Of a stretch of 64,000 bases of DNA, positions 1 through 64,000 are shown piece after piece. Positions within the stretch are counted from its first letter, which is position 1. Each line of letters starts with the position of its first letter. The DNA is from Bacteroidota bacterium (GTDB lineage: Bacteria; Bacteroidota; Bacteroidia; NS11-12g; UBA955), in contig JAEUUL010000022.1 in assembly GCA_016787485.1 (NCBI GenBank), positions 177,887 through 241,886 of the forward strand, read 5' to 3'. The position numbers and the translations under genes were made by a program. The notes below the pieces were generated by a model that saw only the letters and a program-made list of their open reading frames with translations, made no database searches and was not told the origin of the DNA.

Positions 1-1366
1 AGATAACCAGTGGGGTTTCTGTGTTTACCAATGAGGAGATAAACAGACGTATGGCCATACGAAACCGGTTTTCCGCTTCCTTGGCGGTGAGTGCAGGAGG
101 TGGAGGTATGCTCCCTACGATATGCCGGGTGCTGGGAATCAATTCCACAATCAAACCCAGATTCGGACCCAATCTTTCATGCAATGTTTCATTGATGATT
201 TGCAGCTTTTGGTCAGACTCTTTCAGCAATTTCCCTACAATATCATCGAAGGCCTGCAGCATGGCGCTGTAAGGAATATTGCGGCTGTACTGATCGAACT
301 TTCCTTCTACAAAATACCCTTTGGAGCCTGTTACATGCTTTTTCAATTCATGCACAAAGGCCGTTTTACCTATACCGGCAGTACCCTTTACTAGCACAGT
401 GGTGCTGCTGCCATTCATCATTTGTTGAAAGGCACTTTCCAGTTTCAATAACTCTTCTGTGCGGCCATATAATTTTTGCTGTAAATTTAATTCACCTGAA
501 AAATCGTGAACACCCAGTGAGAAAGCAGGGATGATTCCATTGTGCGCGTATTCCCGCAAACAAAATTCCAGATCAACAAGCAAACCAGCGGCACCCTGGT
601 ATCTGTCTTCGGCCTGTTTGGCCAGTAGTTTCAAAATAATTTCTGAAACCATTTCCGGAATCACAGGCCTTATATGCGATGGCGATTCCGGTTTTTCCGC
701 CATATGTGCGTGCACCAATTCCAGCGGATCGGTAGCCAGAAAAGGAAGTCGCTGTGTAGCCAGTTCAAAAAGGGTTACACCCAGAGAATACATATCGGCC
801 CGGGTATCCAGGCTGCGGTTCATTCTTCCGGTTTGTTCAGGAGACATATACAGCAAGGTACCTTCCATGTCTTCACTGCTGATCAGCCGGTTAATTTCGC
901 TGCGTTTTCCTGTAGAAATACCAAAATCAATAATGCAAATCTGCAGCGTATTCGGATCAATTAAAATATTGGCCGGATTGATATCCTTGTGAATGATTTG
1001 TCCGGCATGTATTTGCTGCAATGCTTTTGTAATACCCATTGAAATTTCCAAAAACTGGAGTATTCCAACGTGCTTGTGGTAAATGAAATTTTTAAGAGAA
1101 ATTCCCTTAAAATCATCCATAATTAAAGCATATACACCTTCTGAATCGATAAATTCAATGGGATTTGGCACTCCGTCTGCTTTGAGATTGCCAAGAATTT
1201 CGAATTCATGGCGGAGTGATGCGATTTCCCGTGGCATGGGAATGGCTTTGCGGAGAACTTTGGCCACTACACTGGCATTGCTTCCGTTCCGCACGGCTCT
1301 GCAAATGGTTTTGGTGTGGTCGTTATAGATTTCTTCTACCACAGTATAGCCCGGTATCTGAATCAT
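1..1366 (-). CDS. Ser/Thr protein kinase-AAA ATPase, partial (C-terminus off left edge)
   Basis: This is the N-terminal 455 residues of a large signalling protein that continues past base 1. An eukaryotic-type Ser/Thr kinase domain fills about residues 5-265: the catalytic loop HKDINPANIL lies near residue 124 and the IIDFG magnesium-binding motif near 143. A P-loop ATPase follows, with Walker A GTAGIGKT near residue 325. The order kinase then AAA matches large bacterial kinase/ATPase receptors that often end in GAF and histidine-kinase domains, but that end is not visible here. The ATG overlaps the TGA of the upstream carotenoid-oxygenase-like gene (ATGA, 1363-1366), so the two are probably co-transcribed and translationally coupled. 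The ligand or target is unknown. Confidence 0.88.
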   Translation of the reverse strand, partial: MIQIPGYTVVEEIYNDHTKTICRAVRNGSNASVVAKVLRKAIPMPREIASLRHEFEILGNLKADGVPNPIEFIDSEGVYALIMDDFKGISLKNFIYHKHVGILQFLEISMGITKALQQIHAGQIIHKDINPANILIDPNTLQICIIDFGISTGKRSEINRLISSEDMEGTLLYMSPEQTGRMNRSLDTRADMYSLGVTLFELATQRLPFLATDPLELVHAHMAEKPESPSHIRPVIPEMVSEIILKLLAKQAEDRYQGAAGLLVDLEFCLREYAHNGIIPAFSLGVHDFSGELNLQQKLYGRTEELLKLESAFQQMMNGSSTTVLVKGTAGIGKTAFVHELKKHVTGSKGYFVEGKFDQYSRNIPYSAMLQAFDDIVGKLLKESDQKLQIINETLHERLGPNLGLIVELIPSTRHIVGSIPPPPALTAKEAENRFRMAIRLFISSLVNTETPLVI

Positions 1367-3645
1367 TTGTCTGCCTCCTTTCTATAGTAAGGATAGACAT
1401 GTTTTTCAAAAAGTTTTTCCATCCTTTTATTTCCTATCAATTTAAGTCTTCTTCTGAATTCCTTCTCTTCATTTACGTGATAATCAGTACGTGGTCTTTG
1501 CATTGCATCTTCAGACCAAGCCGTATGCAAAGACATGCCAAAAATAATTTCCGGATGACCCAGTTTACATACCGGGCCTTTTTTTAAATCTCCTGCGTCA
1601 AAAATCCATATTTCGGACCCGCCGCTTTTGGGAAGATGCGGATGATAATCGCTGTATACTGTGCACACGATATATCCGTCGAGTTCATCCTCAGTTCCTC
1701 CCTTTCTGGGCACAAATACCGGTGACATGCCCACTGTATTGCCAGGAAAAACAAAATAATCTGCAATCTCCATTTTGTTATTGTCCACACGAATGATATT
1801 GCTGGGCTTGCCGGTTTTTGTGTGTTTTTCAAACAATTCCAGGGGTATTAAACGATACTCATAGTCCTTGTATAGTTTATAAATAAAATCCGTGAGTAAT
1901 TCAGGAAATAACCCTCCGCACATCCAGAAAATATGGTTTATTTTCTCGGGCAATTTGTCCACCGGTGATTGACCCCGATAAGCATAAAAACTCAGATTAA
2001 ATGTGTTCGGCAAGGTTTCACCGTGGTCATTTTCCGGAGCTAAACCAGAATTGAGAGATGTCATCAGCCGAAGATCCTGGTCTATGGAATTGCCCATGCT
2101 CATGAGGGAAAATGCGCGCTTGGGATTTCCTGTGGTAGGATCAATCTGTACTTTTTGAATGCGGCTCACATCCATTTGCCCGATGGACATCATTCCCAAC
2201 AATTCCTGATTGGCCTTGAGCCGTTTCAACCCAAACAAGCGATCGAACCAATTTCGTTTGCGTCCTGTGTACTGATAATCGTAAGGCCTGAGCCATTCGG
2301 CAGCACATGCCGCATTGTTGTGCGCCAAATGCAGGGTTATCAACCCGTCTTCTTCTTTATAATCCGACAGGAAGTGAAGGGTTTCATAAGGCAATTTAAA
2401 AGGGACAACCTGAATGCCATGCACACAATTTTCATCTTTTTCAATTTTTTTATCGTCTCCTGTATCCAGTTTTCTGCGGTCAAGGAGATAATAATTGGTG
2501 TCCGGCTCCATGGGGGCGGTAAGAAACCCCCGCATGATTCTTTCCAGTGTACGGCTAAACCAGTTGTCGTTGCTCCGGAAGGGGCTGAAACTGTCCATCA
2601 TCTGGTCTGGTGTGAACTTAAAACTGGCATCCATAAGCAGGATATGGTTTTCAGTTACAGCAATCTGATGCAGCGTTTGTTTAATGACCACAGGCTCACC
2701 ACCTGGCAAATGAAGGGAATACTTGCGCAGTTTGCCCTTTCCGTTCCAGCGGATCAGGTGTGTATATCTGTCTGTGCTTTTCCCGAAAAGCCATGCTTTT
2801 AACACATTTTGCAGCAAAAGGGGTAAACCCAGAACTGTAAGAAAAACATATTTTGGCAGGGTTGTAATAAAAGTCAGAATCAGTTTGCCATAATTCTCTA
2901 CCCCACTGTTAATGACCAGCGCATTGCGCACCGTATCCAAAAAGGACCGACCGTAATTGACCGTAAACAACTCTGCCGTTTTCGGATCAAATACAGGATG
3001 GGCGCAGGCCATAATCAGGGGAAATGGCTGCATGCCCAGGTGCATACCCAAAATTTTCACACCGTCGCCCATCATGGTGTTCCATTCATTGATTTCACCC
3101 ACAGGGCAAATGGTATCAAGAGTAGCCGGATCGAATTCATGGGGTCTGCCATCATCTGCACACACGAGAATGCGGGTATGCGGATCCCAGGGAAATTTCA
3201 TGGGTGTAATGGCCGTATTCAACCGATTGCGGATTCCCAACTTGAAATTCATGCGCCCCAGCCCAAAATCTGAAAAGGCAAATCTGTGGAACGGGTTTCT
3301 CTTCCTTTTTTTCTTTGCCTCTTCAACAGACTCACTTTGTGGCTCATCTGTATAGCGGTTCCAGGTAGCTTCATCCACCAGAAAACTGGCTGTTTTGCTG
3401 AATTTTATGGTGATTCTGGCAGAATCAGGGTTACTGAAGTTCACTCTCAGAACAAGGCCATCACCGCCAAGAACCGGTTCTCCGGCTTTAGAAAAATCCC
3501 CGTCTTCGCAATCGCCGGCTGGCACCATGAAGTAGGCAAATCCTGTAAGGTCATTTGGCAATGTGCCTTCTTTTACGTTCAACTCTAGTTCCGAGAATTC
3601 CCGCCTGCGGGAACGCATCATGGAACGTGGAACTTTCATTTTCAT
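1363..3645 (-). CDS. Carotenoid cleavage oxygenase (RPE65/CCD) family protein, long form
   Basis: The product is 760 residues, against roughly 480-550 for typical bacterial carotenoid oxygenases. It belongs to the seven-bladed beta-propeller, Fe(II)-dependent family that splits C=C bonds of carotenoids, apocarotenoids or stilbenes. Four plausible iron-ligand histidines sit in family-like contexts: H216 (AHPVFDP), H326 (LHQIAVTENH), H439 or H442 (LHLAHNN) and one near residue 703 (FGMSLHTAW, after EIWIFDAGDL). A strongly hydrophobic stretch at about 252-287 interrupts the fold and may dip into or span the membrane. It overlaps the downstream kinase gene by 4 bp. The substrate cannot be inferred. 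The family call is fairly safe; catalytic activity is not proven. Confidence 0.75.
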   Translation of the reverse strand: MKMKVPRSMMRSRRREFSELELNVKEGTLPNDLTGFAYFMVPAGDCEDGDFSKAGEPVLGGDGLVLRVNFSNPDSARITIKFSKTASFLVDEATWNRYTDEPQSESVEEAKKKRKRNPFHRFAFSDFGLGRMNFKLGIRNRLNTAITPMKFPWDPHTRILVCADDGRPHEFDPATLDTICPVGEINEWNTMMGDGVKILGMHLGMQPFPLIMACAHPVFDPKTAELFTVNYGRSFLDTVRNALVINSGVENYGKLILTFITTLPKYVFLTVLGLPLLLQNVLKAWLFGKSTDRYTHLIRWNGKGKLRKYSLHLPGGEPVVIKQTLHQIAVTENHILLMDASFKFTPDQMMDSFSPFRSNDNWFSRTLERIMRGFLTAPMEPDTNYYLLDRRKLDTGDDKKIEKDENCVHGIQVVPFKLPYETLHFLSDYKEEDGLITLHLAHNNAACAAEWLRPYDYQYTGRKRNWFDRLFGLKRLKANQELLGMMSIGQMDVSRIQKVQIDPTTGNPKRAFSLMSMGNSIDQDLRLMTSLNSGLAPENDHGETLPNTFNLSFYAYRGQSPVDKLPEKINHIFWMCGGLFPELLTDFIYKLYKDYEYRLIPLELFEKHTKTGKPSNIIRVDNNKMEIADYFVFPGNTVGMSPVFVPRKGGTEDELDGYIVCTVYSDYHPHLPKSGGSEIWIFDAGDLKKGPVCKLGHPEIIFGMSLHTAWSEDAMQRPRTDYHVNEEKEFRRRLKLIGNKRMEKLFEKHVYPYYRKEADK

Positions 3646-3762
3646 CGCTGAGGGTTTACTGGAGGGTAATTTTCAAGTTTACACAAAAACAATGAATAAC
3701 CCGTGTTTTTTGCCAATAATGTACACTTAATGCCCTGTTTTTCATGTAATTGCACTTTTTTC

Positions 3763-4407
3763 TCATTTGGTTTTTGGAAGGCTTAATGTACGCCAATGGT
3801 AGAGCCCATAGCAGGCCAAAAGTGCAAAAATGAAGTACAAGATGGCCGTGACCTGATATCCCAACAGAAGATACAGAGGCACATATAAGAGATCAGTAAC
3901 AATCCATACATACCAGTTTTGGATGTACTTTCTGGCCTGAAGCCAGGTAGCGAGCAGACTGGATACGGCAAGTGCCGTATCCCAGGCAGGATAAGCAGCA
4001 TCCGGCTTAATTTTCCGCAAGGCAAGGTACCAGCCGGCACCAACAAATACAGATAAAACACAGAGGAGGACGGTATAGAAAGACTTCAGGTGTTCGGGCA
4101 CCATGGTGGAAGAATTCCTGGATGTATATTTCCAGTTCCACCAGCCATACACCTGAGATATAAGGAATACAATCTGAAGGGCAGCATCGGAGTATAACCT
4201 GATTTGATAAAAAAGTAAGGCATAAATAAGGGTGGAAAGGATAGCCACAGGCCAGTTCCAAAGACTACCCCTGGCTGCCAGCCATACGCACAGCAATGCC
4301 AGTAAAGCACCTGCCGGCTCTAACAACACAGTAGCACTGCTTAACTCCAGGCCCATATTCATACCGCCGAAAATACCACATTCTGCCAGTTTGGCAACTC
4401 TGTGCAA
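3763..4407 (-). CDS. pnuC: PnuC-family vitamin-precursor transporter
   Basis: An integral membrane protein of up to 214 residues with seven or so hydrophobic helices. It matches the PnuC family, which moves nicotinamide riboside or, in relatives, thiamine or riboflavin by facilitated diffusion. Family signatures are NWPVAILST, the segment ending QVYGWWNW, and [23 protein letters not shown]. The N-terminus is uncertain: ATG codons at 4407, 4362 and 4356 are in frame, and the later two would remove a non-hydrophobic leader. It is divergent from the superoxide dismutase gene. No TPP or other riboswitch was recognised upstream, so the substrate (NR versus thiamine) is left open. Confidence 0.85.
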
Positions 4408-4422
4408 TTGGCTTTACATTTG
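4390..4422 (+). promoter_or_regulatory. Bacteroidota-type promoter for superoxide dismutase
   Basis: The -33 element TTTG (4390-4393) is separated by 21 nt from the -7 element TACATTTG (4415-4422), matching the TTTG / TAnnTTTG consensus of the Bacteroidota primary sigma factor. The -7 element ends 29 nt before the sod ATG, leaving a short leader. Confidence 0.7.
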
Positions 4423-4451
4423 TTGTAGTAAAACCTATAATCCCTAAAAAT

Positions 4452-5054
4452 ATGTTTGAATTACCACAACTCCCTTATGCATTTGATGCACTGGAACCGC
4501 ATATTGATGCGCGCACCATGGAAATACATCATGGCAAACATCACCAGGCGTATGTTACAAACCTGAACAATGCCATCAAAGACACAGAAGCTTCAACAAA
4601 AAGTCTGGAAGAAATTCTGTCACAAATCAGCAAATACCCGATGGCGGTGCGTAACAATGGTGGCGGACACTGGAACCACAGTCTTTTTTGGCAAATCATG
4701 AGCCCGGCCGGCGGCGGAGAACCTGCAGGGAAACTTGCCGAAGCCATTCAGGGCACATTTGGCAGTTTCGCTGCCTTCAAAGAACAATTTGCCACAGCAG
4801 GTGCCACCCGGTTTGGCAGTGGCTGGGCCTGGCTGCTTGTGCATGATGGCAAACTGGTTGTGAGCAGCACACCCAATCAGGACAATCCGCTGATGGATAT
4901 TGCCGAGGTGAAAGGCACCCCTATTCTGGGTATGGATGTATGGGAACATGCCTACTATCTGCACTATCAAAACCGCAGGCCGGATTATATTGCCGCCTTC
5001 TGGAATGTGGTGAACTGGAACAAAGTCTCTGAACTATACGAACAAGCAAAATAA
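4452..5054 (+). CDS. sodA: Superoxide dismutase [Mn/Fe]
   Basis: A 200-residue cytosolic enzyme that dismutes superoxide to peroxide and oxygen. The four metal ligands are present: H27 (in HHGKHH), H76 (GGHWNH), and D162 with H166 (DVWEHAYY). Length and the two-domain architecture match the Mn/Fe SOD family with no gaps. The GGHxNH motif is more Mn-like, but many Bacteroidota enzymes are cambialistic, so metal preference is not called. It has its own promoter and ends at a bidirectional terminator shared with the L25 gene. Confidence 0.96.
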
Positions 5055-5070
5055 ATGAGTCATAAAAAAA

Positions 5071-5100
5071 ATCCCGGAAAATCATTCCGGGATTTTTTTT
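5071..5100. terminator. Bidirectional intrinsic terminator between sodA and rplY
   Basis: Stem ATCCCGGAA (5071-5079) pairs perfectly with TTCCGGGAT (5085-5093) around a 5-nt loop. It is flanked by an A-run on the left and a T-run on the right, so it can stop transcription from both convergent genes. Confidence 0.9.
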
Positions 5101-5117
5101 ATGACTGCTCAGATTTA

Positions 5118-5696
5118 TTATTTGCCTGAAGCGGCAGCTTCTGCCTGCATCAGTGCGCGTGTGGTTTTAACAGTCACCACGGCATTTTCTTTCGCATCGA
5201 GAATATCGAAACCGGATACAGACAAATCTTTTACTTTGGCACTTTGGCCAATTTCCAACTTGTCAATATTTACGTCGATATAGTCCGGCAAATTGGCCAG
5301 TAAACCACGTACCTGCAATTTGTTGATTTTCTTAACCAGATTACCACCTGCTCTTACACCGGGAGAATTACCAACCACGCGGATGGGAACATGCATCACT
5401 ACCGGACGATTGGCTTCAACCTGCAAAAAGTCTACGTGCAGAATTGCATCGGACACAGGGTGAAACTGTATATCCTGCATGATGGCATCGTACTGTTTTC
5501 CTGACAAATCCAATTTTACCTTGTAAACATTGGGGGTATATACCAGGTTCTTGAAATCAGCCTCATAAACGGCAAAATTTACATTTTCTCCTGCGCCATA
5601 CATTACACAAGGTACCTGTCCGGCATTGCGGAGTTCTTTTGACGTGCGGGTACCGGTTTCACCCCGCAATTCGCCTTTTAATAAAATGGTTTTCAT
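5118..5696 (-). CDS. rplY: 50S ribosomal protein L25 / general stress protein Ctc
   Basis: A 192-residue, long (TL5/Ctc) form of ribosomal protein L25, which binds 5S rRNA. The N-terminal L25 domain is recognisable from the GTRTSKELRNAGQVPCVMYG region, and the C-terminal beta domain from HVDFLQVEANRPVVMHVPI and the GxxxGGNLV stretch. It begins 8 nt after prs in the same direction, the usual Bacteroidota prs-rplY arrangement. It ends at the terminator shared with sodA. Confidence 0.95.
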   Translation of the reverse strand: MKTILLKGELRGETGTRTSKELRNAGQVPCVMYGAGENVNFAVYEADFKNLVYTPNVYKVKLDLSGKQYDAIMQDIQFHPVSDAILHVDFLQVEANRPVVMHVPIRVVGNSPGVRAGGNLVKKINKLQVRGLLANLPDYIDVNIDKLEIGQSAKVKDLSVSGFDILDAKENAVVTVKTTRALMQAEAAASGK

Positions 5697-5704
5697 TTCT
5701 ATTT

Positions 5705-6694
5705 TTAACTGTTTTTAACGCTTTTCAATTCCAGATTTGTCTGTGAAGACAAAATATGTTTGTAGAGAGAACTTACACTTCCGTTCTCATGCACATTGCG
5801 AATGGCTCTGGCTATCAGAGGTGCAACACTCAGCACTTTTATTTTGTCTGAATGATGTTTCAACGGGATGGTATCGGTAACCACAAGTTCGGTAAGCACG
5901 GAATTTTCAATATTTTCATATGCTTTACCACTCAGCACAGGATGGCAGCACAATGCCCTTATGCTTTTTGCACCTTTATCCATCAGCATGGCAGAAGACT
6001 TGCATAGGGTTCCACCGGTGTCAATGATGTCGTCAATCAGCACCACGTCTTTGTCCTGCACATCACCGATTACGGTCATATTGGCAATTTCGTTGGCCTT
6101 GCGCCTTTCCTTATCGCAGATAACCATGGGAAGATTCAGGGCTTTTGCTACCTCACGTATGCGGTTGCTGGCCCCGACATCGGGAGCTGCAATAACAATG
6201 TTTTCCTGATTGAGAGCACTGATATAGGGAACGAAAATGATGGAACTCTCCAAATGGTCAACAGGAATATTGAAAAACCCCTGAATCTGAGGTGCGTGCA
6301 ATTCCATGGTCATTACCCGGTTTGCACCAGCGGCGCTGAGCAGGTCAGCAATCAGTTTGCTTGCGATGGATACCCTGGGTTTATCCTTTCGGTCTTGCCG
6401 GGCAAAGCCGAAATAAGGAATAACTGCAGTAATATAATTGGCACTAGCCCGCTTGGCAGCGTCTATGGACATAAGCAGTTCCATCAGATTGTCGCTGTTG
6501 GGGTAGGTACTTTGCACAAGAAACACATCGCAACCCCTGACACTTTCGTTGAAATTGGGCTGAAATTCACCGTCGCTGAAGCGATTTACAGTGAGATCCC
6601 CCGGCTCTATGCCGTAATATTCACAGATGCCCCGGGTTAGCGACAGACTGGCGCTACCCGCAAAAATTTTTACTGGGTTGATTAAAGATGACAT
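5705..6694 (-). CDS. prs: Ribose-phosphate pyrophosphokinase (PRPP synthetase)
   Basis: The enzyme makes PRPP from ribose-5-phosphate and ATP for nucleotide, histidine, tryptophan and NAD synthesis. Typical class I motifs are NRFSDGEF, the PRPP/ATP loop IPYFGFARQDRKDKPR, the catalytic region around DKERRKANE, and the PRPP-binding loop VVLIDDIIDTGGTL. I start it at the ATG at 6694 (MSSLINPVKIFAG) rather than the ATG at 6724, because the extra ten residues are not family-like and a -7-like TATATTTG lies at 6729-6722 on this strand, inside or ahead of that extension. Length is 329 residues, normal for the family. rplY follows 8 nt later. Confidence 0.95.
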   Translation of the reverse strand: MSSLINPVKIFAGSASLSLTRGICEYYGIEPGDLTVNRFSDGEFQPNFNESVRGCDVFLVQSTYPNSDNLMELLMSIDAAKRASANYITAVIPYFGFARQDRKDKPRVSIASKLIADLLSAAGANRVMTMELHAPQIQGFFNIPVDHLESSIIFVPYISALNQENIVIAAPDVGASNRIREVAKALNLPMVICDKERRKANEIANMTVIGDVQDKDVVLIDDIIDTGGTLCKSSAMLMDKGAKSIRALCCHPVLSGKAYENIENSVLTELVVTDTIPLKHHSDKIKVLSVAPLIARAIRNVHENGSVSSLYKHILSSQTNLELKSVKNS

Positions 6695-6755
6695 AGCCTG
6701 GGATTCTACTTTCTCCGGCTTCAAATATAACCGGATATCATTAAACCTGCTTTTG

Positions 6756-6828
6756 TTGTCCGACTAGGGCTCGAACCTAGACTCTTCTGAACCAAAATCA
6801 GACGTGTTGCCAGTTACACCATCGGACA
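6756..6828 (-). tRNA. tRNA-Gln (UUG)
   Basis: It folds as a 73-nt cloverleaf: acceptor TGTCCGA/TCGGACA, D-stem GTGT/ACAC, anticodon stem TCTGA/TCAGA with loop TTTTGGT (anticodon TTG), T-stem CTAGG/CCTAG with loop TTCGAGC, and discriminator A. CCA is not encoded. A TACTTTTG element (6848-6841 on the minus strand) lies just upstream as the probable -7 box. prs follows downstream, so the two may share a transcript. Confidence 0.96.
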
Positions 6829-6912
6829 ATTTTGGGAGTGCAAAAGTAGCACTTGGTTTTAATATGTGCAACAGGGCAGTAAAAATACTTTGTAAGGACC
6901 TGCTGATTGGGC

Positions 6913-8493
6913 TTACAGCACCGACAATACCCGGGTGGTTCTTTGATTTCCGTGAGATAGCTGGTAGAAATAGTTTCCAGGTTTAAGCCCTTTGGTTTCC
7001 CAGCTTGCAGTATGTTCCCCTTTGACAAATCTGCCTGATACCGGTATGGCAATGCGATTGCCCAAAGCATCGAAAACCTGAATATCCAGGTGGCCGCCGT
7101 CCGTGTAGAATCTGAAAGTTGCCGAATCTCGCACAGGATTTGGCTGTACATCATACAACTGAACCCTGCCGGAAACCTCCGCCCAGTCATTTATCCGGCT
7201 GAGATTTGCCTTAAATACCGGCAATGGATTGAACGATTTGCCGCCCATTGCTGCACTTACTTCTGAAGTACTGAGCCCAAACCAATCAGCCAGTACGCTG
7301 GCGTACACCTGGCGGAAATCGTACTGCATAGGCACATTGTCATTGACCGTTACCGTGGAAGGGATGGCTGGATTGTTGCCTATAATGCCCGACTGTACGC
7401 CGGTGCCAAAGACAACCAATGGTGCCGCTGCGCCATGGTCCGTACCCCCACTTCCATTGCTCATGATCCTTCGTCCGAACTCTGAAAAAGTCATACCGGC
7501 CACCCTGTCTTCAATACCCATCAATTTCAAATCGTCCTGAAATGCGTATATGGCTTCGCTTAACCGTTTAAGCAATGTGGCGTGTGAACCTATGGAATGA
7601 TCCGTGGAATCCACCTGCTGGCTATGGGTATCAAATCCCCCCATGCTGACCATGTATACCGGGGTTTTCAATCCCCCTTTTATCAGTCGGGCAACAATTT
7701 TTAACTGGTCGCTGAGTGAGTTGCCAGACACATATTTTGAACTCTGATTGGATGCTGCTGCCGCTGCCGCTTTTATCACTGTGGCATACTGGTTTGTCTG
7801 ATTGGCCATAAGACGGAGGAAGGCGAGTTCATCTCCGGCATGGGAATTTGGTGTTGGATCGGTGCTGCCATTGACCAGGTTGTAAAAATTGGCCGGGTCA
7901 GTAATGGACATCGCCATGTTTTGTGCAGGCCCCATAAATGAAAGTGAAACCTGCGAACCAATCTGAAGTGCAAGAGGATCCGGCATGGTTGTGTTTGGAT
8001 ACCCGGTGGGAAATGCCGGGAACTGACCGTCAAGGAAACGCCCTAACCATCCTGTGGTCCAGTTTTCATTACTGTCGCTGCCTGTCATCCAGATATCGGT
8101 TGCCCGGAAATGGCTGAAACTGGGCGAAGTGTAGCCAACCGATTGCACAATATTCACAAGGCCATTGTTATACATTTGACGCAGTCCATCCATGGCCGGA
8201 TGCAATCCGGTGGCACTAACGCCAGACAAACCCAATACCTGGGTATCCGGAATCAGCACATTGTTTCTGGCTTTGCTCAAATTGCTATACTGATCCAATG
8301 GTATAACCATATTCAATCCGTCATTTCCACCATTCAACTGGATAAGAACAAACACTTTTCCGCTATCCATAGCACGTGCACCCAAAAGACGAAGCAGTGA
8401 TGACTGACTCCATGATTTCATTGAAAACCCGTTCAGACTAATAGGGAGCAATGTTCCTGCAGCGGCCGTTTTAATAAATTGTTTTCTTTTCAT
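6913..8493 (-). CDS. DUF1501 family secreted protein with T9SS sorting domain
   Basis: A 526-residue exported protein. The N-terminus has a basic start (MKRKQF) and a signal-like stretch to about residue 30. The body matches the DUF1501 family, which has an alkaline-phosphatase-like fold (NGGNDGLNMVIP near the start; TFSEFGRR and GTDHGAAAP in the middle). The last 80 residues form a T9SS type A sorting domain (VQPNPVRDSATF..., ending with a short KPGNYFYQL-type strand), so it should be exported across the outer membrane and anchored or released. It lies 12 nt downstream of the DUF1800 gene, the usual partner. The biochemical role of the pair is unknown; in other bacteria they are often found together as uncharacterised secreted proteins. 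Confidence 0.88.
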   Translation of the reverse strand: MKRKQFIKTAAAGTLLPISLNGFSMKSWSQSSLLRLLGARAMDSGKVFVLIQLNGGNDGLNMVIPLDQYSNLSKARNNVLIPDTQVLGLSGVSATGLHPAMDGLRQMYNNGLVNIVQSVGYTSPSFSHFRATDIWMTGSDSNENWTTGWLGRFLDGQFPAFPTGYPNTTMPDPLALQIGSQVSLSFMGPAQNMAMSITDPANFYNLVNGSTDPTPNSHAGDELAFLRLMANQTNQYATVIKAAAAAASNQSSKYVSGNSLSDQLKIVARLIKGGLKTPVYMVSMGGFDTHSQQVDSTDHSIGSHATLLKRLSEAIYAFQDDLKLMGIEDRVAGMTFSEFGRRIMSNGSGGTDHGAAAPLVVFGTGVQSGIIGNNPAIPSTVTVNDNVPMQYDFRQVYASVLADWFGLSTSEVSAAMGGKSFNPLPVFKANLSRINDWAEVSGRVQLYDVQPNPVRDSATFRFYTDGGHLDIQVFDALGNRIAIPVSGRFVKGEHTASWETKGLKPGNYFYQLSHGNQRTTRVLSVL

Positions 8494-8505
8494 TGTAAAT
8501 GAATA

Positions 8506-10185
8506 TTAACTCAATTGGTACTCGCTTAAATTCATGATTGCCTTATACAAAGATTTGAGTTTTGCAATTACAGAACTCAGGGCAGTTGCATGGTTTGAAG
8601 CGCCAGTATTCAGTGCAGCATTCCAGTCATCAGTCCAGTTGTAGGCCGGTATTCCACCGGGCAATAAGATTTCACGCAAACCAGAAATTTGCGAGGAGGA
8701 CAGGGCCATTGGTATCAAAAATTCCACCGCTTCAGCGATCAGTTGGTCGGCATCTTCAGGGTGACTGAATTGCTTGGTGACTATCAATGTATCAACCACA
8801 GTTGTGAATCCACCCCGCTTAAAACCTGTATATAAAAATGCATCTGTGAATTGATTGCGTTTAGGCAGACTATCACTGGTAATCCATGAACGGTAAAATA
8901 ACGGTTCCTGGTACCAGGCCGGCCAGCCCGCCACGTTGGGCGGGTCACCCAGATTCAATTGCAGTGACTGAATGAATGTGTGCAGATAACCCCAATGGGT
9001 ATACTGTACTTCAGGATTACTTGCAGGAGGAAATGCCATTTCCATTTGCCTGCAAAATCCCGAAATATCTGAAATCGGGTCTTTGATGATACAGGCCATA
9101 TTGCCAGGATCAAAAAAGTGTTCACTTTTCAGCAATTTGGCCAGTACCGATTTAATATCATAATTGTTATTTCTGAAATGGTCCGCCAATGGGGCAATGA
9201 CATTGGTCTCTATCTCGGGAGTAATATCGTAATAGACAAAATACCTGTACAGTTTACGGCAAATGAATTTTGCAACCTCATTCTGGTTGAAAATCATGGT
9301 TAACAAATCATCCAACTCCAGATCTCCGGCATTGCTTGTATTCTTACCTTTAATTGTAGCATTGCCAAAAAATGATGAAAAACTTTTATCGGTTGTGTCG
9401 TGCTTGCTCAGGGTGAAAGTATTTGATGGCACCGAACCACTTACGCTGATACTCCAGCCTGTGAGAATCCGCGCTGCTGCTTTTACATCATCTTCTGTAT
9501 ACTTGCTGTCCGGACCTTTTCCCAGAGTAAATAATTCCTGAAGTTCACGGGCATAGTTTTCATCCGGTGCGGTTTTAACATTCAGATATCCGTTCAGGTA
9601 ATACAACATCGCAGGATCAAGGGTCATGGCTTTGGTAAGGGTTTTAAAATTCCCCAGGGCATTGTCTCTTATCGTTTTCAGATACAGGTGGTTCATCCTT
9701 GCATCCGGCACAGATTCTGACTCTGTGACAAAATGGTTGTGCCAAAACAGAACCATTTTTTCCAATATGGTTGTGTCCTGGTTCAGCGTTTGGCCCAGAT
9801 GCCAAAACTTCCAACTGCTTCTGCGCAGAAAATTGACAGTTCCGTTGAATGGGGCAGTTACCCAGGTTTGTCCGTATGCCACATCAGGATCTGTGGTGGT
9901 ATTGCCGTAATAGTTCAAAGGTAAAACTGACGGAGTGGTGTTCACATTGAGCAAAGCATCCACTGCGGAGGCCACATCCATACCGGTAAAAGATTTCATT
10001 TCGGAAACCCTGACCCCAAACAGACAACGCCGCAGTAAATGCAACGCTTGTGCCTTAGTGAGATTCCCTGTAACCGGGGTCAATCCGGTTGAGGCCCGTC
10101 TGCTTGCACGTTTCACCGCAACCGGAGAAGCGTTGCTTCCATGAATTGATAAAAAGTCTCTTCTGTCCATAAATGGATTTACCAT
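8506..10185 (-). CDS. DUF1800 family protein
   Basis: About 559 residues, matching the DUF1800 family over nearly the full length: KAQALHLLRRCLFG near the N-terminus, VLFWHNHFVTE, the ENYARELQELFTLG region, ILTGWS, and the segment GDPPNVAGWPAW near the C-terminus. The first open codon is a TTG at 10206, but ATGs at 10185 and 10170 are more credible starts; the latter gives an MDRRDFL beginning. No sorting domain is visible. Together with the DUF1501 gene 12 nt downstream it forms a conserved two-gene unit, perhaps read from the birA promoter. Function is unknown. Confidence 0.85.
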   Translation of the reverse strand: MVNPFMDRRDFLSIHGSNASPVAVKRASRRASTGLTPVTGNLTKAQALHLLRRCLFGVRVSEMKSFTGMDVASAVDALLNVNTTPSVLPLNYYGNTTTDPDVAYGQTWVTAPFNGTVNFLRRSSWKFWHLGQTLNQDTTILEKMVLFWHNHFVTESESVPDARMNHLYLKTIRDNALGNFKTLTKAMTLDPAMLYYLNGYLNVKTAPDENYARELQELFTLGKGPDSKYTEDDVKAAARILTGWSISVSGSVPSNTFTLSKHDTTDKSFSSFFGNATIKGKNTSNAGDLELDDLLTMIFNQNEVAKFICRKLYRYFVYYDITPEIETNVIAPLADHFRNNNYDIKSVLAKLLKSEHFFDPGNMACIIKDPISDISGFCRQMEMAFPPASNPEVQYTHWGYLHTFIQSLQLNLGDPPNVAGWPAWYQEPLFYRSWITSDSLPKRNQFTDAFLYTGFKRGGFTTVVDTLIVTKQFSHPEDADQLIAEAVEFLIPMALSSSQISGLREILLPGGIPAYNWTDDWNAALNTGASNHATALSSVIAKLKSLYKAIMNLSEYQLS

Positions 10186-10221
10186 CTTTAGACTGGCAAA
10201 TTCCAAAATGGTTTGCTCAAA

Positions 10222-10995
10222 TCAAAAAATATTTTTCAGGATTAATCGAATCTGGCCATGATGCCATGTACTTTCCGAGCCGTCAGGGGCTTCAAGAATC
10301 ACCCTGCCAAATTGGTCCACACCCCTGAGAATGGCCATAAACTCACTTCCGTTTGGCAAAAGTGCGGTTACCTCCTTGTTCAACTTCCACAGGGCGTTTA
10401 AAAATTCCTGTTCTATCCTTGTTTTCTGCTCCCAGCCAAATGTATCCAGCTTTTGCTGAAAATGCCGGACAACAATCTTTAATACATCCAGTAAAGCATA
10501 ATCGTTGCCGGTAAACCTCTTCAGAGAGGACGCATTGGGCAAATCTTCCCAACGGGTTTGATTTACATTGATTCCAAGCCCAGTGCAAAGCCAGCGCTTT
10601 CCTTCAGCTATTTGCGAAACTTCCATCAGCAATCCCCCAACCTTTCTGTTTCTTACAATGAGATCATTGGGCCATTTGATAAAGACCTCAAGTCCTGAAA
10701 TTTCTTCAATGGCGGAACGCGCTGCCAAAGCGATGGCTTTATTGAGGAGCACAGATTCATCCGGGTGTGGAACAGGAGAGACCAGACTAAGTGCGATGTT
10801 GTTTCCGGGCTGTGAATTCCAGGTGTTCCCACCCTGCCCCCGGCCTTTCCGCTGATCGTATGTGTATAGCACAAATGGAGGATTACAATCCGTTTGGGCT
10901 GCACAAATAAGGGCCAGATTTTGGGTACTGCGGCAAACAGGAGAATAGAACAACTTCCACCCACCCACAATATCCGTGAAATAGAATTCTTCCAA
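10222..10995 (-). CDS. birA: Biotin--[acetyl-CoA-carboxylase] ligase
   Basis: A 257-residue enzyme that activates biotin with ATP and attaches it to the carrier protein of biotin-dependent carboxylases. The biotinyl-5'-AMP loop GRGQGGNTW corresponds to the family GRGRxxxxW signature, and KWPNDLIVRNRKVGGLLME is the conserved catalytic stretch. There is no N-terminal DNA-binding domain, so this is the monofunctional class. The start is a TTG at 10995, since no ATG fits. It is divergent from rsfS with only 33 bp between the starts, which suggests overlapping control regions. Confidence 0.93.
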   Translation of the reverse strand: MEEFYFTDIVGGWKLFYSPVCRSTQNLALICAAQTDCNPPFVLYTYDQRKGRGQGGNTWNSQPGNNIALSLVSPVPHPDESVLLNKAIALAARSAIEEISGLEVFIKWPNDLIVRNRKVGGLLMEVSQIAEGKRWLCTGLGINVNQTRWEDLPNASSLKRFTGNDYALLDVLKIVVRHFQQKLDTFGWEQKTRIEQEFLNALWKLNKEVTALLPNGSEFMAILRGVDQFGRVILEAPDGSESTWHHGQIRLILKNIF

Positions 10996-11028
10996 ATTCG
11001 CGTTCTTTGCAGCAAAGAAAACGAATTC

Positions 11029-11403
11029 ATGTCCATAAAATCCGGGAAAGAGTCAGATATACTGGCAGCCATAGCCGTAAAAGGCATGCAGGAAAAGAAA
11101 GCACACGACATTGTCACACTGGATTTGCGAAAGCTCAGATCTTCGTTTGCAGACATCATGGTGATATGCCATGGCACCTCAGACAGGCAGGTGGACTCCA
11201 TTGCCGACAGTGTGGAAGCCGAAATACAAAAAGCCACCGGAGAGAAGCCATTGCACCGCGAAGGAGGGGACAAAGCAGAGTGGGTGCTGCTGGATTATGT
11301 CAACGTGGTGGTTCATGTTTTCCTGGAAGAGAAACGCAGATTCTACGGGATAGAGGAGCTTTGGGGTGATGCTGAGATGAAAAATCACCCGTCAGAAGCA
11401 TAA
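11029..11403 (+). CDS. rsfS: Ribosomal silencing factor RsfS
   Basis: A 124-residue RsfS/Iojap protein that binds ribosomal protein L14 and blocks subunit joining when nutrients are low. Family-typical segments are KKAHDIVTLDLR, FADIMVICHGTSDRQVDSIAD, the EKPLHREGGDKAEWVLLDY block and VVHVFLEEKRRFYGIEELW. The longer open frame begins at 10894, but the ATG at 11029 matches the family N-terminus and avoids overlap with birA. Confidence 0.93.
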   Translation: MSIKSGKESDILAAIAVKGMQEKKAHDIVTLDLRKLRSSFADIMVICHGTSDRQVDSIADSVEAEIQKATGEKPLHREGGDKAEWVLLDYVNVVVHVFLEEKRRFYGIEELWGDAEMKNHPSEA

Positions 11404-11407
11404 CCTG

Positions 11408-11438
11408 TTTGCATATTCCAAATTTATCCTTACCTTTG
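11408..11438 (+). promoter_or_regulatory. Promoter of tRNA-Glu
   Basis: TTTG (11408-11411), 19-nt spacer, TACCTTTG (11431-11438): an excellent match to the Bacteroidota consensus. It starts 5 nt after the rsfS stop codon and lies 32 nt ahead of the mature tRNA-Glu end. Confidence 0.75.
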
Positions 11439-11470
11439 CAGCCCTGTTTTCAGGAACGTTCTTTTCATAT

Positions 11471-11542
11471 GGCCCGTTCGTCTATCGGCTAGGACGGTTC
11501 CCTTTCACGGAACAAAGAGGGGTTCGATTCCCCTACGGGCTA
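11471..11542 (+). tRNA. tRNA-Glu (UUC)
   Basis: A 72-nt cloverleaf with acceptor GGCCCGT/ACGGGCT, anticodon stem GTTCC/GGAAC and loop CTTTCAC (anticodon TTC), T-stem GGGG/CCCC with TTCGATT loop, and discriminator A at 11542. CCA is not encoded. Confidence 0.96.
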
Positions 11543-11617
11543 CTTATCAGTTAAACGCTTTAACACCATGGCTTATCTGAGTCCTCTGGTATCAAAACCA
11601 TAACTGAAAAGATACAT

Positions 11618-11724
11618 CGCGGGATGGAGTCCCGAAATTCAAGGCCTTCAAGGACGTATGAATTTCGAGGATCCTCGAAAAATGAGCCAATTGAATATTG
11701 GCAATTTTTCGGGACAGTGGTAGC
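11618..11724 (+). pseudogene. Broken initiator-tRNA copy: 5' part split by a palindromic insert
   Basis: The leader and first 12 bases of the intact tRNA-fMet (GATACAT then CGCGGGATGGAG) occur again here. The copy is cut after base 12 by an 85-bp insert (11630-11714), then resumes exactly with CAGTGGTAGC (11715-11724) before similarity ends. The upstream AGTCCTCT...GAAA leader is also duplicated (about 11579 and 11750). Nothing downstream could complete a tRNA fold, so it is a remnant. Confidence 0.75.
11630..11714. repeat. 85-bp palindrome-rich insertion (MITE-like) inside tRNA-fMet copy
   Basis: The ends are inverted repeats: TCCCGAAA at the left and TTTCGGGA at the right. Inside are more palindromes: AAGGCCTT, TTTCGAGGATCCTCGAAA and GCCAAT...ATTGGC. 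Both junctions are defined by comparison with the intact tRNA 130 bp downstream. No target-site duplication is obvious. Confidence 0.7.
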
Positions 11725-11761
11725 AGAATGCAATTACCGCAGTCCTCTCCGAAAGATACAT

Positions 11762-11833
<72 letters not shown>

Positions 11834-11844
11834 CTAAGTCAAAG

Positions 11845-11869
11845 ACCCCTGGAAACAGGGGTTTTTTTA
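11845..11869 (+). terminator. Intrinsic terminator of tRNA-fMet
   Basis: ACCCCTG (11845-11851) pairs with CAGGGGT (11856-11862), followed by seven more T residues within the next bases. Confidence 0.9.
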
Positions 11870-11880
11870 TTGTTTGATTT

Positions 11881-11927
11881 GAAGGTTTCAGGTTCGTCCC
11901 GATAGCTATCGGGACCAGTTCCCGCTA
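11881..11927 (+). pseudogene. Broken initiator-tRNA copy: 3' part split by an 18-bp palindrome
   Basis: GAAGGT..CAGGTTCG (11881-11896) and CAGTTCCCGCTACTAAGTC (from 11916) repeat the T-arm, acceptor and trailer of the intact tRNA-fMet, including the following terminator in a diverged form. The T-loop is interrupted by TCCCGATAGCTATCGGGA (11897-11914). With the 5' remnant at 11618, this places broken copies on both sides of the intact gene. Confidence 0.7.
11897..11914. repeat. 18-bp perfect palindrome TCCCGATAGCTATCGGGA
   Basis: A perfect palindrome sitting within the T-loop of the 3' tRNA-fMet remnant. Its termini (TCCCGA/TCGGGA) are the same as those of the 85-bp insert in the 5' remnant, suggesting one repeat family. 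Confidence 0.75.
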
Positions 11928-11943
11928 CTAAGTCATCACCTGA

Positions 11944-11970
11944 AGCCCCTGTAAACACAGGGGCTTTTTT
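11944..11970 (+). terminator. Second terminator after the 3' tRNA remnant
   Basis: AGCCCCTGT (11944-11952) pairs with ACAGGGGCT (11957-11965), followed by a T-run. It is a diverged duplicate of the 11845 terminator. It also lies downstream of the convergent lipid operon but has no clear T-run on that strand. Confidence 0.85.
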
Positions 11971-12026
11971 ATTTTAGGGCAAAAAGCGGGTACAACACAC
12001 CCTTATCCCTTTTAAAAGACAGAATA

Positions 12027-13118
12027 TCAAGCAGGTTTCCCAAGTGACTTCAGCATGCGGGCATGCGCCCGGATGGCCGTTGAGAAATACCTGTAGCTGT
12101 TATACGGCACACCGTATTTCTCTGCAGCATCTTTTACCAAAACAGACAGCGCCGGATAGTGTACATGGCATACATGGGGAAACAAGTGATGCTCCACCTG
12201 AAAATTCAGCCCCCCGACAAACCAGGTAAACCATTTGCCACACATGGCATAATTGGCACTGGTATGCATTTCATGCACCAGCCAGTGGCTTTCCATCCGG
12301 TTGCCCTTGTCCGGCAGCGGATAATTGCACAGCGGCACAATATGCGAACACAAAAAAACCAGGGAAAGAAAAAAACCCGTGATACACTGCATAAGTAAAA
12401 AGCCTGCAACAACCCACCACCAGGGTGCAGAAATGCAAACCATGGGAATAATCAGCAGGCACAGCGCATACACACATTTCCATCCGAGCAATTCTGCCCA
12501 CAACCGGGCATAATGTTTACCCTGATCCGGCAGCATTCCCGTTTTCCTGTAATGCCGCAGCCGCACAAAATCTGTTACAAGAAACCATACCACCGTTTGC
12601 AGCGGATACAGAAACCAAGCATAAAATTGCTGATACCGGTGGTGCGGAAGCCAGGGTTGATGCGGTGAAAATCGCAGCAGCTTGCCCCCGTGCAGACTGT
12701 CGTCGTGCCCTTCAATATTGGTATAGGTATGGTGCAGGATGTTGTGCTGAATTTTCCAGTTTAACTGGTCCACGCCCAGCAGGCAAATGATTTTTCCCAT
12801 CCAGTGGTTTTGCCGGTTTTCCCTTGCCAAGGCGCCATGATTGGCATCATGCATAATGCCTGCACCAACCCCGGTCATACCCGCTGCCATTATCACCCAC
12901 AAGCAGAGGAAAGACAAAAGCCCCGTATATAGTTCCCCCAGGATAAAAAAATACGGGATTGCATACAAACCCAACATCACCACCAGCTTGATTTTCATCC
13001 CGGTATTGGCCTGTTTGTGTATGCTCTGCTCTGTAAAATAGGCCTCTGCCCCGGACCTGAGCACTCGGGCAAATTCCGTGTGGTCCTGGTGATTGAACCG
13101 AACATGATGTGTCGTCAT
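12027..13118 (-). CDS. Front-end-type fatty acid desaturase
   Basis: A 363-residue membrane di-iron desaturase, the last gene of the lipid operon. The histidine boxes are HDANH (90-94), QHNILHH (124-130) and QVEHH (307-311). The glutamine in the third box (QxxHH) is the hallmark of front-end (delta-5/delta-6-like) and related acyl-lipid desaturases. There is no cytochrome b5 domain, as is usual for bacterial members. About four to six hydrophobic segments lie between the boxes. It overlaps the preceding desaturase gene by 4 bp (13115-13118). The acyl substrate and double-bond position are not predictable from this alone. Confidence 0.9.
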   Translation of the reverse strand: MTTHHVRFNHQDHTEFARVLRSGAEAYFTEQSIHKQANTGMKIKLVVMLGLYAIPYFFILGELYTGLLSFLCLWVIMAAGMTGVGAGIMHDANHGALARENRQNHWMGKIICLLGVDQLNWKIQHNILHHTYTNIEGHDDSLHGGKLLRFSPHQPWLPHHRYQQFYAWFLYPLQTVVWFLVTDFVRLRHYRKTGMLPDQGKHYARLWAELLGWKCVYALCLLIIPMVCISAPWWWVVAGFLLMQCITGFFLSLVFLCSHIVPLCNYPLPDKGNRMESHWLVHEMHTSANYAMCGKWFTWFVGGLNFQVEHHLFPHVCHVHYPALSVLVKDAAEKYGVPYNSYRYFSTAIRAHARMLKSLGKPA

Positions 13119-14095
13119 TCTGAGCTATGTTCCTGGGATTGCACTTTGCCAATCTGCATGGAAGAGGTACGGAAAACAAATTCCATCCCACTCAGGCTTT
13201 TGGCGTCTTTCAGGTAATGAAAAAAGGGCACTGTATTCGGCATGGGCTCCTGAACCCGGTGCAGATGATACGCAGGGATTCCGGGCCAGGCATGGTGCTT
13301 TTCATGGAGGTGAAAATTGAAATACAGCCAGCGTCCCATCAATGTATTCAACTTCACACTTCGGGTATATTTCACCTGGTCTGCAAACCTAAGGGGTTGC
13401 ACCTCCCGGCTGCCCGCCAGGGGAATTTCAATGTGCGAATGCTGACTGAGAATAAATAAATCACTCAGCATCAGGCTGAGCAGGTACCCCATCCCCAGAT
13501 GCCCCCAGATCCAGTGACCCCAAAAAATAAAAATCAGCACGGTAACAATTGTCTGAAATACCATATTGCGGTAAATCACCGGCATCTGCCTGGCCGGGAT
13601 ATGATTTTTCATCTTCTTCAGATTCCAGTAGTTGCCAAGCCGGTAACCCACCGTAAAAAGCGGAATCCAGAATAACCAGGAAACGTTTACCACAAAACGC
13701 AGCACAATACCAAACTGCGGATTTACCGTACCTTCCGTGGTAGGGTCTTTATCCCGATATCCGGTCCATTTGTGGTGCAGGTTGTGAATGGCCACCCAAC
13801 TGGCAAATGGGATCAGGGAAATAAAAGCGAAAAGGTGCCCGAATAACGGATTGAGCCAGCGGGTGCGGAAATAAGTCAGGTGACCGCACTCATGCAACAG
13901 AATAAAACATTGAAAAAAGAAAACAGCCAGTAGCACTTGTGCTAACCACCAGTGCAAACCCCATATCTGTGCAAAGGACAGATATATACCAGAACCGGCT
14001 AACACCGCAGGAAGCAGCAATCCCAAAAATGCAGGGTAATTGTCTGCCCTGAATTTCCAGACCGCCGTGTGATTTTCAACTGACTTGTTTTTCAT
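13115..14095 (-). CDS. Fatty acid desaturase family protein
   Basis: A 326-residue membrane di-iron enzyme with three histidine boxes, HECGH (68-72), HNLHH (104-108) and HEKHH near residue 262. The boxes are of the HxxHH type, unlike the QxxHH partner that follows. The family includes acyl desaturases and also carotenoid hydroxylases and ketolases, so the substrate could be an acyl chain or an isoprenoid. It overlaps the acyltransferase gene by 20 bp and the next desaturase gene by 4 bp, so all three should be made together. Confidence 0.85.
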   Translation of the reverse strand: MKNKSVENHTAVWKFRADNYPAFLGLLLPAVLAGSGIYLSFAQIWGLHWWLAQVLLAVFFFQCFILLHECGHLTYFRTRWLNPLFGHLFAFISLIPFASWVAIHNLHHKWTGYRDKDPTTEGTVNPQFGIVLRFVVNVSWLFWIPLFTVGYRLGNYWNLKKMKNHIPARQMPVIYRNMVFQTIVTVLIFIFWGHWIWGHLGMGYLLSLMLSDLFILSQHSHIEIPLAGSREVQPLRFADQVKYTRSVKLNTLMGRWLYFNFHLHEKHHAWPGIPAYHLHRVQEPMPNTVPFFHYLKDAKSLSGMEFVFRTSSMQIGKVQSQEHSSE

Positions 14096-14822
14096 TCAAT
14101 GCATTGAATTTACGCACATACAGCTCCCTTACCGAATCCTTATGTGCATCCAGGTGCTCCAGAGTCCAGCCCCGTGTATCCACCGAATCCAGTTTAAATA
14201 CCTGAATTTTTCCCCGTGCAAACGGTTTGTATTTACTAAAAGGATTGCTCTCTTCGGGGATATGGATATACAGCGGATCAATGACCATATCACAAACCAG
14301 GGCCATATGGTACACCCCACGGTTGAAGCGGTCAATGCCATGGTGATGGTCATGTACACCCTCTGAAGAACCGGCAATGTTCACCTGCCGGTTTTTAATC
14401 CGTTTTTCCATTTTTTTAAAAAACCACAGTCTGCGTTGTGGGCGGAATTGCTGCGGAATATAATACACCCCAATGGCAATGGCAGACAATGTGAAAGGAA
14501 TAATGCGAATGGTTTTTTCTGATAAAAGAAACCGTGTATTGGGCATGCTGAGTGCCGTCAGCGCAAAAATATCCAGATAGGAATTGTGGTTGAAAGTGAT
14601 AAAATGAAGGCGGTCATCAGACGGCTTCCAGTCTGGCAATTCCAGCTGCATCCCGATCATTTTCAACGTAACGCGCGACGACCAGGAAATCAGATATTTC
14701 TGATTGAAAGGAATGAGTGTACCAAAGGACAAAATCCTCAGCAGGGCCCCGGCCAATCCCGTGATAGACATGAGTGTGAACACACAAATCAACAGTCCGA
14801 TATTGCTCATTTTACCCGGCAT
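14076..14822 (-). CDS. PlsC-like 1-acyl-glycerol-phosphate acyltransferase
   Basis: A 248-residue membrane-associated acyltransferase. The NHx4D catalytic motif is N78-H79...D84 (FNHNSYLD), and the second conserved block is an unusual EGVHDHHHG (154-162) in place of the common EGTRS. An N-terminal hydrophobic helix (about 8-30) should anchor it. Such enzymes move an acyl chain from acyl-CoA or acyl-ACP to a glycerol-phosphate or a related lipid hydroxyl or amine. The odd histidine-rich motif suggests a non-standard acceptor. It overlaps the methyltransferase gene by 16 bp. Confidence 0.82.
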   Translation of the reverse strand: MPGKMSNIGLLICVFTLMSITGLAGALLRILSFGTLIPFNQKYLISWSSRVTLKMIGMQLELPDWKPSDDRLHFITFNHNSYLDIFALTALSMPNTRFLLSEKTIRIIPFTLSAIAIGVYYIPQQFRPQRRLWFFKKMEKRIKNRQVNIAGSSEGVHDHHHGIDRFNRGVYHMALVCDMVIDPLYIHIPEESNPFSKYKPFARGKIQVFKLDSVDTRGWTLEHLDAHKDSVRELYVRKFNALNEKQVS

Positions 14823-15796
14823 ACCACAGTTTGCATGGAAAGATTGAGAACTTTATGAAACCACAAAACGGGGGTGAGCAGAAATTGACCCAGAAAATAG
14901 GGAAATATAATCCGGTTGAGATTTAAACCCTTGCCAAACAATTTGAAATACGTTCCTGTAAAAATATAAAAATACGGAGGAAATGCGCCCCAGGGTAAAT
15001 ATTCCACCACTTCAAACCCATGTTTTTCCATCATGGCCAGAAACGATTTTTTGCTGTAAAGCACCGTGTGCTGTGGTGCCTGCACCCCCGGCCATTTGCG
15101 GCCAAACAGCCGAAAGGTTAGTGAATCAAGCCGGGGCACCTCAATTACCAGCAGCCCGTCCTTTTTCATCACCCTGCGCGCCATTTCCAGGCTCCGGTTC
15201 GGGTCGTAATCATGTTCCAGAAAATGCCACATGGTTACCAGATCACAGGAATTTTCAGGTATGGGCTGCTCATAAAAAAGACCTTCATAAAAGCGGATCC
15301 GGTCAAATCCGGGATAGGACAGTCCGTCCTTAAAATCCACACCGGAAATGGCACAGTTATATTTATCCTGCATATGCAGTAAAAATGTACCCACGGCACA
15401 TCCCACGTCCAGCAATCGGGTATCAGGTCCGGGCTGCAGATACCTGCGGATCAGCTTGTCTTTATCCCGGTCGTGCTTGCTCATGGCCCATTCATACAAG
15501 GGTGTTAAAATACCCCAGTCCTTTTTCTTGCGGTGTGCAATGTACTCCGAGTCATAAAATTCCTTTATCTGATCCAGGGGAAGGCGTGGATTCTGATACA
15601 CCATTCCGCAGGAAACACATTGCACATAAAGGAAATTTCCCTCTTTTCCGGTCAGGTCATCCTCACCTGTGAGAAAATAGCTGCAGGCCTTTTCACCGCA
15701 GTAGTAGCAGCTCACCTCCTCAAAACGGAAACGAGCAGGATTCTCTAATTTCCCCATTTCTTCCAGGGGATGTATTGCAGTTTTTTTCATAGCCAT
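14807..15796 (-). CDS. SAM-dependent methyltransferase with N-terminal zinc ribbon
   Basis: A 329-residue class I methyltransferase. Residues 30-63 hold a four-cysteine zinc-ribbon-like module (CYYC at 30-33, CVSC at 60-63). The SAM-binding motif I is LLDVGCAVGTFLL at about 138-150, followed by VTMWHFLEHDYDP. A hydrophobic C-terminal stretch (about 275-320) suggests membrane contact. This architecture is common in methyltransferases of sugar, antigen and lipid pathways. It overlaps both neighbours (UbiA-like by 10 bp, PlsC-like by 16 bp). The methyl acceptor is unknown; a lipid or isoprenoid quinone-like intermediate fits the operon. Confidence 0.85.
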   Translation of the reverse strand: MAMKKTAIHPLEEMGKLENPARFRFEEVSCYYCGEKACSYFLTGEDDLTGKEGNFLYVQCVSCGMVYQNPRLPLDQIKEFYDSEYIAHRKKKDWGILTPLYEWAMSKHDRDKDKLIRRYLQPGPDTRLLDVGCAVGTFLLHMQDKYNCAISGVDFKDGLSYPGFDRIRFYEGLFYEQPIPENSCDLVTMWHFLEHDYDPNRSLEMARRVMKKDGLLVIEVPRLDSLTFRLFGRKWPGVQAPQHTVLYSKKSFLAMMEKHGFEVVEYLPWGAFPPYFYIFTGTYFKLFGKGLNLNRIIFPYFLGQFLLTPVLWFHKVLNLSMQTVVCRVK

Positions 15797-16494
15797 ATTT
15801 TAACTCCCAAGACCCACAAAAGCATCATATATTCAAAGTATTTCACACCCGTAAAATACAACAGGGCAATGCCTGCTCCCAGGGGTAAATAATAGATTGC
15901 ATGAGAAGGATCTCCCGCCACCTGAAGCCCTGTAATACCGGCCAGACAGAGCCATCCCCACGCTTTTCCCAATGGAAATGCAGGGTCCTCTGCAATTTCA
16001 TAAAATACAAATGCCAGAAAAATCAGAAGGGCATGCGGTGTAAATGAATGTTCCAGCCAAATGATAAAAAATGGATATTTCAGCAGTGCCAAAACCGGCA
16101 TACCTGGGGGCCATATTTTGCCCAACAAGTACAACACTTCATTGATCAGAATAAATACCGCATAACCAGCCCAGAATAATTTTCCGGTCACAAAACAAAA
16201 CACGAATACAGCAAGGTGCAGGATATATACAAATGCATACAGTTTCTTCCGCCCATGTGCATGCGTGTAGTCCCTGTCCGGCTTGCCGGTATCCTTTTCA
16301 GAACTGCTGAGATCATCAAAAAGCCGCAGGGCCAGCAGTGCAACCCAGAGAACAATGCAGAGATACAGCCAGTCCACCTGCCAGCTGCCTGTTTTCACTA
16401 GCGGAGCAAAGGCAAACAACAGGATATAGACCGGAAGCAGCCAGAAAATGATTCCGCTGTAGCGCTGCCTGAAATATGTAATGATATTATTCAT
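15787..16494 (-). CDS. UbiA-like membrane protein (putative prenyltransferase homologue)
   Basis: A 235-residue polytopic membrane protein with about seven hydrophobic helices. After the second helix it has RLFDDLSSSEKD (57-68), which resembles the first aspartate-rich motif of the UbiA prenyltransferase family. A possible second acidic site is EIAEDPAF further on, but it is weak. UbiA enzymes move a prenyl chain from a diphosphate donor to an aromatic, a glycerol-phosphate or another acceptor. The operon also encodes an HMG-CoA reductase and a CarS-like protein, which supports an isoprenoid role. Similarity was judged by eye only; it could be an unrelated membrane protein. Confidence 0.5.
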   Translation of the reverse strand: MNNIITYFRQRYSGIIFWLLPVYILLFAFAPLVKTGSWQVDWLYLCIVLWVALLALRLFDDLSSSEKDTGKPDRDYTHAHGRKKLYAFVYILHLAVFVFCFVTGKLFWAGYAVFILINEVLYLLGKIWPPGMPVLALLKYPFFIIWLEHSFTPHALLIFLAFVFYEIAEDPAFPLGKAWGWLCLAGITGLQVAGDPSHAIYYLPLGAGIALLYFTGVKYFEYMMLLWVLGVKIWL

Positions 16495-18934
16495 CCAGCA
16501 GGGTTATCACACCCGTATTAGCATCCAGTTCAATGCGTGCGCCGTGCGGTATGCGGTCTGCGGCAGACTCCACCCCAACAATGGCCGGGATACCAAACTC
16601 ACGCGATACAATGGCACCGTGAGAAAGCATGCCACCCCGTTCCACCACCAGTCCGCTGATGAGGGGAAAAACCACCACCCAGCCGGGATCCGTTTGCCGG
16701 GTAATCAGTATATCTCCCTGCAACAGTTTATCTGCTTCCATTACACTGTTCAGCACCCTGGCCCTGCCCTGTACCTTACCCCCGCACACAGGCAATCCTG
16801 TCCACCTGCCCGGTGACGAGGCCTTTTCATCCGTAACCGGCAGAATTACATCGGCTGCAGCAGGGTATGATCCCAGCCTCGTGGCAAAATCATCGGGGTA
16901 GCGGTTGTTCCCTTCGCGTTCGTGTTCTTCACGGCGTTGTTTTATCAACTGTTCAAATTGACCGGGCAGCATATATGAGCCTGACAGCCATTCCGCCACT
17001 TCCTGGTACCGCAGGTAAAAAATATCATCCGGCTCCCTGAGCAACCCGTTTTGCGTCCATACATGCCCCAGCCGCAGCAGCACACGACGGAAAGCGAAAT
17101 AGACCTTGGCCTGTTTCAGCCGGGCCCTTTCACGGGCAGATATCCCCTTGCCTGCCAGGTGAATAAGCCGGTTGAGTATAAAAACAGAAATACCAGCCTT
17201 GAAAATATTCACCGGATGCTTCCGGAAAATCCGTTTCCGGAATTCAGAAATCACTGATTGGCGTTCCTGAAAACGCCGTGCAATCAATTCCTCCGGGTCC
17301 GACTCCGGCAGGGCCAGATACTGCTGCATAAGGGCAATAAACAATTCGGGTTTTTCACAATAATTGGTTACGGTCAGCATCAACTCCCCGGAACAGCGGA
17401 AGCCCCATTGATCTATGTAATTCTGTATGCTTTGCAGAATATTCCTGTGCGAACTGACCTGCAGCCAGGTCCAGAAAGCTTCAGGCTGCATTCCCTGCAA
17501 TTTCTGTTTCACTTCCTGTTGTGCCTCAATTTGCTTTCTTATCCGGTACATGTGAATGATGGGTTCGCTGCTCACCAGACCGGGAATGGCCTGAATGAGC
17601 CGGTTGTGCACCCCCTCGCTGTCCTGCGCATAATAGAGGCTGCAGAATTTGCCCAGGGCTCCGTGGTACAACATGGCAAAAAAATCAGCCAGTGAGGCTT
17701 TGTACCAGCTATGAAACCGGATCTCCAGAAATCCGTGATAACAAGCCTGCAATTCCGAAATGGAAAATGCGTGGTCCACTCTTTGAGCATAGGCATCCAC
17801 ACGCATTTCAAAATCTTCCACATTCCGGTTCAGATTCCGTGTATAATGGATTACCCGGCGAACGAATCGGATTTTATTCCCTGCGGAAGGCGTTGCGGTA
17901 TCCGTTTTCGGTGCGGTATAACCCACAAAATGATCAAAGGATTTACGCAGATTTTTTGCAAACGGGGATGCTGAAATGACTTCGTGAATGCTGCTCACGT
18001 TGTAATACATGCGCGCACCCCAGGCTCCGATAATATTGATAAGAGCCGGTTCTAGTGTGCGGATTCTATCATCCGGAATACAAAACAACCGGGCCAGATT
18101 TTTAAAATAATGATAATACGAATCCCTTGCTATGGAATAAAGAATCGGGGTCAGTGGCTCAGGATAATTTTCATTTACATTGGTATTGCTCCAGTATTGC
18201 AGGGGCCCATAGGCTATGCTTGTAACCGGCCGACACTGAACCAGCCAGCATACACCGTTCTTTACGGCAAATTCCATATCCACTGCCGTTTGATAATCCA
18301 CTTCCAGTTCTATTGCAGAACGCAGTAATTCTTCAAGCTGAAAAGGAATAGTTGCCGGCTCTTTTTCATCCCAGTTGCCTGCTGCACGTTCCGGATTCAC
18401 GGCGCCGGATACCAGTTTTTCCCCATGCCCTTCCACGTATTCCAAAAGCCATTGCCGGTCGTTTTCCGGATTCCGGGAAAAGAAAACCCCGGCATATTCC
18501 GGTTCAATCAATGCCTGCACCAACACTGCCATTTGCTGCAACTGCTGATTGCGGGTACCGGAATATATTTTTACATTTTCTTTATCCGAAGAGGCCCAGC
18601 ATTTCTGAATATGCTGCACTATTTCCTGCGGGTTGTTGCTGCAAATAAACGAATCCAGCTGACCCGCAAAGGATGATTCCCTGCCATCCTCGCCCACTGC
18701 AGAACTCCGCACCATGTATTTATCCGCACCGGTTTTGTGCAAAGCTTTTTCCACTGCGTGAAAAAATTCTTTTCCCGGTTCTTTTTTGGCCAGATAATAT
18801 TCCGTGTAAGCCGAAGATGGAATAACAAAACCGGGAGGCACCGGAAGTCCTTTGCGTAGCAGGTAACTCACGCTGGCCGCTTTTCCACCTGCCTGTGCTT
18901 CGCTGAGAGGTTCCGTTAGAAAATAAATCTGCAT
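16487..18934 (-). CDS. PEP synthase / rifampin phosphotransferase-like dikinase
   Basis: An 815-residue multidomain phosphotransferase. The N-terminal ATP-grasp domain (about 1-240) has GGKAASVSYLL, VRSSAVGEDGRESSFAGQ (75-92) and a closing LVQCRPVT. The C-terminal swivelling domain carries the phosphorylatable histidine H772 in GGMLSHGAIVSRE. The middle part lacks the TIM-barrel PEP-binding domain expected of a true PEP synthase and instead begins YWSNTNVNENYPEPLTP, as in rifampin-phosphotransferase-type enzymes, which transfer the beta-phosphate of ATP to an alcohol. In this operon it may phosphorylate an isoprenoid or lipid alcohol; that is inference. It overlaps the CarS-like gene by 1 bp and the UbiA-like gene by 8 bp. 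Confidence 0.83.
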   Translation of the reverse strand: MQIYFLTEPLSEAQAGGKAASVSYLLRKGLPVPPGFVIPSSAYTEYYLAKKEPGKEFFHAVEKALHKTGADKYMVRSSAVGEDGRESSFAGQLDSFICSNNPQEIVQHIQKCWASSDKENVKIYSGTRNQQLQQMAVLVQALIEPEYAGVFFSRNPENDRQWLLEYVEGHGEKLVSGAVNPERAAGNWDEKEPATIPFQLEELLRSAIELEVDYQTAVDMEFAVKNGVCWLVQCRPVTSIAYGPLQYWSNTNVNENYPEPLTPILYSIARDSYYHYFKNLARLFCIPDDRIRTLEPALINIIGAWGARMYYNVSSIHEVISASPFAKNLRKSFDHFVGYTAPKTDTATPSAGNKIRFVRRVIHYTRNLNRNVEDFEMRVDAYAQRVDHAFSISELQACYHGFLEIRFHSWYKASLADFFAMLYHGALGKFCSLYYAQDSEGVHNRLIQAIPGLVSSEPIIHMYRIRKQIEAQQEVKQKLQGMQPEAFWTWLQVSSHRNILQSIQNYIDQWGFRCSGELMLTVTNYCEKPELFIALMQQYLALPESDPEELIARRFQERQSVISEFRKRIFRKHPVNIFKAGISVFILNRLIHLAGKGISARERARLKQAKVYFAFRRVLLRLGHVWTQNGLLREPDDIFYLRYQEVAEWLSGSYMLPGQFEQLIKQRREEHEREGNNRYPDDFATRLGSYPAAADVILPVTDEKASSPGRWTGLPVCGGKVQGRARVLNSVMEADKLLQGDILITRQTDPGWVVVFPLISGLVVERGGMLSHGAIVSREFGIPAIVGVESAADRIPHGARIELDANTGVITLLDE

Positions 18935-19449
18935 CAGAAGGATGATTTAATATGCAACCAAACCAGCAACGCTGAAAATAAAATGTGCAAACCCACCCCG
19001 CATAAAAAAATGATCAGCATGTCTGCCAAACTTCCAGTGCCGAGCCAAAAATACATTAACGCCACTCCCAGTGCGGAATCGGATTTATCCATCAGTGCAA
19101 AAAGCAAACGGTATTTTTCCGGACTTCCGCCGGAGGGAATTCCCATCCTGCGTTTAAACCAGCTGTTGGGCAATTCAGCAGCCGCATAAGCCAGCCCCAG
19201 CAATAATCCCGTAAGCCAGTCTTCCGTTGCGCCCCAATTCAACCAACGATTGAAGAGCACAAGAAAAGCCCCGTTGACCAAGGAAATAAACAATACACCG
19301 CGCCATGTTTTGTTTTTTCCAAACCATGCTGTGTGAATGGGTAAAGCGAGAAAAGACAGCCCGTTTCTTTTCACCAGCACCATGTGCAGGATATTGGTAC
19401 AGGTAAGCGGCACCAGTACAATTAAAATATGATTAATCAGCGGGCTCAT
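18934..19449 (-). CDS. CDP-archaeol synthase (CarS)-like membrane protein
   Basis: A 171-residue membrane protein with about five helices. It shows the CarS/DUF46 pattern: FGKNKTWRG (43-51), a short ELPNSWFKRRMGIP block (92-105) and LMDKSDSALGV (119-129). In archaea this family uses CTP to activate digeranylgeranylglycerol phosphate as CDP-archaeol; bacterial relatives exist with unknown substrates. It belongs to the same broad CTP-transferase fold as CdsA and phytol/dolichol kinases, so a CTP-dependent kinase is an alternative. It overlaps the HMG-CoA reductase gene by 17 bp. Confidence 0.7.
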   Translation of the reverse strand: MSPLINHILIVLVPLTCTNILHMVLVKRNGLSFLALPIHTAWFGKNKTWRGVLFISLVNGAFLVLFNRWLNWGATEDWLTGLLLGLAYAAAELPNSWFKRRMGIPSGGSPEKYRLLFALMDKSDSALGVALMYFWLGTGSLADMLIIFLCGVGLHILFSALLVWLHIKSSF

Positions 19450-21751
19450 CTTCCAGGTATTTCAGCATTTGCAGTGCATTGGTCAGTATGCGGGCAGAAA
19501 AGTCATACCTGACCAGAATGCCCGCCACTTCATAAAAGGAAAAACGGGTGAGAATACATACTTTCAGTGCATACCGCATGGCTTTGATCCACTCTTTCCA
19601 GGAGGTGTCGGGATACAGGGAATAATGAAATTTCACATAATCCATCAACTGCGATTGGGTAAAATCATCGGGCAGCACAAAGGCAAGAAATTCCGCAATA
19701 TCCCGGTGCGGCAAATCTTTTACGGCCAGTTCCCAATCATAAATCACGGGAATTTTGCTGCTGCGAATCACAATATTCCGTGGATTAAAATCATTGTGCA
19801 CCACAACGCGTTCCAGGGCAATGGCCTGTGCCTCCTGCTTAAGACCAGGCAGTGCGCCCTGCAATTCCTGCAACTGTGTTTTCAGGTTTTCCGGCGCCCT
19901 TTCCCCGATTAAAATCTGCATGAGTTTTTCGTACAGCGGCAACGCATTCCAGGGCTCAAACAGGGGAATTTCCTGCAATTCCTGCTGCAACGGATTCCGG
20001 TGAAAATTTGTAATGGCGCAGATGGTGTTTTTTATGTCCGTTTCATGCCACAATTCCGGTGCATTCTCACTCCGTGCAATGTGCATGGCATCCATGTCCA
20101 GAAACTCCTGCACAAACAGATAGATCTCTCTTTCGGGTTGTTCCATAAATCCCGCCAGCACAGGAATATTTTCATATCCGGCCCGGGAGAGTATATGATA
20201 AATATGTGCTTCCTTCCAGTGGCTTCCGGTGTATTCCAGGCTGGCCCTGGCTGCCCTGATGCGGTCAGACAATTCCGGATCGATGGAAGCCGCCATCACG
20301 TGCAGCCCTTTAATCACTTCATCATCCGTGGCTTTGGATTTCAGCAGAAGTTTTCGCTGCCTGCCATCCATACCGGTAATTTCCAGGGGTACAAAGCCGA
20401 TGAGTTTTTTGCTGATGCGCGAAGCAATATGGGTCAGGATGCCATTGTCCAGCAGGTCATGGTCCAACACCCTCACAGACCGTATTTCTTCCGCAGGAAT
20501 TTGTTGCAGGGTGCGCTGCAGAAATTCAGGTGTGAGTTCCGACCGGAGCAACCAGTTGACCGGCTTATTCCTTCCCAGTTTTTCGTGTGCCTTGGCAAAT
20601 TCACCGCTTACGATGGCTGAATAGGTTGACAATTCAAGTCCCAGCGCAAAACCTGCAATCAGGGAAGCCAGCCGTTCCACTTTGCCGGTTCCGCGGCATT
20701 GCATAATCTCCAGGGCTTCCGCCTGCCGGGACAACTGGGTTCCTCCGCCCACGGTACCAATGACCAGATTGGGCAGATTCAGGGTTGCTGTCATTCCGTC
20801 TGCGGTTTCTTCCAGTTGCAGAAAGCCTATAGATGACTCATGGATGCAGGCCAGGTCTTGTCCGGTAGCCGCAAAAATGGCGGCCACGGCATTTGCCACA
20901 TTAATATTGTAGCCCACCATTCCATGTTTTGCGGCCAGCTCCTGCGACGGATACAGGCAGCGCAGCAAGGCTGCGGAATTTGTGCGCAGTACCTGGTGCA
21001 GCACTGCATCGGACAATGTGCAGGTGGCCGTGACATTTACCCCCCTGCCGTGCTGAATGTTGTACTGTGATATTTTCTTATCCGCCGAACCATTGCCTTC
21101 AATGACAAAATCCAGCGGAACGATCCCTGTTGCCTGCTGAAATACCTTTGCCAGGTGCAGCATGGCATGCCAGGTGCAGGTGGTGGTCATATTCTGCCCG
21201 GAGGCATCCCCTGTGGTATACACAAAATTGAGGTGCACCGCCATACCGGTTTGTATGCCACTGATTTCCTGCAGCCGGGCGTGGTTTGAGTAGGCACTTG
21301 TGATGCGCCTCAATTCATCGGTGCGGCGCAGGGCGAATTTGAGAAAAACGGCAGCATCGGCTTCGGAGTCGAACAAAAACATGGGCACCCGGTTCATGCG
21401 TTGCCATTTCACACTGGCAGTGAAGCCTCCGCATAGACTGATGGCCTTTGCCCCGCGGTTCATGGAGCCAATCAGGGCTCCTTCCAGGGTTGCGGCCACG
21501 CCATGCACCCATTCTCTTTGGCCATTCTGCACAAAGAGCAGGGGCCCGATTAGCCCCAGGGGCAGTTCCACACCACCCACAAAAGATTCTATGTTGTTCT
21601 TTACCTCGTCAGGAGAAAGGCCGGTGGCCGCCAACCGCGCATGCGGCAGTTGTTGCTGCTGCATATACCCCAGCCGCAGCTCCAGGGCGGAACGGGTTAC
21701 CAGTCCCCTGCCCGGCACAATCGGAAATTCGGGCTTGTCCTCTGTCTCCAT
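19433..21751 (-). CDS. HMG-CoA reductase (class I) fused to an APH-type kinase
   Basis: A two-domain protein of about 772 residues (numbering below counts the GTG at 21754 as 1; the ATG at 21751 is the likelier start). Residues 1-405 are a soluble HMG-CoA reductase, which makes mevalonate. All four catalytic residues are present: E91 (ATLEGAL), K226 (ADKK), D300 (ATGQD) and H390 (AKAHEK), together with TGDASGQN (181-188) and IGTVGGGT (332-339). Residues about 425-773 form an aminoglycoside-phosphotransferase/choline-kinase-like domain with HNDFNPRN (653-660) and IYDWE (671-675), the catalytic and metal-binding motifs. An HMGR-kinase fusion is unusual. The kinase might act on mevalonate or a downstream alcohol, which is inference. 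It is the first gene of the lipid operon; no convincing promoter was found in 21755-21962. Confidence 0.88.
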   Translation of the reverse strand: METEDKPEFPIVPGRGLVTRSALELRLGYMQQQQLPHARLAATGLSPDEVKNNIESFVGGVELPLGLIGPLLFVQNGQREWVHGVAATLEGALIGSMNRGAKAISLCGGFTASVKWQRMNRVPMFLFDSEADAAVFLKFALRRTDELRRITSAYSNHARLQEISGIQTGMAVHLNFVYTTGDASGQNMTTTCTWHAMLHLAKVFQQATGIVPLDFVIEGNGSADKKISQYNIQHGRGVNVTATCTLSDAVLHQVLRTNSAALLRCLYPSQELAAKHGMVGYNINVANAVAAIFAATGQDLACIHESSIGFLQLEETADGMTATLNLPNLVIGTVGGGTQLSRQAEALEIMQCRGTGKVERLASLIAGFALGLELSTYSAIVSGEFAKAHEKLGRNKPVNWLLRSELTPEFLQRTLQQIPAEEIRSVRVLDHDLLDNGILTHIASRISKKLIGFVPLEITGMDGRQRKLLLKSKATDDEVIKGLHVMAASIDPELSDRIRAARASLEYTGSHWKEAHIYHILSRAGYENIPVLAGFMEQPEREIYLFVQEFLDMDAMHIARSENAPELWHETDIKNTICAITNFHRNPLQQELQEIPLFEPWNALPLYEKLMQILIGERAPENLKTQLQELQGALPGLKQEAQAIALERVVVHNDFNPRNIVIRSSKIPVIYDWELAVKDLPHRDIAEFLAFVLPDDFTQSQLMDYVKFHYSLYPDTSWKEWIKAMRYALKVCILTRFSFYEVAGILVRYDFSARILTNALQMLKYLEDEPAD

Positions 21752-21962
21752 CACTTGCCTTTTGCCTTTGATTCCGGCAAGATAAGAACAATTATGAATA
21801 TTAGAAATTCAAAGGGGTATCCCTATCCTCTCCCTCCAGATTGAAAATGATAATTCACATAAATCCATTTAAAACCATCATCGGAATAGGTATTATTCCG
21901 GTTTTTGCCTTACCCTGTCACCAATAAGAAGTACAGTACATTATTTCGTAACAGCAGGGCCC

Positions 21963-22922
21963 TTATTCCTGTCTGACTTTGATTTTCAATCGTTCCCAAA
22001 AGCGGGGTGAATACACAAAAATATCATCCCTTGTATAGGATATATTATCAGGACCTGCATAAATCTGTATAAGGTTATCCAGTTCAAAACTGGCTACAGC
22101 CTGGATGAACATGTCATCCAGTTCGGAATAATTGAACAAAAAAGGCTGGTACTGATTGCTGCGCACAATAGGAGAAGACCTTACCCCATAGGGATTGTCC
22201 TTTGAAGCATCTATAGACAATGCTGCTTTATTAAAAACAAAGGTGCTGTCTGTATTTCCAAAAACATACACCGCAGGCAAGCCACCGGGGCTGGTTGTGT
22301 TAAATATTTTAAAGACAAACGGAAAATGATCACAGGTTACTTTCAGATTTTTTTGAGCCGTGTCTCCCTGCTGACGTTGATAATGATATTCCCAGTCAAA
22401 CTGGTCTAATCTGATGCCCTTATATTCTGCCGGCAGATTGATTTCCTGATGAAAATAAGCAGCATTCCATAAAAAATAAATAAAATTCACCTCTTTGGAC
22501 TTGATGGCTTTGCCTGATTTATTTGCAAAATATATACGCGGCTGGTAGGTTACCTGCTGACCCATAGAAAAATCAGCATAGCGCTGTGGATCATCCATTC
22601 CCAGATTGTTCTCTATCACTTCCATCATTACACATTTGTTCTGATCCCAGTCATCCATGAACCGGATATTCTGAAATTTAGCCCTGAAACTGACAGGTGT
22701 GATACTTCTTATGTATTTCCCAAGACCTACGTATTTACTGGTATCTGATGCAGAAGGTCCCGGAATGGTATCTTTTCCCGTATAGTGAAATTTAGCACTG
22801 ATTTTACCCCCATTGCCTTTTCTGCAGGATTGATAAAATATGAAAGAAATAGAAATCACCAAAAAGAATCCAGCCGTAAACAGTACATTTTTTCTCGCGC
22901 GGTAATCTTGGAATTTCAGCAT
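21963..22922 (-). CDS. Hypothetical membrane-anchored or lipoprotein-like protein
   Basis: A 319-residue protein that I do not recognise. Residues 14-33 are a hydrophobic helix followed by a cysteine (YQSC), which could be a signal anchor or a weak lipobox. The rest is polar, rich in aromatic residues, and looks like a periplasmic or surface beta-rich domain. It has its own promoter (22940-22973) and is separated from the lipid operon by about 210 bp, so it need not belong to it even though it lies on the same strand. Confidence 0.7.
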   Translation of the reverse strand: MLKFQDYRARKNVLFTAGFFLVISISFIFYQSCRKGNGGKISAKFHYTGKDTIPGPSASDTSKYVGLGKYIRSITPVSFRAKFQNIRFMDDWDQNKCVMMEVIENNLGMDDPQRYADFSMGQQVTYQPRIYFANKSGKAIKSKEVNFIYFLWNAAYFHQEINLPAEYKGIRLDQFDWEYHYQRQQGDTAQKNLKVTCDHFPFVFKIFNTTSPGGLPAVYVFGNTDSTFVFNKAALSIDASKDNPYGVRSSPIVRSNQYQPFLFNYSELDDMFIQAVASFELDNLIQIYAGPDNISYTRDDIFVYSPRFWERLKIKVRQE

Positions 22923-22939
22923 GTGATCTGTGGTTTATA

Positions 22940-22973
22940 CAAAGGTACATATTTGCAATTTCCATTCATCAAA
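22940..22973 (-). promoter_or_regulatory. Promoter upstream of the 319-residue hypothetical gene
   Basis: On the minus strand, TTTG (22973-22970), a 22-nt spacer and TACCTTTG (22947-22940) precede the ATG at 22922 by 17 nt. The spacer is 1 nt longer than the usual 19-21. Confidence 0.55.
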
Positions 22974-23029
22974 ACACTTATGTAAATTCCCGGTTTTCGT
23001 ATGTGCCATATTTCCGATAAATTGCACCC

Positions 23030-24226
23030 ATGGCCCAATCCCAAAGGTTTTCCCTGGCATGGATGACCGCCCTCTTTTTCCTGTGGGGATTTCTCACGGA
23101 GATGGACGGCGCGCTGATACCGTTCCTTAAAAAACTCTATACGTTAAGCAATTTTGAAGCAGCCCTGGTGCAGTTCAGTTTCTTTATTGCATTTGTACTG
23201 CTGTCATGGCCCAGTGCCTGGCTGCTGGGAAAACTGGGGTACAAAAAAGTGCTGGTGGCCGGACTTTGTGTGGCCGGGGCGGGATCCCTGCTGTTTTATC
23301 CGGCGGCTACCCAGGGGTATCTCTTCTTTTTGGTGGCCATATTTACACTGGCCGCTGGCGTAACGCTGCTTCAGGTAGCCGCCAACCCTTACGTGGCAAG
23401 GCTTGGAGATGAAGTGGGTGCCAGTGCACGGCTGAATCTGGCCCAGGGATTCAATAGCATGGCCAAGGTGCTGGCACCGGTGGTGGGCGCCTGGCTGATT
23501 CTGAACAAATTGAAAACCCTGCCAGAGGACCAGATTGGAACAGCAGTGCAGGGGCCCTACTTGGTTTTCGGCGCCGGTTTGTTTCTGCTGGCTTTGATTT
23601 TTGCATTTCTACCCCTGCCTTCCATTGAAAATGAAGCGCAATCACAAGACACACCCATGCCCTGGAGAAAATATCCGCATTTGCTCAGGGGTGCAGGGGC
23701 CATTTTTTTCTATGTGGGCGCTGAAGTGTGTATTGGCACATTTCTGGCTATATTTCTCAACCAGTCCCATATGGGAAGTCTGCCGCTGGCAGAGGGTGCG
23801 CGGTACCTGAGCATCTATTGGGGGCTGATGATGGCCGGGCGTTTGCTGGGGCCCTATATTTTGCGGTTCATCGGAGCCGGCACATTGCTCTTTGTTTCGG
23901 CCACAGGTGCAACCCTGTGTATACTTACAGTTCTCTTCAGCAGCGGAACGGTTGCCATGGTGGCACTATTGGGTACCGGCCTGTTTCACAGCATCATGTG
24001 GAGCAATATTTTCAGCCTTTCCATTGCAGAACTGGGGCCCCATACACCCAAAGGCTCCGGGTTGCTGATTGCGGCCATCGCGGGCGGTGCGGTTCTGCCC
24101 CCGGTTCAGGGCTGGTTGTCTGATCTGCCCGGCATCGGGCTGCACCATTCCTATGCCATTTTACTGGTGGCCTATGCATATATTTTCTGGTTCGGATACG
24201 CAGGTTATCGCATAAAAAACGCATGA
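23030..24226 (+). CDS. MFS sugar permease, FucP/GluP-like
   Basis: A 398-residue transporter with about twelve hydrophobic segments. It matches the fucose/glucose-galactose proton-symporter branch of the MFS: FFLWGFLTEMDGALIPFLK in helix 1, VAANPYVARLG and SARLNLAQGFNSMA in the fourth to fifth helices. The ATGA overlap with the following GH92 gene (24223-24226) argues that it imports a sugar released by that enzyme, most likely mannose or a related hexose. The exact sugar is inferred from context only. Confidence 0.88.
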   Translation: MAQSQRFSLAWMTALFFLWGFLTEMDGALIPFLKKLYTLSNFEAALVQFSFFIAFVLLSWPSAWLLGKLGYKKVLVAGLCVAGAGSLLFYPAATQGYLFFLVAIFTLAAGVTLLQVAANPYVARLGDEVGASARLNLAQGFNSMAKVLAPVVGAWLILNKLKTLPEDQIGTAVQGPYLVFGAGLFLLALIFAFLPLPSIENEAQSQDTPMPWRKYPHLLRGAGAIFFYVGAEVCIGTFLAIFLNQSHMGSLPLAEGARYLSIYWGLMMAGRLLGPYILRFIGAGTLLFVSATGATLCILTVLFSSGTVAMVALLGTGLFHSIMWSNIFSLSIAELGPHTPKGSGLLIAAIAGGAVLPPVQGWLSDLPGIGLHHSYAILLVAYAYIFWFGYAGYRIKNA

Positions 24227-27123
24227 AATTTTACATACTTCCGCTGATTCTTTTCGCGCTTCCGTTGCTGCAGGCCCAAACCCCGTATGAACGGGTAAAT
24301 CCCTTTATTGGCACCGGCGGACACGGTCACACTTATCCCGGTGCCACCGCACCTTTCGGCATGGTGCAACTCAGCCCGGATACCCGCCTGGAAGGCTGGG
24401 ACGGGTGCGGCGGTTACCACTACGATGATACGATATGTTACGGATTTTCACATACCCACCTCAGCGGTACCGGAGTGGCAGATTATTGTGATATTCTGGT
24501 GAGACCGGCATTGAATCCACTTTCATTTTCTCACAAAAATGAAACGGCAAATCCCGGATTTTACAGCGTAATTTTTAACAATGGCATCAAGGCGGAAATG
24601 GTAGCAACGGAAAGAATGGGTGTACACCGGTATACTTTTCCGGATGGCGCGGAACCCTTGGTTGTTATAGACCTGAACCACCGCGACCAGGTAATTGCTG
24701 CAGATATGTCTGTTATCCGCAAAGGATTTGAAAACGAAGGTCATTTGCACCCACAGATAATGGGTTACAGAAACAGCAAATCCTGGGCGCAGAATCAAAA
24801 GTTATTTTTCACCATGGATTTTTCTGCTCCTATAGATACAGTGATATGGCTTAGCAAATCCGGAGAACAGAAACGGGTGGCCGTGGTCAAATTTCCAAGA
24901 GAAACAACAGTGGTAGAGATATGCACTGGTTTATCTGCAGTTTCTGAACAAAAAGCATTGTTCAATATTGAGGATTGGTATAATGAACATACTCCGTTCG
25001 GGTACGCGCACTTCTTTGAAAACACAGCAAGAGATGTCAAAAAAACATGGGAAAACGCTTTGTCCCGGATTGAAATTAAAGGGACACCGGAACAGGAAAC
25101 CGTATTTTATACGGCGCTGTACCACACCCTGATCGTTCCCAATATATACAGTGATGCAGATGGCGAATATCGCGGAATGGATGATAAGATACACAAAGGG
25201 GGAAATCAATACACGGTATTTTCATTGTGGGACACCTACCGCGGTGCACATCCGCTTTACACGCTGATAGAACAAAAGCGTACGGAAGATTTTATCCGAA
25301 CGTTTGAAAATCAGTTTGCAGAAAGTGGCCGCTTACCGGTTTGGGAACTGGCCGGCAATGAAACGGACTGCATGATAGGCTACCATGCGGTATCTGTAAT
25401 TGCAGATGCGGCAGCCAAAGGCATTTACCCAAAAATATCTCCTGTTTATTTGGCCATGGTGGCCACTGCAGACAAACCGGTCTACGGACTGGATGCCTAT
25501 GCAGAAAAGGGATTTTTAAGTGCTGAAGATGAAAGTGAATCTGTGAGTAAAACCCTTGAATACGCTTATGATGACTGGTGCATTTCCAGAATGGCAGAGT
25601 GGCAGCACCATGTACCTGAACAATTTCGGTTTGAGCAGCGAAGCAAGAGTTGGTCAAATCTGCTGGATGCCCGTTCCGGACACATGCGACCCAGAGAGAA
25701 CGGACGTTTTCTGCAACCTTTCGACCCACGTGAAGTGAACAATCATTTTACGGAAGCCAACAGCTGGCAATACTCGTTTTATGTGCCGCATGATTTGAAG
25801 AATTATATAGCGAAACTCGGCGGGGCTGAAAGGGCAGAACGACTGCTGGACAGTCTTTTCGCAGAAAACAGCAAAACCACAGGCCGGGAACAATCTGACA
25901 TTACAGGGCTTATCGGTCAATATGCCCATGGCAATGAACCCAGTCACCACATTGCCTATCTCTACAATTCAGTAGGAAAACCCTTCAAAACCCAACAACG
26001 GGTAAAACAAATTCTGGAAACCATGTACAATGCAAAACCCGATGGACTGAGTGGCAATGAAGACTGTGGGCAGATGAGTGCATGGTACGTGCTGAGCAGC
26101 CTTGGATTTTATCCGGTTTGCCCGGGTGATGCACGTTACAGCATGGGTTATCCGCTTTTTAAATCCGCTGCACTGAATTTTGAAAATGGGAAAACACTCA
26201 AACTGATAAAAAAAGGCAAAGGCAATTATATTAAATCTGTGAATTTCAACGGAAAGAATTACACGCCGAATTATCTGAAACATGAGGAAATTATGGCAGG
26301 TGGCACGCTGATTTTCACAATGGGTAAAAAACCGGGCAAATGGGGCAGCGCAAAGGCAGACCGGTTTATGACTGAAGTGAATGTGCCTTACGCCTCAGCC
26401 CCAATCATTGAATATGAAAATGCCACATTTGATGACAGTGTAAAAGTGCATTTTATCGCCACCGAAGATGCAAATATATATCCGGTGCAAAAATATTATT
26501 CGCAAAATACTGTCAGAGAAATGCTGCATTTAGATTGCAAAAAAGAGTGTACACTTACCATTGACACCACCGTGTGTGTGGACGTTTCTCATTATATGGC
26601 AGAACGGGAACAATACGGAACAAAAGCCACTGCCTGTTTTTACAAGCGGCCAAACCACTGGAAAGTGCAGTTGCTGTGCGAGCCCAACCGACAGTATACG
26701 GCCGGTGGCCCGCAGGCCTTAACCGATGGACTCAAAGGCGATGCCGAATGGCGCAAAGGCCGCTGGGTGGGTGTACAGGGTCAGGAATTTCAAACCGTGA
26801 TAGACCTGGGAGAGATCAAACCCGTATCCTACGTTTCGTTGGGTGTATTGCAGGACACCCGGGCCTGGATTGCACTGCCGAAAGAACTCACTGTTATGTT
26901 CAGTGAAGACGGCAGGGAATTTACGGGGGCAGTTTCTGTAAGCCACAGCATACCTATGGATTCCATGGGTTCCTTCCGCATGGAACTCAGTGCAAAACCC
27001 GCTGAAGCTGTAAAGGCCAGATACGTGCGGTTGATTGCAACCAATCCAGGCAAGCTGCCCGAATGGCACCCCGGTGCCGGGGGTGAAACATTCATCTTTG
27101 CAGATGAGGTGGAAATAAAATGA
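24223..27123 (+). CDS. GH92 alpha-mannosidase, exported
   Basis: A 966-residue enzyme with an N-terminal signal peptide (to about residue 19, ending LLQAQ). The GH92 domain begins at once with YERVNPFIGTGGHGHTYPGA and FGMVQLSPDT. Later conserved blocks include WDTYRGAHPLYTL, ELAGNETDCMIGYHA, the DESESVSKTLEYAYDDW helix and GNEDCGQMSAWYVLSSLG. GH92 enzymes are calcium-dependent, inverting exo-alpha-mannosidases acting on N-glycans or yeast mannan. An extra C-terminal region (about 760-966) ends in a discoidin-like beta domain (VIDLGEIKPVSYVSLGVL) that may bind carbohydrate. It is co-translated with the MFS permease. Confidence 0.93.
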   Translation: MKFYILPLILFALPLLQAQTPYERVNPFIGTGGHGHTYPGATAPFGMVQLSPDTRLEGWDGCGGYHYDDTICYGFSHTHLSGTGVADYCDILVRPALNPLSFSHKNETANPGFYSVIFNNGIKAEMVATERMGVHRYTFPDGAEPLVVIDLNHRDQVIAADMSVIRKGFENEGHLHPQIMGYRNSKSWAQNQKLFFTMDFSAPIDTVIWLSKSGEQKRVAVVKFPRETTVVEICTGLSAVSEQKALFNIEDWYNEHTPFGYAHFFENTARDVKKTWENALSRIEIKGTPEQETVFYTALYHTLIVPNIYSDADGEYRGMDDKIHKGGNQYTVFSLWDTYRGAHPLYTLIEQKRTEDFIRTFENQFAESGRLPVWELAGNETDCMIGYHAVSVIADAAAKGIYPKISPVYLAMVATADKPVYGLDAYAEKGFLSAEDESESVSKTLEYAYDDWCISRMAEWQHHVPEQFRFEQRSKSWSNLLDARSGHMRPRENGRFLQPFDPREVNNHFTEANSWQYSFYVPHDLKNYIAKLGGAERAERLLDSLFAENSKTTGREQSDITGLIGQYAHGNEPSHHIAYLYNSVGKPFKTQQRVKQILETMYNAKPDGLSGNEDCGQMSAWYVLSSLGFYPVCPGDARYSMGYPLFKSAALNFENGKTLKLIKKGKGNYIKSVNFNGKNYTPNYLKHEEIMAGGTLIFTMGKKPGKWGSAKADRFMTEVNVPYASAPIIEYENATFDDSVKVHFIATEDANIYPVQKYYSQNTVREMLHLDCKKECTLTIDTTVCVDVSHYMAEREQYGTKATACFYKRPNHWKVQLLCEPNRQYTAGGPQALTDGLKGDAEWRKGRWVGVQGQEFQTVIDLGEIKPVSYVSLGVLQDTRAWIALPKELTVMFSEDGREFTGAVSVSHSIPMDSMGSFRMELSAKPAEAVKARYVRLIATNPGKLPEWHPGAGGETFIFADEVEIK

Positions 27124-27138
27124 GCTTTTCTGTGATTT

Positions 27139-28032
27139 TTAATCGGGATCATACCCAAACTGGCGCAGCATGTTTTTGTTGTTTCGCCAGTCATCGCGCA
27201 CTTTCACGAACAATTCCAGATAAACCTGTTTTTGAAAAAAGGCCTCCAGGTCTTTGCGGCTGGCAATTCCCAGATTTTTGATGGCCGCGCCTTTGTTGCC
27301 TATGACAATTCGCTTCTGGCTATCGCGTTCCACTATGATTTCGCAGTTCAGGCGCAGGATTTTGGGTTCTTCTTTAAAGAGTAGTGTGCTCACTTCCAGA
27401 CTGTAGGGCACTTCATCCTGGTAAAGTTTCAATGCATTGTTGCGCACGATTTCGTTTACAAAAAACCGTTCTGAACGATCCGTAATCTGGTCTTCCGGGT
27501 AATAGGCCGGATGCTGTGGCAGCATATCTGCAGCCGTTTTCTCCAGGTTCTCTATGTTGTAGTTATTGAGGGCTGAGACCAGCATATACACATCCGCCTG
27601 GAAATCTTCTGTGATTTTTTGCATAACAGCTTCCAACTGGTCCTGTTTAACTGTGTCTATTTTGTTCAGTGCCAGGATTTTTTTGGCTTTGGACCTGTCG
27701 TAACGGGCCCTTATGTCATCGGGGATATCCGTAGCCCGCACATCCAGCAGCAAAATCAGCACATCACTGTCATCCAGCGATTCATTGACGAAATGCATCA
27801 TTTTCTCGTGCATGCCATAGCTGGTTTTTTTAAGAATCCCGGGAGTGTCTGAGTAGATGATCTGGGCTCCGGGCAGATTTTTAATGCCCAGAATCCTGTG
27901 ACGCGTGGTCTGCGCTTTTGGATTTGTAATGGCCAGATTGTCGCCCATCAGGGAATTGTACAGCGTACTTTTCCCGGCATTGGGCATACCGATGATACTG
28001 ACAAACCCGGCTTTAAATTCGGTGTTTTCCAC
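27139..28032 (-). CDS. era: GTPase Era
   Basis: A 297-residue GTPase needed for 16S rRNA maturation and 30S assembly. G motifs are GMPNAGKST (P-loop), DTPGI and NKID; the C-terminal KH domain includes VERDSQKRIVIGNKGAAIKNLG. The start is GTG at 28032. A TACCTTTG element on this strand (28045-28038) ends only 5 nt before it, so the message may be nearly leaderless, though no good -33 box was found. Confidence 0.96.
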   Translation of the reverse strand: MENTEFKAGFVSIIGMPNAGKSTLYNSLMGDNLAITNPKAQTTRHRILGIKNLPGAQIIYSDTPGILKKTSYGMHEKMMHFVNESLDDSDVLILLLDVRATDIPDDIRARYDRSKAKKILALNKIDTVKQDQLEAVMQKITEDFQADVYMLVSALNNYNIENLEKTAADMLPQHPAYYPEDQITDRSERFFVNEIVRNNALKLYQDEVPYSLEVSTLLFKEEPKILRLNCEIIVERDSQKRIVIGNKGAAIKNLGIASRKDLEAFFQKQVYLELFVKVRDDWRNNKNMLRQFGYDPD

Positions 28033-28067
28033 TGGAACAAAGGTAGGGCAGGTTCTGCGCAGAATTC

Positions 28068-29012
28068 ATGCATACCTTTGCCTTTCTGGTGGTCCGCATC
28101 CTGCTCATAGGAATTTTGTGTTTCATACAGGGTATTGCCGCGCAAAACCTGGATTCCACAAGGGATGGGGTGGGGCGTGGCCGCACCGGTATTTTCTTTA
28201 AGCGGTACATGGATATGCGGAATGCAGGGGCCTCCCGACGCTACCACAGGGAGGAAAGGGAAGCCGAAAGGCTCACTTTCCCTTTTGAATCAGACGGCTA
28301 CCAGCTGGTATTCAGGGATGATTTTGACAGTCTGAACCTGAAAACGTGGCAACGCGGCCAACCCTGGGGGCGGTTTCATGTGCAGCAGCCCCACCAGTAC
28401 TACGGAGACAGCGAGATGTATACAAACAAAGGGATACTATACCTAGAAAACAGATATGCGCCCGCTACTTTCAAAGAAGGAGACAGTACGTATGACATAC
28501 CATACGGCACCGGGTTGCTCAACAGTTACCACAGCCACAACTTCAGATTCGGGTACTTCGCCATACGATGCAAAAATCCGCGTGGTGCAGCCACCTGGCC
28601 GGCATTTTGGCTCACCGGTAAATACAACTGGCCCCCTGAGATAGACATTTTTGAGATGTATGGCAAATGTGACGGAAAGAACGTGCATGAGCAGACGATG
28701 ACACTGCACTTTGGCAAAATAGAGACCCATACAAAAACATCTTTGACCAAATCCGTGCGGTTAACGGAAGATACGGACACCCAGTTTCATATCTATAGTT
28801 GTCTGTGGCAGCCTGATGAAATCAGTTTTTTTACGGATGGCATTCCCATTATCACCATGAAGCTGAACAGATGGATGCGGCAATTCTACCAGGAACCCAT
28901 GTACATGGTGGTAAACAATGCGGTAGACCACCGCTATCTGCAGTGTATAGACCGCAGGAAACTGCCCTGTAGTTTGCAGGTAGACTGGATACAGGTTTAC
29001 CAGCAGAAATAG
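28068..29012 (+). CDS. Glycoside hydrolase family 16 (beta-glucanase-like), exported
   Basis: A 314-residue protein with a signal peptide (hydrophobic 2-24, ending GIAAQ). The GH16 jelly-roll follows; the catalytic signature is EIDIFEMYG, where the first glutamate is the nucleophile and the second the acid/base. Other family segments are [10 protein letters not shown] and [20 protein letters not shown]16 covers laminarinases, lichenases, agarases and transglycosylases; the substrate is not resolved here. It is divergent from era with 35 bp between the start codons. Confidence 0.9.
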
Positions 29013-29092
29013 GTCGTCTGTCCAATATTCCTGACAATTCATGGAGGCCGGGACTGTCGCGGAGGGGCACACAGTATATTTGCATCCGTTTC

Positions 29093-29956
29093 ATGAAAGG
29101 GATTATTCTGGCCGGTGGTTCCGGCACACGGTTGCATCCGCTGACACTGGCAATCAGCAAGCAATTGATGCCTGTGTACGACAAACCAATGATCTATTAT
29201 CCACTGTCTGTGCTGATGATGGCCCGTATACGGGAAATACTGATTATAAGCACTCCGCAGGATTTACCTCATTTCCGCCGTTTGCTTGGCGATGGAAGCC
29301 ATTTGGGTTGCCGGTTTGAGTATTGTGAACAACCCAGTCCGGATGGTCTGGCACAAGCCTTTACCCTGGGCGCAGACTTCATAGGAAATGACAAAGTATG
29401 CCTGATACTGGGAGACAATATATTCTTTGGATCGGATTTTCAGCAGCTGCTGCGTTCAAACACAGACCCGGACGGAGGTGTGGTATTTGCATACCACGTA
29501 AGCGACCCTGAAAGATATGGGGTTGTGGAATTCGACAAAGAAATGCGTGCAGTGTCGATAGAGGAAAAACCCGTGAACCCCAAATCGAACTATGCTGTGC
29601 CCGGTTTATATTTTTACGACAATGACGTAGTGGAAATCGCCAGAAATCTGAAACCCAGTGCCCGCGGCGAACTTGAAATCACAGACGTAAACCGCATTTA
29701 TCTTGAAAAAAACAAGTTAAAGGTTGGGGTCATGAGCAGGGGAACAGCCTGGCTGGATACGGGCACATTTGCCTCACTTATGCAAGCCGGACAGTTTGTA
29801 CAGGTAATAGAGGACCGGCAGGGTTTAAAAATCGGTTGCATCGAAGAAATAGCCTGGAGAAACGGATTTATAGACAGCGACCAATTGTTGAAAATAGCCA
29901 CACCGCTGGAGAAAAGCGGATATGGCGTGTACTTAAAAAACCTATTGAAACCATGA
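29093..29956 (+). CDS. rfbA: Glucose-1-phosphate thymidylyltransferase
   Basis: A 287-residue RmlA enzyme that makes dTDP-glucose, the first step to dTDP-rhamnose and related sugars. Signatures are [43 protein letters not shown] and the C-terminal [21 protein letters not shown] box at 29075-29082 lies 10 nt before the ATG without a clear -33 partner. It is coupled to the SLBB export gene by an ATGA overlap (29953-29956), so it feeds the exopolysaccharide operon. The remaining rhamnose genes are not in this window. Confidence 0.94.
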
Positions 29957-32900
29957 AAAAAATCCTGCTGATTATTGCCATAGCTGCATTCACCATACCG
30001 CAGGTAAGGGCACAGATCATGTTTCCCTTTATGGGGCAGGCGGATTCTGCAGATGACACAGAAATAACACGTGCTGATACAGATACCCCAAGAACCAAAG
30101 CTACACCCCCGGCGGCAGTGGCAAAGGAAAAACCCAATCCGAATGAGGAGGAGGAAATTGCAGTAAAAAAATTGGAACTGCAGAAACAGAAAATCCAGCT
30201 GGAACAAGAAGTGCTTGCTCTGACGAAGATTGAAAAAAAATCCAAAGAAGAGGAGGAAATGCTGCAACTGAAGCTTGAGAGCATGAAGTTGCTGAATGCA
30301 CAGGAAAAATTTCTGATGGACCAGGAAAGGGATTTGATTTCGGCACGGAACCAGAGTGCCAAACTGAGACTGGAAGCTGAAATTTTGCGTTTGCAAAAAG
30401 AATATGAAGAGTTGAACCGGGATAAAGCCAGGAAACAGTACCCGGCCAGTAGTTTGTATGGTCACTCCTTCTTCAGGGATGGAAGTTTTAAACCTTTCAG
30501 CAAACCAGACGATGTGGTAGCCACAGAATCCTATATTCTGGGCACAGGAGACATTGTACAACTGGAAGTATGGGGAAGCAGGTATTGGAGTAAAGCGTAT
30601 CCTGTTTCAGAATCGGGCAGTATTGATATTACAGGTTATCAGAAAATCTTTGTAAAAGGACTTTCATTGCGTCAGGCAAGGGCAATGATAGCCTCCAGGC
30701 TGGGTATATCTGATGCCGAGAACTCATTCAGTGTAGCAGTAACCCGTAGCAGAATGGTAACTGTGAATGTACTTGGCGAAGTTTTCAACCCGGGTACCTA
30801 CACCCTGCCGGCAACGAATTCCGTTTTCAATGCACTTGTAGCGATGGGCGGACCTTCCAATATTGGCAGTGTGCGCAATATTTATATAAAACGCGACGGA
30901 CGCATTCGTGATTCCTTTGATTTGTATGAATATTTTGAAGACATCACCCATCAGCGTGATGTGTATTTACAAAACAACGATTACATCATTGTAATGCCCG
31001 CCATGCATACGGTATATGTAGACGGAAGTATACGCAAACCGGGTACATATGAGCTAAAACCAGGGGAGACAATGAAGGACCTGATCCGCTATGCAGGCGG
31101 ACTGTACCCCGGAACTTACACGAAGGATATTGTGGTGAACCGGATTCACGACAATGCTTTTGAGGTTGTAAGTGTAAATCTTGACAGTTTGCAGAAACGG
31201 GGCAGAGATTTCAATCTTGATGGCGCAGAACGTGTCATTTTTAAAAGCATAAGTGTAGACAATCAGTATACCGTCCTCATCAATGGAGCAGTGAGTGTAC
31301 CCGGAACATTCCGGATAAAACCGGGGCTGCGGGTCAGCGGATTGCTCAAAATAGCAAACGGACTTGTAAGTGATGCTTATCTGGAAAAAGCATATCTGGT
31401 GCGCACAGGCAAGGATTTCAAGAAAACCTACATTGCTTTCAGTCCTGGCGAAGCAGTGGCCAAACCCGGCAGCAATGCAGATTTATTGCTCGACGACAGG
31501 GACAGTATCTTTATTTTCAGAAAAACCGATTTTATCAAATTCGGATCGGTTGCCATAAGCGGAGCTGTTAAAAGAAGTATAAATACACAGTATATCAGTG
31601 GCCTTAAACTCAGCCAGCTTATATTTATGGCTGGTGGCTTGCGGGATGATGCAGACCCGAAGTATGGATTTATTACCCGTGTAACCCCGGGATACGATAA
31701 GGTACTTATCACTTTTGAGCCCGGAAAGGTAATGACCGACAGCAGCGCAGATATAGAACTGATGCCAAAAGATGAAATACGGGTATACAGTTTTCTGGAT
31801 AAAAAGCGCCAATATAACATATCCATTTCCGGACCGGTGAGGGTTCCCGGAGCCTATCCTTTTACTGAAAATACGCGTATTTTCGACCTTGTAAATCTCG
31901 CCGGTGGACTAGAATTGAACGCATATACGCCGCGTGCCATCCTGATCAGCACCGATTTGCAAACTGGATTTATGAACACCCGGAGCCTGAATCTGAAGGA
32001 AATCATGGACAATCCAGAATCGGCAGAAAATGTAAAGATGATGCCTAAAGATGTGTTGTATGTGCTGAACAAGGAAGATTATGGTGAAAATTTTGGTGTA
32101 CTGATTGATGGTTCAGTGAGGCGGGGCGGCAACTTTGCCTTCAGCGACAATATGACCATTACAAACCTGATAGATATGGCTGGTGGGCTCACTCTTCAGG
32201 CATATAAGGAAAGGGCATTGCTTATACATACGGATTTAAGCACGGGGCAGAGAACGACCCAAACCATCCATTTACAAAAAATCATTGATAATCCGAATTC
32301 ACCTGAAAATGTGAAATTGTTGCCCAGGGATGAAATCAGGGTTTTCAATTTATTGGAAATGGTTAACAATTTTAATGTATCAATATACGGACCCGTGCGC
32401 CGCAGCGGAGAATATGCATACAGTGACAACATGAGTCTGCAAAATCTGATTGATCTGGCAGGTGGCATGCAATTCATTGCAGCCGGTACTTCCATAGAAG
32501 TTGTTAGAAATTTTGCGGTTGAAAAAGGGGCCTATAAGTTCCTGTCTCCAATTATATTGAAAACCGGTGAAATCAGCTATACGCTGCGCGTGGATTCCAG
32601 CATAGGAGAGTTCCGGCTGCAACCGTTTGACAAAATATTTGTGCGCAAAAATCCCGACTTTTTACCCCTGTCTCTTGTGTATCTGGATGGTGCTGTGCGG
32701 TATCCCGGTTACTATGCATTGAAATCTGAAAACGAAAAACTGAGCTCACTTTTTCAACGAGCCGGTGGATTCAGAAAAGATGCTATGAAAAGGGGAATTC
32801 GCGTGAAACGGGTACGTGGTGGTGGAGATACAATGGATGTCGTAATCAATGCTAAAAAAGCGATGTTCCGCAAAAATTCGCACTACAATTATATCCTCAA

Positions 32901-33324
32901 AAACGGTGACCGTATAGATGTTCCTTATCAGGAAAGCATTGTGACCCTTACAGGAGATATGAACAAACAAACCCCCAACGATTTGGGTGCATACTTTATA
33001 GCCGGTAAACGGGCCCGATACTATGTGAAATATTTTGGTGGCGGATTTACCCGTTCGTCAGACAAGCGAAATATCGTGGTGGTACATCAGAATGGAAGAA
33101 CCATTGCCACCCGCAGTTACTTGTTGTGGAGGACCACACCGCGGGTGAAACCCGGATGCAAAATTGTGGTTCCGAGTAAACTGGATGATCCGGTTAAAAA
33201 CCCTAAAGGCGGCGGCAATAAAGGCCCTGGATTTAACATTGATAAATTCCTGAACCAGCTCACGGCCCGAACAACTGCCGTGCTCACACTGCTGGCTATA
33301 TTCAAAGTTACTACGGCCAAATAA
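29953..33324 (+). CDS. Polysaccharide export protein with about eight SLBB repeats
   Basis: A 1,123-residue Wza-like protein. The start is the ATG at 29953, which gives a clean signal peptide (ending QVRAQ); the open frame extends further upstream. A long charged coiled coil occupies about residues 50-155. The Poly_export domain follows ([15 protein letters not shown] near 195). Then come about eight SLBB-type beta-grasp units, recognised by repeats of the pattern V-x-G-x-V-R-x-P-G-x-Y and AGGL. Two or three of these (about 620-840) are close copies. The C-terminus ends in a hydrophobic segment. Wza normally has three such domains, so this is an expanded outer-membrane export channel component. 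Confidence 0.88.
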
Positions 33325-33326
33325 TT

Positions 33327-34400
33327 ATGGAAGAACAGGAAAAAGGCAGTTTTAATATTTTCCAACTGTGGGAAAAGAATAAACCGCTGTTGAGGCGGGT
33401 ATTCTCATGGTGGAAAATTGCCCTCATCATTGGGTGTATATTTGGTGTTCTCGGATATTATTTAGAGAACAAAAAACTGCCAACTTTCGCTGCATCCATC
33501 ACATTTATGATGGAAGATGAGATCATAGGAAACAGCGGACCGGCGAACCAGAGCAATCCTTTGCTTGCAGCACTTACCGGGCAGACCACAACATCCAATA
33601 AAGCTGTTATTCTCGATCTGGGAAAATCGAACCTGCTGATCGAAAATACCTTGCTGCAACCTGTGCAGATTGATGGCAAAACAATCACACTTGGCGATTA
33701 TTATTTCGACATAAATGGCTACAGGAATAATTGGAAAAATGACAAGAAAATGTCTGCTTTCAAATTAGATCCAAAATATAAAATCGGAACCGATGAGCTG
33801 ACCGATTTCTGGCTGAGGCAGGTAAGCAATATATTGAAACTGAGTCTTACATCATCCATGTCTGACGCAGGTGTTTTCTCTATCAACTTCAAATATCACG
33901 ATGAAAGATTTACCAAACTATTTCTGGACAATCATTTAAAAACTATTTCTGAATTTTACATCACCAAGAAAACAGAACGCGCGATGAAGATGGCCGAATT
34001 TGCAAGACGCAAACGCGACAGTCTGCTGATGATATTGCAAGGCAAGGAATACGGTTTGGCAGCCAGGCAAAATCAGGCATTTGGTACAGTGCAAAAAACG
34101 GCCGTAGTACCAGAACTTCAATTCAAACGGGATATAACGATTCTTACAGCACAGTACAATGAAAGCGTTGGAGCCATGAATTCTGCAAAACTGGACTATG
34201 AACGTCAGAAACCTTTTTTGAGTATCATTGACGATGTGCGATATCCCCTGAACAGCAGTTATCCAAAACCTATGATGAAAGGAATACTCTTTTTACTGGT
34301 GGGGATCATATTAGGCTTTGCAGGCAGAACCGGCTGGATTCTGGGAAAAGAATTTCTGCAAAAACAGAGAGACGCATTTAAACAAGAGAGCATTTCCTAA
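33327..34400 (+). CDS. Wzz-like polysaccharide chain-length determinant protein
   Basis: A 357-residue inner-membrane protein with one transmembrane helix near each end (about 31-48, IALIIGCIFGVLGYYL; and about 316-336, FLLVGIILGFAG) and a coiled, charged periplasmic body between them. This is the Wzz/GumC co-polymerase topology. No tyrosine-kinase domain is fused, unlike many Wzc proteins. It starts 2 nt after the SLBB gene and precedes the GT2 gene. Confidence 0.82.
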   Translation: MEEQEKGSFNIFQLWEKNKPLLRRVFSWWKIALIIGCIFGVLGYYLENKKLPTFAASITFMMEDEIIGNSGPANQSNPLLAALTGQTTTSNKAVILDLGKSNLLIENTLLQPVQIDGKTITLGDYYFDINGYRNNWKNDKKMSAFKLDPKYKIGTDELTDFWLRQVSNILKLSLTSSMSDAGVFSINFKYHDERFTKLFLDNHLKTISEFYITKKTERAMKMAEFARRKRDSLLMILQGKEYGLAARQNQAFGTVQKTAVVPELQFKRDITILTAQYNESVGAMNSAKLDYERQKPFLSIIDDVRYPLNSSYPKPMMKGILFLLVGIILGFAGRTGWILGKEFLQKQRDAFKQESIS

Positions 34401-34412
34401 ATACACGTAATT

Positions 34413-35420
34413 ATGCGTGGCAGTGAACCGGTAATCAGTGTAATTATGCCGGTATACAATTGTGCCGGCTATATAAAAGCAGCACTGGAATCCATCCTTA
34501 ACCAAACCGAAACGGATTTAGAATGTATCGTAATTGACGATGTGTCTGCAGATGGTACGGTTGAAATTGCAAAATCCTTTAAAGACAACCGGCTCATAGT
34601 TATTGAAAAGGAAACACACAGCGGATATACAAACAGTCTGAACCTGGGTATTTCGCAAGCCTGTGGCAAATACATTGCCCGTATGGATGGCGATGATTTT
34701 TCCGATAGGCACAGGCTGGAAAGGCAGAGAATTTTTCTTGATGAGAACCCTGATACCGGAATCTGCGGAACATGGTACCATATTCCGGAAACCGGCAAAA
34801 CGGTAAAAACGCCCATGTCTCACAGGGCCATCTGCACCACACTCATCTGGCACAATTGCCTGGCACACCCCAGTGTAATGATGCGCAAATCCTTGCTGAC
34901 AAAAGTAAGCTACAATCCCGCATATGAGCCTGCAGAGGACTATCTGTTGTGGATACAACTGGCTGGAATAACAAAGCTGGCAAATATTCCTGAAGTACTG
35001 CTGAATTACCGGATGCATGATGACTCTGTAAGCAGCAAAAACAAACTCAAACAGGAAGAAAATGCGGCACAGATACGCAGTTATACATCAGGCTGGTTGA
35101 TTTGGCCTGATGCAGAAACAGAAACCGTATTTTATCGGTTAAGAAGGATTGAACTCAAGAATGCCAATGCTTACAACCAGATATGGAACAGAATGTATGC
35201 GTTGTGGCAGACCAATCTGAAAAATGCCTTGCTGGATAAGACTATCTGGACCGCTTACATGCAGAGAGATTTGCAATACATTGTACAAAAATGGCTTGGG
35301 AAAAAAGAAAATATGCACTGGTATGTGAGAATAAAAGAGGCCAGGAAAATATGGTTGTCGGGCCGTAGATTTGCCATAAGACATGCCTTCGGGTTGCTTC
35401 CGATTACTGCAATTCAATAA
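34413..35420 (+). CDS. Family 2 glycosyltransferase
   Basis: A 335-residue GT-A transferase. The N-terminus reads [19 protein letters not shown], followed by [12 protein letters not shown] and the metal-binding ARMDGDD (DxD), all typical of GT2. The C-terminal third is basic and aromatic with no transmembrane helix. As the last gene of the exopolysaccharide run it probably adds one sugar of the repeat unit. Its end overlaps the convergent tyrS gene by 17 bp. Confidence 0.9.
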
Positions 35421-36702
35421 GGTAATAGTCCTTCTTGCCTTTTTGGGCAATCAGGTATTTTCCATGCAACAAATATTCAGCGTTGATTGCAGCAGCCGGG
35501 TCGGTACATTTCACTTTATTTATTGAAAACCCGTTTGCCTGAATCATTTTCCGGGCTTCGCCCTTGCTGGGAAATATGGTGGTGGAAACACAGAGCAGAT
35601 CCAGAATGGGAATACCTGCAGTGAGTTCAGACACGGAAACCGTAAATTTTTCCATCCCTTCCAGTGAGCTTTCCAGTGTGGGCAGATCCAGTGCCTTCAG
35701 GTCGTCGGCAGATCCTTTGCCAAAAAATATTTCAGTAGCCTTTACCGCCATTTCAAAATCACTCTCAGAATGCACACGGATGGTCATTTCTTTTGCCAAT
35801 TCCTTTTGAAGGGTGCGCAGGTGCTCCTGGCCCTGATGTGCCTGAATTAAATCCGTAATTTCTGCTTTGTTACGCAGTGAATATATTTTAATAAACCGGA
35901 TAGCGTCTTCATCGGCAACATTGAGCCAGAACTGGTAGAACTTATAGGGAGAAGTTCTCTTTGGATCCAGCCATACATTGCCACCTTCGCTTTTTCCAAA
36001 TTTGGTGCCATCGCTTTTTGTAATGAGTGGTGCAGTGATAGCAAAAGCTTCCCCGCCTGCCTTGCGGCGAATCAGTTCGGTACCTGTGGTGATATTCCCC
36101 CATTGGTCGCTGCCACCCACTTGCAATTTACAACCCATGTTTTCGTACAGGTGTAAAAAATCATACCCCTGAACCAACTGGTACGTAAATTCTGTAAAAG
36201 ACAGGCCGCCGGCTTCAAGGCGATTTCTCACACTGTCTTTGCCCATCATATAATTCACAGTGATGTATTTACCTACATCACGGATAAATCCAAGAAAGTC
36301 AAACTTACTGAACCAATCGTAATTGTTCACCATCACAGCTTTGTTGGAAACCGAATCGAAATCCAGAAATTTCATCAGCTGTTTTTTCTGACAATCGAGA
36401 TTGTGGTTGAGGGTTTCCAGATTCAGGAGTTTGCGTTCGTCGCTTTTACCACTGGGATCGCCCACCATACCTGTTGCGCCGCCCACCAGAGCCACAGGAA
36501 TATGGCCTGCGCGCTGCAGGTGAATAAGCAGGGTAATGGGAACAAGATTGCCAATATGGAGAGAATCTGCGGTAGGGTCGAAACCCGCATAGCCTGTAAC
36601 CTGCGTGGTATTCAACAATTCCTGGGTGCCGGGCATGATGTCATGCAACAGCCCGCGCCATTTCAGTTCTTCGGTAAAGTCAAAATTCGGAGTAAAGGCC
36701 AT
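35404..36702 (-). CDS. tyrS: Tyrosyl-tRNA synthetase
   Basis: A class Ic synthetase of about 432 residues charging tRNA-Tyr. HIGN (in [11 protein letters not shown]) and KFGKS (TKFGKSEGG) are the ATP-binding signatures; the C-terminus is an S4-like RNA-binding domain ([18 protein letters not shown]). I use the ATG at 36702; an ATG at 36723 would add seven residues with no family support. Confidence 0.95.
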
Positions 36703-36738
36703 GGGGGCGGCAAAATTAGCCAATTGGCGGCAAATGTC

Positions 36739-37170
36739 TCAGGCAATGCCGCTTTCTTTGCGGTTTTTGAGCACATACGACATGTACTCCTTCAACTGAT
36801 TTATTTGTTCTTCCTCGAGACCACTGGTGGCAAAACTCACCACCTGACCAGATTCTTTAATCATGAAATTGATTTCATACACCAGATAGTCTATACGCTG
36901 CAAGTAATTCCATGGGATGAAAATAAGGCGGGAAACAAGGCTTTGGCGCCAGCTGATGCCATTTTCATCGGCTTTAACAAAATAGGCGCCGCTGCGCTTT
37001 TTGTAAATAAAAAATGCCAGGGGAATGGCAATTGCCAGCCATACAGCTCCACCTTTCCAGCCAAAAATTCCAAAATGCAGTGCCCATACCGCAAAAACAA
37101 ACACTGCAGCTACAGCCAGCACGGGATATTCTGCGCGTGATTTGGGAATTGAAAAATAACAGGTCTGCAT
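36739..37170 (-). CDS. Small membrane protein with PH-like domain
   Basis: A 143-residue protein of unknown function. Two hydrophobic helices (about 15-32 and 40-56) are followed by a beta-rich segment (AYFVKADENGISWRQ...FIPWNYLQRIDYL) that resembles bacterial PH-like (YcxB/DUF) membrane proteins. The true start is the ATG at 37170, which overlaps the TGA of the upstream T9SS cargo gene by one base; the longer open frame upstream lies inside that gene. Confidence 0.65.
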   Translation of the reverse strand: MQTCYFSIPKSRAEYPVLAVAAVFVFAVWALHFGIFGWKGGAVWLAIAIPLAFFIYKKRSGAYFVKADENGISWRQSLVSRLIFIPWNYLQRIDYLVYEINFMIKESGQVVSFATSGLEEEQINQLKEYMSYVLKNRKESGIA

Positions 37171-37865
37171 CAGTTCCGAATAAATTTTTTTGTTGTTTTT
37201 CCATCGGTAATCCAATAGATACCAGAGGGCAGATTGTCTAAACCGAGAGTAATCACATTCTGCCGGATGGAGGCAGAAGGAAAGACTTCTTTTCCCTGGG
37301 CAGAAAAGCAGCGGGGCAATGAAGACAGGCCTGTAACAAATAATTTGTCTGATGAGGGTACAGGATAAAGTGACCACTCACCGGGTACAACAGGTTGAAG
37401 CCAGGCTGCAGTGCCATCCACATTCAGTATAAACTGACGTATGGTATCGCCCTGGGTAATGGGGGTGGAACCCAATTTGGCATAGCCCAATGCAGCTATT
37501 TTTAATGGGTAAACTCCGGCCTGGGCTACAGTACCATATATCCGTATACAACGAACGGTATCCCATACAAAAATGCAGCGGGGGTGCAGACACTGATAGC
37601 TGACACCAGCTGGCAGACCTACAACACCTGTTACTTTAATACTGTCAACTTTTACCGGAATCTTTACTGTACCCACCATTCTGAAGGTATCGCGAACCGA
37701 AAGAACAGAAATGATCTGTTCAAAAGCCACTCCTTCCTGCTGCCGGTCGAGGGCAGCAGGTTTATAACCCGGTGTTTTAAGGGAAGTATCGGGGGTGCAT
37801 ATCTGGGCATTTGCCTGAAATGCAGCACCGGCGAAAACCAAACAAAAAAGGATGTTGCGTATCAT
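37170..37865 (-). CDS. T9SS type A sorting domain protein, unknown function
   Basis: A secreted protein of about 231 residues. The ATG at 37865 gives a signal peptide ending AFQANAQ. The middle is a beta-sandwich-like region with repeated Val/Ile-rich strands. Residues about 155-231 form a T9SS sorting domain (WSLYPVPSSDKLFV ... LPSGIYWI ... KKFIRN). No catalytic motif was seen. It is divergent from the TonB-dependent receptor gene (27 bp between starts) and coupled to the PH-like gene. Confidence 0.75.
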   Translation of the reverse strand: MIRNILFCLVFAGAAFQANAQICTPDTSLKTPGYKPAALDRQQEGVAFEQIISVLSVRDTFRMVGTVKIPVKVDSIKVTGVVGLPAGVSYQCLHPRCIFVWDTVRCIRIYGTVAQAGVYPLKIAALGYAKLGSTPITQGDTIRQFILNVDGTAAWLQPVVPGEWSLYPVPSSDKLFVTGLSSLPRCFSAQGKEVFPSASIRQNVITLGLDNLPSGIYWITDGKTTKKFIRN

Positions 37866-37892
37866 TGTGCCAATAATCGGGTGCGAATTTAC

Positions 37893-40262
37893 ATGCAAAA
37901 CCCCAGAAGATTCCGAATGCTTGTCCTTATGCTCTGGGCCTTGGGGAACAGTTCCCTGAAGGCACAGACCTGCCTCCTGTTTAAGGCAGAAAGCGGACTG
38001 TCAGCAGAACCTGCAACCGTAGAAGGCTGGACACGTTTTGGCATGCAGGTAAAATTCAACCATACCCCGCCGGGGGGCTGCTGGATGCCGGATCAGCCCC
38101 TCACCCGGTTGAAGGTAACAGCAGAAGGGTATGAAGTACTGGATACCTTTTTCAAAACGGACATACCCTTACAGTCTGACCTTGTACTGATTTTTGTTCT
38201 AAAACCCCGCATTCTTCTGCTGGACCAGGTGGTGGTGAGCAGCAACCGGTGGGCAACGCAACTGAAAAAAAGCCCGGTCAGCATCAGCATTCTCAAGCCC
38301 TACCTGATACAGAACCGCATCAGTACCGATTTTGGGCAGGCGCTGGAACAGGTACCCGGAGTGCATGTTGCAGATAATCAGGTAAATATCAGGAATGGCT
38401 CTGGCTGGAGCTACGGAGCCGGAAGCCGGGTGATGGTATTGCTGGATGATTTACCACTGCTGAGTCCGGATGCCAATGCAGCCCAGTTTTCCTTTATGCC
38501 TCTGGAAAATATTGCCGGGGTTGAGGTTGTAAAAAGCGCAGGCTCTGTACTTTATGGTTCCAGTGCATTAAACGGAATTGTTAATTTAAAAAGTGCAGAA
38601 CCTGAGGAAAAACTACAAATTCAAGGCTCGGCATTTTCGGGCTTATATTCCTCACCCCGGCTGGACAGCATGCGGTGGGACAATACAACCCGCACCCTGC
38701 ATGGCAGTCAGGGTTACATTTCCCAATTGTTGCCGAAAAAAAGCGGAGGCAACCTGCAATTGAGTGGCACCTGGAATGCGCTGTGGAACAACGGGTATCG
38801 TATGAACGAGTATGACCGGCGACTCAGGCTTGGCGGCAAAATGGTAAGAACTTTTATTCTCCGCAGATACAGACATAACGGAAACAGTTCTGTTGTATTT
38901 CCGACCCTGAAGCTGGGACTGAGTACACAGGTACAAACCGGAAAAAACGGAAGCTTTTTGTTGTGGGAAAGCCGGCAAATGGCCTGGACCCCGCTTGACA
39001 GCGGATTCACATTTTCACTGAGCCGCAAATTCACACTGGACCCCTTTGTTCAATACAATTCGGGTAATGGCAGGCATATGCACAAGCTGCAGGGACGATA
39101 TTACTGGCTCGACAATCAGGTAGACAATGGAAATGCCGCCAATGACCAGAGCAATGGCAGCAGCCTGGTCTATACAGAGTATAAAGGCAACAGTGCCTTT
39201 ATTCAGCGGAAACTAAAGCTGGCCTATGGGGCAGTTGCCATGCAGGGAGAAACGCATAGTCCGCTTTTCAGCGGCAAACAGCGAACCAAAAACCTGGCAG
39301 CCTATGGCCAGGCAGAATTTACAACAGGGCCGGTTACAGGTACATTTGGCACACGCTATGAATGGTACAAACTGAACCAATTCGCACAAAGCAAGCCGGT
39401 ATTCCGGGCCGGATTGAATGTTCAGGCCCTGAAGGCTACGTTTTTCAGGGCAAGTGTGGGGCAGGGATATCGTTTTCCCAGTATGGCTGAGTCCTTTATC
39501 ACAACATCGGCCGGCCCTGTTACAGTGTACCCAAATCCGAACCTGAAACCAGAAACCGGGTTGAGTGCAGAGGCGGGTGTGAAACAGGGATACAGAATCG
39601 GCCGGTTTCGCGGATATGCAGATCTGGCAATTTACCGCATGGAGTACCGGAATATGATGGAATTTTCATTTGCCCAATGGGGAGACATCAGCAATCCATC
39701 GTTCGGGTTGGGGTTTAAAAGCGTAAACGTAGGAGCAACCCGCATAGAGGGATGGGAACTGGAAACTGCGGCAGAAGGGAAAATAAAAAAACTGAACCTT
39801 CAGGTGCTGGCCGGTTATACCTATTCTAATCCAATCTGTCTGAACCCGGCGCAAACCTATGCCAAAGACAACGGCGGGAGCTTACTCAGTTTTGAAAACA
39901 CACGCAGTGACAGTACCCGATTCCTGAAATACAGGTACAAGCATTTGTTCAGGGCAGATATACAAGTCGGGTATAAAAATGCAGAAATGGGCATAAGTGT
40001 ACGGTATAACTCAGCCATGCTGAATATGGACAAAGCTTTTGTGGATTTCCCTCTGATGGCCTTTGTTCCGGGTATTGGGGAAGCCAGAAATCTGTATGGC
40101 TCGGCCGCATTGGTGGATGTGCGTTGCGGATACCAGATATCCCGCCACCTGAGGGCAAACGGTATGGTTTATAATGTCTTCAATATACTGTATATGGCGC
40201 GGCCTGCGGATATTAGACCCCCCAGAACTGTACAACTGCAGTTGTTGTGGAAATTGCGGTGA
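37893..40262 (+). CDS. TonB-dependent outer-membrane receptor
   Basis: About 789 residues from the ATG at 37893 (an ATG at 37917 is also possible); the longer open frame runs back over the divergent gene. A signal peptide (ending SSLKAQ) is followed by a short region of about 75 residues and then the plug domain (LDQVVVSSNRWATQLKKSP ... ALEQVPGVHV ... VEVVKSAGSVLYGSSALNG). The rest is a 22-strand-type barrel ending in a typical TonB-receptor C-terminus (PRTVQLQLLWKLR). No SusD partner is adjacent, so a siderophore, vitamin or metal substrate is as likely as a glycan. Confidence 0.9.
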   Translation: MQNPRRFRMLVLMLWALGNSSLKAQTCLLFKAESGLSAEPATVEGWTRFGMQVKFNHTPPGGCWMPDQPLTRLKVTAEGYEVLDTFFKTDIPLQSDLVLIFVLKPRILLLDQVVVSSNRWATQLKKSPVSISILKPYLIQNRISTDFGQALEQVPGVHVADNQVNIRNGSGWSYGAGSRVMVLLDDLPLLSPDANAAQFSFMPLENIAGVEVVKSAGSVLYGSSALNGIVNLKSAEPEEKLQIQGSAFSGLYSSPRLDSMRWDNTTRTLHGSQGYISQLLPKKSGGNLQLSGTWNALWNNGYRMNEYDRRLRLGGKMVRTFILRRYRHNGNSSVVFPTLKLGLSTQVQTGKNGSFLLWESRQMAWTPLDSGFTFSLSRKFTLDPFVQYNSGNGRHMHKLQGRYYWLDNQVDNGNAANDQSNGSSLVYTEYKGNSAFIQRKLKLAYGAVAMQGETHSPLFSGKQRTKNLAAYGQAEFTTGPVTGTFGTRYEWYKLNQFAQSKPVFRAGLNVQALKATFFRASVGQGYRFPSMAESFITTSAGPVTVYPNPNLKPETGLSAEAGVKQGYRIGRFRGYADLAIYRMEYRNMMEFSFAQWGDISNPSFGLGFKSVNVGATRIEGWELETAAEGKIKKLNLQVLAGYTYSNPICLNPAQTYAKDNGGSLLSFENTRSDSTRFLKYRYKHLFRADIQVGYKNAEMGISVRYNSAMLNMDKAFVDFPLMAFVPGIGEARNLYGSAALVDVRCGYQISRHLRANGMVYNVFNILYMARPADIRPPRTVQLQLLWKLR

Positions 40263-40295
40263 TAATCGCTGCGCCAATCATTTTACATTCGATGC

Positions 40296-40724
40296 ATGAA
40301 AAGGTGGATATGGGTTGCTGTTGTATTGCTGCTGGGGGGCGCATGCAAAAAATCGGACATGGCAAAAGCCAAAAAACGGATAAGAGAGCAGGCTCAGTGG
40401 GAAGCCGTATGGATATTGGGGCAAAAGCCAGACAGTGTGCAAACACCCAGGCCCAGGCTCCGTTTTGATTTTGCCAACGCATTGTGCGCCGGAAACGGGG
40501 GTTGTAACACGTATCAGGCCATTCTGCACATCACTGAAAAGGACCTCAGCATTTCCAATCTCACGGCGTTCAAGGCTTTGTGTGGACAACCCAGAGATGG
40601 GATGGAAGCTGCCTTCTTCAATGCGCTGAGCCGCACAAGTAAAGCCCGGGCAAAGGGGGATGATCTGGAATTGCTGGAAGCAAATGGCAATACGCTATTG
40701 GTATTGACACCCGCCCTGTGGTAG
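40296..40724 (+). CDS. META-domain lipoprotein
   Basis: A 142-residue lipoprotein: signal helix with lipobox GGAC (cysteine at about 17), then a META/HslJ-like domain (RLRFDFANALCAGNGGCNTYQA ... ALCGQPRDGMEAAFFNAL). In E. coli HslJ this domain is linked to stress resistance; here the function is unknown. Confidence 0.75.
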   Translation: MKRWIWVAVVLLLGGACKKSDMAKAKKRIREQAQWEAVWILGQKPDSVQTPRPRLRFDFANALCAGNGGCNTYQAILHITEKDLSISNLTAFKALCGQPRDGMEAAFFNALSRTSKARAKGDDLELLEANGNTLLVLTPALW

Positions 40725-40737
40725 AGATTGCCGTTTC

Positions 40738-40769
40738 TTTGGGTTGGAGGTTATTTTTTGTTACCTTTG
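40738..40769 (+). promoter_or_regulatory. Strong promoter of gapA
   Basis: TTTG (40738-40741), 20-nt spacer, TACCTTTG (40762-40769), a perfect match to the Bacteroidota consensus. It lies 24 nt before the gapA ATG at 40794, which supports that start over an upstream in-frame ATG at 40728. Confidence 0.8.
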
Positions 40770-40793
40770 CGGCCCTTAAAACCCAACATAAAA

Positions 40794-41804
40794 ATGAGTT
40801 CTGTAAAAGTAGCCATTAATGGCTTTGGCCGCATCGGCCGTCTGGTTTTCCGCCAGATTTACAACATGGAAGGCATCGACGTTGTTGCCATCAATGACCT
40901 CACCAGCCCGGCTGTACTGGCCCACCTGCTGAAATACGACAGCGCACAGGGACGTTTCAACGAAAACGTTACTGCTACTGAAAACTCCATCATTGTAAAC
41001 GGACACGAAGTAAAGATTTACGCGCAAAAAGATCCCGCACAGATTCCCTGGGGCAACCATGGAGTGGATGTGGTGATTGAAAGCACCGGTTTCTTTACGG
41101 ATAAAGACAAAGCTGCCGCACACATTGCAGCAGGTGCCAAACGTGTAGTTATCTCCGCCCCCGCCACGGGTGACCTGAAAACTGTGGTATTCAACGTAAA
41201 CCACCACATTCTGGATGGCAGCGAAACCATCATCAGCTGCGCCAGCTGCACCACCAACTGTCTGGCTCCCATGGCCAAGGTACTGAACGACAACTTCACC
41301 ATCAAGGCTGGCAGCATGACCACCATCCATGCTTACACCAACGACCAGAACACCCTGGATGCTCCGCACCCTAAAGGGGATTTGCGACGTGCCCGCGCTG
41401 CCGCACAGAATATTGTGCCCAACAGCACCGGTGCTGCCAAGGCCATTGGTCTGGTACTGCCCGAACTGGCCGGCAAACTGGACGGCGGCGCCCAGCGCGT
41501 ACCCACCATCACCGGTTCTGTAACCGAGCTGACTGCCATCCTGGACAAGAAGACCAGCGCTGCAGAAATCAACGCTGCCATGAAAGCCGCTGCCAACGAA
41601 AGCTTTGGATACACTGAAGAAGAACTGGTAAGCACCGATATCATCGGAATCAACTACGGCTCCCTGTTTGATGCCACCCAAACCAAAGTGGTAACTGTAG
41701 GCGACGCCCAGCTGGTGAAAGTGGTAAGCTGGTACGATAACGAAATGAGCTATGTGAGCCAACTGGTTCGCACCGTGCACCATTTCGCCGGCCTGATCAG
41801 CTGA
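40794..41804 (+). CDS. gapA: Glyceraldehyde-3-phosphate dehydrogenase, type I
   Basis: A 336-residue glycolytic enzyme oxidising glyceraldehyde-3-phosphate with NAD. Signatures are [15 protein letters not shown] (Rossmann), the active-site SCASCTTNC with the catalytic cysteine, and [13 protein letters not shown] at the end. Start is set by the promoter and family alignment at 40794. It is strongly codon-biased towards C-ending codons compared with neighbours, as expected of a highly expressed gene. A terminator follows. Confidence 0.97.
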
Positions 41805-41825
41805 TAGAAAGACTGAAAAACCATA

Positions 41826-41856
41826 AAACCCGGGCAGCCTTGTCCGGGTTTTTTTA
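41826..41856 (+). terminator. Intrinsic terminator of gapA
   Basis: AAACCCGG (41826-41833) pairs with CCGGGTTT (41844-41851), followed by T residues to 41855. Confidence 0.9.
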
Positions 41857-41924
41857 TGGCCACACGCCCCGGAACATCCGGGGCAATTCCGTAAAATTGT
41901 AATCCCATATTTTCGTTGAACCCC

Positions 41925-42179
41925 ATGGATATTTCACTACCCAATATTCCCCCCGGCAAATACCGCCACTACAAAGGCAAAGAATACGAAGTAATGGGCA
42001 TGGCCCTGCACAGCGAAACACTGGAACCCATGGTGGTGTATAAACCTCTGTATCAAACACCGGATATACCCGAAGGCATCTTGTGGGTTCGGCCTGCTGC
42101 AATGTGGCAGGAAATGGTGGTTTTTGAAGGCAAAACCATGGAAAGATTTACCATCATAACGGACCCGGAAAACAGATAA
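41925..42179 (+). CDS. DUF1653 family protein
   Basis: An 84-residue protein (an ATG three codons earlier at 41916 is also open). It matches the short DUF1653 family: GKYRHYKGKEYEVMGMALHS, MVVYKPLY, and LWVRPAAMWQEMV. The fold is a small beta barrel; no function is established. It is preceded by a hairpin GCCCCGG-aacat-CCGGGGC at 41868-41886. Confidence 0.85.
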   Translation: MDISLPNIPPGKYRHYKGKEYEVMGMALHSETLEPMVVYKPLYQTPDIPEGILWVRPAAMWQEMVVFEGKTMERFTIITDPENR

Positions 42180-42190
42180 TTCCTGAAAAT

Positions 42191-42877
42191 TTGATACGGC
42201 ACCTTTTCATATTTTTTGCACTCCTGAATTTCCGGTTTCTTGCCGGGCAAATAATCAAAGGACGGGTACTGGATGACGATGGACAGGCGCCTGAGGTGGA
42301 ACTGCTGGTTATACTCCAAACCGATACCCTGCTGATTGATTCTGCGATTACAACCAGCGGCCATTTCTTACTGAGGGGCCCTTCGGATTTTAAAGAAAAC
42401 CTGACCCTGAGAACCGTAAATCTGCCCCAGAAGAAACTGGGTCCGTGCGCATGGGATGTATCACCCCTTTATTTTGAAGTGGTGCGCAATATTTCCCTGC
42501 GGTCTGATACCACCACCGTGTTGCTCAAATGCAGCCGTGTGCTGGAAGAGTACAGCAGTCCGGTCATAGAATTCAAAACCGGCGAAAACACACTTGATAC
42601 CCTATCTGAACCCATGGGTATTCAGAATCTCGAACGGCTGGCTTGCATACAGTCCCTGCTCAGATCCGGATTATACCTGAAAATAACCGGGTATGCATCA
42701 AAACAAGTCTTTGGGTCGGAAACACTGGCTACCCTGCGGACTCAGAAGGTGGCGGATTTCCTTGCAAACCGTTTTTCAGATCCGGACTGTATTGTGCTGC
42801 ACACAGAAGTAAGTGATGAAACCCTGAATGAGTTTGTAACTTTTCAATTTTCAAGATTGCCTTTTGTGAAAGAATAA
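42191..42877 (+). CDS. Hypothetical exported protein with OmpA-like C-terminal half
   Basis: A 228-residue protein starting with TTG at 42191, 11 nt after the DUF1653 gene. The N-terminus is a signal peptide (IFFALLNFRFLAGQ). Residues 20-110 look like a small beta-sandwich repeat (GRVLDDDGQAPEVELLVILQT), as in carboxypeptidase-regulatory-like modules. The C-terminal half (LYLKITGYASKQVFGSETLATLRTQKVADFLANRF) resembles the peptidoglycan-binding OmpA core but is divergent. Function unknown. Confidence 0.6.
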   Translation: MIRHLFIFFALLNFRFLAGQIIKGRVLDDDGQAPEVELLVILQTDTLLIDSAITTSGHFLLRGPSDFKENLTLRTVNLPQKKLGPCAWDVSPLYFEVVRNISLRSDTTTVLLKCSRVLEEYSSPVIEFKTGENTLDTLSEPMGIQNLERLACIQSLLRSGLYLKITGYASKQVFGSETLATLRTQKVADFLANRFSDPDCIVLHTEVSDETLNEFVTFQFSRLPFVKE

Positions 42878-42895
42878 CCCGCAGATTTCTTTCTC

Positions 42896-43813
42896 TTACC
42901 TCCCAAAAGGATCCGCTTTGTCTTTGCAGTTGCCGCCCGGACAATTGGTGGTGACGGAAATGCCCTGTTTCAGCAATTTCTTTTTTAATTCCAGATCATT
43001 CACTGTCCATGCATTGATCACAATATTTTTTTGTTGAAACCAATTTATTTTCTTTTCTGAAAGGTTGTTATATTCGGCATCTACCATTCCGCAACCCAGA
43101 AATGCAAGAATAAATCTGCTGCTGAGCAGCCAGGCATTGAATCCGGATGTGAGCATTTCTTCTTTGTTTGTTTTACGGTTTATGAAAGAATGGGCGATAT
43201 AAATATTTGGATTAGCCTGCCGTATGGCGTATAAATATTGCGGATAAAATGAGGAGGCAAATATATGTTGTAAGCTATGTTTAGCAGATAAGGAATCGAT
43301 AACAAACCCCATGCGTTTGGCTTCGTTATTTCCAAACAAATCCATATTGTTTCCTTTCACATCAAGCTCTATCACAACATCCCGGGGAAGGGAATCGAGT
43401 ACTTCTGCAAGTGTTGGAACCCTCAAATCCTTAATATTCCCTGACTCATCCTTTATTTTCAATTGTTTAATTTCCTTTAGTGTATAATCTATTGTTTTTC
43501 CCGTTCCGTTTGTGGTGCGGTCCAGGGTCATATCATGCATTACGATAAGGTGCCCGTCTTTGGTTAACTGCACATCCATTTCCAGTGCTTTCGCACCGGT
43601 GGAAAGGGATTCACGCATGGTAGGAATGGCATTTTCAATACCGATTTCCCAGCCACCACGGTGCGCTATTTCGATCCCTTTGAAATGCGAGGGTACCGCT
43701 TGCAACGGAAATTTGAAATACAAGAAAGTGAGCAGAAGTATTAAAATCAAAGTTACAGTAATGACTAATATTCCTTTGGCGATTTTTCGCAGAATGTACT
43801 TTGTATTTTTCAT
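42896..43813 (-). CDS. Glycerophosphodiester phosphodiesterase
   Basis: A 305-residue membrane-anchored GDPD: an N-terminal helix (about 13-32) then the TIM-barrel domain with IAHRGGWEIGIENAI, EMDVQLTKDG and MHDMTLDRTTNGTG. It would release glycerol-3-phosphate from deacylated phospholipids. The last residues are rather cysteine- and glycine-rich (CPGGNCKDKAD). Confidence 0.92.
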   Translation of the reverse strand: MKNTKYILRKIAKGILVITVTLILILLLTFLYFKFPLQAVPSHFKGIEIAHRGGWEIGIENAIPTMRESLSTGAKALEMDVQLTKDGHLIVMHDMTLDRTTNGTGKTIDYTLKEIKQLKIKDESGNIKDLRVPTLAEVLDSLPRDVVIELDVKGNNMDLFGNNEAKRMGFVIDSLSAKHSLQHIFASSFYPQYLYAIRQANPNIYIAHSFINRKTNKEEMLTSGFNAWLLSSRFILAFLGCGMVDAEYNNLSEKKINWFQQKNIVINAWTVNDLELKKKLLKQGISVTTNCPGGNCKDKADPFGR

Positions 43814-43845
43814 CTGATCCTACAAACATAGGCTGAAAAAGACAA

Positions 43846-43883
43846 GAAATAAAAAAGCCCGGTTGCAAAAATGCGAACCGGGC
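43846..43883 (-). terminator. Intrinsic terminator after the small membrane-protein gene
   Basis: On the minus strand AGCCCGGTT (43883-43875) pairs with AACCGGGCT (43863-43855), followed by a T-run. It stops transcription from the 43912-44169 gene before the GDPD gene begins. Confidence 0.85.
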
Positions 43884-43911
43884 TATGCACAAAAACCAGG
43901 AAGGTTGGGGG

Positions 43912-44169
43912 TTAAAAATGAGCCGGATGATTTCCGGTGCTGTCCTCGCGATTAAACAAGGTGTTTGTATATTCGATAAATGCATTGCGAATTCCCAACC
44001 AACCTTCGGAAGGCCAGGCTGTAAGACAACTGATGAGCCCGATAGGCATGAACAGCCATGCCAGCAATCCATCGGTAAAAGAACGGTGTGAATTTCCGCT
44101 GAACTGGCTAACCAGTACAGCAATAAGGGAAATCATGGGCCAAGCCAGGGCAATCAATAAAGTGTTCAT
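43912..44169 (-). CDS. Small membrane protein, unknown
   Basis: An 85-residue protein with two hydrophobic helices (about 3-22 and 34-52). It is judged real because a Shine-Dalgarno-like AGGAG lies 5 nt ahead of the ATG and a clear terminator follows the stop. No family was recognised. Confidence 0.6.
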   Translation of the reverse strand: MNTLLIALAWPMISLIAVLVSQFSGNSHRSFTDGLLAWLFMPIGLISCLTAWPSEGWLGIRNAFIEYTNTLFNREDSTGNHPAHF

Positions 44170-44356
44170 TTTTACTCCTTTTTATTAAATGGGTTTCACA
44201 TCGTCCGCAAAATCCGGAATCCGATTTCCATTTTCTGCGGGCATTTACTTATCAGACGTAAATTTCGGCAGAATGTTCGCTGAAAACATAAAAATAAATT
44301 GCAAATGACAATTTGGATACGCATATCTGATACTGTGATGACCGGACTATAAGAAA

Positions 44357-46789
44357 TCACCCGGTAATCATTCGCCGAATGCGTGTTTCCAGCGATTCTG
44401 TGGTGAGTTGTTCGCGCAACCGGTCTACCCAAATGGGAAATGCGAACGGCGTGGGTTTTAATGGTCGTTTCAAAATGAGTTTGCGGGATTGAATGCGATG
44501 CAGGGCTGCGCGTAGACGGTGTTCCTCCAACTGATAATAAAGTGCTTCCTCCTGGGCTTGTTTCAGCAACAGATTATGCGGTTCATACTCATTGAAAACC
44601 TGAAAAAACAAATTGGCATTGGCCTGTAAATGCCGGCTTTTTACGGGCTTATCCGGCATACCGCGAAAAAGCAGACCGCTGATGGTGGCAATCTGATTGA
44701 ATCTGCGGCGCACCATTTCACTGTAATTCGTGCTCGAAAGCAAATCGGCAATGAGACCTTCTGTGGTAAAAATGTCTTCTTCCAGCGCTTCTTCCCAAGG
44801 AATGGGTTGGTGGCTCAGCAGTTCAAAACCATAATCGTTCATGGCAATACTGAATGTACCCGGATTGATTTTGGCCAACCGATAAGCCAAAAGGGTAGCC
44901 ATACCTTCATTCACCATGCGGCCTTCAAATGGAAACACAAAAAGGTGAAATCCTTCATCAGACTCATGAAGTTCTGTAAGCAGTTCATTTGACATCGGAA
45001 TATGGCTGAGGTCGCTTTGAACATGAAACAATGGCTGAAGGGCTGTGATTTCCGGATCGGTCAATGTGGCGTGCCCTGCAATTTTACGTTGCAAGACTTC
45101 TGCAAGCTCACTGCTTAAACTCATGCGGCCACCCTGCCAACTGGGCACGAGACCTTTAGCCCTGGTGCTTTTACGAACGATAGCCTGCAAATATTCAATG
45201 CGCACCAATTCCAGCACTTTCCCTGCAAAGACAAATGAATCGCCGGGATTCAACCGGGTAATAAATGACTCTTCGATGGTACCCAGCTTTGGGCCACCCA
45301 GCATGCGCACCAGCATACTCTGATCACTTTCTATGGTACCAATGGAAAGGCGATGCTGCATGGCTATGCGGCGGCTGATTACACGATAAACTCCATGCTC
45401 ATCGGCTACCACCTTATGATATTCATCATACTGCTGCAAGCTATGGCCGCCGGAGATCAGAAAATGCAACAACCACTGCCATTCATCAGGTGTTACTGAA
45501 GAAAATGCATGTGTGCCTGTGATTTCAGTATAGAGTTGAGCCGGATCAAAGCCATCGGAAACGGCCAGTGTGAGCATGTATTGCAGCAACACATCCATGG
45601 CACGGACTACAGGAATGCGGCTTTCGAGTATTTTTTCATTCCAGGCCGTTTTCAGGGCAGCAGCCTCGAGCAGTTCCAGACTGTGGGTGGGTAAAAACCA
45701 AATGCGGCTGGTTTCTCCGGGACTATGACCACTGCGGCCTGCACGCTGGGCGAAACGGGCAACGCCTTTAGGACTACCAATCTGAATGACTGTATCCACA
45801 GGCCGGAAATCGACACCCAAATCCAGACTGCTCGTACAGACCACCGCTTTGAGTGCACCGGAGTGCAGTTGTTCCTCTACCCAACCGCGCACCTCTTGTG
45901 TAAGGGAGCCGTGGTGAATGGCCATGCGTCCGGCCAGCGATGGCTGAGCCTGTAACAACGCCTGGTACCAAATTTCACTCTGGCTGCGTGTATTGGTAAA
46001 AATCAGGCAAGTGCGGCTGTTTTCGATTACAGGCAATACCTTGTGTAACATCCGGATTCCCAGGTGGCCCGCCCAGGGAAACTCCTCTATCTCATCCGGG
46101 AAAAGCGTTTGAATGTCGGTTTTCTTTTCGTAATCGCTATGCACTGTGCATACTTTATAAGATGCGGGAATGAGCACATCGCGTGCTTCCTGCAGATTTC
46201 CGATGGTGGCACTAATACCCCATGTTCTGAGATTCGGACAAATGGCCCGCAACCGGCTCAGTGCCAACTCTGTCTGAACCCCACGCTTACCACCAAGCAG
46301 TTCGTGCCATTCATCCACTACGACACAGTGCAGATTCCGGAAAAACGTTTCGTATCCTTTGGAAGCAATCAACAGATGCAAACTTTCGGGTGTTGTAACC
46401 ATGCACTGGGGCTGTCGTTGCTTCTGGCGCTGTCGTTCGGCCGGTGGGGTGTCACCGTTGCGCAGCACTACTTCCCAGCCTGTGTCCAGCTCTTCTGCTG
46501 CGGTTTGTATGGCATCTCTTATGTCTTTGCTCAGTGCCTTAAGGGGTGTAATCCAGAGAAGAAAAAGTCCCTTTTTCCCTTTGTATTCCAGTTTATGATG
46601 CAGCAGTGCAGGAATAGCCAGGCTATATGTTTTTCCACTGCCAGTAGGCGCATTCACCAAACCATTGTAGCCTCTGAAATACTGCTCTGCCGCCCTGCGC
46701 TGGAACCGATGCGGCTCCCACCCTTTCTGCCCGAACCATTGTTCATACGGCGGGACCCAGGAACCTGCAGAGACAGCCTTATTCACCAT
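44357..46789 (-). CDS. Ligase-associated-type DEXH helicase (Lhr family)
   Basis: An 810-residue SF2 helicase. Walker A is NAPTGSGKTYSLAIPAL, motif II is VVVDEWHELLGGKRG, motif III SATIGN, and motif VI QRAGRSGHSPGE. The length and the C-terminal WH-plus-domain (WVDRLREQLTTESLETRIRRM end) match the 'ligase-associated DNA damage response DEXH-box helicase' group, which usually sits with a DNA ligase, an exonuclease and a phosphoesterase. None of these partners is next to it here, so it appears as a stand-alone gene. A 187-bp gap follows with no gene seen. Confidence 0.9.
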   Translation of the reverse strand: MVNKAVSAGSWVPPYEQWFGQKGWEPHRFQRRAAEQYFRGYNGLVNAPTGSGKTYSLAIPALLHHKLEYKGKKGLFLLWITPLKALSKDIRDAIQTAAEELDTGWEVVLRNGDTPPAERQRQKQRQPQCMVTTPESLHLLIASKGYETFFRNLHCVVVDEWHELLGGKRGVQTELALSRLRAICPNLRTWGISATIGNLQEARDVLIPASYKVCTVHSDYEKKTDIQTLFPDEIEEFPWAGHLGIRMLHKVLPVIENSRTCLIFTNTRSQSEIWYQALLQAQPSLAGRMAIHHGSLTQEVRGWVEEQLHSGALKAVVCTSSLDLGVDFRPVDTVIQIGSPKGVARFAQRAGRSGHSPGETSRIWFLPTHSLELLEAAALKTAWNEKILESRIPVVRAMDVLLQYMLTLAVSDGFDPAQLYTEITGTHAFSSVTPDEWQWLLHFLISGGHSLQQYDEYHKVVADEHGVYRVISRRIAMQHRLSIGTIESDQSMLVRMLGGPKLGTIEESFITRLNPGDSFVFAGKVLELVRIEYLQAIVRKSTRAKGLVPSWQGGRMSLSSELAEVLQRKIAGHATLTDPEITALQPLFHVQSDLSHIPMSNELLTELHESDEGFHLFVFPFEGRMVNEGMATLLAYRLAKINPGTFSIAMNDYGFELLSHQPIPWEEALEEDIFTTEGLIADLLSSTNYSEMVRRRFNQIATISGLLFRGMPDKPVKSRHLQANANLFFQVFNEYEPHNLLLKQAQEEALYYQLEEHRLRAALHRIQSRKLILKRPLKPTPFAFPIWVDRLREQLTTESLETRIRRMITG

Positions 46790-46849
46790 TGGCTACGAAA
46801 ATAAGTGCGCACACGGTGGAATGGAACGGAATTTGAATTGAATGGTGTC

Positions 46850-47536
46850 ATGCGTTATCTCATTGTGCTTTGTGGAATCTGCATATTCCTCAGTTCCTGC
46901 TTTGAAATAGTGGAGGAAGTCAATCTGAAAGCGGACGGCACAGGCACATTTTCATACATAATCAATGCCAGCAGAAGCAAAGACGAAATTGCCGCTGCAC
47001 AAAAGCTGGACAGTTTTATGGGAAAGCGTATACCCGACAAAGGCGAAGTAATGTCGCAACTGGCCCGGATCAGTGACCTGCTCACCCATTCCGACGGTAT
47101 CAGCGGTGTGCAGCTCACACAAGATTACACAAACTACATCTTCCAGATAAAAGGCTCATTTGCATCGCTTGAAAAACTGAATGCTGCCTTTGCTGAAACC
47201 GCGACAAATCTGGGAGGAGATGGCGCCATGATTGCATCGGTTTTCCGTTACTCGGGAGCAGACAGCTGTTTTACCCGCAAAGCCAGTATCACAGACAAAG
47301 CCAGAAGTGGTGCCTGGGAAAAATTACTCGGTACCGGAGAGAACACCGCCACCTATACCTGCATTGTAAGAAATGAAAAGCCTGCCGAAAGCACCGGCAA
47401 CACGCTGGCAAAAATAAGCCCGAGCCGAAAAGCGGTCATGCTGAAAACGACGGTGAGAAATGCTGTGTACCTGCCAGGTTCATTGAATCTGCACATTACC
47501 TATGGCAAACCAGCCTTAACAGGCGCTGGGAAATAA
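46850..47536 (+). CDS. Lipoprotein of unknown function
   Basis: A 228-residue lipoprotein with signal helix and lipobox LSSC (MRYLIVLCGICIFLSSC). The body reads as an alpha/beta domain beginning EEVNLKADGTGTFSYIINAS, a pattern seen in several Bacteroidota lipoproteins without assigned role. The ATG at 46850 gives the proper signal; the open frame extends to 46805. It is divergent from the helicase gene. Confidence 0.75.
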   Translation: MRYLIVLCGICIFLSSCFEIVEEVNLKADGTGTFSYIINASRSKDEIAAAQKLDSFMGKRIPDKGEVMSQLARISDLLTHSDGISGVQLTQDYTNYIFQIKGSFASLEKLNAAFAETATNLGGDGAMIASVFRYSGADSCFTRKASITDKARSGAWEKLLGTGENTATYTCIVRNEKPAESTGNTLAKISPSRKAVMLKTTVRNAVYLPGSLNLHITYGKPALTGAGK

Positions 47537-47540
47537 ATTC

Positions 47541-47582
47541 AAAAGGGGATTTTGCAAACTGAAAATGGGGTTTTGCAAACCG
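47541..47582 (+). repeat. Two tandem 21-bp repeats with TTTGCAAA palindromes
   Basis: 47541-47561 and 47562-47582 are adjacent 21-bp units identical at 18 positions. Each carries the palindrome TTTGCAAA (47551-47558 and 47572-47579), spaced exactly 21 bp, two helical turns. They lie in the 217-bp gap ahead of the giant gene, after the lipoprotein stop. A regulator-binding site is plausible; a -7-like TAGCTTTG is at 47642-47649 without a -33 partner. Confidence 0.5.
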
Positions 47583-47753
47583 ATAGTGCCATTTAATAAA
47601 TTATTGGAAAGGGCACGGGTATCAAATTGCGCATACGGGTATAGCTTTGCCGATTGTCTGACCATGACATCTTCCTGAGTTTGATAAGAGAAAGGAAGTG
47701 CAGTTAGCCGGCGGGTGCTGTGGGATGACCAGAAAAAAAAAATCTACCACAGT

Positions 47754-50700
47754 ATGAAAAATACAAACAACCCATGTTTGATGACAGGCATTTTGCTCGC
47801 AAGCAGTTTCCTGACAAATCACAAAACCCAAGCCCAGTTAAATCCACCGCCGTTTAAGCAAGTTCAGAAGCAAATTCCAGCTTCTGTGGCGGCAAATGAC
47901 AATTTTGGCAGCAGTGTGGCTACTTACTCCAACAAACTCATTGTTGGATCGCCAAACCAGGCGAATCTGTCGGCGGTTCGTACCGGAGCTGTGCACGTGT
48001 ACAAAGGAGAAAATGGCAACTGGGGCACACCCACTGCATTGTATCCGCCTGCGGGAGTACCGGCAGGGGCCCAGTTTGGTAAATCAGTGGCGGTAAACCG
48101 CAACTGGGCCCTGGTGGGCACACCCAATGACAATAAAAAGGTTGCCGGATCCGGTTCTGCCTTTGTTTATCAATACGACAGTCTAACCAATTCATGGACG
48201 TATAAAACCAACATCAATTCTTTTAACAACGGTTCATCCGGAGCTAACAACCTGGGATATGCTGTTGCCATGAATGGCAATTATGCATTTATAGGTGTTC
48301 CGCTGGACGATACTTTGCAGACCACAAACTCCAATAATAACACCGGACTGGTTTTGGTCTATAAAATCACAGGAAATTCCTGGACTCTGGTATCTCGCCT
48401 GACAACTCCTGCAGGCACTGTAACAAACGAGAACTTTGGCTGGTCGATAGCATGCACCGAAACCGAGCTGTTTATCAACGCACCATTGGCACAGGGAAAC
48501 AAAGGTGTGGTGTACAGATATGTGCTGAATAACGGCAACTGGCTCTACGCGGGTACCATTATGGGAAGTGTTCAGATAGGTTATTTTGGCCGGGGCGGAA
48601 TTGCGGTTGAACGCAGGCTGCTGGCAGTTACGAACTGCTACTTATCGGGCAGTGCTACCTATACGGGCGGTGCGGATATATACCAGGATACCAATGGACG
48701 TGGAGCCTGGGTATGGACCGGAAAAGTAACCCCTCCGGGGGCACCGGGTTTTACCTATCTGGGATACAACGGAAACCTTACTCAAACGGGAAGTGTGGCT
48801 GTAAGCGGCGACATGGTTCTGCTGGGCCATCCCAATTACAGCAGTGCAAAAGGAAGTGTATATGCATTCAGAAAGCAGAGTGATCAGTGGACGCTGGATA
48901 ACACCTGGGTAGCCAGCGACGGCAAAAACGGAGACCAGTTTGGCATTTCTCTGGCCATGAATGGAAATTATGCGGTGGCTGGTGCAAACAATACGACAGA
49001 TAAAGGTGCAAGTTCCGGATCTGTGTACTATTTCCGGTCTCCGGATATTGTGGCATCAGACCGGGTTGCGGACGGGTATATCGACGTAGCCTGGCGCGTG
49101 TCTACCAATGGTGCACTAACAAACCCGCCTTCGGCAGTTTACCTGCAGGTTTTTGACAGCACCAACCAAAAAGAAGTTTACAAACAGGTATATGATGACA
49201 TTTCGGGCTCACCCATCCTGGAGGGGAACCTGAGGCACTGGGTAAAGCCCAATACCCAAAATAAGTATCAGTTGAAACTGATTAAATACGGAAGCGGTAA
49301 AATTCTGGGAAATGTGTATTCTGATACAGGAAGCACGCTGGCTTATCTTCCTCCGTATTTTGTTTCAAGCACACCCACTACTTCCTATCCGGAAAGCGTG
49401 TATCTGCAGTTTAATTCAAACAGCACGTACCATTCAAAACTCCAGCTGTACCGCGATGGAAAGAAAATTGCCATTCTGGATACTTCGGAAAAATTTTACA
49501 CAGACAAGGTTTTGATAGATAATGCCGGTTCTATCAAAAACGGACAAACTTACACCTACTGTCTGGAAGGGATAAACGAAACGACCAAAGAGAAAACGAC
49601 ACAGGCCTGCGGCACAGGGGGTACGATTCCTATCAATTTTCAGGCGTCAGACAAGCAATACCCCAACAAAGTTCAACTGAGCTGGAACAACATGGCAAAT
49701 TTTGCCCAGTACCTGGTGATAGAGAGGGATGGAACCCGGCTTACCTCAATGTTGGGTGACAAGACAAGTTACGAAGATGTAAATGCCATACCCGGATTTA
49801 ACCATGTGTACAAGCTTACACTTGACAATGGAAATGACGGCAAATTCTCTCAGCGGGATTCGGGAAGCATTTCTGCCAATGGAACAATTCGCGGTATGGT
49901 AACCAATAAAACCGGCGGATTTGGCGTAAAAGGGGTAAAAATCAGTCTGAATGGTTTTGCAAACGGAGACACCGTGAGCATGACAACCCTAACAGACAAT
50001 ACCGGATCATATGCATTCACTTCCATATACTACTATACACAGTCCACATTCACATTAACTGCAAGTTATTCCGGCGCAAACTTTACAGAAAACGGATTGC
50101 AGACCACTTTAAAGATCAGCAACCCCAATGCAGTTGTGAATTTTGAAAGTGACATAACCATCAAAGACTTGCCGCCGGGCAAATTCAATATTTCTGCATT
50201 TGATGTGAAAGCAAGCAGTACGGATGATCAGGCAGATGTGAGTGTATCTTATACCTGTTCAGACACAGTTCAGTTCATCATTAAAAGGGATAAAGCTGTG
50301 ATAGGTTCTTACGTTGTATACCCCGGCTTAACATCGCCGTTCACAACTGCAGATGCCGGAGGTATACCCGGACAATTCTACACCTATTCTCTGGATGCAT
50401 ATTACATTACCAAAACCGGGTATTACCGCAGCACTTTGTATGATACACTCAGCTACCCGCGAGTACTGCCACTTTCTGCCGGTAACGTGGTTATTGTTGC
50501 AAATACAAACAATGCGAATATTTATATTTCATGGTCGCACAGCAGCCGCAACAATGGTGGTGTAGCTGTGTACAGAAACGGCACGCGCATTGGGGACTAC
50601 AAAGGTGCCGGAGACGGTTACTTCTTTGATTACAGCGGTTCCAACGGCAAAACCATGAATTATTCACTGCGGTCATTCATCATTGCAAGTGACGGCAATC

Positions 50701-53700
50701 GCTATGAATCCAATCCTGTATCCAAACCATCCATCAATTACCCTCAGCTGAAAGCCATAAGCAACGGACTAATACAGCCCACAACTGAGAATTACATGCA
50801 ATTGAGCTGGACCTATCCGTTCGATTTCCGCACGTATAATTTCAGCGGTGTAAAAATCGTGCGGTATACCGGTGCCCAGGTGGACACCATAGCTACGCTT
50901 ACAAACAGTGCACCCACCATATTTACAGACCGGAATTTCGACTTTACCAACGCCGGTCTTTATTACAAAGTTTTCACCTATAAGAACCCGAATTCACTGG
51001 ATACAGGCACCAAACTTATGTATGGTGCTGCGCTTACACTGCCAACCCCGTCAAGCCTGACAGCTACCACAAATCTGGAAGGCACCATAATGGCTGCATG
51101 GACATACCCCACACGCACCCAGATAGACGGCTTCAGGGTTATCTCCAATACCAGCCCCAAACCGGATACTGCATGGAAAGCTGCCAATGAAATGCAGAAT
51201 TGGCTTGCATTGCCCAGCACGTATACCAATGCCTCCATTAATATTCGTGTGGCCGCATACCGTTTGGTAAACGGCAAATTCCTCCTGAGCAATAACGCTT
51301 CTGCCAATGGGGCCTCTGCCTCTTTCAGCGGAGGAAATATGCCTGCTGTAACCCATTTTGTGGCTACTAAAAATCTGCCAGACAAAGTAACCCTGACCTG
51401 GGAATACCCAAGTTATTATTTGCCAGACTTTAAAATCTACAGGGACAATGTTCTGATAGGCACCGTATCCGGCGATGCCCGCCTGTACAATGACCTTGGG
51501 GTAACAGATGCGCTGAGTCATTTGTACCGCATACAACCCACCCTGACAAACCCTGCAGATAAGGGCAGAATGAGCAGCACCCACGGAAGAAGGGCTTACA
51601 GTGCAAGGGTGCAGGGGATAGCGAGTAATATCAACAACGGTGCCGGTGTAATCGGTGCACAGGTGGATTTGTTTGAAAGGTTTCTTTACTCCGCGCCTTC
51701 CACCTATGCATACCGCAAATTTGCCAGCACACAGACAGACTCTTCCGGATTTTATGAATTTACTGATCTGAACCTGTTTAACAAAGACAGTATTGGTGTG
51801 GGTATCTATTCACCAGGTCATCTCTTTAATCCGGGCTTTAAAGGATTCAAATCAAGCGTGGAGGAAAAGAATTATGTGGTAAATTTCGAAGATACAGTGA
51901 TGCCTGCAGCGAGCAGTGGCAAAACCATAAGCAAGCCCATTGCATTCCGGGCTACCGCCAATCCCCTGCTGCAATCGGTGGAACTGCACTGGAATACAAA
52001 CGGACCCAATTTTACCGGATTCAAAGTGTACCGTGGTCTTGAATTGCTGCAAACCATCGCAGGCAGCCAGAGCAGAATTTATATAGACAAAGGAGGCGCG
52101 CCGGGTATCGTTTATACCTACAGGGTAAAATGCTACTGGGAAGATGAGCCCGGACATTTTGTTGAATCTGAATACGCACTGGCCTATGCAGCTACCCCAG
52201 AACTGGCGCCGGTTACCAACATGGCAAGTACGCCTTTCAATGATTACCTGCAACTGAGTTGGAACCATGCCAATGATTTACACACCTACTATGAAATCAA
52301 ACGCAATGGCAAGCTGATGGATTTTGTGGCTACCGGGGTGGGTATGACCTGGAATGATACCACAGGTGTGCAGGGAATCAATTATACCTACCAGATCACT
52401 TCGGTACTGGTAAAAACGGATGGTATCTATCGCAGCACAGCCACCACCCTGACAGCAACCTACCCTATGATACCGATGGTAAGCAGTCTTACTGCAGGGT
52501 TGGACAGCAACACTGTGGTTCTATCATGGAATCCGGGTTCGAATTATGCAGATTACTTCAACATATACAGAGATGGTGTGCGCATTGGCTCAACCAAAGC
52601 CATACGGTCCACCGGATTGAAAAACAAGTATCTTGACACCACAGGAAAACCTTTTACCAGTTATCGCTATGAGGTGAGGCAAGGTTACAAGCGCGGTGCC
52701 GGAGTATATGAAGGCAAAACCAGCTTTGCAGACCAGGTATTCCCAGCTTTGGCCGGGGCACACAATGTTTCAGTGTCTTCATTAACCGGGCAGGACAAGG
52801 TGCGCATTACCTGGAAATACAATTACAAAGCAGGTACAGGATTTAAAGTTTACCGCAGAATCAATGGTTCCGGAACGCTTGAAAACCTGACCCCCAGCGC
52901 GCTGGGAAGGTATACATTCACATTTGAAGACATCACAGGCATACCAGGTAGCAATTATGTCTATTATGTTGAGGCACAGGACATACGTCTCAATACACCT
53001 ATCGCCTTCAGGCAGGTGGCTTCTGCGCTGGTAAACTTCCCGTCCATCTCTAATCCATATGCCACAGGCGGGGGTATTTCTGACCAGAATGTTTTAAGTG
53101 CCTATTGGTCTCATAATTCAACTGATCCGGCATTGTCTTTTGAAATCAGGGAGGACTCTAGTTACTTATTCTGGCAATGGAATGTGAATTGTTCAAACCC
53201 TGCAGGCAGTTGTTTGTATACAATTAACGCCCAGTCCAGCAGGTCAGTGACCTATCCTGCCATACCGGGCACCATGCGGAATTGGACTAAACTAAACCAT
53301 ACTGCCTCTAACCGAACCTATTCTCAGGGTGGTTTCCATTGCTGCAATGGCTACTGTTGCAATTATCCGGGAACTGTGAGTTATACGGATTATTTCTATA
53401 TCCGGGCTGTAAAAAATGTTGGTGGAATAAATTACTATTCTTCCTGGATAAGCATTACTTTGAATCCTTATACACCGCCCAGACTTTCCAACAGTGAAAT
53501 TTCTGCATTTTCTGCATCCAAAGGCACATTTGACAACAAGGTTCTTATCACCTGGACCTTTACGGGCTATGTGGCCGGAGTTAAATCGTTCAAGATTTTC
53601 CGGGATAATAATTTACTGGAGTCTGTTGACGCAAACCAGACCGATTACAATGATCAGGATCCTGTTCCGGGGAAAAAACACATCTATAGCATTCATGTTG

Positions 53701-56700
53701 AATACCAGTCTGGCGGAACAAATACCGGACGAATAGGAAAAAGTGATTATGGTTGGAGTATACCCAACGGTGAAATTACCGGCGCAGTAGTTACCTCCCA
53801 GGGCAACAACGGGGTACCGGGTGTTACCCTTGAAGCCAGCACTGTTGTTGAAGGCAACACCTATCGTTATACAACGACAACAGATGCTGAAGGCAAGTAT
53901 GAATTTACCGGCCTTTATTATGGCAAAAGTTCTACCTACACCGTTAAAGCTACAATGGCCGGGCATCAGTTTGTCAAAAACAGCCAGACCACAAGCCTGG
54001 ATTATACGGTAAACCGCGCTGTTCTCCCGGATTTTCTGGACCAGACAGCCTATGTCATTACCGGGATTGTGAAACGCACAGATGCCTGCCCGCTGGACAG
54101 TGTGAAGGTAAAAATGATTACCCGATACAAGAACAACAGTACTGCAAAAACAGATGAGGTTTATACCACATCTTCAGGTCGTTATTCATTCAACATAGAT
54201 CCGAACGATCCGAACCTGCAAAGTATAACCGTAACGGTAAGCGATACCCAAACCATAACCAGTGGCAGCACGAGCCGCACCAGTTATTACAAATTCAACG
54301 GTGTACAAAAAACCGGCAAGGTTTACAGCTGGACTACATTCACCAGCTTCCCATTTGTTACCAACCAGGACATTAATGACAATATGCTGTATGCGGTAAA
54401 CCTGATCGTGAGGAGTACCTGTGGCAGCCTTGGCAATTACCGTTTCAAAGTGGATGTGATAGCAGACAACGGTTGTTTCCGCAAAACCTATGTAACACAA
54501 CTGAACGGCAGACTGCCGTTGCAATATTTACCTCCGTACAGTTACAAGATCGTAGTAAGCGGGGTAACCCCATCCAATGCCAACAGCAATGTATTTGTAG
54601 ATTATCTGAGTGTAAGACCCATCAGTCTGGATCTGGAAGAGATACACAACAATGGTGGCGCCCAAAAAGTAATTCTGGGCACTATGCCCAGCACGGATGT
54701 GGACATGATTTACCACAAGCTGCCGCAAATCGCCATTGGAGGGGTAGGCACTTACCTGTGCGATGACCCCAATAACCCCATTCTGTGGAAACAGAACGAC
54801 AGTCTGTTCCTCACCATGCGCGTAACTGAAAACCATGCAGGTAACCAATGTGATGTTGATAATGGATTCCTGGTGGTGAAAAATTCGGGTGCTCAAAAAG
54901 AACTGGATACTGTTTGGCTCAATCCGCTAACCAAACGGTTCAACGATTACCGTTTCCGGGTGGGAGATCCATTTAACGTGGCTCCATTTACCAAGCCGCT
55001 GATTATAGAATACCACACAGAAAGCGACGGTTTCCTTGCAGAATTGATCAAACCTGTGATTATTGATGGTACTGTTGCCCAGCAAGGCAGTGATGTAATA
55101 GTAACTGCAGGAGATAAAAACCAGTTCCAGATGCCGCTGATGGTTCTGCGCGACCCGCCGGGTGACCAGAGTTATTCATACATAGAAGCAGGAACCACCC
55201 TTACACGCACATTGAATATTTCCGACAAAAATTCAGGTTACGGTGGCATAAAATCAGAGAATGAATTTGAAATATTCGGTATAGGTGCCGCGTTTGATAC
55301 AGAATTTAAAGCGGCCGGGGGTACTGGAAATGAAGCCAGCTTCGAAGTATCGGTTACCACCAAAACCCGGATTCAAACTCCGGATGACAACAGCGTAATC
55401 AATGCTGACAATACGAACTTCCTTCTGGGCAATGCCGGTGATGTCATTGTAGGGGCAGGCATTGCATTGAAATATGGCATCAACGAGAGAATTGCAGTAG
55501 ACAATGCAAACTGTAAAATAACCAAAAGCAGTATTGTGAGCATTTCTCCTGAGAAAATCAATACCACCTGGGTTTATACAGTGGACCAGATTCGGAAGTT
55601 GATTCAGGATTACCGCAATGACAGTTCGAATGTGGATTCCGACAGATACATCATCGAAGGAAAAACCAAGGACCAAACCAAACAGGATTTGCATGCACTC
55701 ATCCGCAACTGGGAATCTGTGCTGAAATATCATCTGGTAGACAACGTACCTTACATTGCACTTTGCAACACCAGCAATTACGACAAGCTACCGGAACCTT
55801 TCAAATCGCAGGCCAAAGAATATGCCCGCAACGGCTATTGCAAAAGCATAGGCACCTATACCACCGAAATGCCCGGTGGCAAAGAAGTCTTCAAGCCAAA
55901 CCGTGAAATAAAATGGACCAGCGACCTGATGGATAAGTACAACAAAGTAGGCAAAATTATCCGCGACCTGAGCAGCGACGACTGGCAGTTGAAATTCCGC
56001 GACGGACTGATATACAGCGATGGCGTACTGAACAATGTAAACCTGAATGACGGTTACAAGGAAATGTACGGCCTGGATGCTGAAAACATCACATTCAGCG
56101 GCAATACCAATTTTGAAAAATCTGTAACTGTAGCCAAATCAGAAAGTCGCAGCTACAACCAATTCTGGAGCATAGACTGGGACAACTTTGCAGGCGTTAC
56201 CTACGACCAGGAGTTCAATGTGATAACCCTGGCAGGATTTGGCGTATATGCTGGATTCCTGAAAACCATTGCAGGTATCAAAGGGCGCACCGGAGCCATT
56301 TTCGGGTATAACCATGAATTTGAACGCAGCCGTGGCAATGAGAAGGTTGAAGAAAACACCACGGGATATGTGCTTACGGATAATGACGCCGGAGACCAGT
56401 TCAGCGTTTCGGTTTTCCGCGGAAATGACCCCATGCAAACTCCTTTCTTCGAATTGCTGGGAGGAAGAAGCAGTTGCCCACCGGAACCCGGAACCATTTA
56501 CCGCGATCAACCCCAGATTACCCTGGAAGATGTGGACGGAAATTTCTACAACCCGGTGCAACGTGACCTGGATCCCAACAAACCCTTTGTATTGCCCTTA
56601 AAATTGAGCAACAAAGCCCCGGAGATTTTCAATGAAGAACACTATTTCACATTCTCCCAGGTACAGAACTATAATAATTATGGTGCGAAACTGGTCAATC

Positions 56701-59438
56701 AGGGGGTAATACTGGGAGCAACTGAATTCCGCATTCCTTCAGGAGGTTCTACCTATACATTCCTGGAAATCACAAGGCCAACAAACTATTATGACCTTCC
56801 GGACATTCAGGTTTCAATGGCAGCTTCCTGCCCGAATCTGGCAGCACCTGACAATTATACTGCAGATGACCAGCCCCTGGAAATGTACTTCCGTCACCCT
56901 TGCAGCGAGGTAACCATCTTGTCTCCGCAAAATGAGTGGGTGATAAAAAAAGCCAGTAACCTGCGCGGAACAGATACAGCAGAGGCCCTGGTGATAAAAA
57001 TGGGAGACTATGACGTGGAAAATCCACTCCTTGAAAGCATTACCCTGCAATACAGCCGCATAGGCTCGGGCAGCAACAATCCCTGGAAAGATATTGCTAC
57101 CATTAAAAGGGATGTGCTGAAACAATATTTCCTGGAAAACAAACTCACCTACAAAACGCCCATTTATCCCTTTACCTGGAATATCCGTGGCAATGCTTCC
57201 ATCATAGACGGAGAATATGAAATACGTGCCAAGGCTAACTGTGGTTCCAGCGGATTTACCCTTTCTCCATCCATTAAAGGAACCATCAACCGCAGCAGTG
57301 TAAATATGGTGGGCGTGCCAGAACCCGCAGATGGTATACTGAGTCTGGGTGACAACATTTCAGTTACCTTCTCCAACGAGATACTGCCTGATACTTTCAG
57401 CATGAAATACAAGTTTGTGAATGCAAATGACACCACGCAGGTTATCCCTGCCACGGTGACCATTTCCGGCAAACTGCTCACATTTACACTCACTCCCGGC
57501 CTGGCTGCACTCGACGGCACCATGGTGCGGGCCATGCTGGACGGTGTAAAAGACCTGAATGAAAATGCACAGGATGCACCGATTATTTGGGAATTCCTGG
57601 TGGTGAACAATCCGCTGTACTGGAATCCGAGAGTGTTGAATCTGGAAGTATATGCAGGAAGCAAACCCACCATCAACGTAGATCTGGTGAACACCAAAGA
57701 TGGACCGTATACCGCAAACCTGAGTATGGTAAAGGTAAGCAACATCAGCAATCTGAGTGGAGCTTCATCTGTAACTGTACCTGCTCGTGGCAAAGTAACA
57801 GTGGGCCTCGTTGTGGATGCTACAACCCGCAACCCCGGGGTATATTCAGACACGGCCATCGCCGCGGTTACCACCGGTGGATTCAAACCGCTGAAAATAC
57901 CCGTAAGGGTTACGGTACTTCCCCGCCCTGTTTACTGGAACGTGGATCCGGCCAAATTCCCAAGCAACTCCACCATCGTATGTAACTACATGCTGGACAG
58001 CAATGGAATACTCAGCAAAGACACCCTGGATAAAATTGCCGCCTTTATAGACGGTGAAATCCGTGGTGTAGCCAATATCGTGAAAACCGGAAACTACTAT
58101 TGTGCATACCTCAATGTAGCCGGCTACACAGCAGACAACGGCAAGAAAATCAAATTCTACGTGTGGAATGCCAAAACCGGCACAGAATACGCGGCCAATC
58201 CCAGAGGGACCATCACCTTCCTGGCCAACGACTGGAAAGGCACAACACCAGACCCGCGTGTATTTGATGTAAAAACTTCGCAGGATTCCGTACGATATAT
58301 CCCCCTGAAGGCCGGATGGAATTACCTGGCTCTGAATACCACACAGAAAGATATGTCTGTATCCAATATACTGGCCGGACTCCGCGCCTCTGATGGAGAC
58401 GTTATCCGCACCCAGGATGCCAGCGCACATTATAACGCCGGCACAGGCCAGTGGGTAGCCCTGAGTGGTGGCATAAACAACATCAGTACAGACGATGGCT
58501 ACATGCTGTTCCTGAACCGAACTGACACCATGAAAGTGAGTGGTAAGGCAGCAGAGTTGAACAATGTACAACTCAATTCGGGCTGGAATCTGATAGGTAA
58601 CCCTTATCAGGGCAATCAACCCATCAATGCAGCATTTAAAGATGCCGGTATCAGCCACAGAGCCAAAATCAAAAACGATGTTCAGGCCGCCGAGTATGAC
58701 AGTGCCAGCAAAACCTGGAGTGGATTTACCAGCCTGCAGGTGAACAAGAGCTACATGCTTAAAAACAGCAAAATAGGCCTGCTCACCTATCGCCGTGGAC
58801 TGGACCTGAACTGCAGCGCCCTGCAACCCACCGCGCACGAAAACAACATGACCTTCCTGGCCAGCGTAAAACTCAATGGCAATGAAGTGAACAATGGTGA
58901 TGTGTATGTGCGGGCCTTTGTAAAAGATGAGTGCCGCGGCACAGGTCGCCTGGAATTTGTTCCTGCAACCAACCGCTATATGCTCAACCTCTTTGTATAT
59001 ACCGATACAGGTGACAAATTTGTTCAGTTCAAAATTTATGATGCAGGCAATAATATCTGGTATAATGTGCCCGACAGCCTGCCAGTAAAAACCGACTGGA
59101 TTTATGGAAAACCAGCTGTGCCTTACATGTTTAGCAACCAGCGTGATGTAACCGGTGTAAATACCCCCGGCAGCAAGGCCATTGCCCTGCGTGTGATGCC
59201 CAACCCCAGCAGCTCCGACTTTAAAGTGGAATTCCACACTGCACAGGCCGGGCCCATGCAGATTGCCCTGTATGATGAAATCGGCAAATGCATACTCAAT
59301 CAGAAAGTACAGGCCAAAGCCGGACTGAACGAGTTCAGGATTCAGTCTGCCAGACTGGGAATCAGTCATGGACTGTACTTCCTGCGGGTGGGCAATGACC
59401 AATCGCAAAGCACCTTGAAACTGATGAAAACCGACTAA
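47754..59438 (+). CDS. Giant T9SS-secreted multimodular surface protein
   Basis: A single frame of 3,894 residues from the ATG at 47754 (signal peptide ending KTQAQ). Approximate layout: FG-GAP/beta-propeller-like repeats 30-430 (recurring FG.SVA...A.VG.P and G.VYVYK); about 15 FN3-like modules between 435 and 2000, with the recurrent pattern LSW...F.IYRDG...I..T.....Y.D......YTYR; carboxypeptidase-regulatory/CNA-B-like modules near 706-806, 1283-1383, 2006-2096 and 2100-2200; an unrecognised core about 2450-3180; an Ig-like SbsA-type domain near 3190-3290; further beta domains; and a T9SS type A sorting domain 3807-3894 (VMPNPSSSDFKVEF ... SHGLYFLRV). It is probably an adhesin or scaffold on the cell surface; the ligand is unknown. 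It ends at a terminator. Confidence 0.9.
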   Translation: MKNTNNPCLMTGILLASSFLTNHKTQAQLNPPPFKQVQKQIPASVAANDNFGSSVATYSNKLIVGSPNQANLSAVRTGAVHVYKGENGNWGTPTALYPPAGVPAGAQFGKSVAVNRNWALVGTPNDNKKVAGSGSAFVYQYDSLTNSWTYKTNINSFNNGSSGANNLGYAVAMNGNYAFIGVPLDDTLQTTNSNNNTGLVLVYKITGNSWTLVSRLTTPAGTVTNENFGWSIACTETELFINAPLAQGNKGVVYRYVLNNGNWLYAGTIMGSVQIGYFGRGGIAVERRLLAVTNCYLSGSATYTGGADIYQDTNGRGAWVWTGKVTPPGAPGFTYLGYNGNLTQTGSVAVSGDMVLLGHPNYSSAKGSVYAFRKQSDQWTLDNTWVASDGKNGDQFGISLAMNGNYAVAGANNTTDKGASSGSVYYFRSPDIVASDRVADGYIDVAWRVSTNGALTNPPSAVYLQVFDSTNQKEVYKQVYDDISGSPILEGNLRHWVKPNTQNKYQLKLIKYGSGKILGNVYSDTGSTLAYLPPYFVSSTPTTSYPESVYLQFNSNSTYHSKLQLYRDGKKIAILDTSEKFYTDKVLIDNAGSIKNGQTYTYCLEGINETTKEKTTQACGTGGTIPINFQASDKQYPNKVQLSWNNMANFAQYLVIERDGTRLTSMLGDKTSYEDVNAIPGFNHVYKLTLDNGNDGKFSQRDSGSISANGTIRGMVTNKTGGFGVKGVKISLNGFANGDTVSMTTLTDNTGSYAFTSIYYYTQSTFTLTASYSGANFTENGLQTTLKISNPNAVVNFESDITIKDLPPGKFNISAFDVKASSTDDQADVSVSYTCSDTVQFIIKRDKAVIGSYVVYPGLTSPFTTADAGGIPGQFYTYSLDAYYITKTGYYRSTLYDTLSYPRVLPLSAGNVVIVANTNNANIYISWSHSSRNNGGVAVYRNGTRIGDYKGAGDGYFFDYSGSNGKTMNYSLRSFIIASDGNRYESNPVSKPSINYPQLKAISNGLIQPTTENYMQLSWTYPFDFRTYNFSGVKIVRYTGAQVDTIATLTNSAPTIFTDRNFDFTNAGLYYKVFTYKNPNSLDTGTKLMYGAALTLPTPSSLTATTNLEGTIMAAWTYPTRTQIDGFRVISNTSPKPDTAWKAANEMQNWLALPSTYTNASINIRVAAYRLVNGKFLLSNNASANGASASFSGGNMPAVTHFVATKNLPDKVTLTWEYPSYYLPDFKIYRDNVLIGTVSGDARLYNDLGVTDALSHLYRIQPTLTNPADKGRMSSTHGRRAYSARVQGIASNINNGAGVIGAQVDLFERFLYSAPSTYAYRKFASTQTDSSGFYEFTDLNLFNKDSIGVGIYSPGHLFNPGFKGFKSSVEEKNYVVNFEDTVMPAASSGKTISKPIAFRATANPLLQSVELHWNTNGPNFTGFKVYRGLELLQTIAGSQSRIYIDKGGAPGIVYTYRVKCYWEDEPGHFVESEYALAYAATPELAPVTNMASTPFNDYLQLSWNHANDLHTYYEIKRNGKLMDFVATGVGMTWNDTTGVQGINYTYQITSVLVKTDGIYRSTATTLTATYPMIPMVSSLTAGLDSNTVVLSWNPGSNYADYFNIYRDGVRIGSTKAIRSTGLKNKYLDTTGKPFTSYRYEVRQGYKRGAGVYEGKTSFADQVFPALAGAHNVSVSSLTGQDKVRITWKYNYKAGTGFKVYRRINGSGTLENLTPSALGRYTFTFEDITGIPGSNYVYYVEAQDIRLNTPIAFRQVASALVNFPSISNPYATGGGISDQNVLSAYWSHNSTDPALSFEIREDSSYLFWQWNVNCSNPAGSCLYTINAQSSRSVTYPAIPGTMRNWTKLNHTASNRTYSQGGFHCCNGYCCNYPGTVSYTDYFYIRAVKNVGGINYYSSWISITLNPYTPPRLSNSEISAFSASKGTFDNKVLITWTFTGYVAGVKSFKIFRDNNLLESVDANQTDYNDQDPVPGKKHIYSIHVEYQSGGTNTGRIGKSDYGWSIPNGEITGAVVTSQGNNGVPGVTLEASTVVEGNTYRYTTTTDAEGKYEFTGLYYGKSSTYTVKATMAGHQFVKNSQTTSLDYTVNRAVLPDFLDQTAYVITGIVKRTDACPLDSVKVKMITRYKNNSTAKTDEVYTTSSGRYSFNIDPNDPNLQSITVTVSDTQTITSGSTSRTSYYKFNGVQKTGKVYSWTTFTSFPFVTNQDINDNMLYAVNLIVRSTCGSLGNYRFKVDVIADNGCFRKTYVTQLNGRLPLQYLPPYSYKIVVSGVTPSNANSNVFVDYLSVRPISLDLEEIHNNGGAQKVILGTMPSTDVDMIYHKLPQIAIGGVGTYLCDDPNNPILWKQNDSLFLTMRVTENHAGNQCDVDNGFLVVKNSGAQKELDTVWLNPLTKRFNDYRFRVGDPFNVAPFTKPLIIEYHTESDGFLAELIKPVIIDGTVAQQGSDVIVTAGDKNQFQMPLMVLRDPPGDQSYSYIEAGTTLTRTLNISDKNSGYGGIKSENEFEIFGIGAAFDTEFKAAGGTGNEASFEVSVTTKTRIQTPDDNSVINADNTNFLLGNAGDVIVGAGIALKYGINERIAVDNANCKITKSSIVSISPEKINTTWVYTVDQIRKLIQDYRNDSSNVDSDRYIIEGKTKDQTKQDLHALIRNWESVLKYHLVDNVPYIALCNTSNYDKLPEPFKSQAKEYARNGYCKSIGTYTTEMPGGKEVFKPNREIKWTSDLMDKYNKVGKIIRDLSSDDWQLKFRDGLIYSDGVLNNVNLNDGYKEMYGLDAENITFSGNTNFEKSVTVAKSESRSYNQFWSIDWDNFAGVTYDQEFNVITLAGFGVYAGFLKTIAGIKGRTGAIFGYNHEFERSRGNEKVEENTTGYVLTDNDAGDQFSVSVFRGNDPMQTPFFELLGGRSSCPPEPGTIYRDQPQITLEDVDGNFYNPVQRDLDPNKPFVLPLKLSNKAPEIFNEEHYFTFSQVQNYNNYGAKLVNQGVILGATEFRIPSGGSTYTFLEITRPTNYYDLPDIQVSMAASCPNLAAPDNYTADDQPLEMYFRHPCSEVTILSPQNEWVIKKASNLRGTDTAEALVIKMGDYDVENPLLESITLQYSRIGSGSNNPWKDIATIKRDVLKQYFLENKLTYKTPIYPFTWNIRGNASIIDGEYEIRAKANCGSSGFTLSPSIKGTINRSSVNMVGVPEPADGILSLGDNISVTFSNEILPDTFSMKYKFVNANDTTQVIPATVTISGKLLTFTLTPGLAALDGTMVRAMLDGVKDLNENAQDAPIIWEFLVVNNPLYWNPRVLNLEVYAGSKPTINVDLVNTKDGPYTANLSMVKVSNISNLSGASSVTVPARGKVTVGLVVDATTRNPGVYSDTAIAAVTTGGFKPLKIPVRVTVLPRPVYWNVDPAKFPSNSTIVCNYMLDSNGILSKDTLDKIAAFIDGEIRGVANIVKTGNYYCAYLNVAGYTADNGKKIKFYVWNAKTGTEYAANPRGTITFLANDWKGTTPDPRVFDVKTSQDSVRYIPLKAGWNYLALNTTQKDMSVSNILAGLRASDGDVIRTQDASAHYNAGTGQWVALSGGINNISTDDGYMLFLNRTDTMKVSGKAAELNNVQLNSGWNLIGNPYQGNQPINAAFKDAGISHRAKIKNDVQAAEYDSASKTWSGFTSLQVNKSYMLKNSKIGLLTYRRGLDLNCSALQPTAHENNMTFLASVKLNGNEVNNGDVYVRAFVKDECRGTGRLEFVPATNRYMLNLFVYTDTGDKFVQFKIYDAGNNIWYNVPDSLPVKTDWIYGKPAVPYMFSNQRDVTGVNTPGSKAIALRVMPNPSSSDFKVEFHTAQAGPMQIALYDEIGKCILNQKVQAKAGLNEFRIQSARLGISHGLYFLRVGNDQSQSTLKLMKTD

Positions 59439-59454
59439 TAAACCCCAACATTGT

Positions 59455-59486
59455 AAAAAAGGGAGCCCAAAAGGCTCCCTTTTTTA
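59455..59486 (+). terminator. Intrinsic terminator after the giant gene
   Basis: GGGAGCC (59461-59467) pairs with GGCTCCC (59473-59479), with an A-run before and a T-run after. Confidence 0.9.
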
Positions 59487-59519
59487 TTTACCAAAACCCG
59501 TAACTTGCAATCAATACAC

Positions 59520-61004
59520 ATGAATCGCCCGATTTTATTCTATGCTGCAGGATTGTTCATGATAATCTGTATGGGTTTTGCACTGCAAAAGCGAACCTTT
59601 CATTCCGGCCAAAAACCGGAAACATCTCTCATTCCCGCAGGGATGGTGCTGGTATCCGGCAATGAAGAGATCAGACCCTTTTTAATTTCGGCACTGCCCG
59701 TTTCCAATATGGATTACTTCATCTATCAGCAATGGCTAAATAAGGTGTTTATTGATTATCCGGAGGTATGGCTCAGCAGTAAAATCAAAACATACAAATC
59801 AAACCCTGTATTCAACGACCCTGCGGAAACCGATTACATGGGTCACCCTGCTTATGCCGCATATCCCATTCGCGGAGCCAGCTGGATGCAGGCCATGGAA
59901 TACTGCGCCTGGCGCACAGACCGGATCAATGAAGCTGTCTGCATTGAATTGGGAGGATTAAAATGGGAAGAAGAATTAAAATGTACAATTTCTGAAAACA
60001 ATTTTCAAACTGAGGCTTACATCAACGGACAATTTGAGTTCTGTCACAAATTCAACCGGTATGATTCGTTGTTAAAAGGCAACCGGATTCGCGACAATTT
60101 TTCAACTGTATATGACATCAATCCGGTAAGGGATTTTCCCTTCTTTCACTACGGGGGCAGGCTTCCTACCGAGGAAGAATGGCTGTATTTTCAACAATCC
60201 AAAGTAAACAAACCTGCATCATTTGTGGGAGATTTTCAACGGAATATTGCATCATATACTGGTGTTTCAGCAGCACAAACCCAATGGACAGAAAAGCAAA
60301 TCTCAAAAGCCCGGGAGGTTTCTTTCTCTGCGGATTTTACAGAGTGGATGCTGGAAGCCGAAATGCAGGTAAAAAATTATAAACGCAATTACATCCGCAT
60401 GTTTGCAGAAAACCATATGGCTCCTCAGAATGCAAACCTGTTTTTGGACGCGTATGGCAGCCTGGATCAAAAAGACAGCTTGGGCCATTTCCCTTTTCGT
60501 ATTATGGATGTAACGCCGGGCGGGGAAGCGCTTATCACCTTCCGGTACGGGAGCCGGTATTACAAGTACCGGGCTGTAAATTTAGAACCAGACAGAGAAA
60601 TGGCCGATTCGATAGAAACATGGTACCGCCGGTCTTTTATCTGCAATCCCGGGGTGGCCATGCGCACTCCCAATCCCGGCCTCAATTACGCCCAGCGGCA
60701 TATGAGTATAGCAGGCAATAGAATGTGGTTGTCCAACTGGAAAACGGCTTTTAACCTGACCACAGAAATGCCGCCCTTTGTTTCAGTGGAAAATGACATT
60801 GCCTTCTTAAGAAACGAAACAACATACCAGGGTCTTACGACTGATACCTGTTTGGGCTGCCGGGAAGAACTGGGTATTTACAGGTTAAGAAGAGGGAAAT
60901 CACAACGATTGCAGGGACTGGAAAATATCGGGTATGAAAACACGGGATTCCGGTTTGTTCTACCCTGGTATGGCTACGCCCTGCCGAGACCCATCGAATG
61001 GTAA
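59520..61004 (+). CDS. Formylglycine-enzyme-fold (SUMF1/GldJ-like) membrane-anchored protein
   Basis: A 494-residue protein from the ATG at 59520. An N-terminal hydrophobic helix (about 4-22) anchors or exports it. The SUMF1/FGE-sulfatase fold is recognised from PVSNMDYFIYQQWL, HPAYAAYPIRGASWMQAMEYCAWRTDRIN, and GRLPTEEEWLYFQQ, plus a C-terminal NTGFRFVLPW. Bacteroidota use this fold in GldJ and GldK, components of gliding motility and T9SS. The canonical FGE copper-binding cysteine pair was not seen, so a structural role is more likely than sulfatase activation. It directly follows the giant T9SS cargo gene (terminator between). Confidence 0.75.
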   Translation: MNRPILFYAAGLFMIICMGFALQKRTFHSGQKPETSLIPAGMVLVSGNEEIRPFLISALPVSNMDYFIYQQWLNKVFIDYPEVWLSSKIKTYKSNPVFNDPAETDYMGHPAYAAYPIRGASWMQAMEYCAWRTDRINEAVCIELGGLKWEEELKCTISENNFQTEAYINGQFEFCHKFNRYDSLLKGNRIRDNFSTVYDINPVRDFPFFHYGGRLPTEEEWLYFQQSKVNKPASFVGDFQRNIASYTGVSAAQTQWTEKQISKAREVSFSADFTEWMLEAEMQVKNYKRNYIRMFAENHMAPQNANLFLDAYGSLDQKDSLGHFPFRIMDVTPGGEALITFRYGSRYYKYRAVNLEPDREMADSIETWYRRSFICNPGVAMRTPNPGLNYAQRHMSIAGNRMWLSNWKTAFNLTTEMPPFVSVENDIAFLRNETTYQGLTTDTCLGCREELGIYRLRRGKSQRLQGLENIGYENTGFRFVLPWYGYALPRPIEW

Positions 61005-61011
61005 TTTATGA

Positions 61012-61986
61012 CTAAAACCACTTTTTACGGCGCATATACCACACCAGTCCGCCTGTAATCAACAGCATCACCAGCCAAATGAAATAATACCCGTATTTCC
61101 AGTGGATTTCAGGCATCACCTCGAAATTCATCCCATACACGCCCACAATAAAGGTGAGAGGGATGAATATGGCACTGATGACCGTGAGGGTTTTCATGGT
61201 GTTGTTCAGCATCAGATTCTGGTTGCTGTGGTGCAGATCGGTAAGGTCGCGAAGCATTTCGCGGAAGTTTTCAAAATGCGACTGCAATACGCCCAGGTGG
61301 TCGATGATGTCGCGGAAAAGCGGGAGGTTTTGCTTGCGGATCAGATTGGGATTTTCTGTACGTATGCGCTGCATTTCCTCGCGCAGCGGGATCGTGAATT
61401 TCCGCAGGCCATTCAGTTCCCCTTTGTATTCCATTATGCGGGGCAACAGATTATAAGCCGGTTTGCGTATCATGGTCACTTCCATATCCTCAATGGGTGC
61501 ACGGTAGGTTTCCAGCATGGCCAGGTATTCGTCCACCACAGCGTCGATGAGGTTCAGGAACAGGTATTCAGCTCCGTTTTTGGACATGCGTTTGTAGTTC
61601 ACCCTCAGTTTTTGCCGCACATGGTCAAATACATCTCCTTCGCGGTTTTCCTGTATGCTTATCACATAATTCTCACCCAGCAGCAGGCTCACATGTTCGC
61701 GCACCGGCATTGCCGTAAGGCCGTGGCGGTAAATCATTTGCAGGCTCATAAAGCCCACCTGGTCAAACATTTCGAACTTGGGCAACTGGGCCTTGCTCAA
61801 GATGTCTTCCACCATCAGCGGGTGCAGGCCCAGTTCATTTACCATCAGTTCAAAATCTGCGATGGCACTGGTTTCCAGATTCAGCCAGTTGATACAGCCG
61901 GGTTCAAACCGGGCATATAACTCCCCAAAGCCGGAAGCCCGCAATTCCTGCAGCTCCGCTTCTGAATATCTGATTAGTTCTGGCAT
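61012..61986 (-). CDS. corA: Magnesium/cobalt transporter CorA
   Basis: A 324-residue pentameric Mg2+ channel. The long cytoplasmic alpha domain is followed by two C-terminal transmembrane helices; the selectivity motif YGMNFEVMPE sits at the end of the first. A TATTTTTG box (62015-62008 on the minus strand) precedes the ATG by 21 nt. Confidence 0.95.
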   Translation of the reverse strand: MPELIRYSEAELQELRASGFGELYARFEPGCINWLNLETSAIADFELMVNELGLHPLMVEDILSKAQLPKFEMFDQVGFMSLQMIYRHGLTAMPVREHVSLLLGENYVISIQENREGDVFDHVRQKLRVNYKRMSKNGAEYLFLNLIDAVVDEYLAMLETYRAPIEDMEVTMIRKPAYNLLPRIMEYKGELNGLRKFTIPLREEMQRIRTENPNLIRKQNLPLFRDIIDHLGVLQSHFENFREMLRDLTDLHHSNQNLMLNNTMKTLTVISAIFIPLTFIVGVYGMNFEVMPEIHWKYGYYFIWLVMLLITGGLVWYMRRKKWF

Positions 61987-62070
61987 TTGGTACCGAATTC
62001 AATCATCCAAAAATAAGGAAAACCCAGAAACTCCGTTACATTATGCAATTGTTTAAAGATAAAAGGTCAT

Positions 62071-62101
62071 TTTGATTTATCATAGTTTCATTTTACATTT
62101 G
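62071..62101 (+). promoter_or_regulatory. Promoter of the C10 protease gene
   Basis: TTTG (62071-62074), 19-nt spacer, TACATTTG (62094-62101), a perfect consensus. The -7 box ends only 4 nt before an ATG at 62106, so the transcript should start at or next to that ATG and be leaderless or nearly so. Confidence 0.75.
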
Positions 62102-62122
62102 AAATATGAAGGGTAAATTATT

Positions 62123-62174
62123 TGTCTGCTTGTCTGCTTGTCTGCTTGTCTGCTTGTCTGCTTGTCTGCTTGTC
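62123..62174 (+). repeat. 8-bp tandem repeat (TGTCTGCT), 6.5 copies, in a signal peptide
   Basis: Six perfect TGTCTGCT units (62123-62170) plus TGTC (62171-62174). They lie between the ATG at 62106 and the protease coding frame. Since 8 is not a multiple of 3, each gain or loss changes the reading frame. Confidence 0.95.
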
Positions 62175-63397
62175 GCAAACAGCAAGGTATTCAAAAAAGG
62201 AATTTAAAAGTATCTGAGCCTGTCATTTCCATTGACCTGGCCACTAAAATCGCATCCAGGATAAATCTACAAAAGTATTTTGAAAAAGTACCTTTACAAA
62301 AACGGTCCTACGACTCCTTGTTTTTCAATTCAATCATTTCATCTTATACAGTAAATGATACGAATAATTTACCTGCGTTTCATGTGTTCAATTTCGGTGA
62401 TGAAAAAGGATGGCTGATATTGAGTGCCGACGTCCGCATGCAACCCATACTGGCGTATAATACTTCCGGCTCATTTGAAACATCTGACGATATTCCATCA
62501 GGTCTTGGAGATTGGCTAGATATCACGATAGGATTAATAGAAGGGCTTAGGGACTCAACTGTTAATGCCGATTCAATGGGTATCTGGAGTTGGCAGCATT
62601 TATTAAGCAATACCTATCTTCCTTCGGAAGTCCAGACATTATTGCCGGACGATATTGAATCCTATTCATCACTTCCACCCTGTGGATCAAACACGGTCTC
62701 TACTGGTCCATTATTGCCTTGTCAGTGGGGGCAATGGTGCTCCTATAATAGTAATTCGCCAACTTGCTCCACTGCAGCCTGCGGGTTTATGCCCACTGGC
62801 TGTGTTGCAACTGCCACAGCACAAATTATGAAATATTGGGGTCAACCTTCCACTCTCTGGAATTTTAGTGCCATGCCAAACAACAATGGTAATGCAGGTG
62901 TAGCTTATTTAATGAAGGATATAGGTAACGAATTAAACATGAATTGGTCATGCAGCGAATCTTCGGCATTTACCGAAGATGCAGCAAGTGTTCTAAAAAA
63001 CTATTACAACTACTCGTCTGCAAACTATGTTAATTATAGTCGTTCTGCAATGCTTACTGATATTTGGAACGGCAAACCTGGTATTCTCAGAAGTTGCAGA
63101 TCTCAAACAGTCCAAAAGAAAAAATGGTGGCAATTTTGGAAAGTAAAATACAAAACTGAGAATTGCCATGCCTGGTGTTATGACGGAAATCAATACATTG
63201 ACAAGTGTGGAAAACGCCTGAATGAAACAGTTCATATGAACTGGGGCTGGCACGAAGTAGACTTTATCGCTGGTCAATGGGTATCCTCAAATCGAGATTT
63301 CAATGGTTTTTATAACATTTCCAATTGGACAATAGACAATCCGGAACAATGGAATTATCAATACGCCAATGGGATGGTTAAAAACATTGCCTGGTAA
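62138..63397 (+). CDS. C10 (streptopain-type) cysteine protease lipoprotein, phase-variable, OFF here
   Basis: The open frame (419 residues from a TTG inside the repeat) is a peptidase C10 protein. A Spi/propeptide-like region runs about 25-180; the catalytic cysteine is C222 in TGCVATATAQIMKYW; the histidine is H344 in CHAWCYDG, followed by ETVHMNWGW. The frame opens after a TAA at 62114 and has no ATG. The only sensible start is the ATG at 62106, which sits directly behind a perfect promoter but is in another frame and reads to a TAA about 33 codons later. Loss of one 8-bp unit would join the ATG to this frame and give a signal with lipobox LSAC. So the gene looks switched off by repeat number. 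Base composition is AT-rich compared with the rest of the window. Confidence 0.85.
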   Translation: MSACLLVCLSACRKQQGIQKRNLKVSEPVISIDLATKIASRINLQKYFEKVPLQKRSYDSLFFNSIISSYTVNDTNNLPAFHVFNFGDEKGWLILSADVRMQPILAYNTSGSFETSDDIPSGLGDWLDITIGLIEGLRDSTVNADSMGIWSWQHLLSNTYLPSEVQTLLPDDIESYSSLPPCGSNTVSTGPLLPCQWGQWCSYNSNSPTCSTAACGFMPTGCVATATAQIMKYWGQPSTLWNFSAMPNNNGNAGVAYLMKDIGNELNMNWSCSESSAFTEDAASVLKNYYNYSSANYVNYSRSAMLTDIWNGKPGILRSCRSQTVQKKKWWQFWKVKYKTENCHAWCYDGNQYIDKCGKRLNETVHMNWGWHEVDFIAGQWVSSNRDFNGFYNISNWTIDNPEQWNYQYANGMVKNIAW

Positions 63398-63400
63398 ATC

Positions 63401-63949
63401 ATGAAATATTTTTACACATCAATTCTGATTTCTTTAATATTCATTTCTTGTAATAGAAATAAATATAAACCCATTTGGTCAAATACTCCCTGTGGCAGAA
63501 TAGACGTCAGATGGGATGAAAGCCCGGTTCAGACAATGAAATTGGGTTTTAATAATTCCAAACTATTTCAGACATTATTAAAAAAAGATTCGATCGAATT
63601 GTTATCTTTTTTAGGATATTTAGATAGTTTGATTTCATACAAAATAGGAGACACTGTTAAATATGTATCCTATGTATACTTGAACCCCAGAGATACCAGT
63701 TTAACAAATATTGATTTGAGTACAGGCAGATTAATGGAATACAGCTGGGGAAAAGGTATCAAAGATTATCTTATCCATTGGCCCAATGGGAAAGTAGATT
63801 CCCTGTTTGTGGATTTTAAACGGGATGACTCCAGAAATAACTGGTGCTGCTGTCAGTTTCCTTTACAAAAAATGACATTAAATGGTAAATCCTATACCAG
63901 AAAAACGGAGGATTACAAATACGGTACATTTCTGTTTGATATGAAGTAA
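63401..63949 (+). CDS. Small lipoprotein paired with the C10 protease
   Basis: A 182-residue protein with signal helix and lipobox (LIFISC, cysteine at about 17). The rest is a small beta-rich domain I do not recognise; a CCC triplet occurs near 149. It starts 3 nt after the protease stop and shares its AT-rich composition, so it is likely co-transcribed. In other C10 loci, small neighbours of this type can be Spi-like inhibitors; here that is only a guess. Bases 63950-64000 hold nothing recognisable. Confidence 0.75.
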   Translation: MKYFYTSILISLIFISCNRNKYKPIWSNTPCGRIDVRWDESPVQTMKLGFNNSKLFQTLLKKDSIELLSFLGYLDSLISYKIGDTVKYVSYVYLNPRDTSLTNIDLSTGRLMEYSWGKGIKDYLIHWPNGKVDSLFVDFKRDDSRNNWCCCQFPLQKMTLNGKSYTRKTEDYKYGTFLFDMK

Positions 63950-64000
63950 TAGTTCATTTTACCTGCAGTAGTCAAAGGACAATATAGGTCTTAAAGATTA

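Follow-up and report, generated by a model that had tools for sequence, protein, structure and literature searches.

A run of overlapping genes in a 64,000-nucleotide stretch of a Bacteroidota genome (contig JAEUUL010000022.1; hereafter the window) is tentatively interpreted here, with confidence a little short of even, as an operon that moves horizontally and directs the synthesis of an accessory membrane lipid, built from an alcohol phosphate made by a fused HMG-CoA reductase–kinase protein (HMGR–APH). This reading is based on gene content, linkage, predicted folds and conserved residues, from which we infer the substrates, step order and product. HMG-CoA reductase (HMGR) belongs to the family targeted by cholesterol drugs and, to our knowledge, is known for one reaction, mevalonate formation. 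The locus appears to be a lipid operon whose unusual part is an HMGR variant, and the cluster seems undescribed, as an initial sequence-based account (the preliminary description) had supposed; the literature searched held no description of the gene combination, a weak negative as only open-licence papers were covered.

The operon comprises eight open reading frames on the minus strand, and their coordinates and all seven successive overlaps (17, 1, 8, 10, 16, 20 and 4 bp) agree exactly with the preliminary description. HMGR–APH (19433..21754, 773 aa, GTG start) joins a class I-type HMG-CoA-reductase domain (Pfam HMG-CoA_red, 286.6 bits, residues 34–395) to an APH/choline-kinase-fold kinase (Pfam APH, 44.9 bits, residues 514–708). 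There follow a CarS-like integral membrane protein (18934..19449, 171 aa), a PEP-synthase/rifampin-phosphotransferase-like dikinase with an ATP-grasp and a phosphohistidine domain (PEPS; 16487..18934, 815 aa), a strongly diverged membrane transferase with a predicted UbiA fold (15787..16494, 235 aa), a SAM-dependent methyltransferase with an N-terminal Cys-rich segment (MT; 14807..15796, 329 aa) and a PlsC-like acyltransferase (14076..14822, 248 aa). Two FA_desaturase-family enzymes complete the set: the membrane enzyme Des1 (13115..14095, 326 aa), which is conserved and closes the core operon, and desaturase 2 (12027..13118, 363 aa), which is accessory to the window genome's copy.

Gene maps revealed an identical HMGR–CarS–PEPS–UbiA–MT–PlsC–Des1 order in five genomes: that of the window, L035 (Flavobacteriales), L036, L083 (a Flavobacterium metagenome-assembled genome, MAG) and L088 (a MAG labelled Pseudobdellovibrio, Bdellovibrionota, for which a binning error is possible). 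A search for gene order and co-occurrence, as the preliminary description had proposed, thus uncovered conserved linkage; of the eight-gene unit put forward there, seven genes were retained in order but the second desaturase (12027–13118) was absent from the other copies, so that the conserved unit is one of seven genes. The L039 copy has the same order without PlsC, and the L058 copy is partial. Junctions recur as well, with overlaps of 1 bp for CarS/PEPS and, in four of five copies each, 8 bp for PEPS/UbiA and 16 bp for MT/PlsC; with order and junction overlaps both recurring across genomes, the core arrangement is far beyond chance. Divergence of the partner genes tracked that of HMGR (Spearman 0.96 for PEPS, 0.91 for CarS, 0.85 for PlsC, 0.75 for UbiA, 0.69 for Des1 and 0.47 for MT), which argues that the core travels as a unit.

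HMGR–APH relatives, collected by searching 295 genomes from the class with the fused protein and by scanning 84,980 species genomes, formed one coherent fusion family and a single clade (SH-aLRT 100). Its carriers include cultured genera (Kordia, whose version consists of HMGR–APH, CarS, a CDP-transferase and GtrA) and a Streptomyces plasmid. Loci of the window's operon type, here called type A, were found in seven genomes including the window's own, and are rare: a seven-row profile of the UbiA-like protein matched the window's own gene alone among 395 genomes of the phylum, and a single-sequence search of 147 genomes found one relative besides the window's own. Type A copies are scattered in the fusion clade, early branches L039 and L036 included, as expected if the operon is old or has been transferred.

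The reductase domain retains its catalytic residues: E559, K691, D767 and H866 (human numbering) were present in all 52 fused proteins, and the CoA-side Arg568 is intact in the operon HMGR. K735 was present in none of the 52 (P in 39, T in 5, S in 4 and other residues in 4), nor was there a conserved Lys or Arg at neighbouring positions in these proteins; S684 was replaced by Glu in 51 and Asp in one, and H752 by Asn in all. In a plant HMGR structure, the Lys735 equivalent forms a salt bridge with the terminal HMG carboxylate (PMC9500038). S684 and K735 were both kept in human, plant, archaeal and two Streptomyces mevalonate-cluster HMGRs in the same alignment, the canonical controls being PDB chains and HMGRs from Streptomyces plasmids with annotated mevalonate clusters; non-fused Bacteroidota class I HMGRs were rejected as controls because they lack K735 and lie mostly in another UbiA/PEPS operon. 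K735 loss is therefore not unique to the fusion, as single-domain Bacteroidota class I homologues and homologues from Vibrio, Alteromonas and a Sinorhizobium plasmid lack it too. These last are plasmid-borne (L125, Alteromonas; L126, Sinorhizobium; L127, Vibrio); acyl-CoA carboxylase genes surround the Sinorhizobium gene, and that of Alteromonas has a siderophore receptor nearby.

The operon protein thus resembles class I HMGRs (human HMGCR, Methanothermococcus 6hr7 and those of the Streptomyces mevalonate clusters) in fold, catalytic residues and Arg568, but differs from them in the three substituted positions and in its fusion to an APH kinase. Because the catalytic residues are kept while Lys735 and Ser684, both of which touch the region around the HMG carboxylate, are lost, it probably acts on a thioester other than HMG-CoA, with the reaction type kept, the substrate changed and a product other than mevalonate. 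The role in making mevalonate assigned to it in the preliminary description is hence disfavoured, although the remodelled pocket could still hold HMG-CoA through other contacts, and loss of Lys735 is no proof of a different substrate.

Unlike class I HMGR systems, the operon sits in a genome with its own separate class II HMGR. Of the two HMGR genes in the window's genome, the other lies on contig C22 (L041) in an operon whose further products look like GHMP kinases, a diphosphomevalonate decarboxylase and a type 2 IPP isomerase; this second HMGR aligns over its full length with class II structures, best with 7n7s (563 bits). The preliminary description had asked for a full MEP or mevalonate pathway elsewhere in the genome; the latter is present as a complete operon, which indicates that the eight-gene operon does not supply ordinary isoprenoids. 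Beside this canonical operon is a gene for a 299-aa protein (L041:733-1632) that is UbiA-type prenyltransferase-like by eye.

In the kinase half of HMGR–APH, the motifs HND....N and DWE were invariant in an 18-sequence alignment, and profile matches in the PDB were weak, with aminoglycoside phosphotransferases and choline kinase among them. Across 50 distinct fusion loci, recurring neighbours were CarS (25 loci), PEPS (23), a CDP-alcohol phosphotransferase (18) and NTP_transf_5 (13), and a desaturase of either family was found in 17. No fusion locus combined CarS (25 loci) with thymidylate-kinase-like (TMK-like)/NTP_transf_5 genes (14 loci), a pattern that partly follows clades in a count that ignores kinship. 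The step after HMGR–APH would thus fall to CarS or to TMK-like enzymes in different relatives, which fits a further activation of the alcohol phosphate. Type B loci had no UbiA, PlsC or desaturase genes nearby. The smallest version seen (L055, L056 and L081; Schleiferiaceae, UBA7430) has a single desaturase gene directly overlapping HMGR–APH, and in the Dokdonia/Aquimarina loci L078 and L089 a same-strand run of PEPS, NTP_transf_5 and two TMK-like kinases ends with HMGR–APH in a soluble-looking context. On a plasmid of Streptomyces sp. NBC_01435 (L123:13209-18121; an unannotated record), genes for GH3 (an acyl-activating-type enzyme), HMGR–APH and a TMK-like kinase lie in a row, with a type I PKS and genes for sulfate activation close by; the kinase is a homologue of the Bacteroidota one.

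Other HMGR loci carry recurring UbiA–PEPS pairs, and a CDP-alcohol phosphotransferase adjoining CarS. A second, commoner Bacteroidota operon (L092–L106), found in about 13 of 295 genomes, starts from a single-domain HMGR without K735, after which come UbiA, PEPS, DUF3419 (BtaA-like), a membrane protein judged by eye to be phytol/dolichol kinase-like, a GNAT-like protein and an OleC-like acyl ligase; some copies also have CdsA-like and CDP-alcohol phosphotransferase genes.

The preliminary description had called two of the membrane proteins CarS- and UbiA-like, calls that predicted folds bear out, although direct Pfam and NCBIfam hits were absent (UbiA) or below the cut-off (CarS). The CarS-like protein had no Pfam match and reached 28.1 bits (1.6e-6) against the NCBIfam model for CDP-archaeol-type synthases (PRK04032), under its 148-bit cut-off. 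Its AF2 model (pLDDT 91) was matched by Foldseek best to the CDP-archaeol synthase 5guf, the sole match at probability 1.00 (TM 0.64/0.69, but E 0.23). It shares with 5guf the predicted fold and the pattern of KTxRG and DxxDS motifs, NKT.R...ELPNS..KR...D..DS-type motifs being invariant in 24 sequences; its identity to CarS, in contrast, is only about 20%. Its probable role is to activate a lipid phosphate in a CTP-dependent manner.

The UbiA-like protein had no significant match by sequence in Pfam (PF01040 included) or NCBIfam, and is the least conserved in the operon (20–32% identity among operon copies). Its AF2 model (pLDDT 83), from an alignment that included the UbiA-family relatives encoded beside PEPS in other HMGR loci, gave weak E-values in plain Foldseek. 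With VIA, its top six matches all belonged to the UbiA superfamily, among them the DGGGP synthase 7bpu (Z 14.0, 230 residues, 4.4 Å), the PRTase 8j8j (13.7) and a UbiA homologue (12.7), while other folds scored 10.2 or below. A UbiA-family protein encoded beside PEPS in L104 does pass the Pfam cut-off (44.3 versus 34.2 bits), and the profile of this PEPS-adjacent family from other HMGR loci has a DGGGP synthase as its best PDB match by sequence; hhalign placed the window's family against it with E 2.7e-5 and probability 74 over 67 columns around the first Asp motif. The invariant residues (R57, D60, D61, D68, E166 and D170) include Asp/Glu in both motifs, as in the DGGGP synthases 7bpu and 6m31 and the decaprenylphosphoryl-phosphoribose synthase 8j8j, which the predicted fold resembles over its full length, but they spell a non-standard R..DD......D in place of NDxxDxxxD.

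PEPS matched PPDK_N and PEP-utilizers only, with no C-terminal PEP/pyruvate-binding barrel (PEP-utilizers_C) found by Pfam, and its best PDB matches by sequence were 5hv2/5fbs. It shares its order of ATP-grasp and phosphohistidine domains with rifampin phosphotransferase, the prodigiosin ligase PigC and PEP synthase-like dikinases, and the histidine of its catalytic motif GGMLSHGAIVSRE was kept in all full-length homologues aligned. It differs from those dikinases in the unmatched barrel, in its lipid-type gene neighbours and in forming a subfamily of its own (best NCBIfam NF004881, below cut-off). Representatives of the different context types had NF004881 or NF004882 as best NCBIfam match and were only 21–28% identical between types, so independent recruitment is possible. 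MT (Pfam Methyltransf_23, 8.7e-22) is the best conserved operon protein, with 66–73% identity to other copies, and its orthologue was confined to operon-bearing genomes (4 of 295), the next best matches having 30–32% identity. The PlsC-like protein scored 24.4 bits against Pfam Acyltransferase, just above the cut-off of 23, and was conserved in five of the six operon copies that reach its position. Des1 and desaturase 2 matched Pfam FA_desaturase (101.5 and 120.6 bits, respectively) and neither had a match in a PDB sequence search; Des1 homologues also lie directly upstream of HMGR–APH in L035, L055, L056 and L081, and among the fetched loci those of desaturase 2 were found in L089 only.

Several other explanations could account for parts of this picture. 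HMGR–APH might supply a small phosphorylated alcohol as the polar head group of an ordinary phospholipid, with CarS producing the CDP-lipid donor, to which a CDP-alcohol phosphotransferase of PgsA-like type would couple it. The CDP-alcohol phosphotransferase genes in the 18 fusion loci have PgsA/archaetidylinositol-phosphate-synthase affinity and usually lie right behind CarS, the APH domain has its weak choline-kinase affinity, and a substrate of polar or cationic nature would go well with Glu in place of Ser684. We nevertheless consider this explanation unlikely: the window operon has no such phosphotransferase, the genome's single one being on another contig, and UbiA, PlsC and the desaturases are left unexplained. 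An extra supply of mevalonate, phosphorylated by the kinase to phosphomevalonate with the remaining genes decorating isoprenoids, would fit the intact catalytic residues and Arg568 and the archaeal-type folds of UbiA and CarS. It is made decidedly improbable by the complete mevalonate operon elsewhere, by the loss of K735 and S684 in every fused protein and by the fusion clusters examined, which showed no later mevalonate-pathway gene.

Plants recycle phytol to phytyl diphosphate, and on this model HMGR–APH and a second kinase could convert an unsaturated acyl-CoA to an allylic alkyl diphosphate, which UbiA would transfer to an acceptor to give a decorated quinone, pigment or ether lipid. HMGR-like genes do occur beside acid-activating enzymes (the OleC-like ligase, and GH3 in Streptomyces), kinases (APH and TMK-like) and UbiA. 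We regard such a route as quite unlikely, however, because the fusion has a UbiA-type neighbour in no more than about 11 of 50 loci, the operon holds no aromatic or quinone-building gene and no second kinase was identified in type A. Least credible, and very improbable in our estimate, is an archaeal-type ether-lipid pathway of the typical kind that has been suggested in the FCB group, the acyl enzymes then being there by chance. The CarS fold and the best fold match of the UbiA-like protein, DGGGP synthase, speak for it, as does a gene for PcrB (GGGP-synthase family) on the window's contig, about 117 kb before the window start (G000:C41:60398-61057; L115), and in three of the six other type A genomes. 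This hypothesis was rejected because PcrB is not consistently present: although found in four of seven type A genomes, it is not linked to UbiA and CarS, and two of the three genomes that lack it are 95–99% complete. PlsC and a desaturase are, moreover, part of the conserved core. In comparison with the FCB-group ether-lipid genes (PMC7852524), the likeness lies in bacteria having archaeal-type lipid enzymes, and the operon differs in its HMGR–kinase fusion, its PlsC and desaturases and its want of a linked GGGP synthase.

In the accessory-lipid reading that we favour, the HMGR domain would carry out an NADPH-dependent four-electron reduction of a non-HMG acyl-CoA thioester to a primary alcohol, which the fused APH kinase would phosphorylate. 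CTP-dependent activation of a lipid phosphate by the CarS-like enzyme would come next; the UbiA-fold enzyme would transfer a group linked to a lipid phosphate, isoprenoid or otherwise, PlsC would attach an acyl chain that the desaturase or desaturases would unsaturate, and the dikinase-like protein and methyltransferase would finish a polar lipid. We count in its favour the seven-gene order, the covarying divergences, the retained catalytic residues, the loss of K735, the separate mevalonate operon, the UbiA and CarS folds, the recurring partners, the mutual exclusion of CarS and TMK-like/NTP_transf_5 genes and the GH3 and TMK-like neighbours of the Streptomyces fusion. Against it are the small HMGR acyl pocket, not obviously suited to a long chain, the poor conservation and non-standard Asp motif of the UbiA-like protein and the type B loci without UbiA, PlsC and desaturases. 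Type A genomes also carry only one or two CDP-alcohol phosphotransferases each, which leaves the fate of a CDP-lipid in doubt, and a phosphotransferase dedicated to the type A operon was rejected on this count. The polar lipid may perhaps be an isoprenoid–acyl hybrid. A fuller scheme, in which the HMGR-family reductase and kinase make a new alcohol-phosphate block and UbiA/CarS and PlsC/desaturase assemble an isoprenoid–acyl lipid on a non-glycerol backbone, is a speculation to which we give rather low probability.

If the accessory-lipid reading is true, the clade of HMGR–kinase fusions would amount to a new branch of acyl-CoA reductases, and its operons would point to a membrane lipid, or some lipid-soluble metabolite, not yet recognised. 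The cluster also opens to bench tests the way a single bacterium combines isoprenoid with acyl lipid enzymes.
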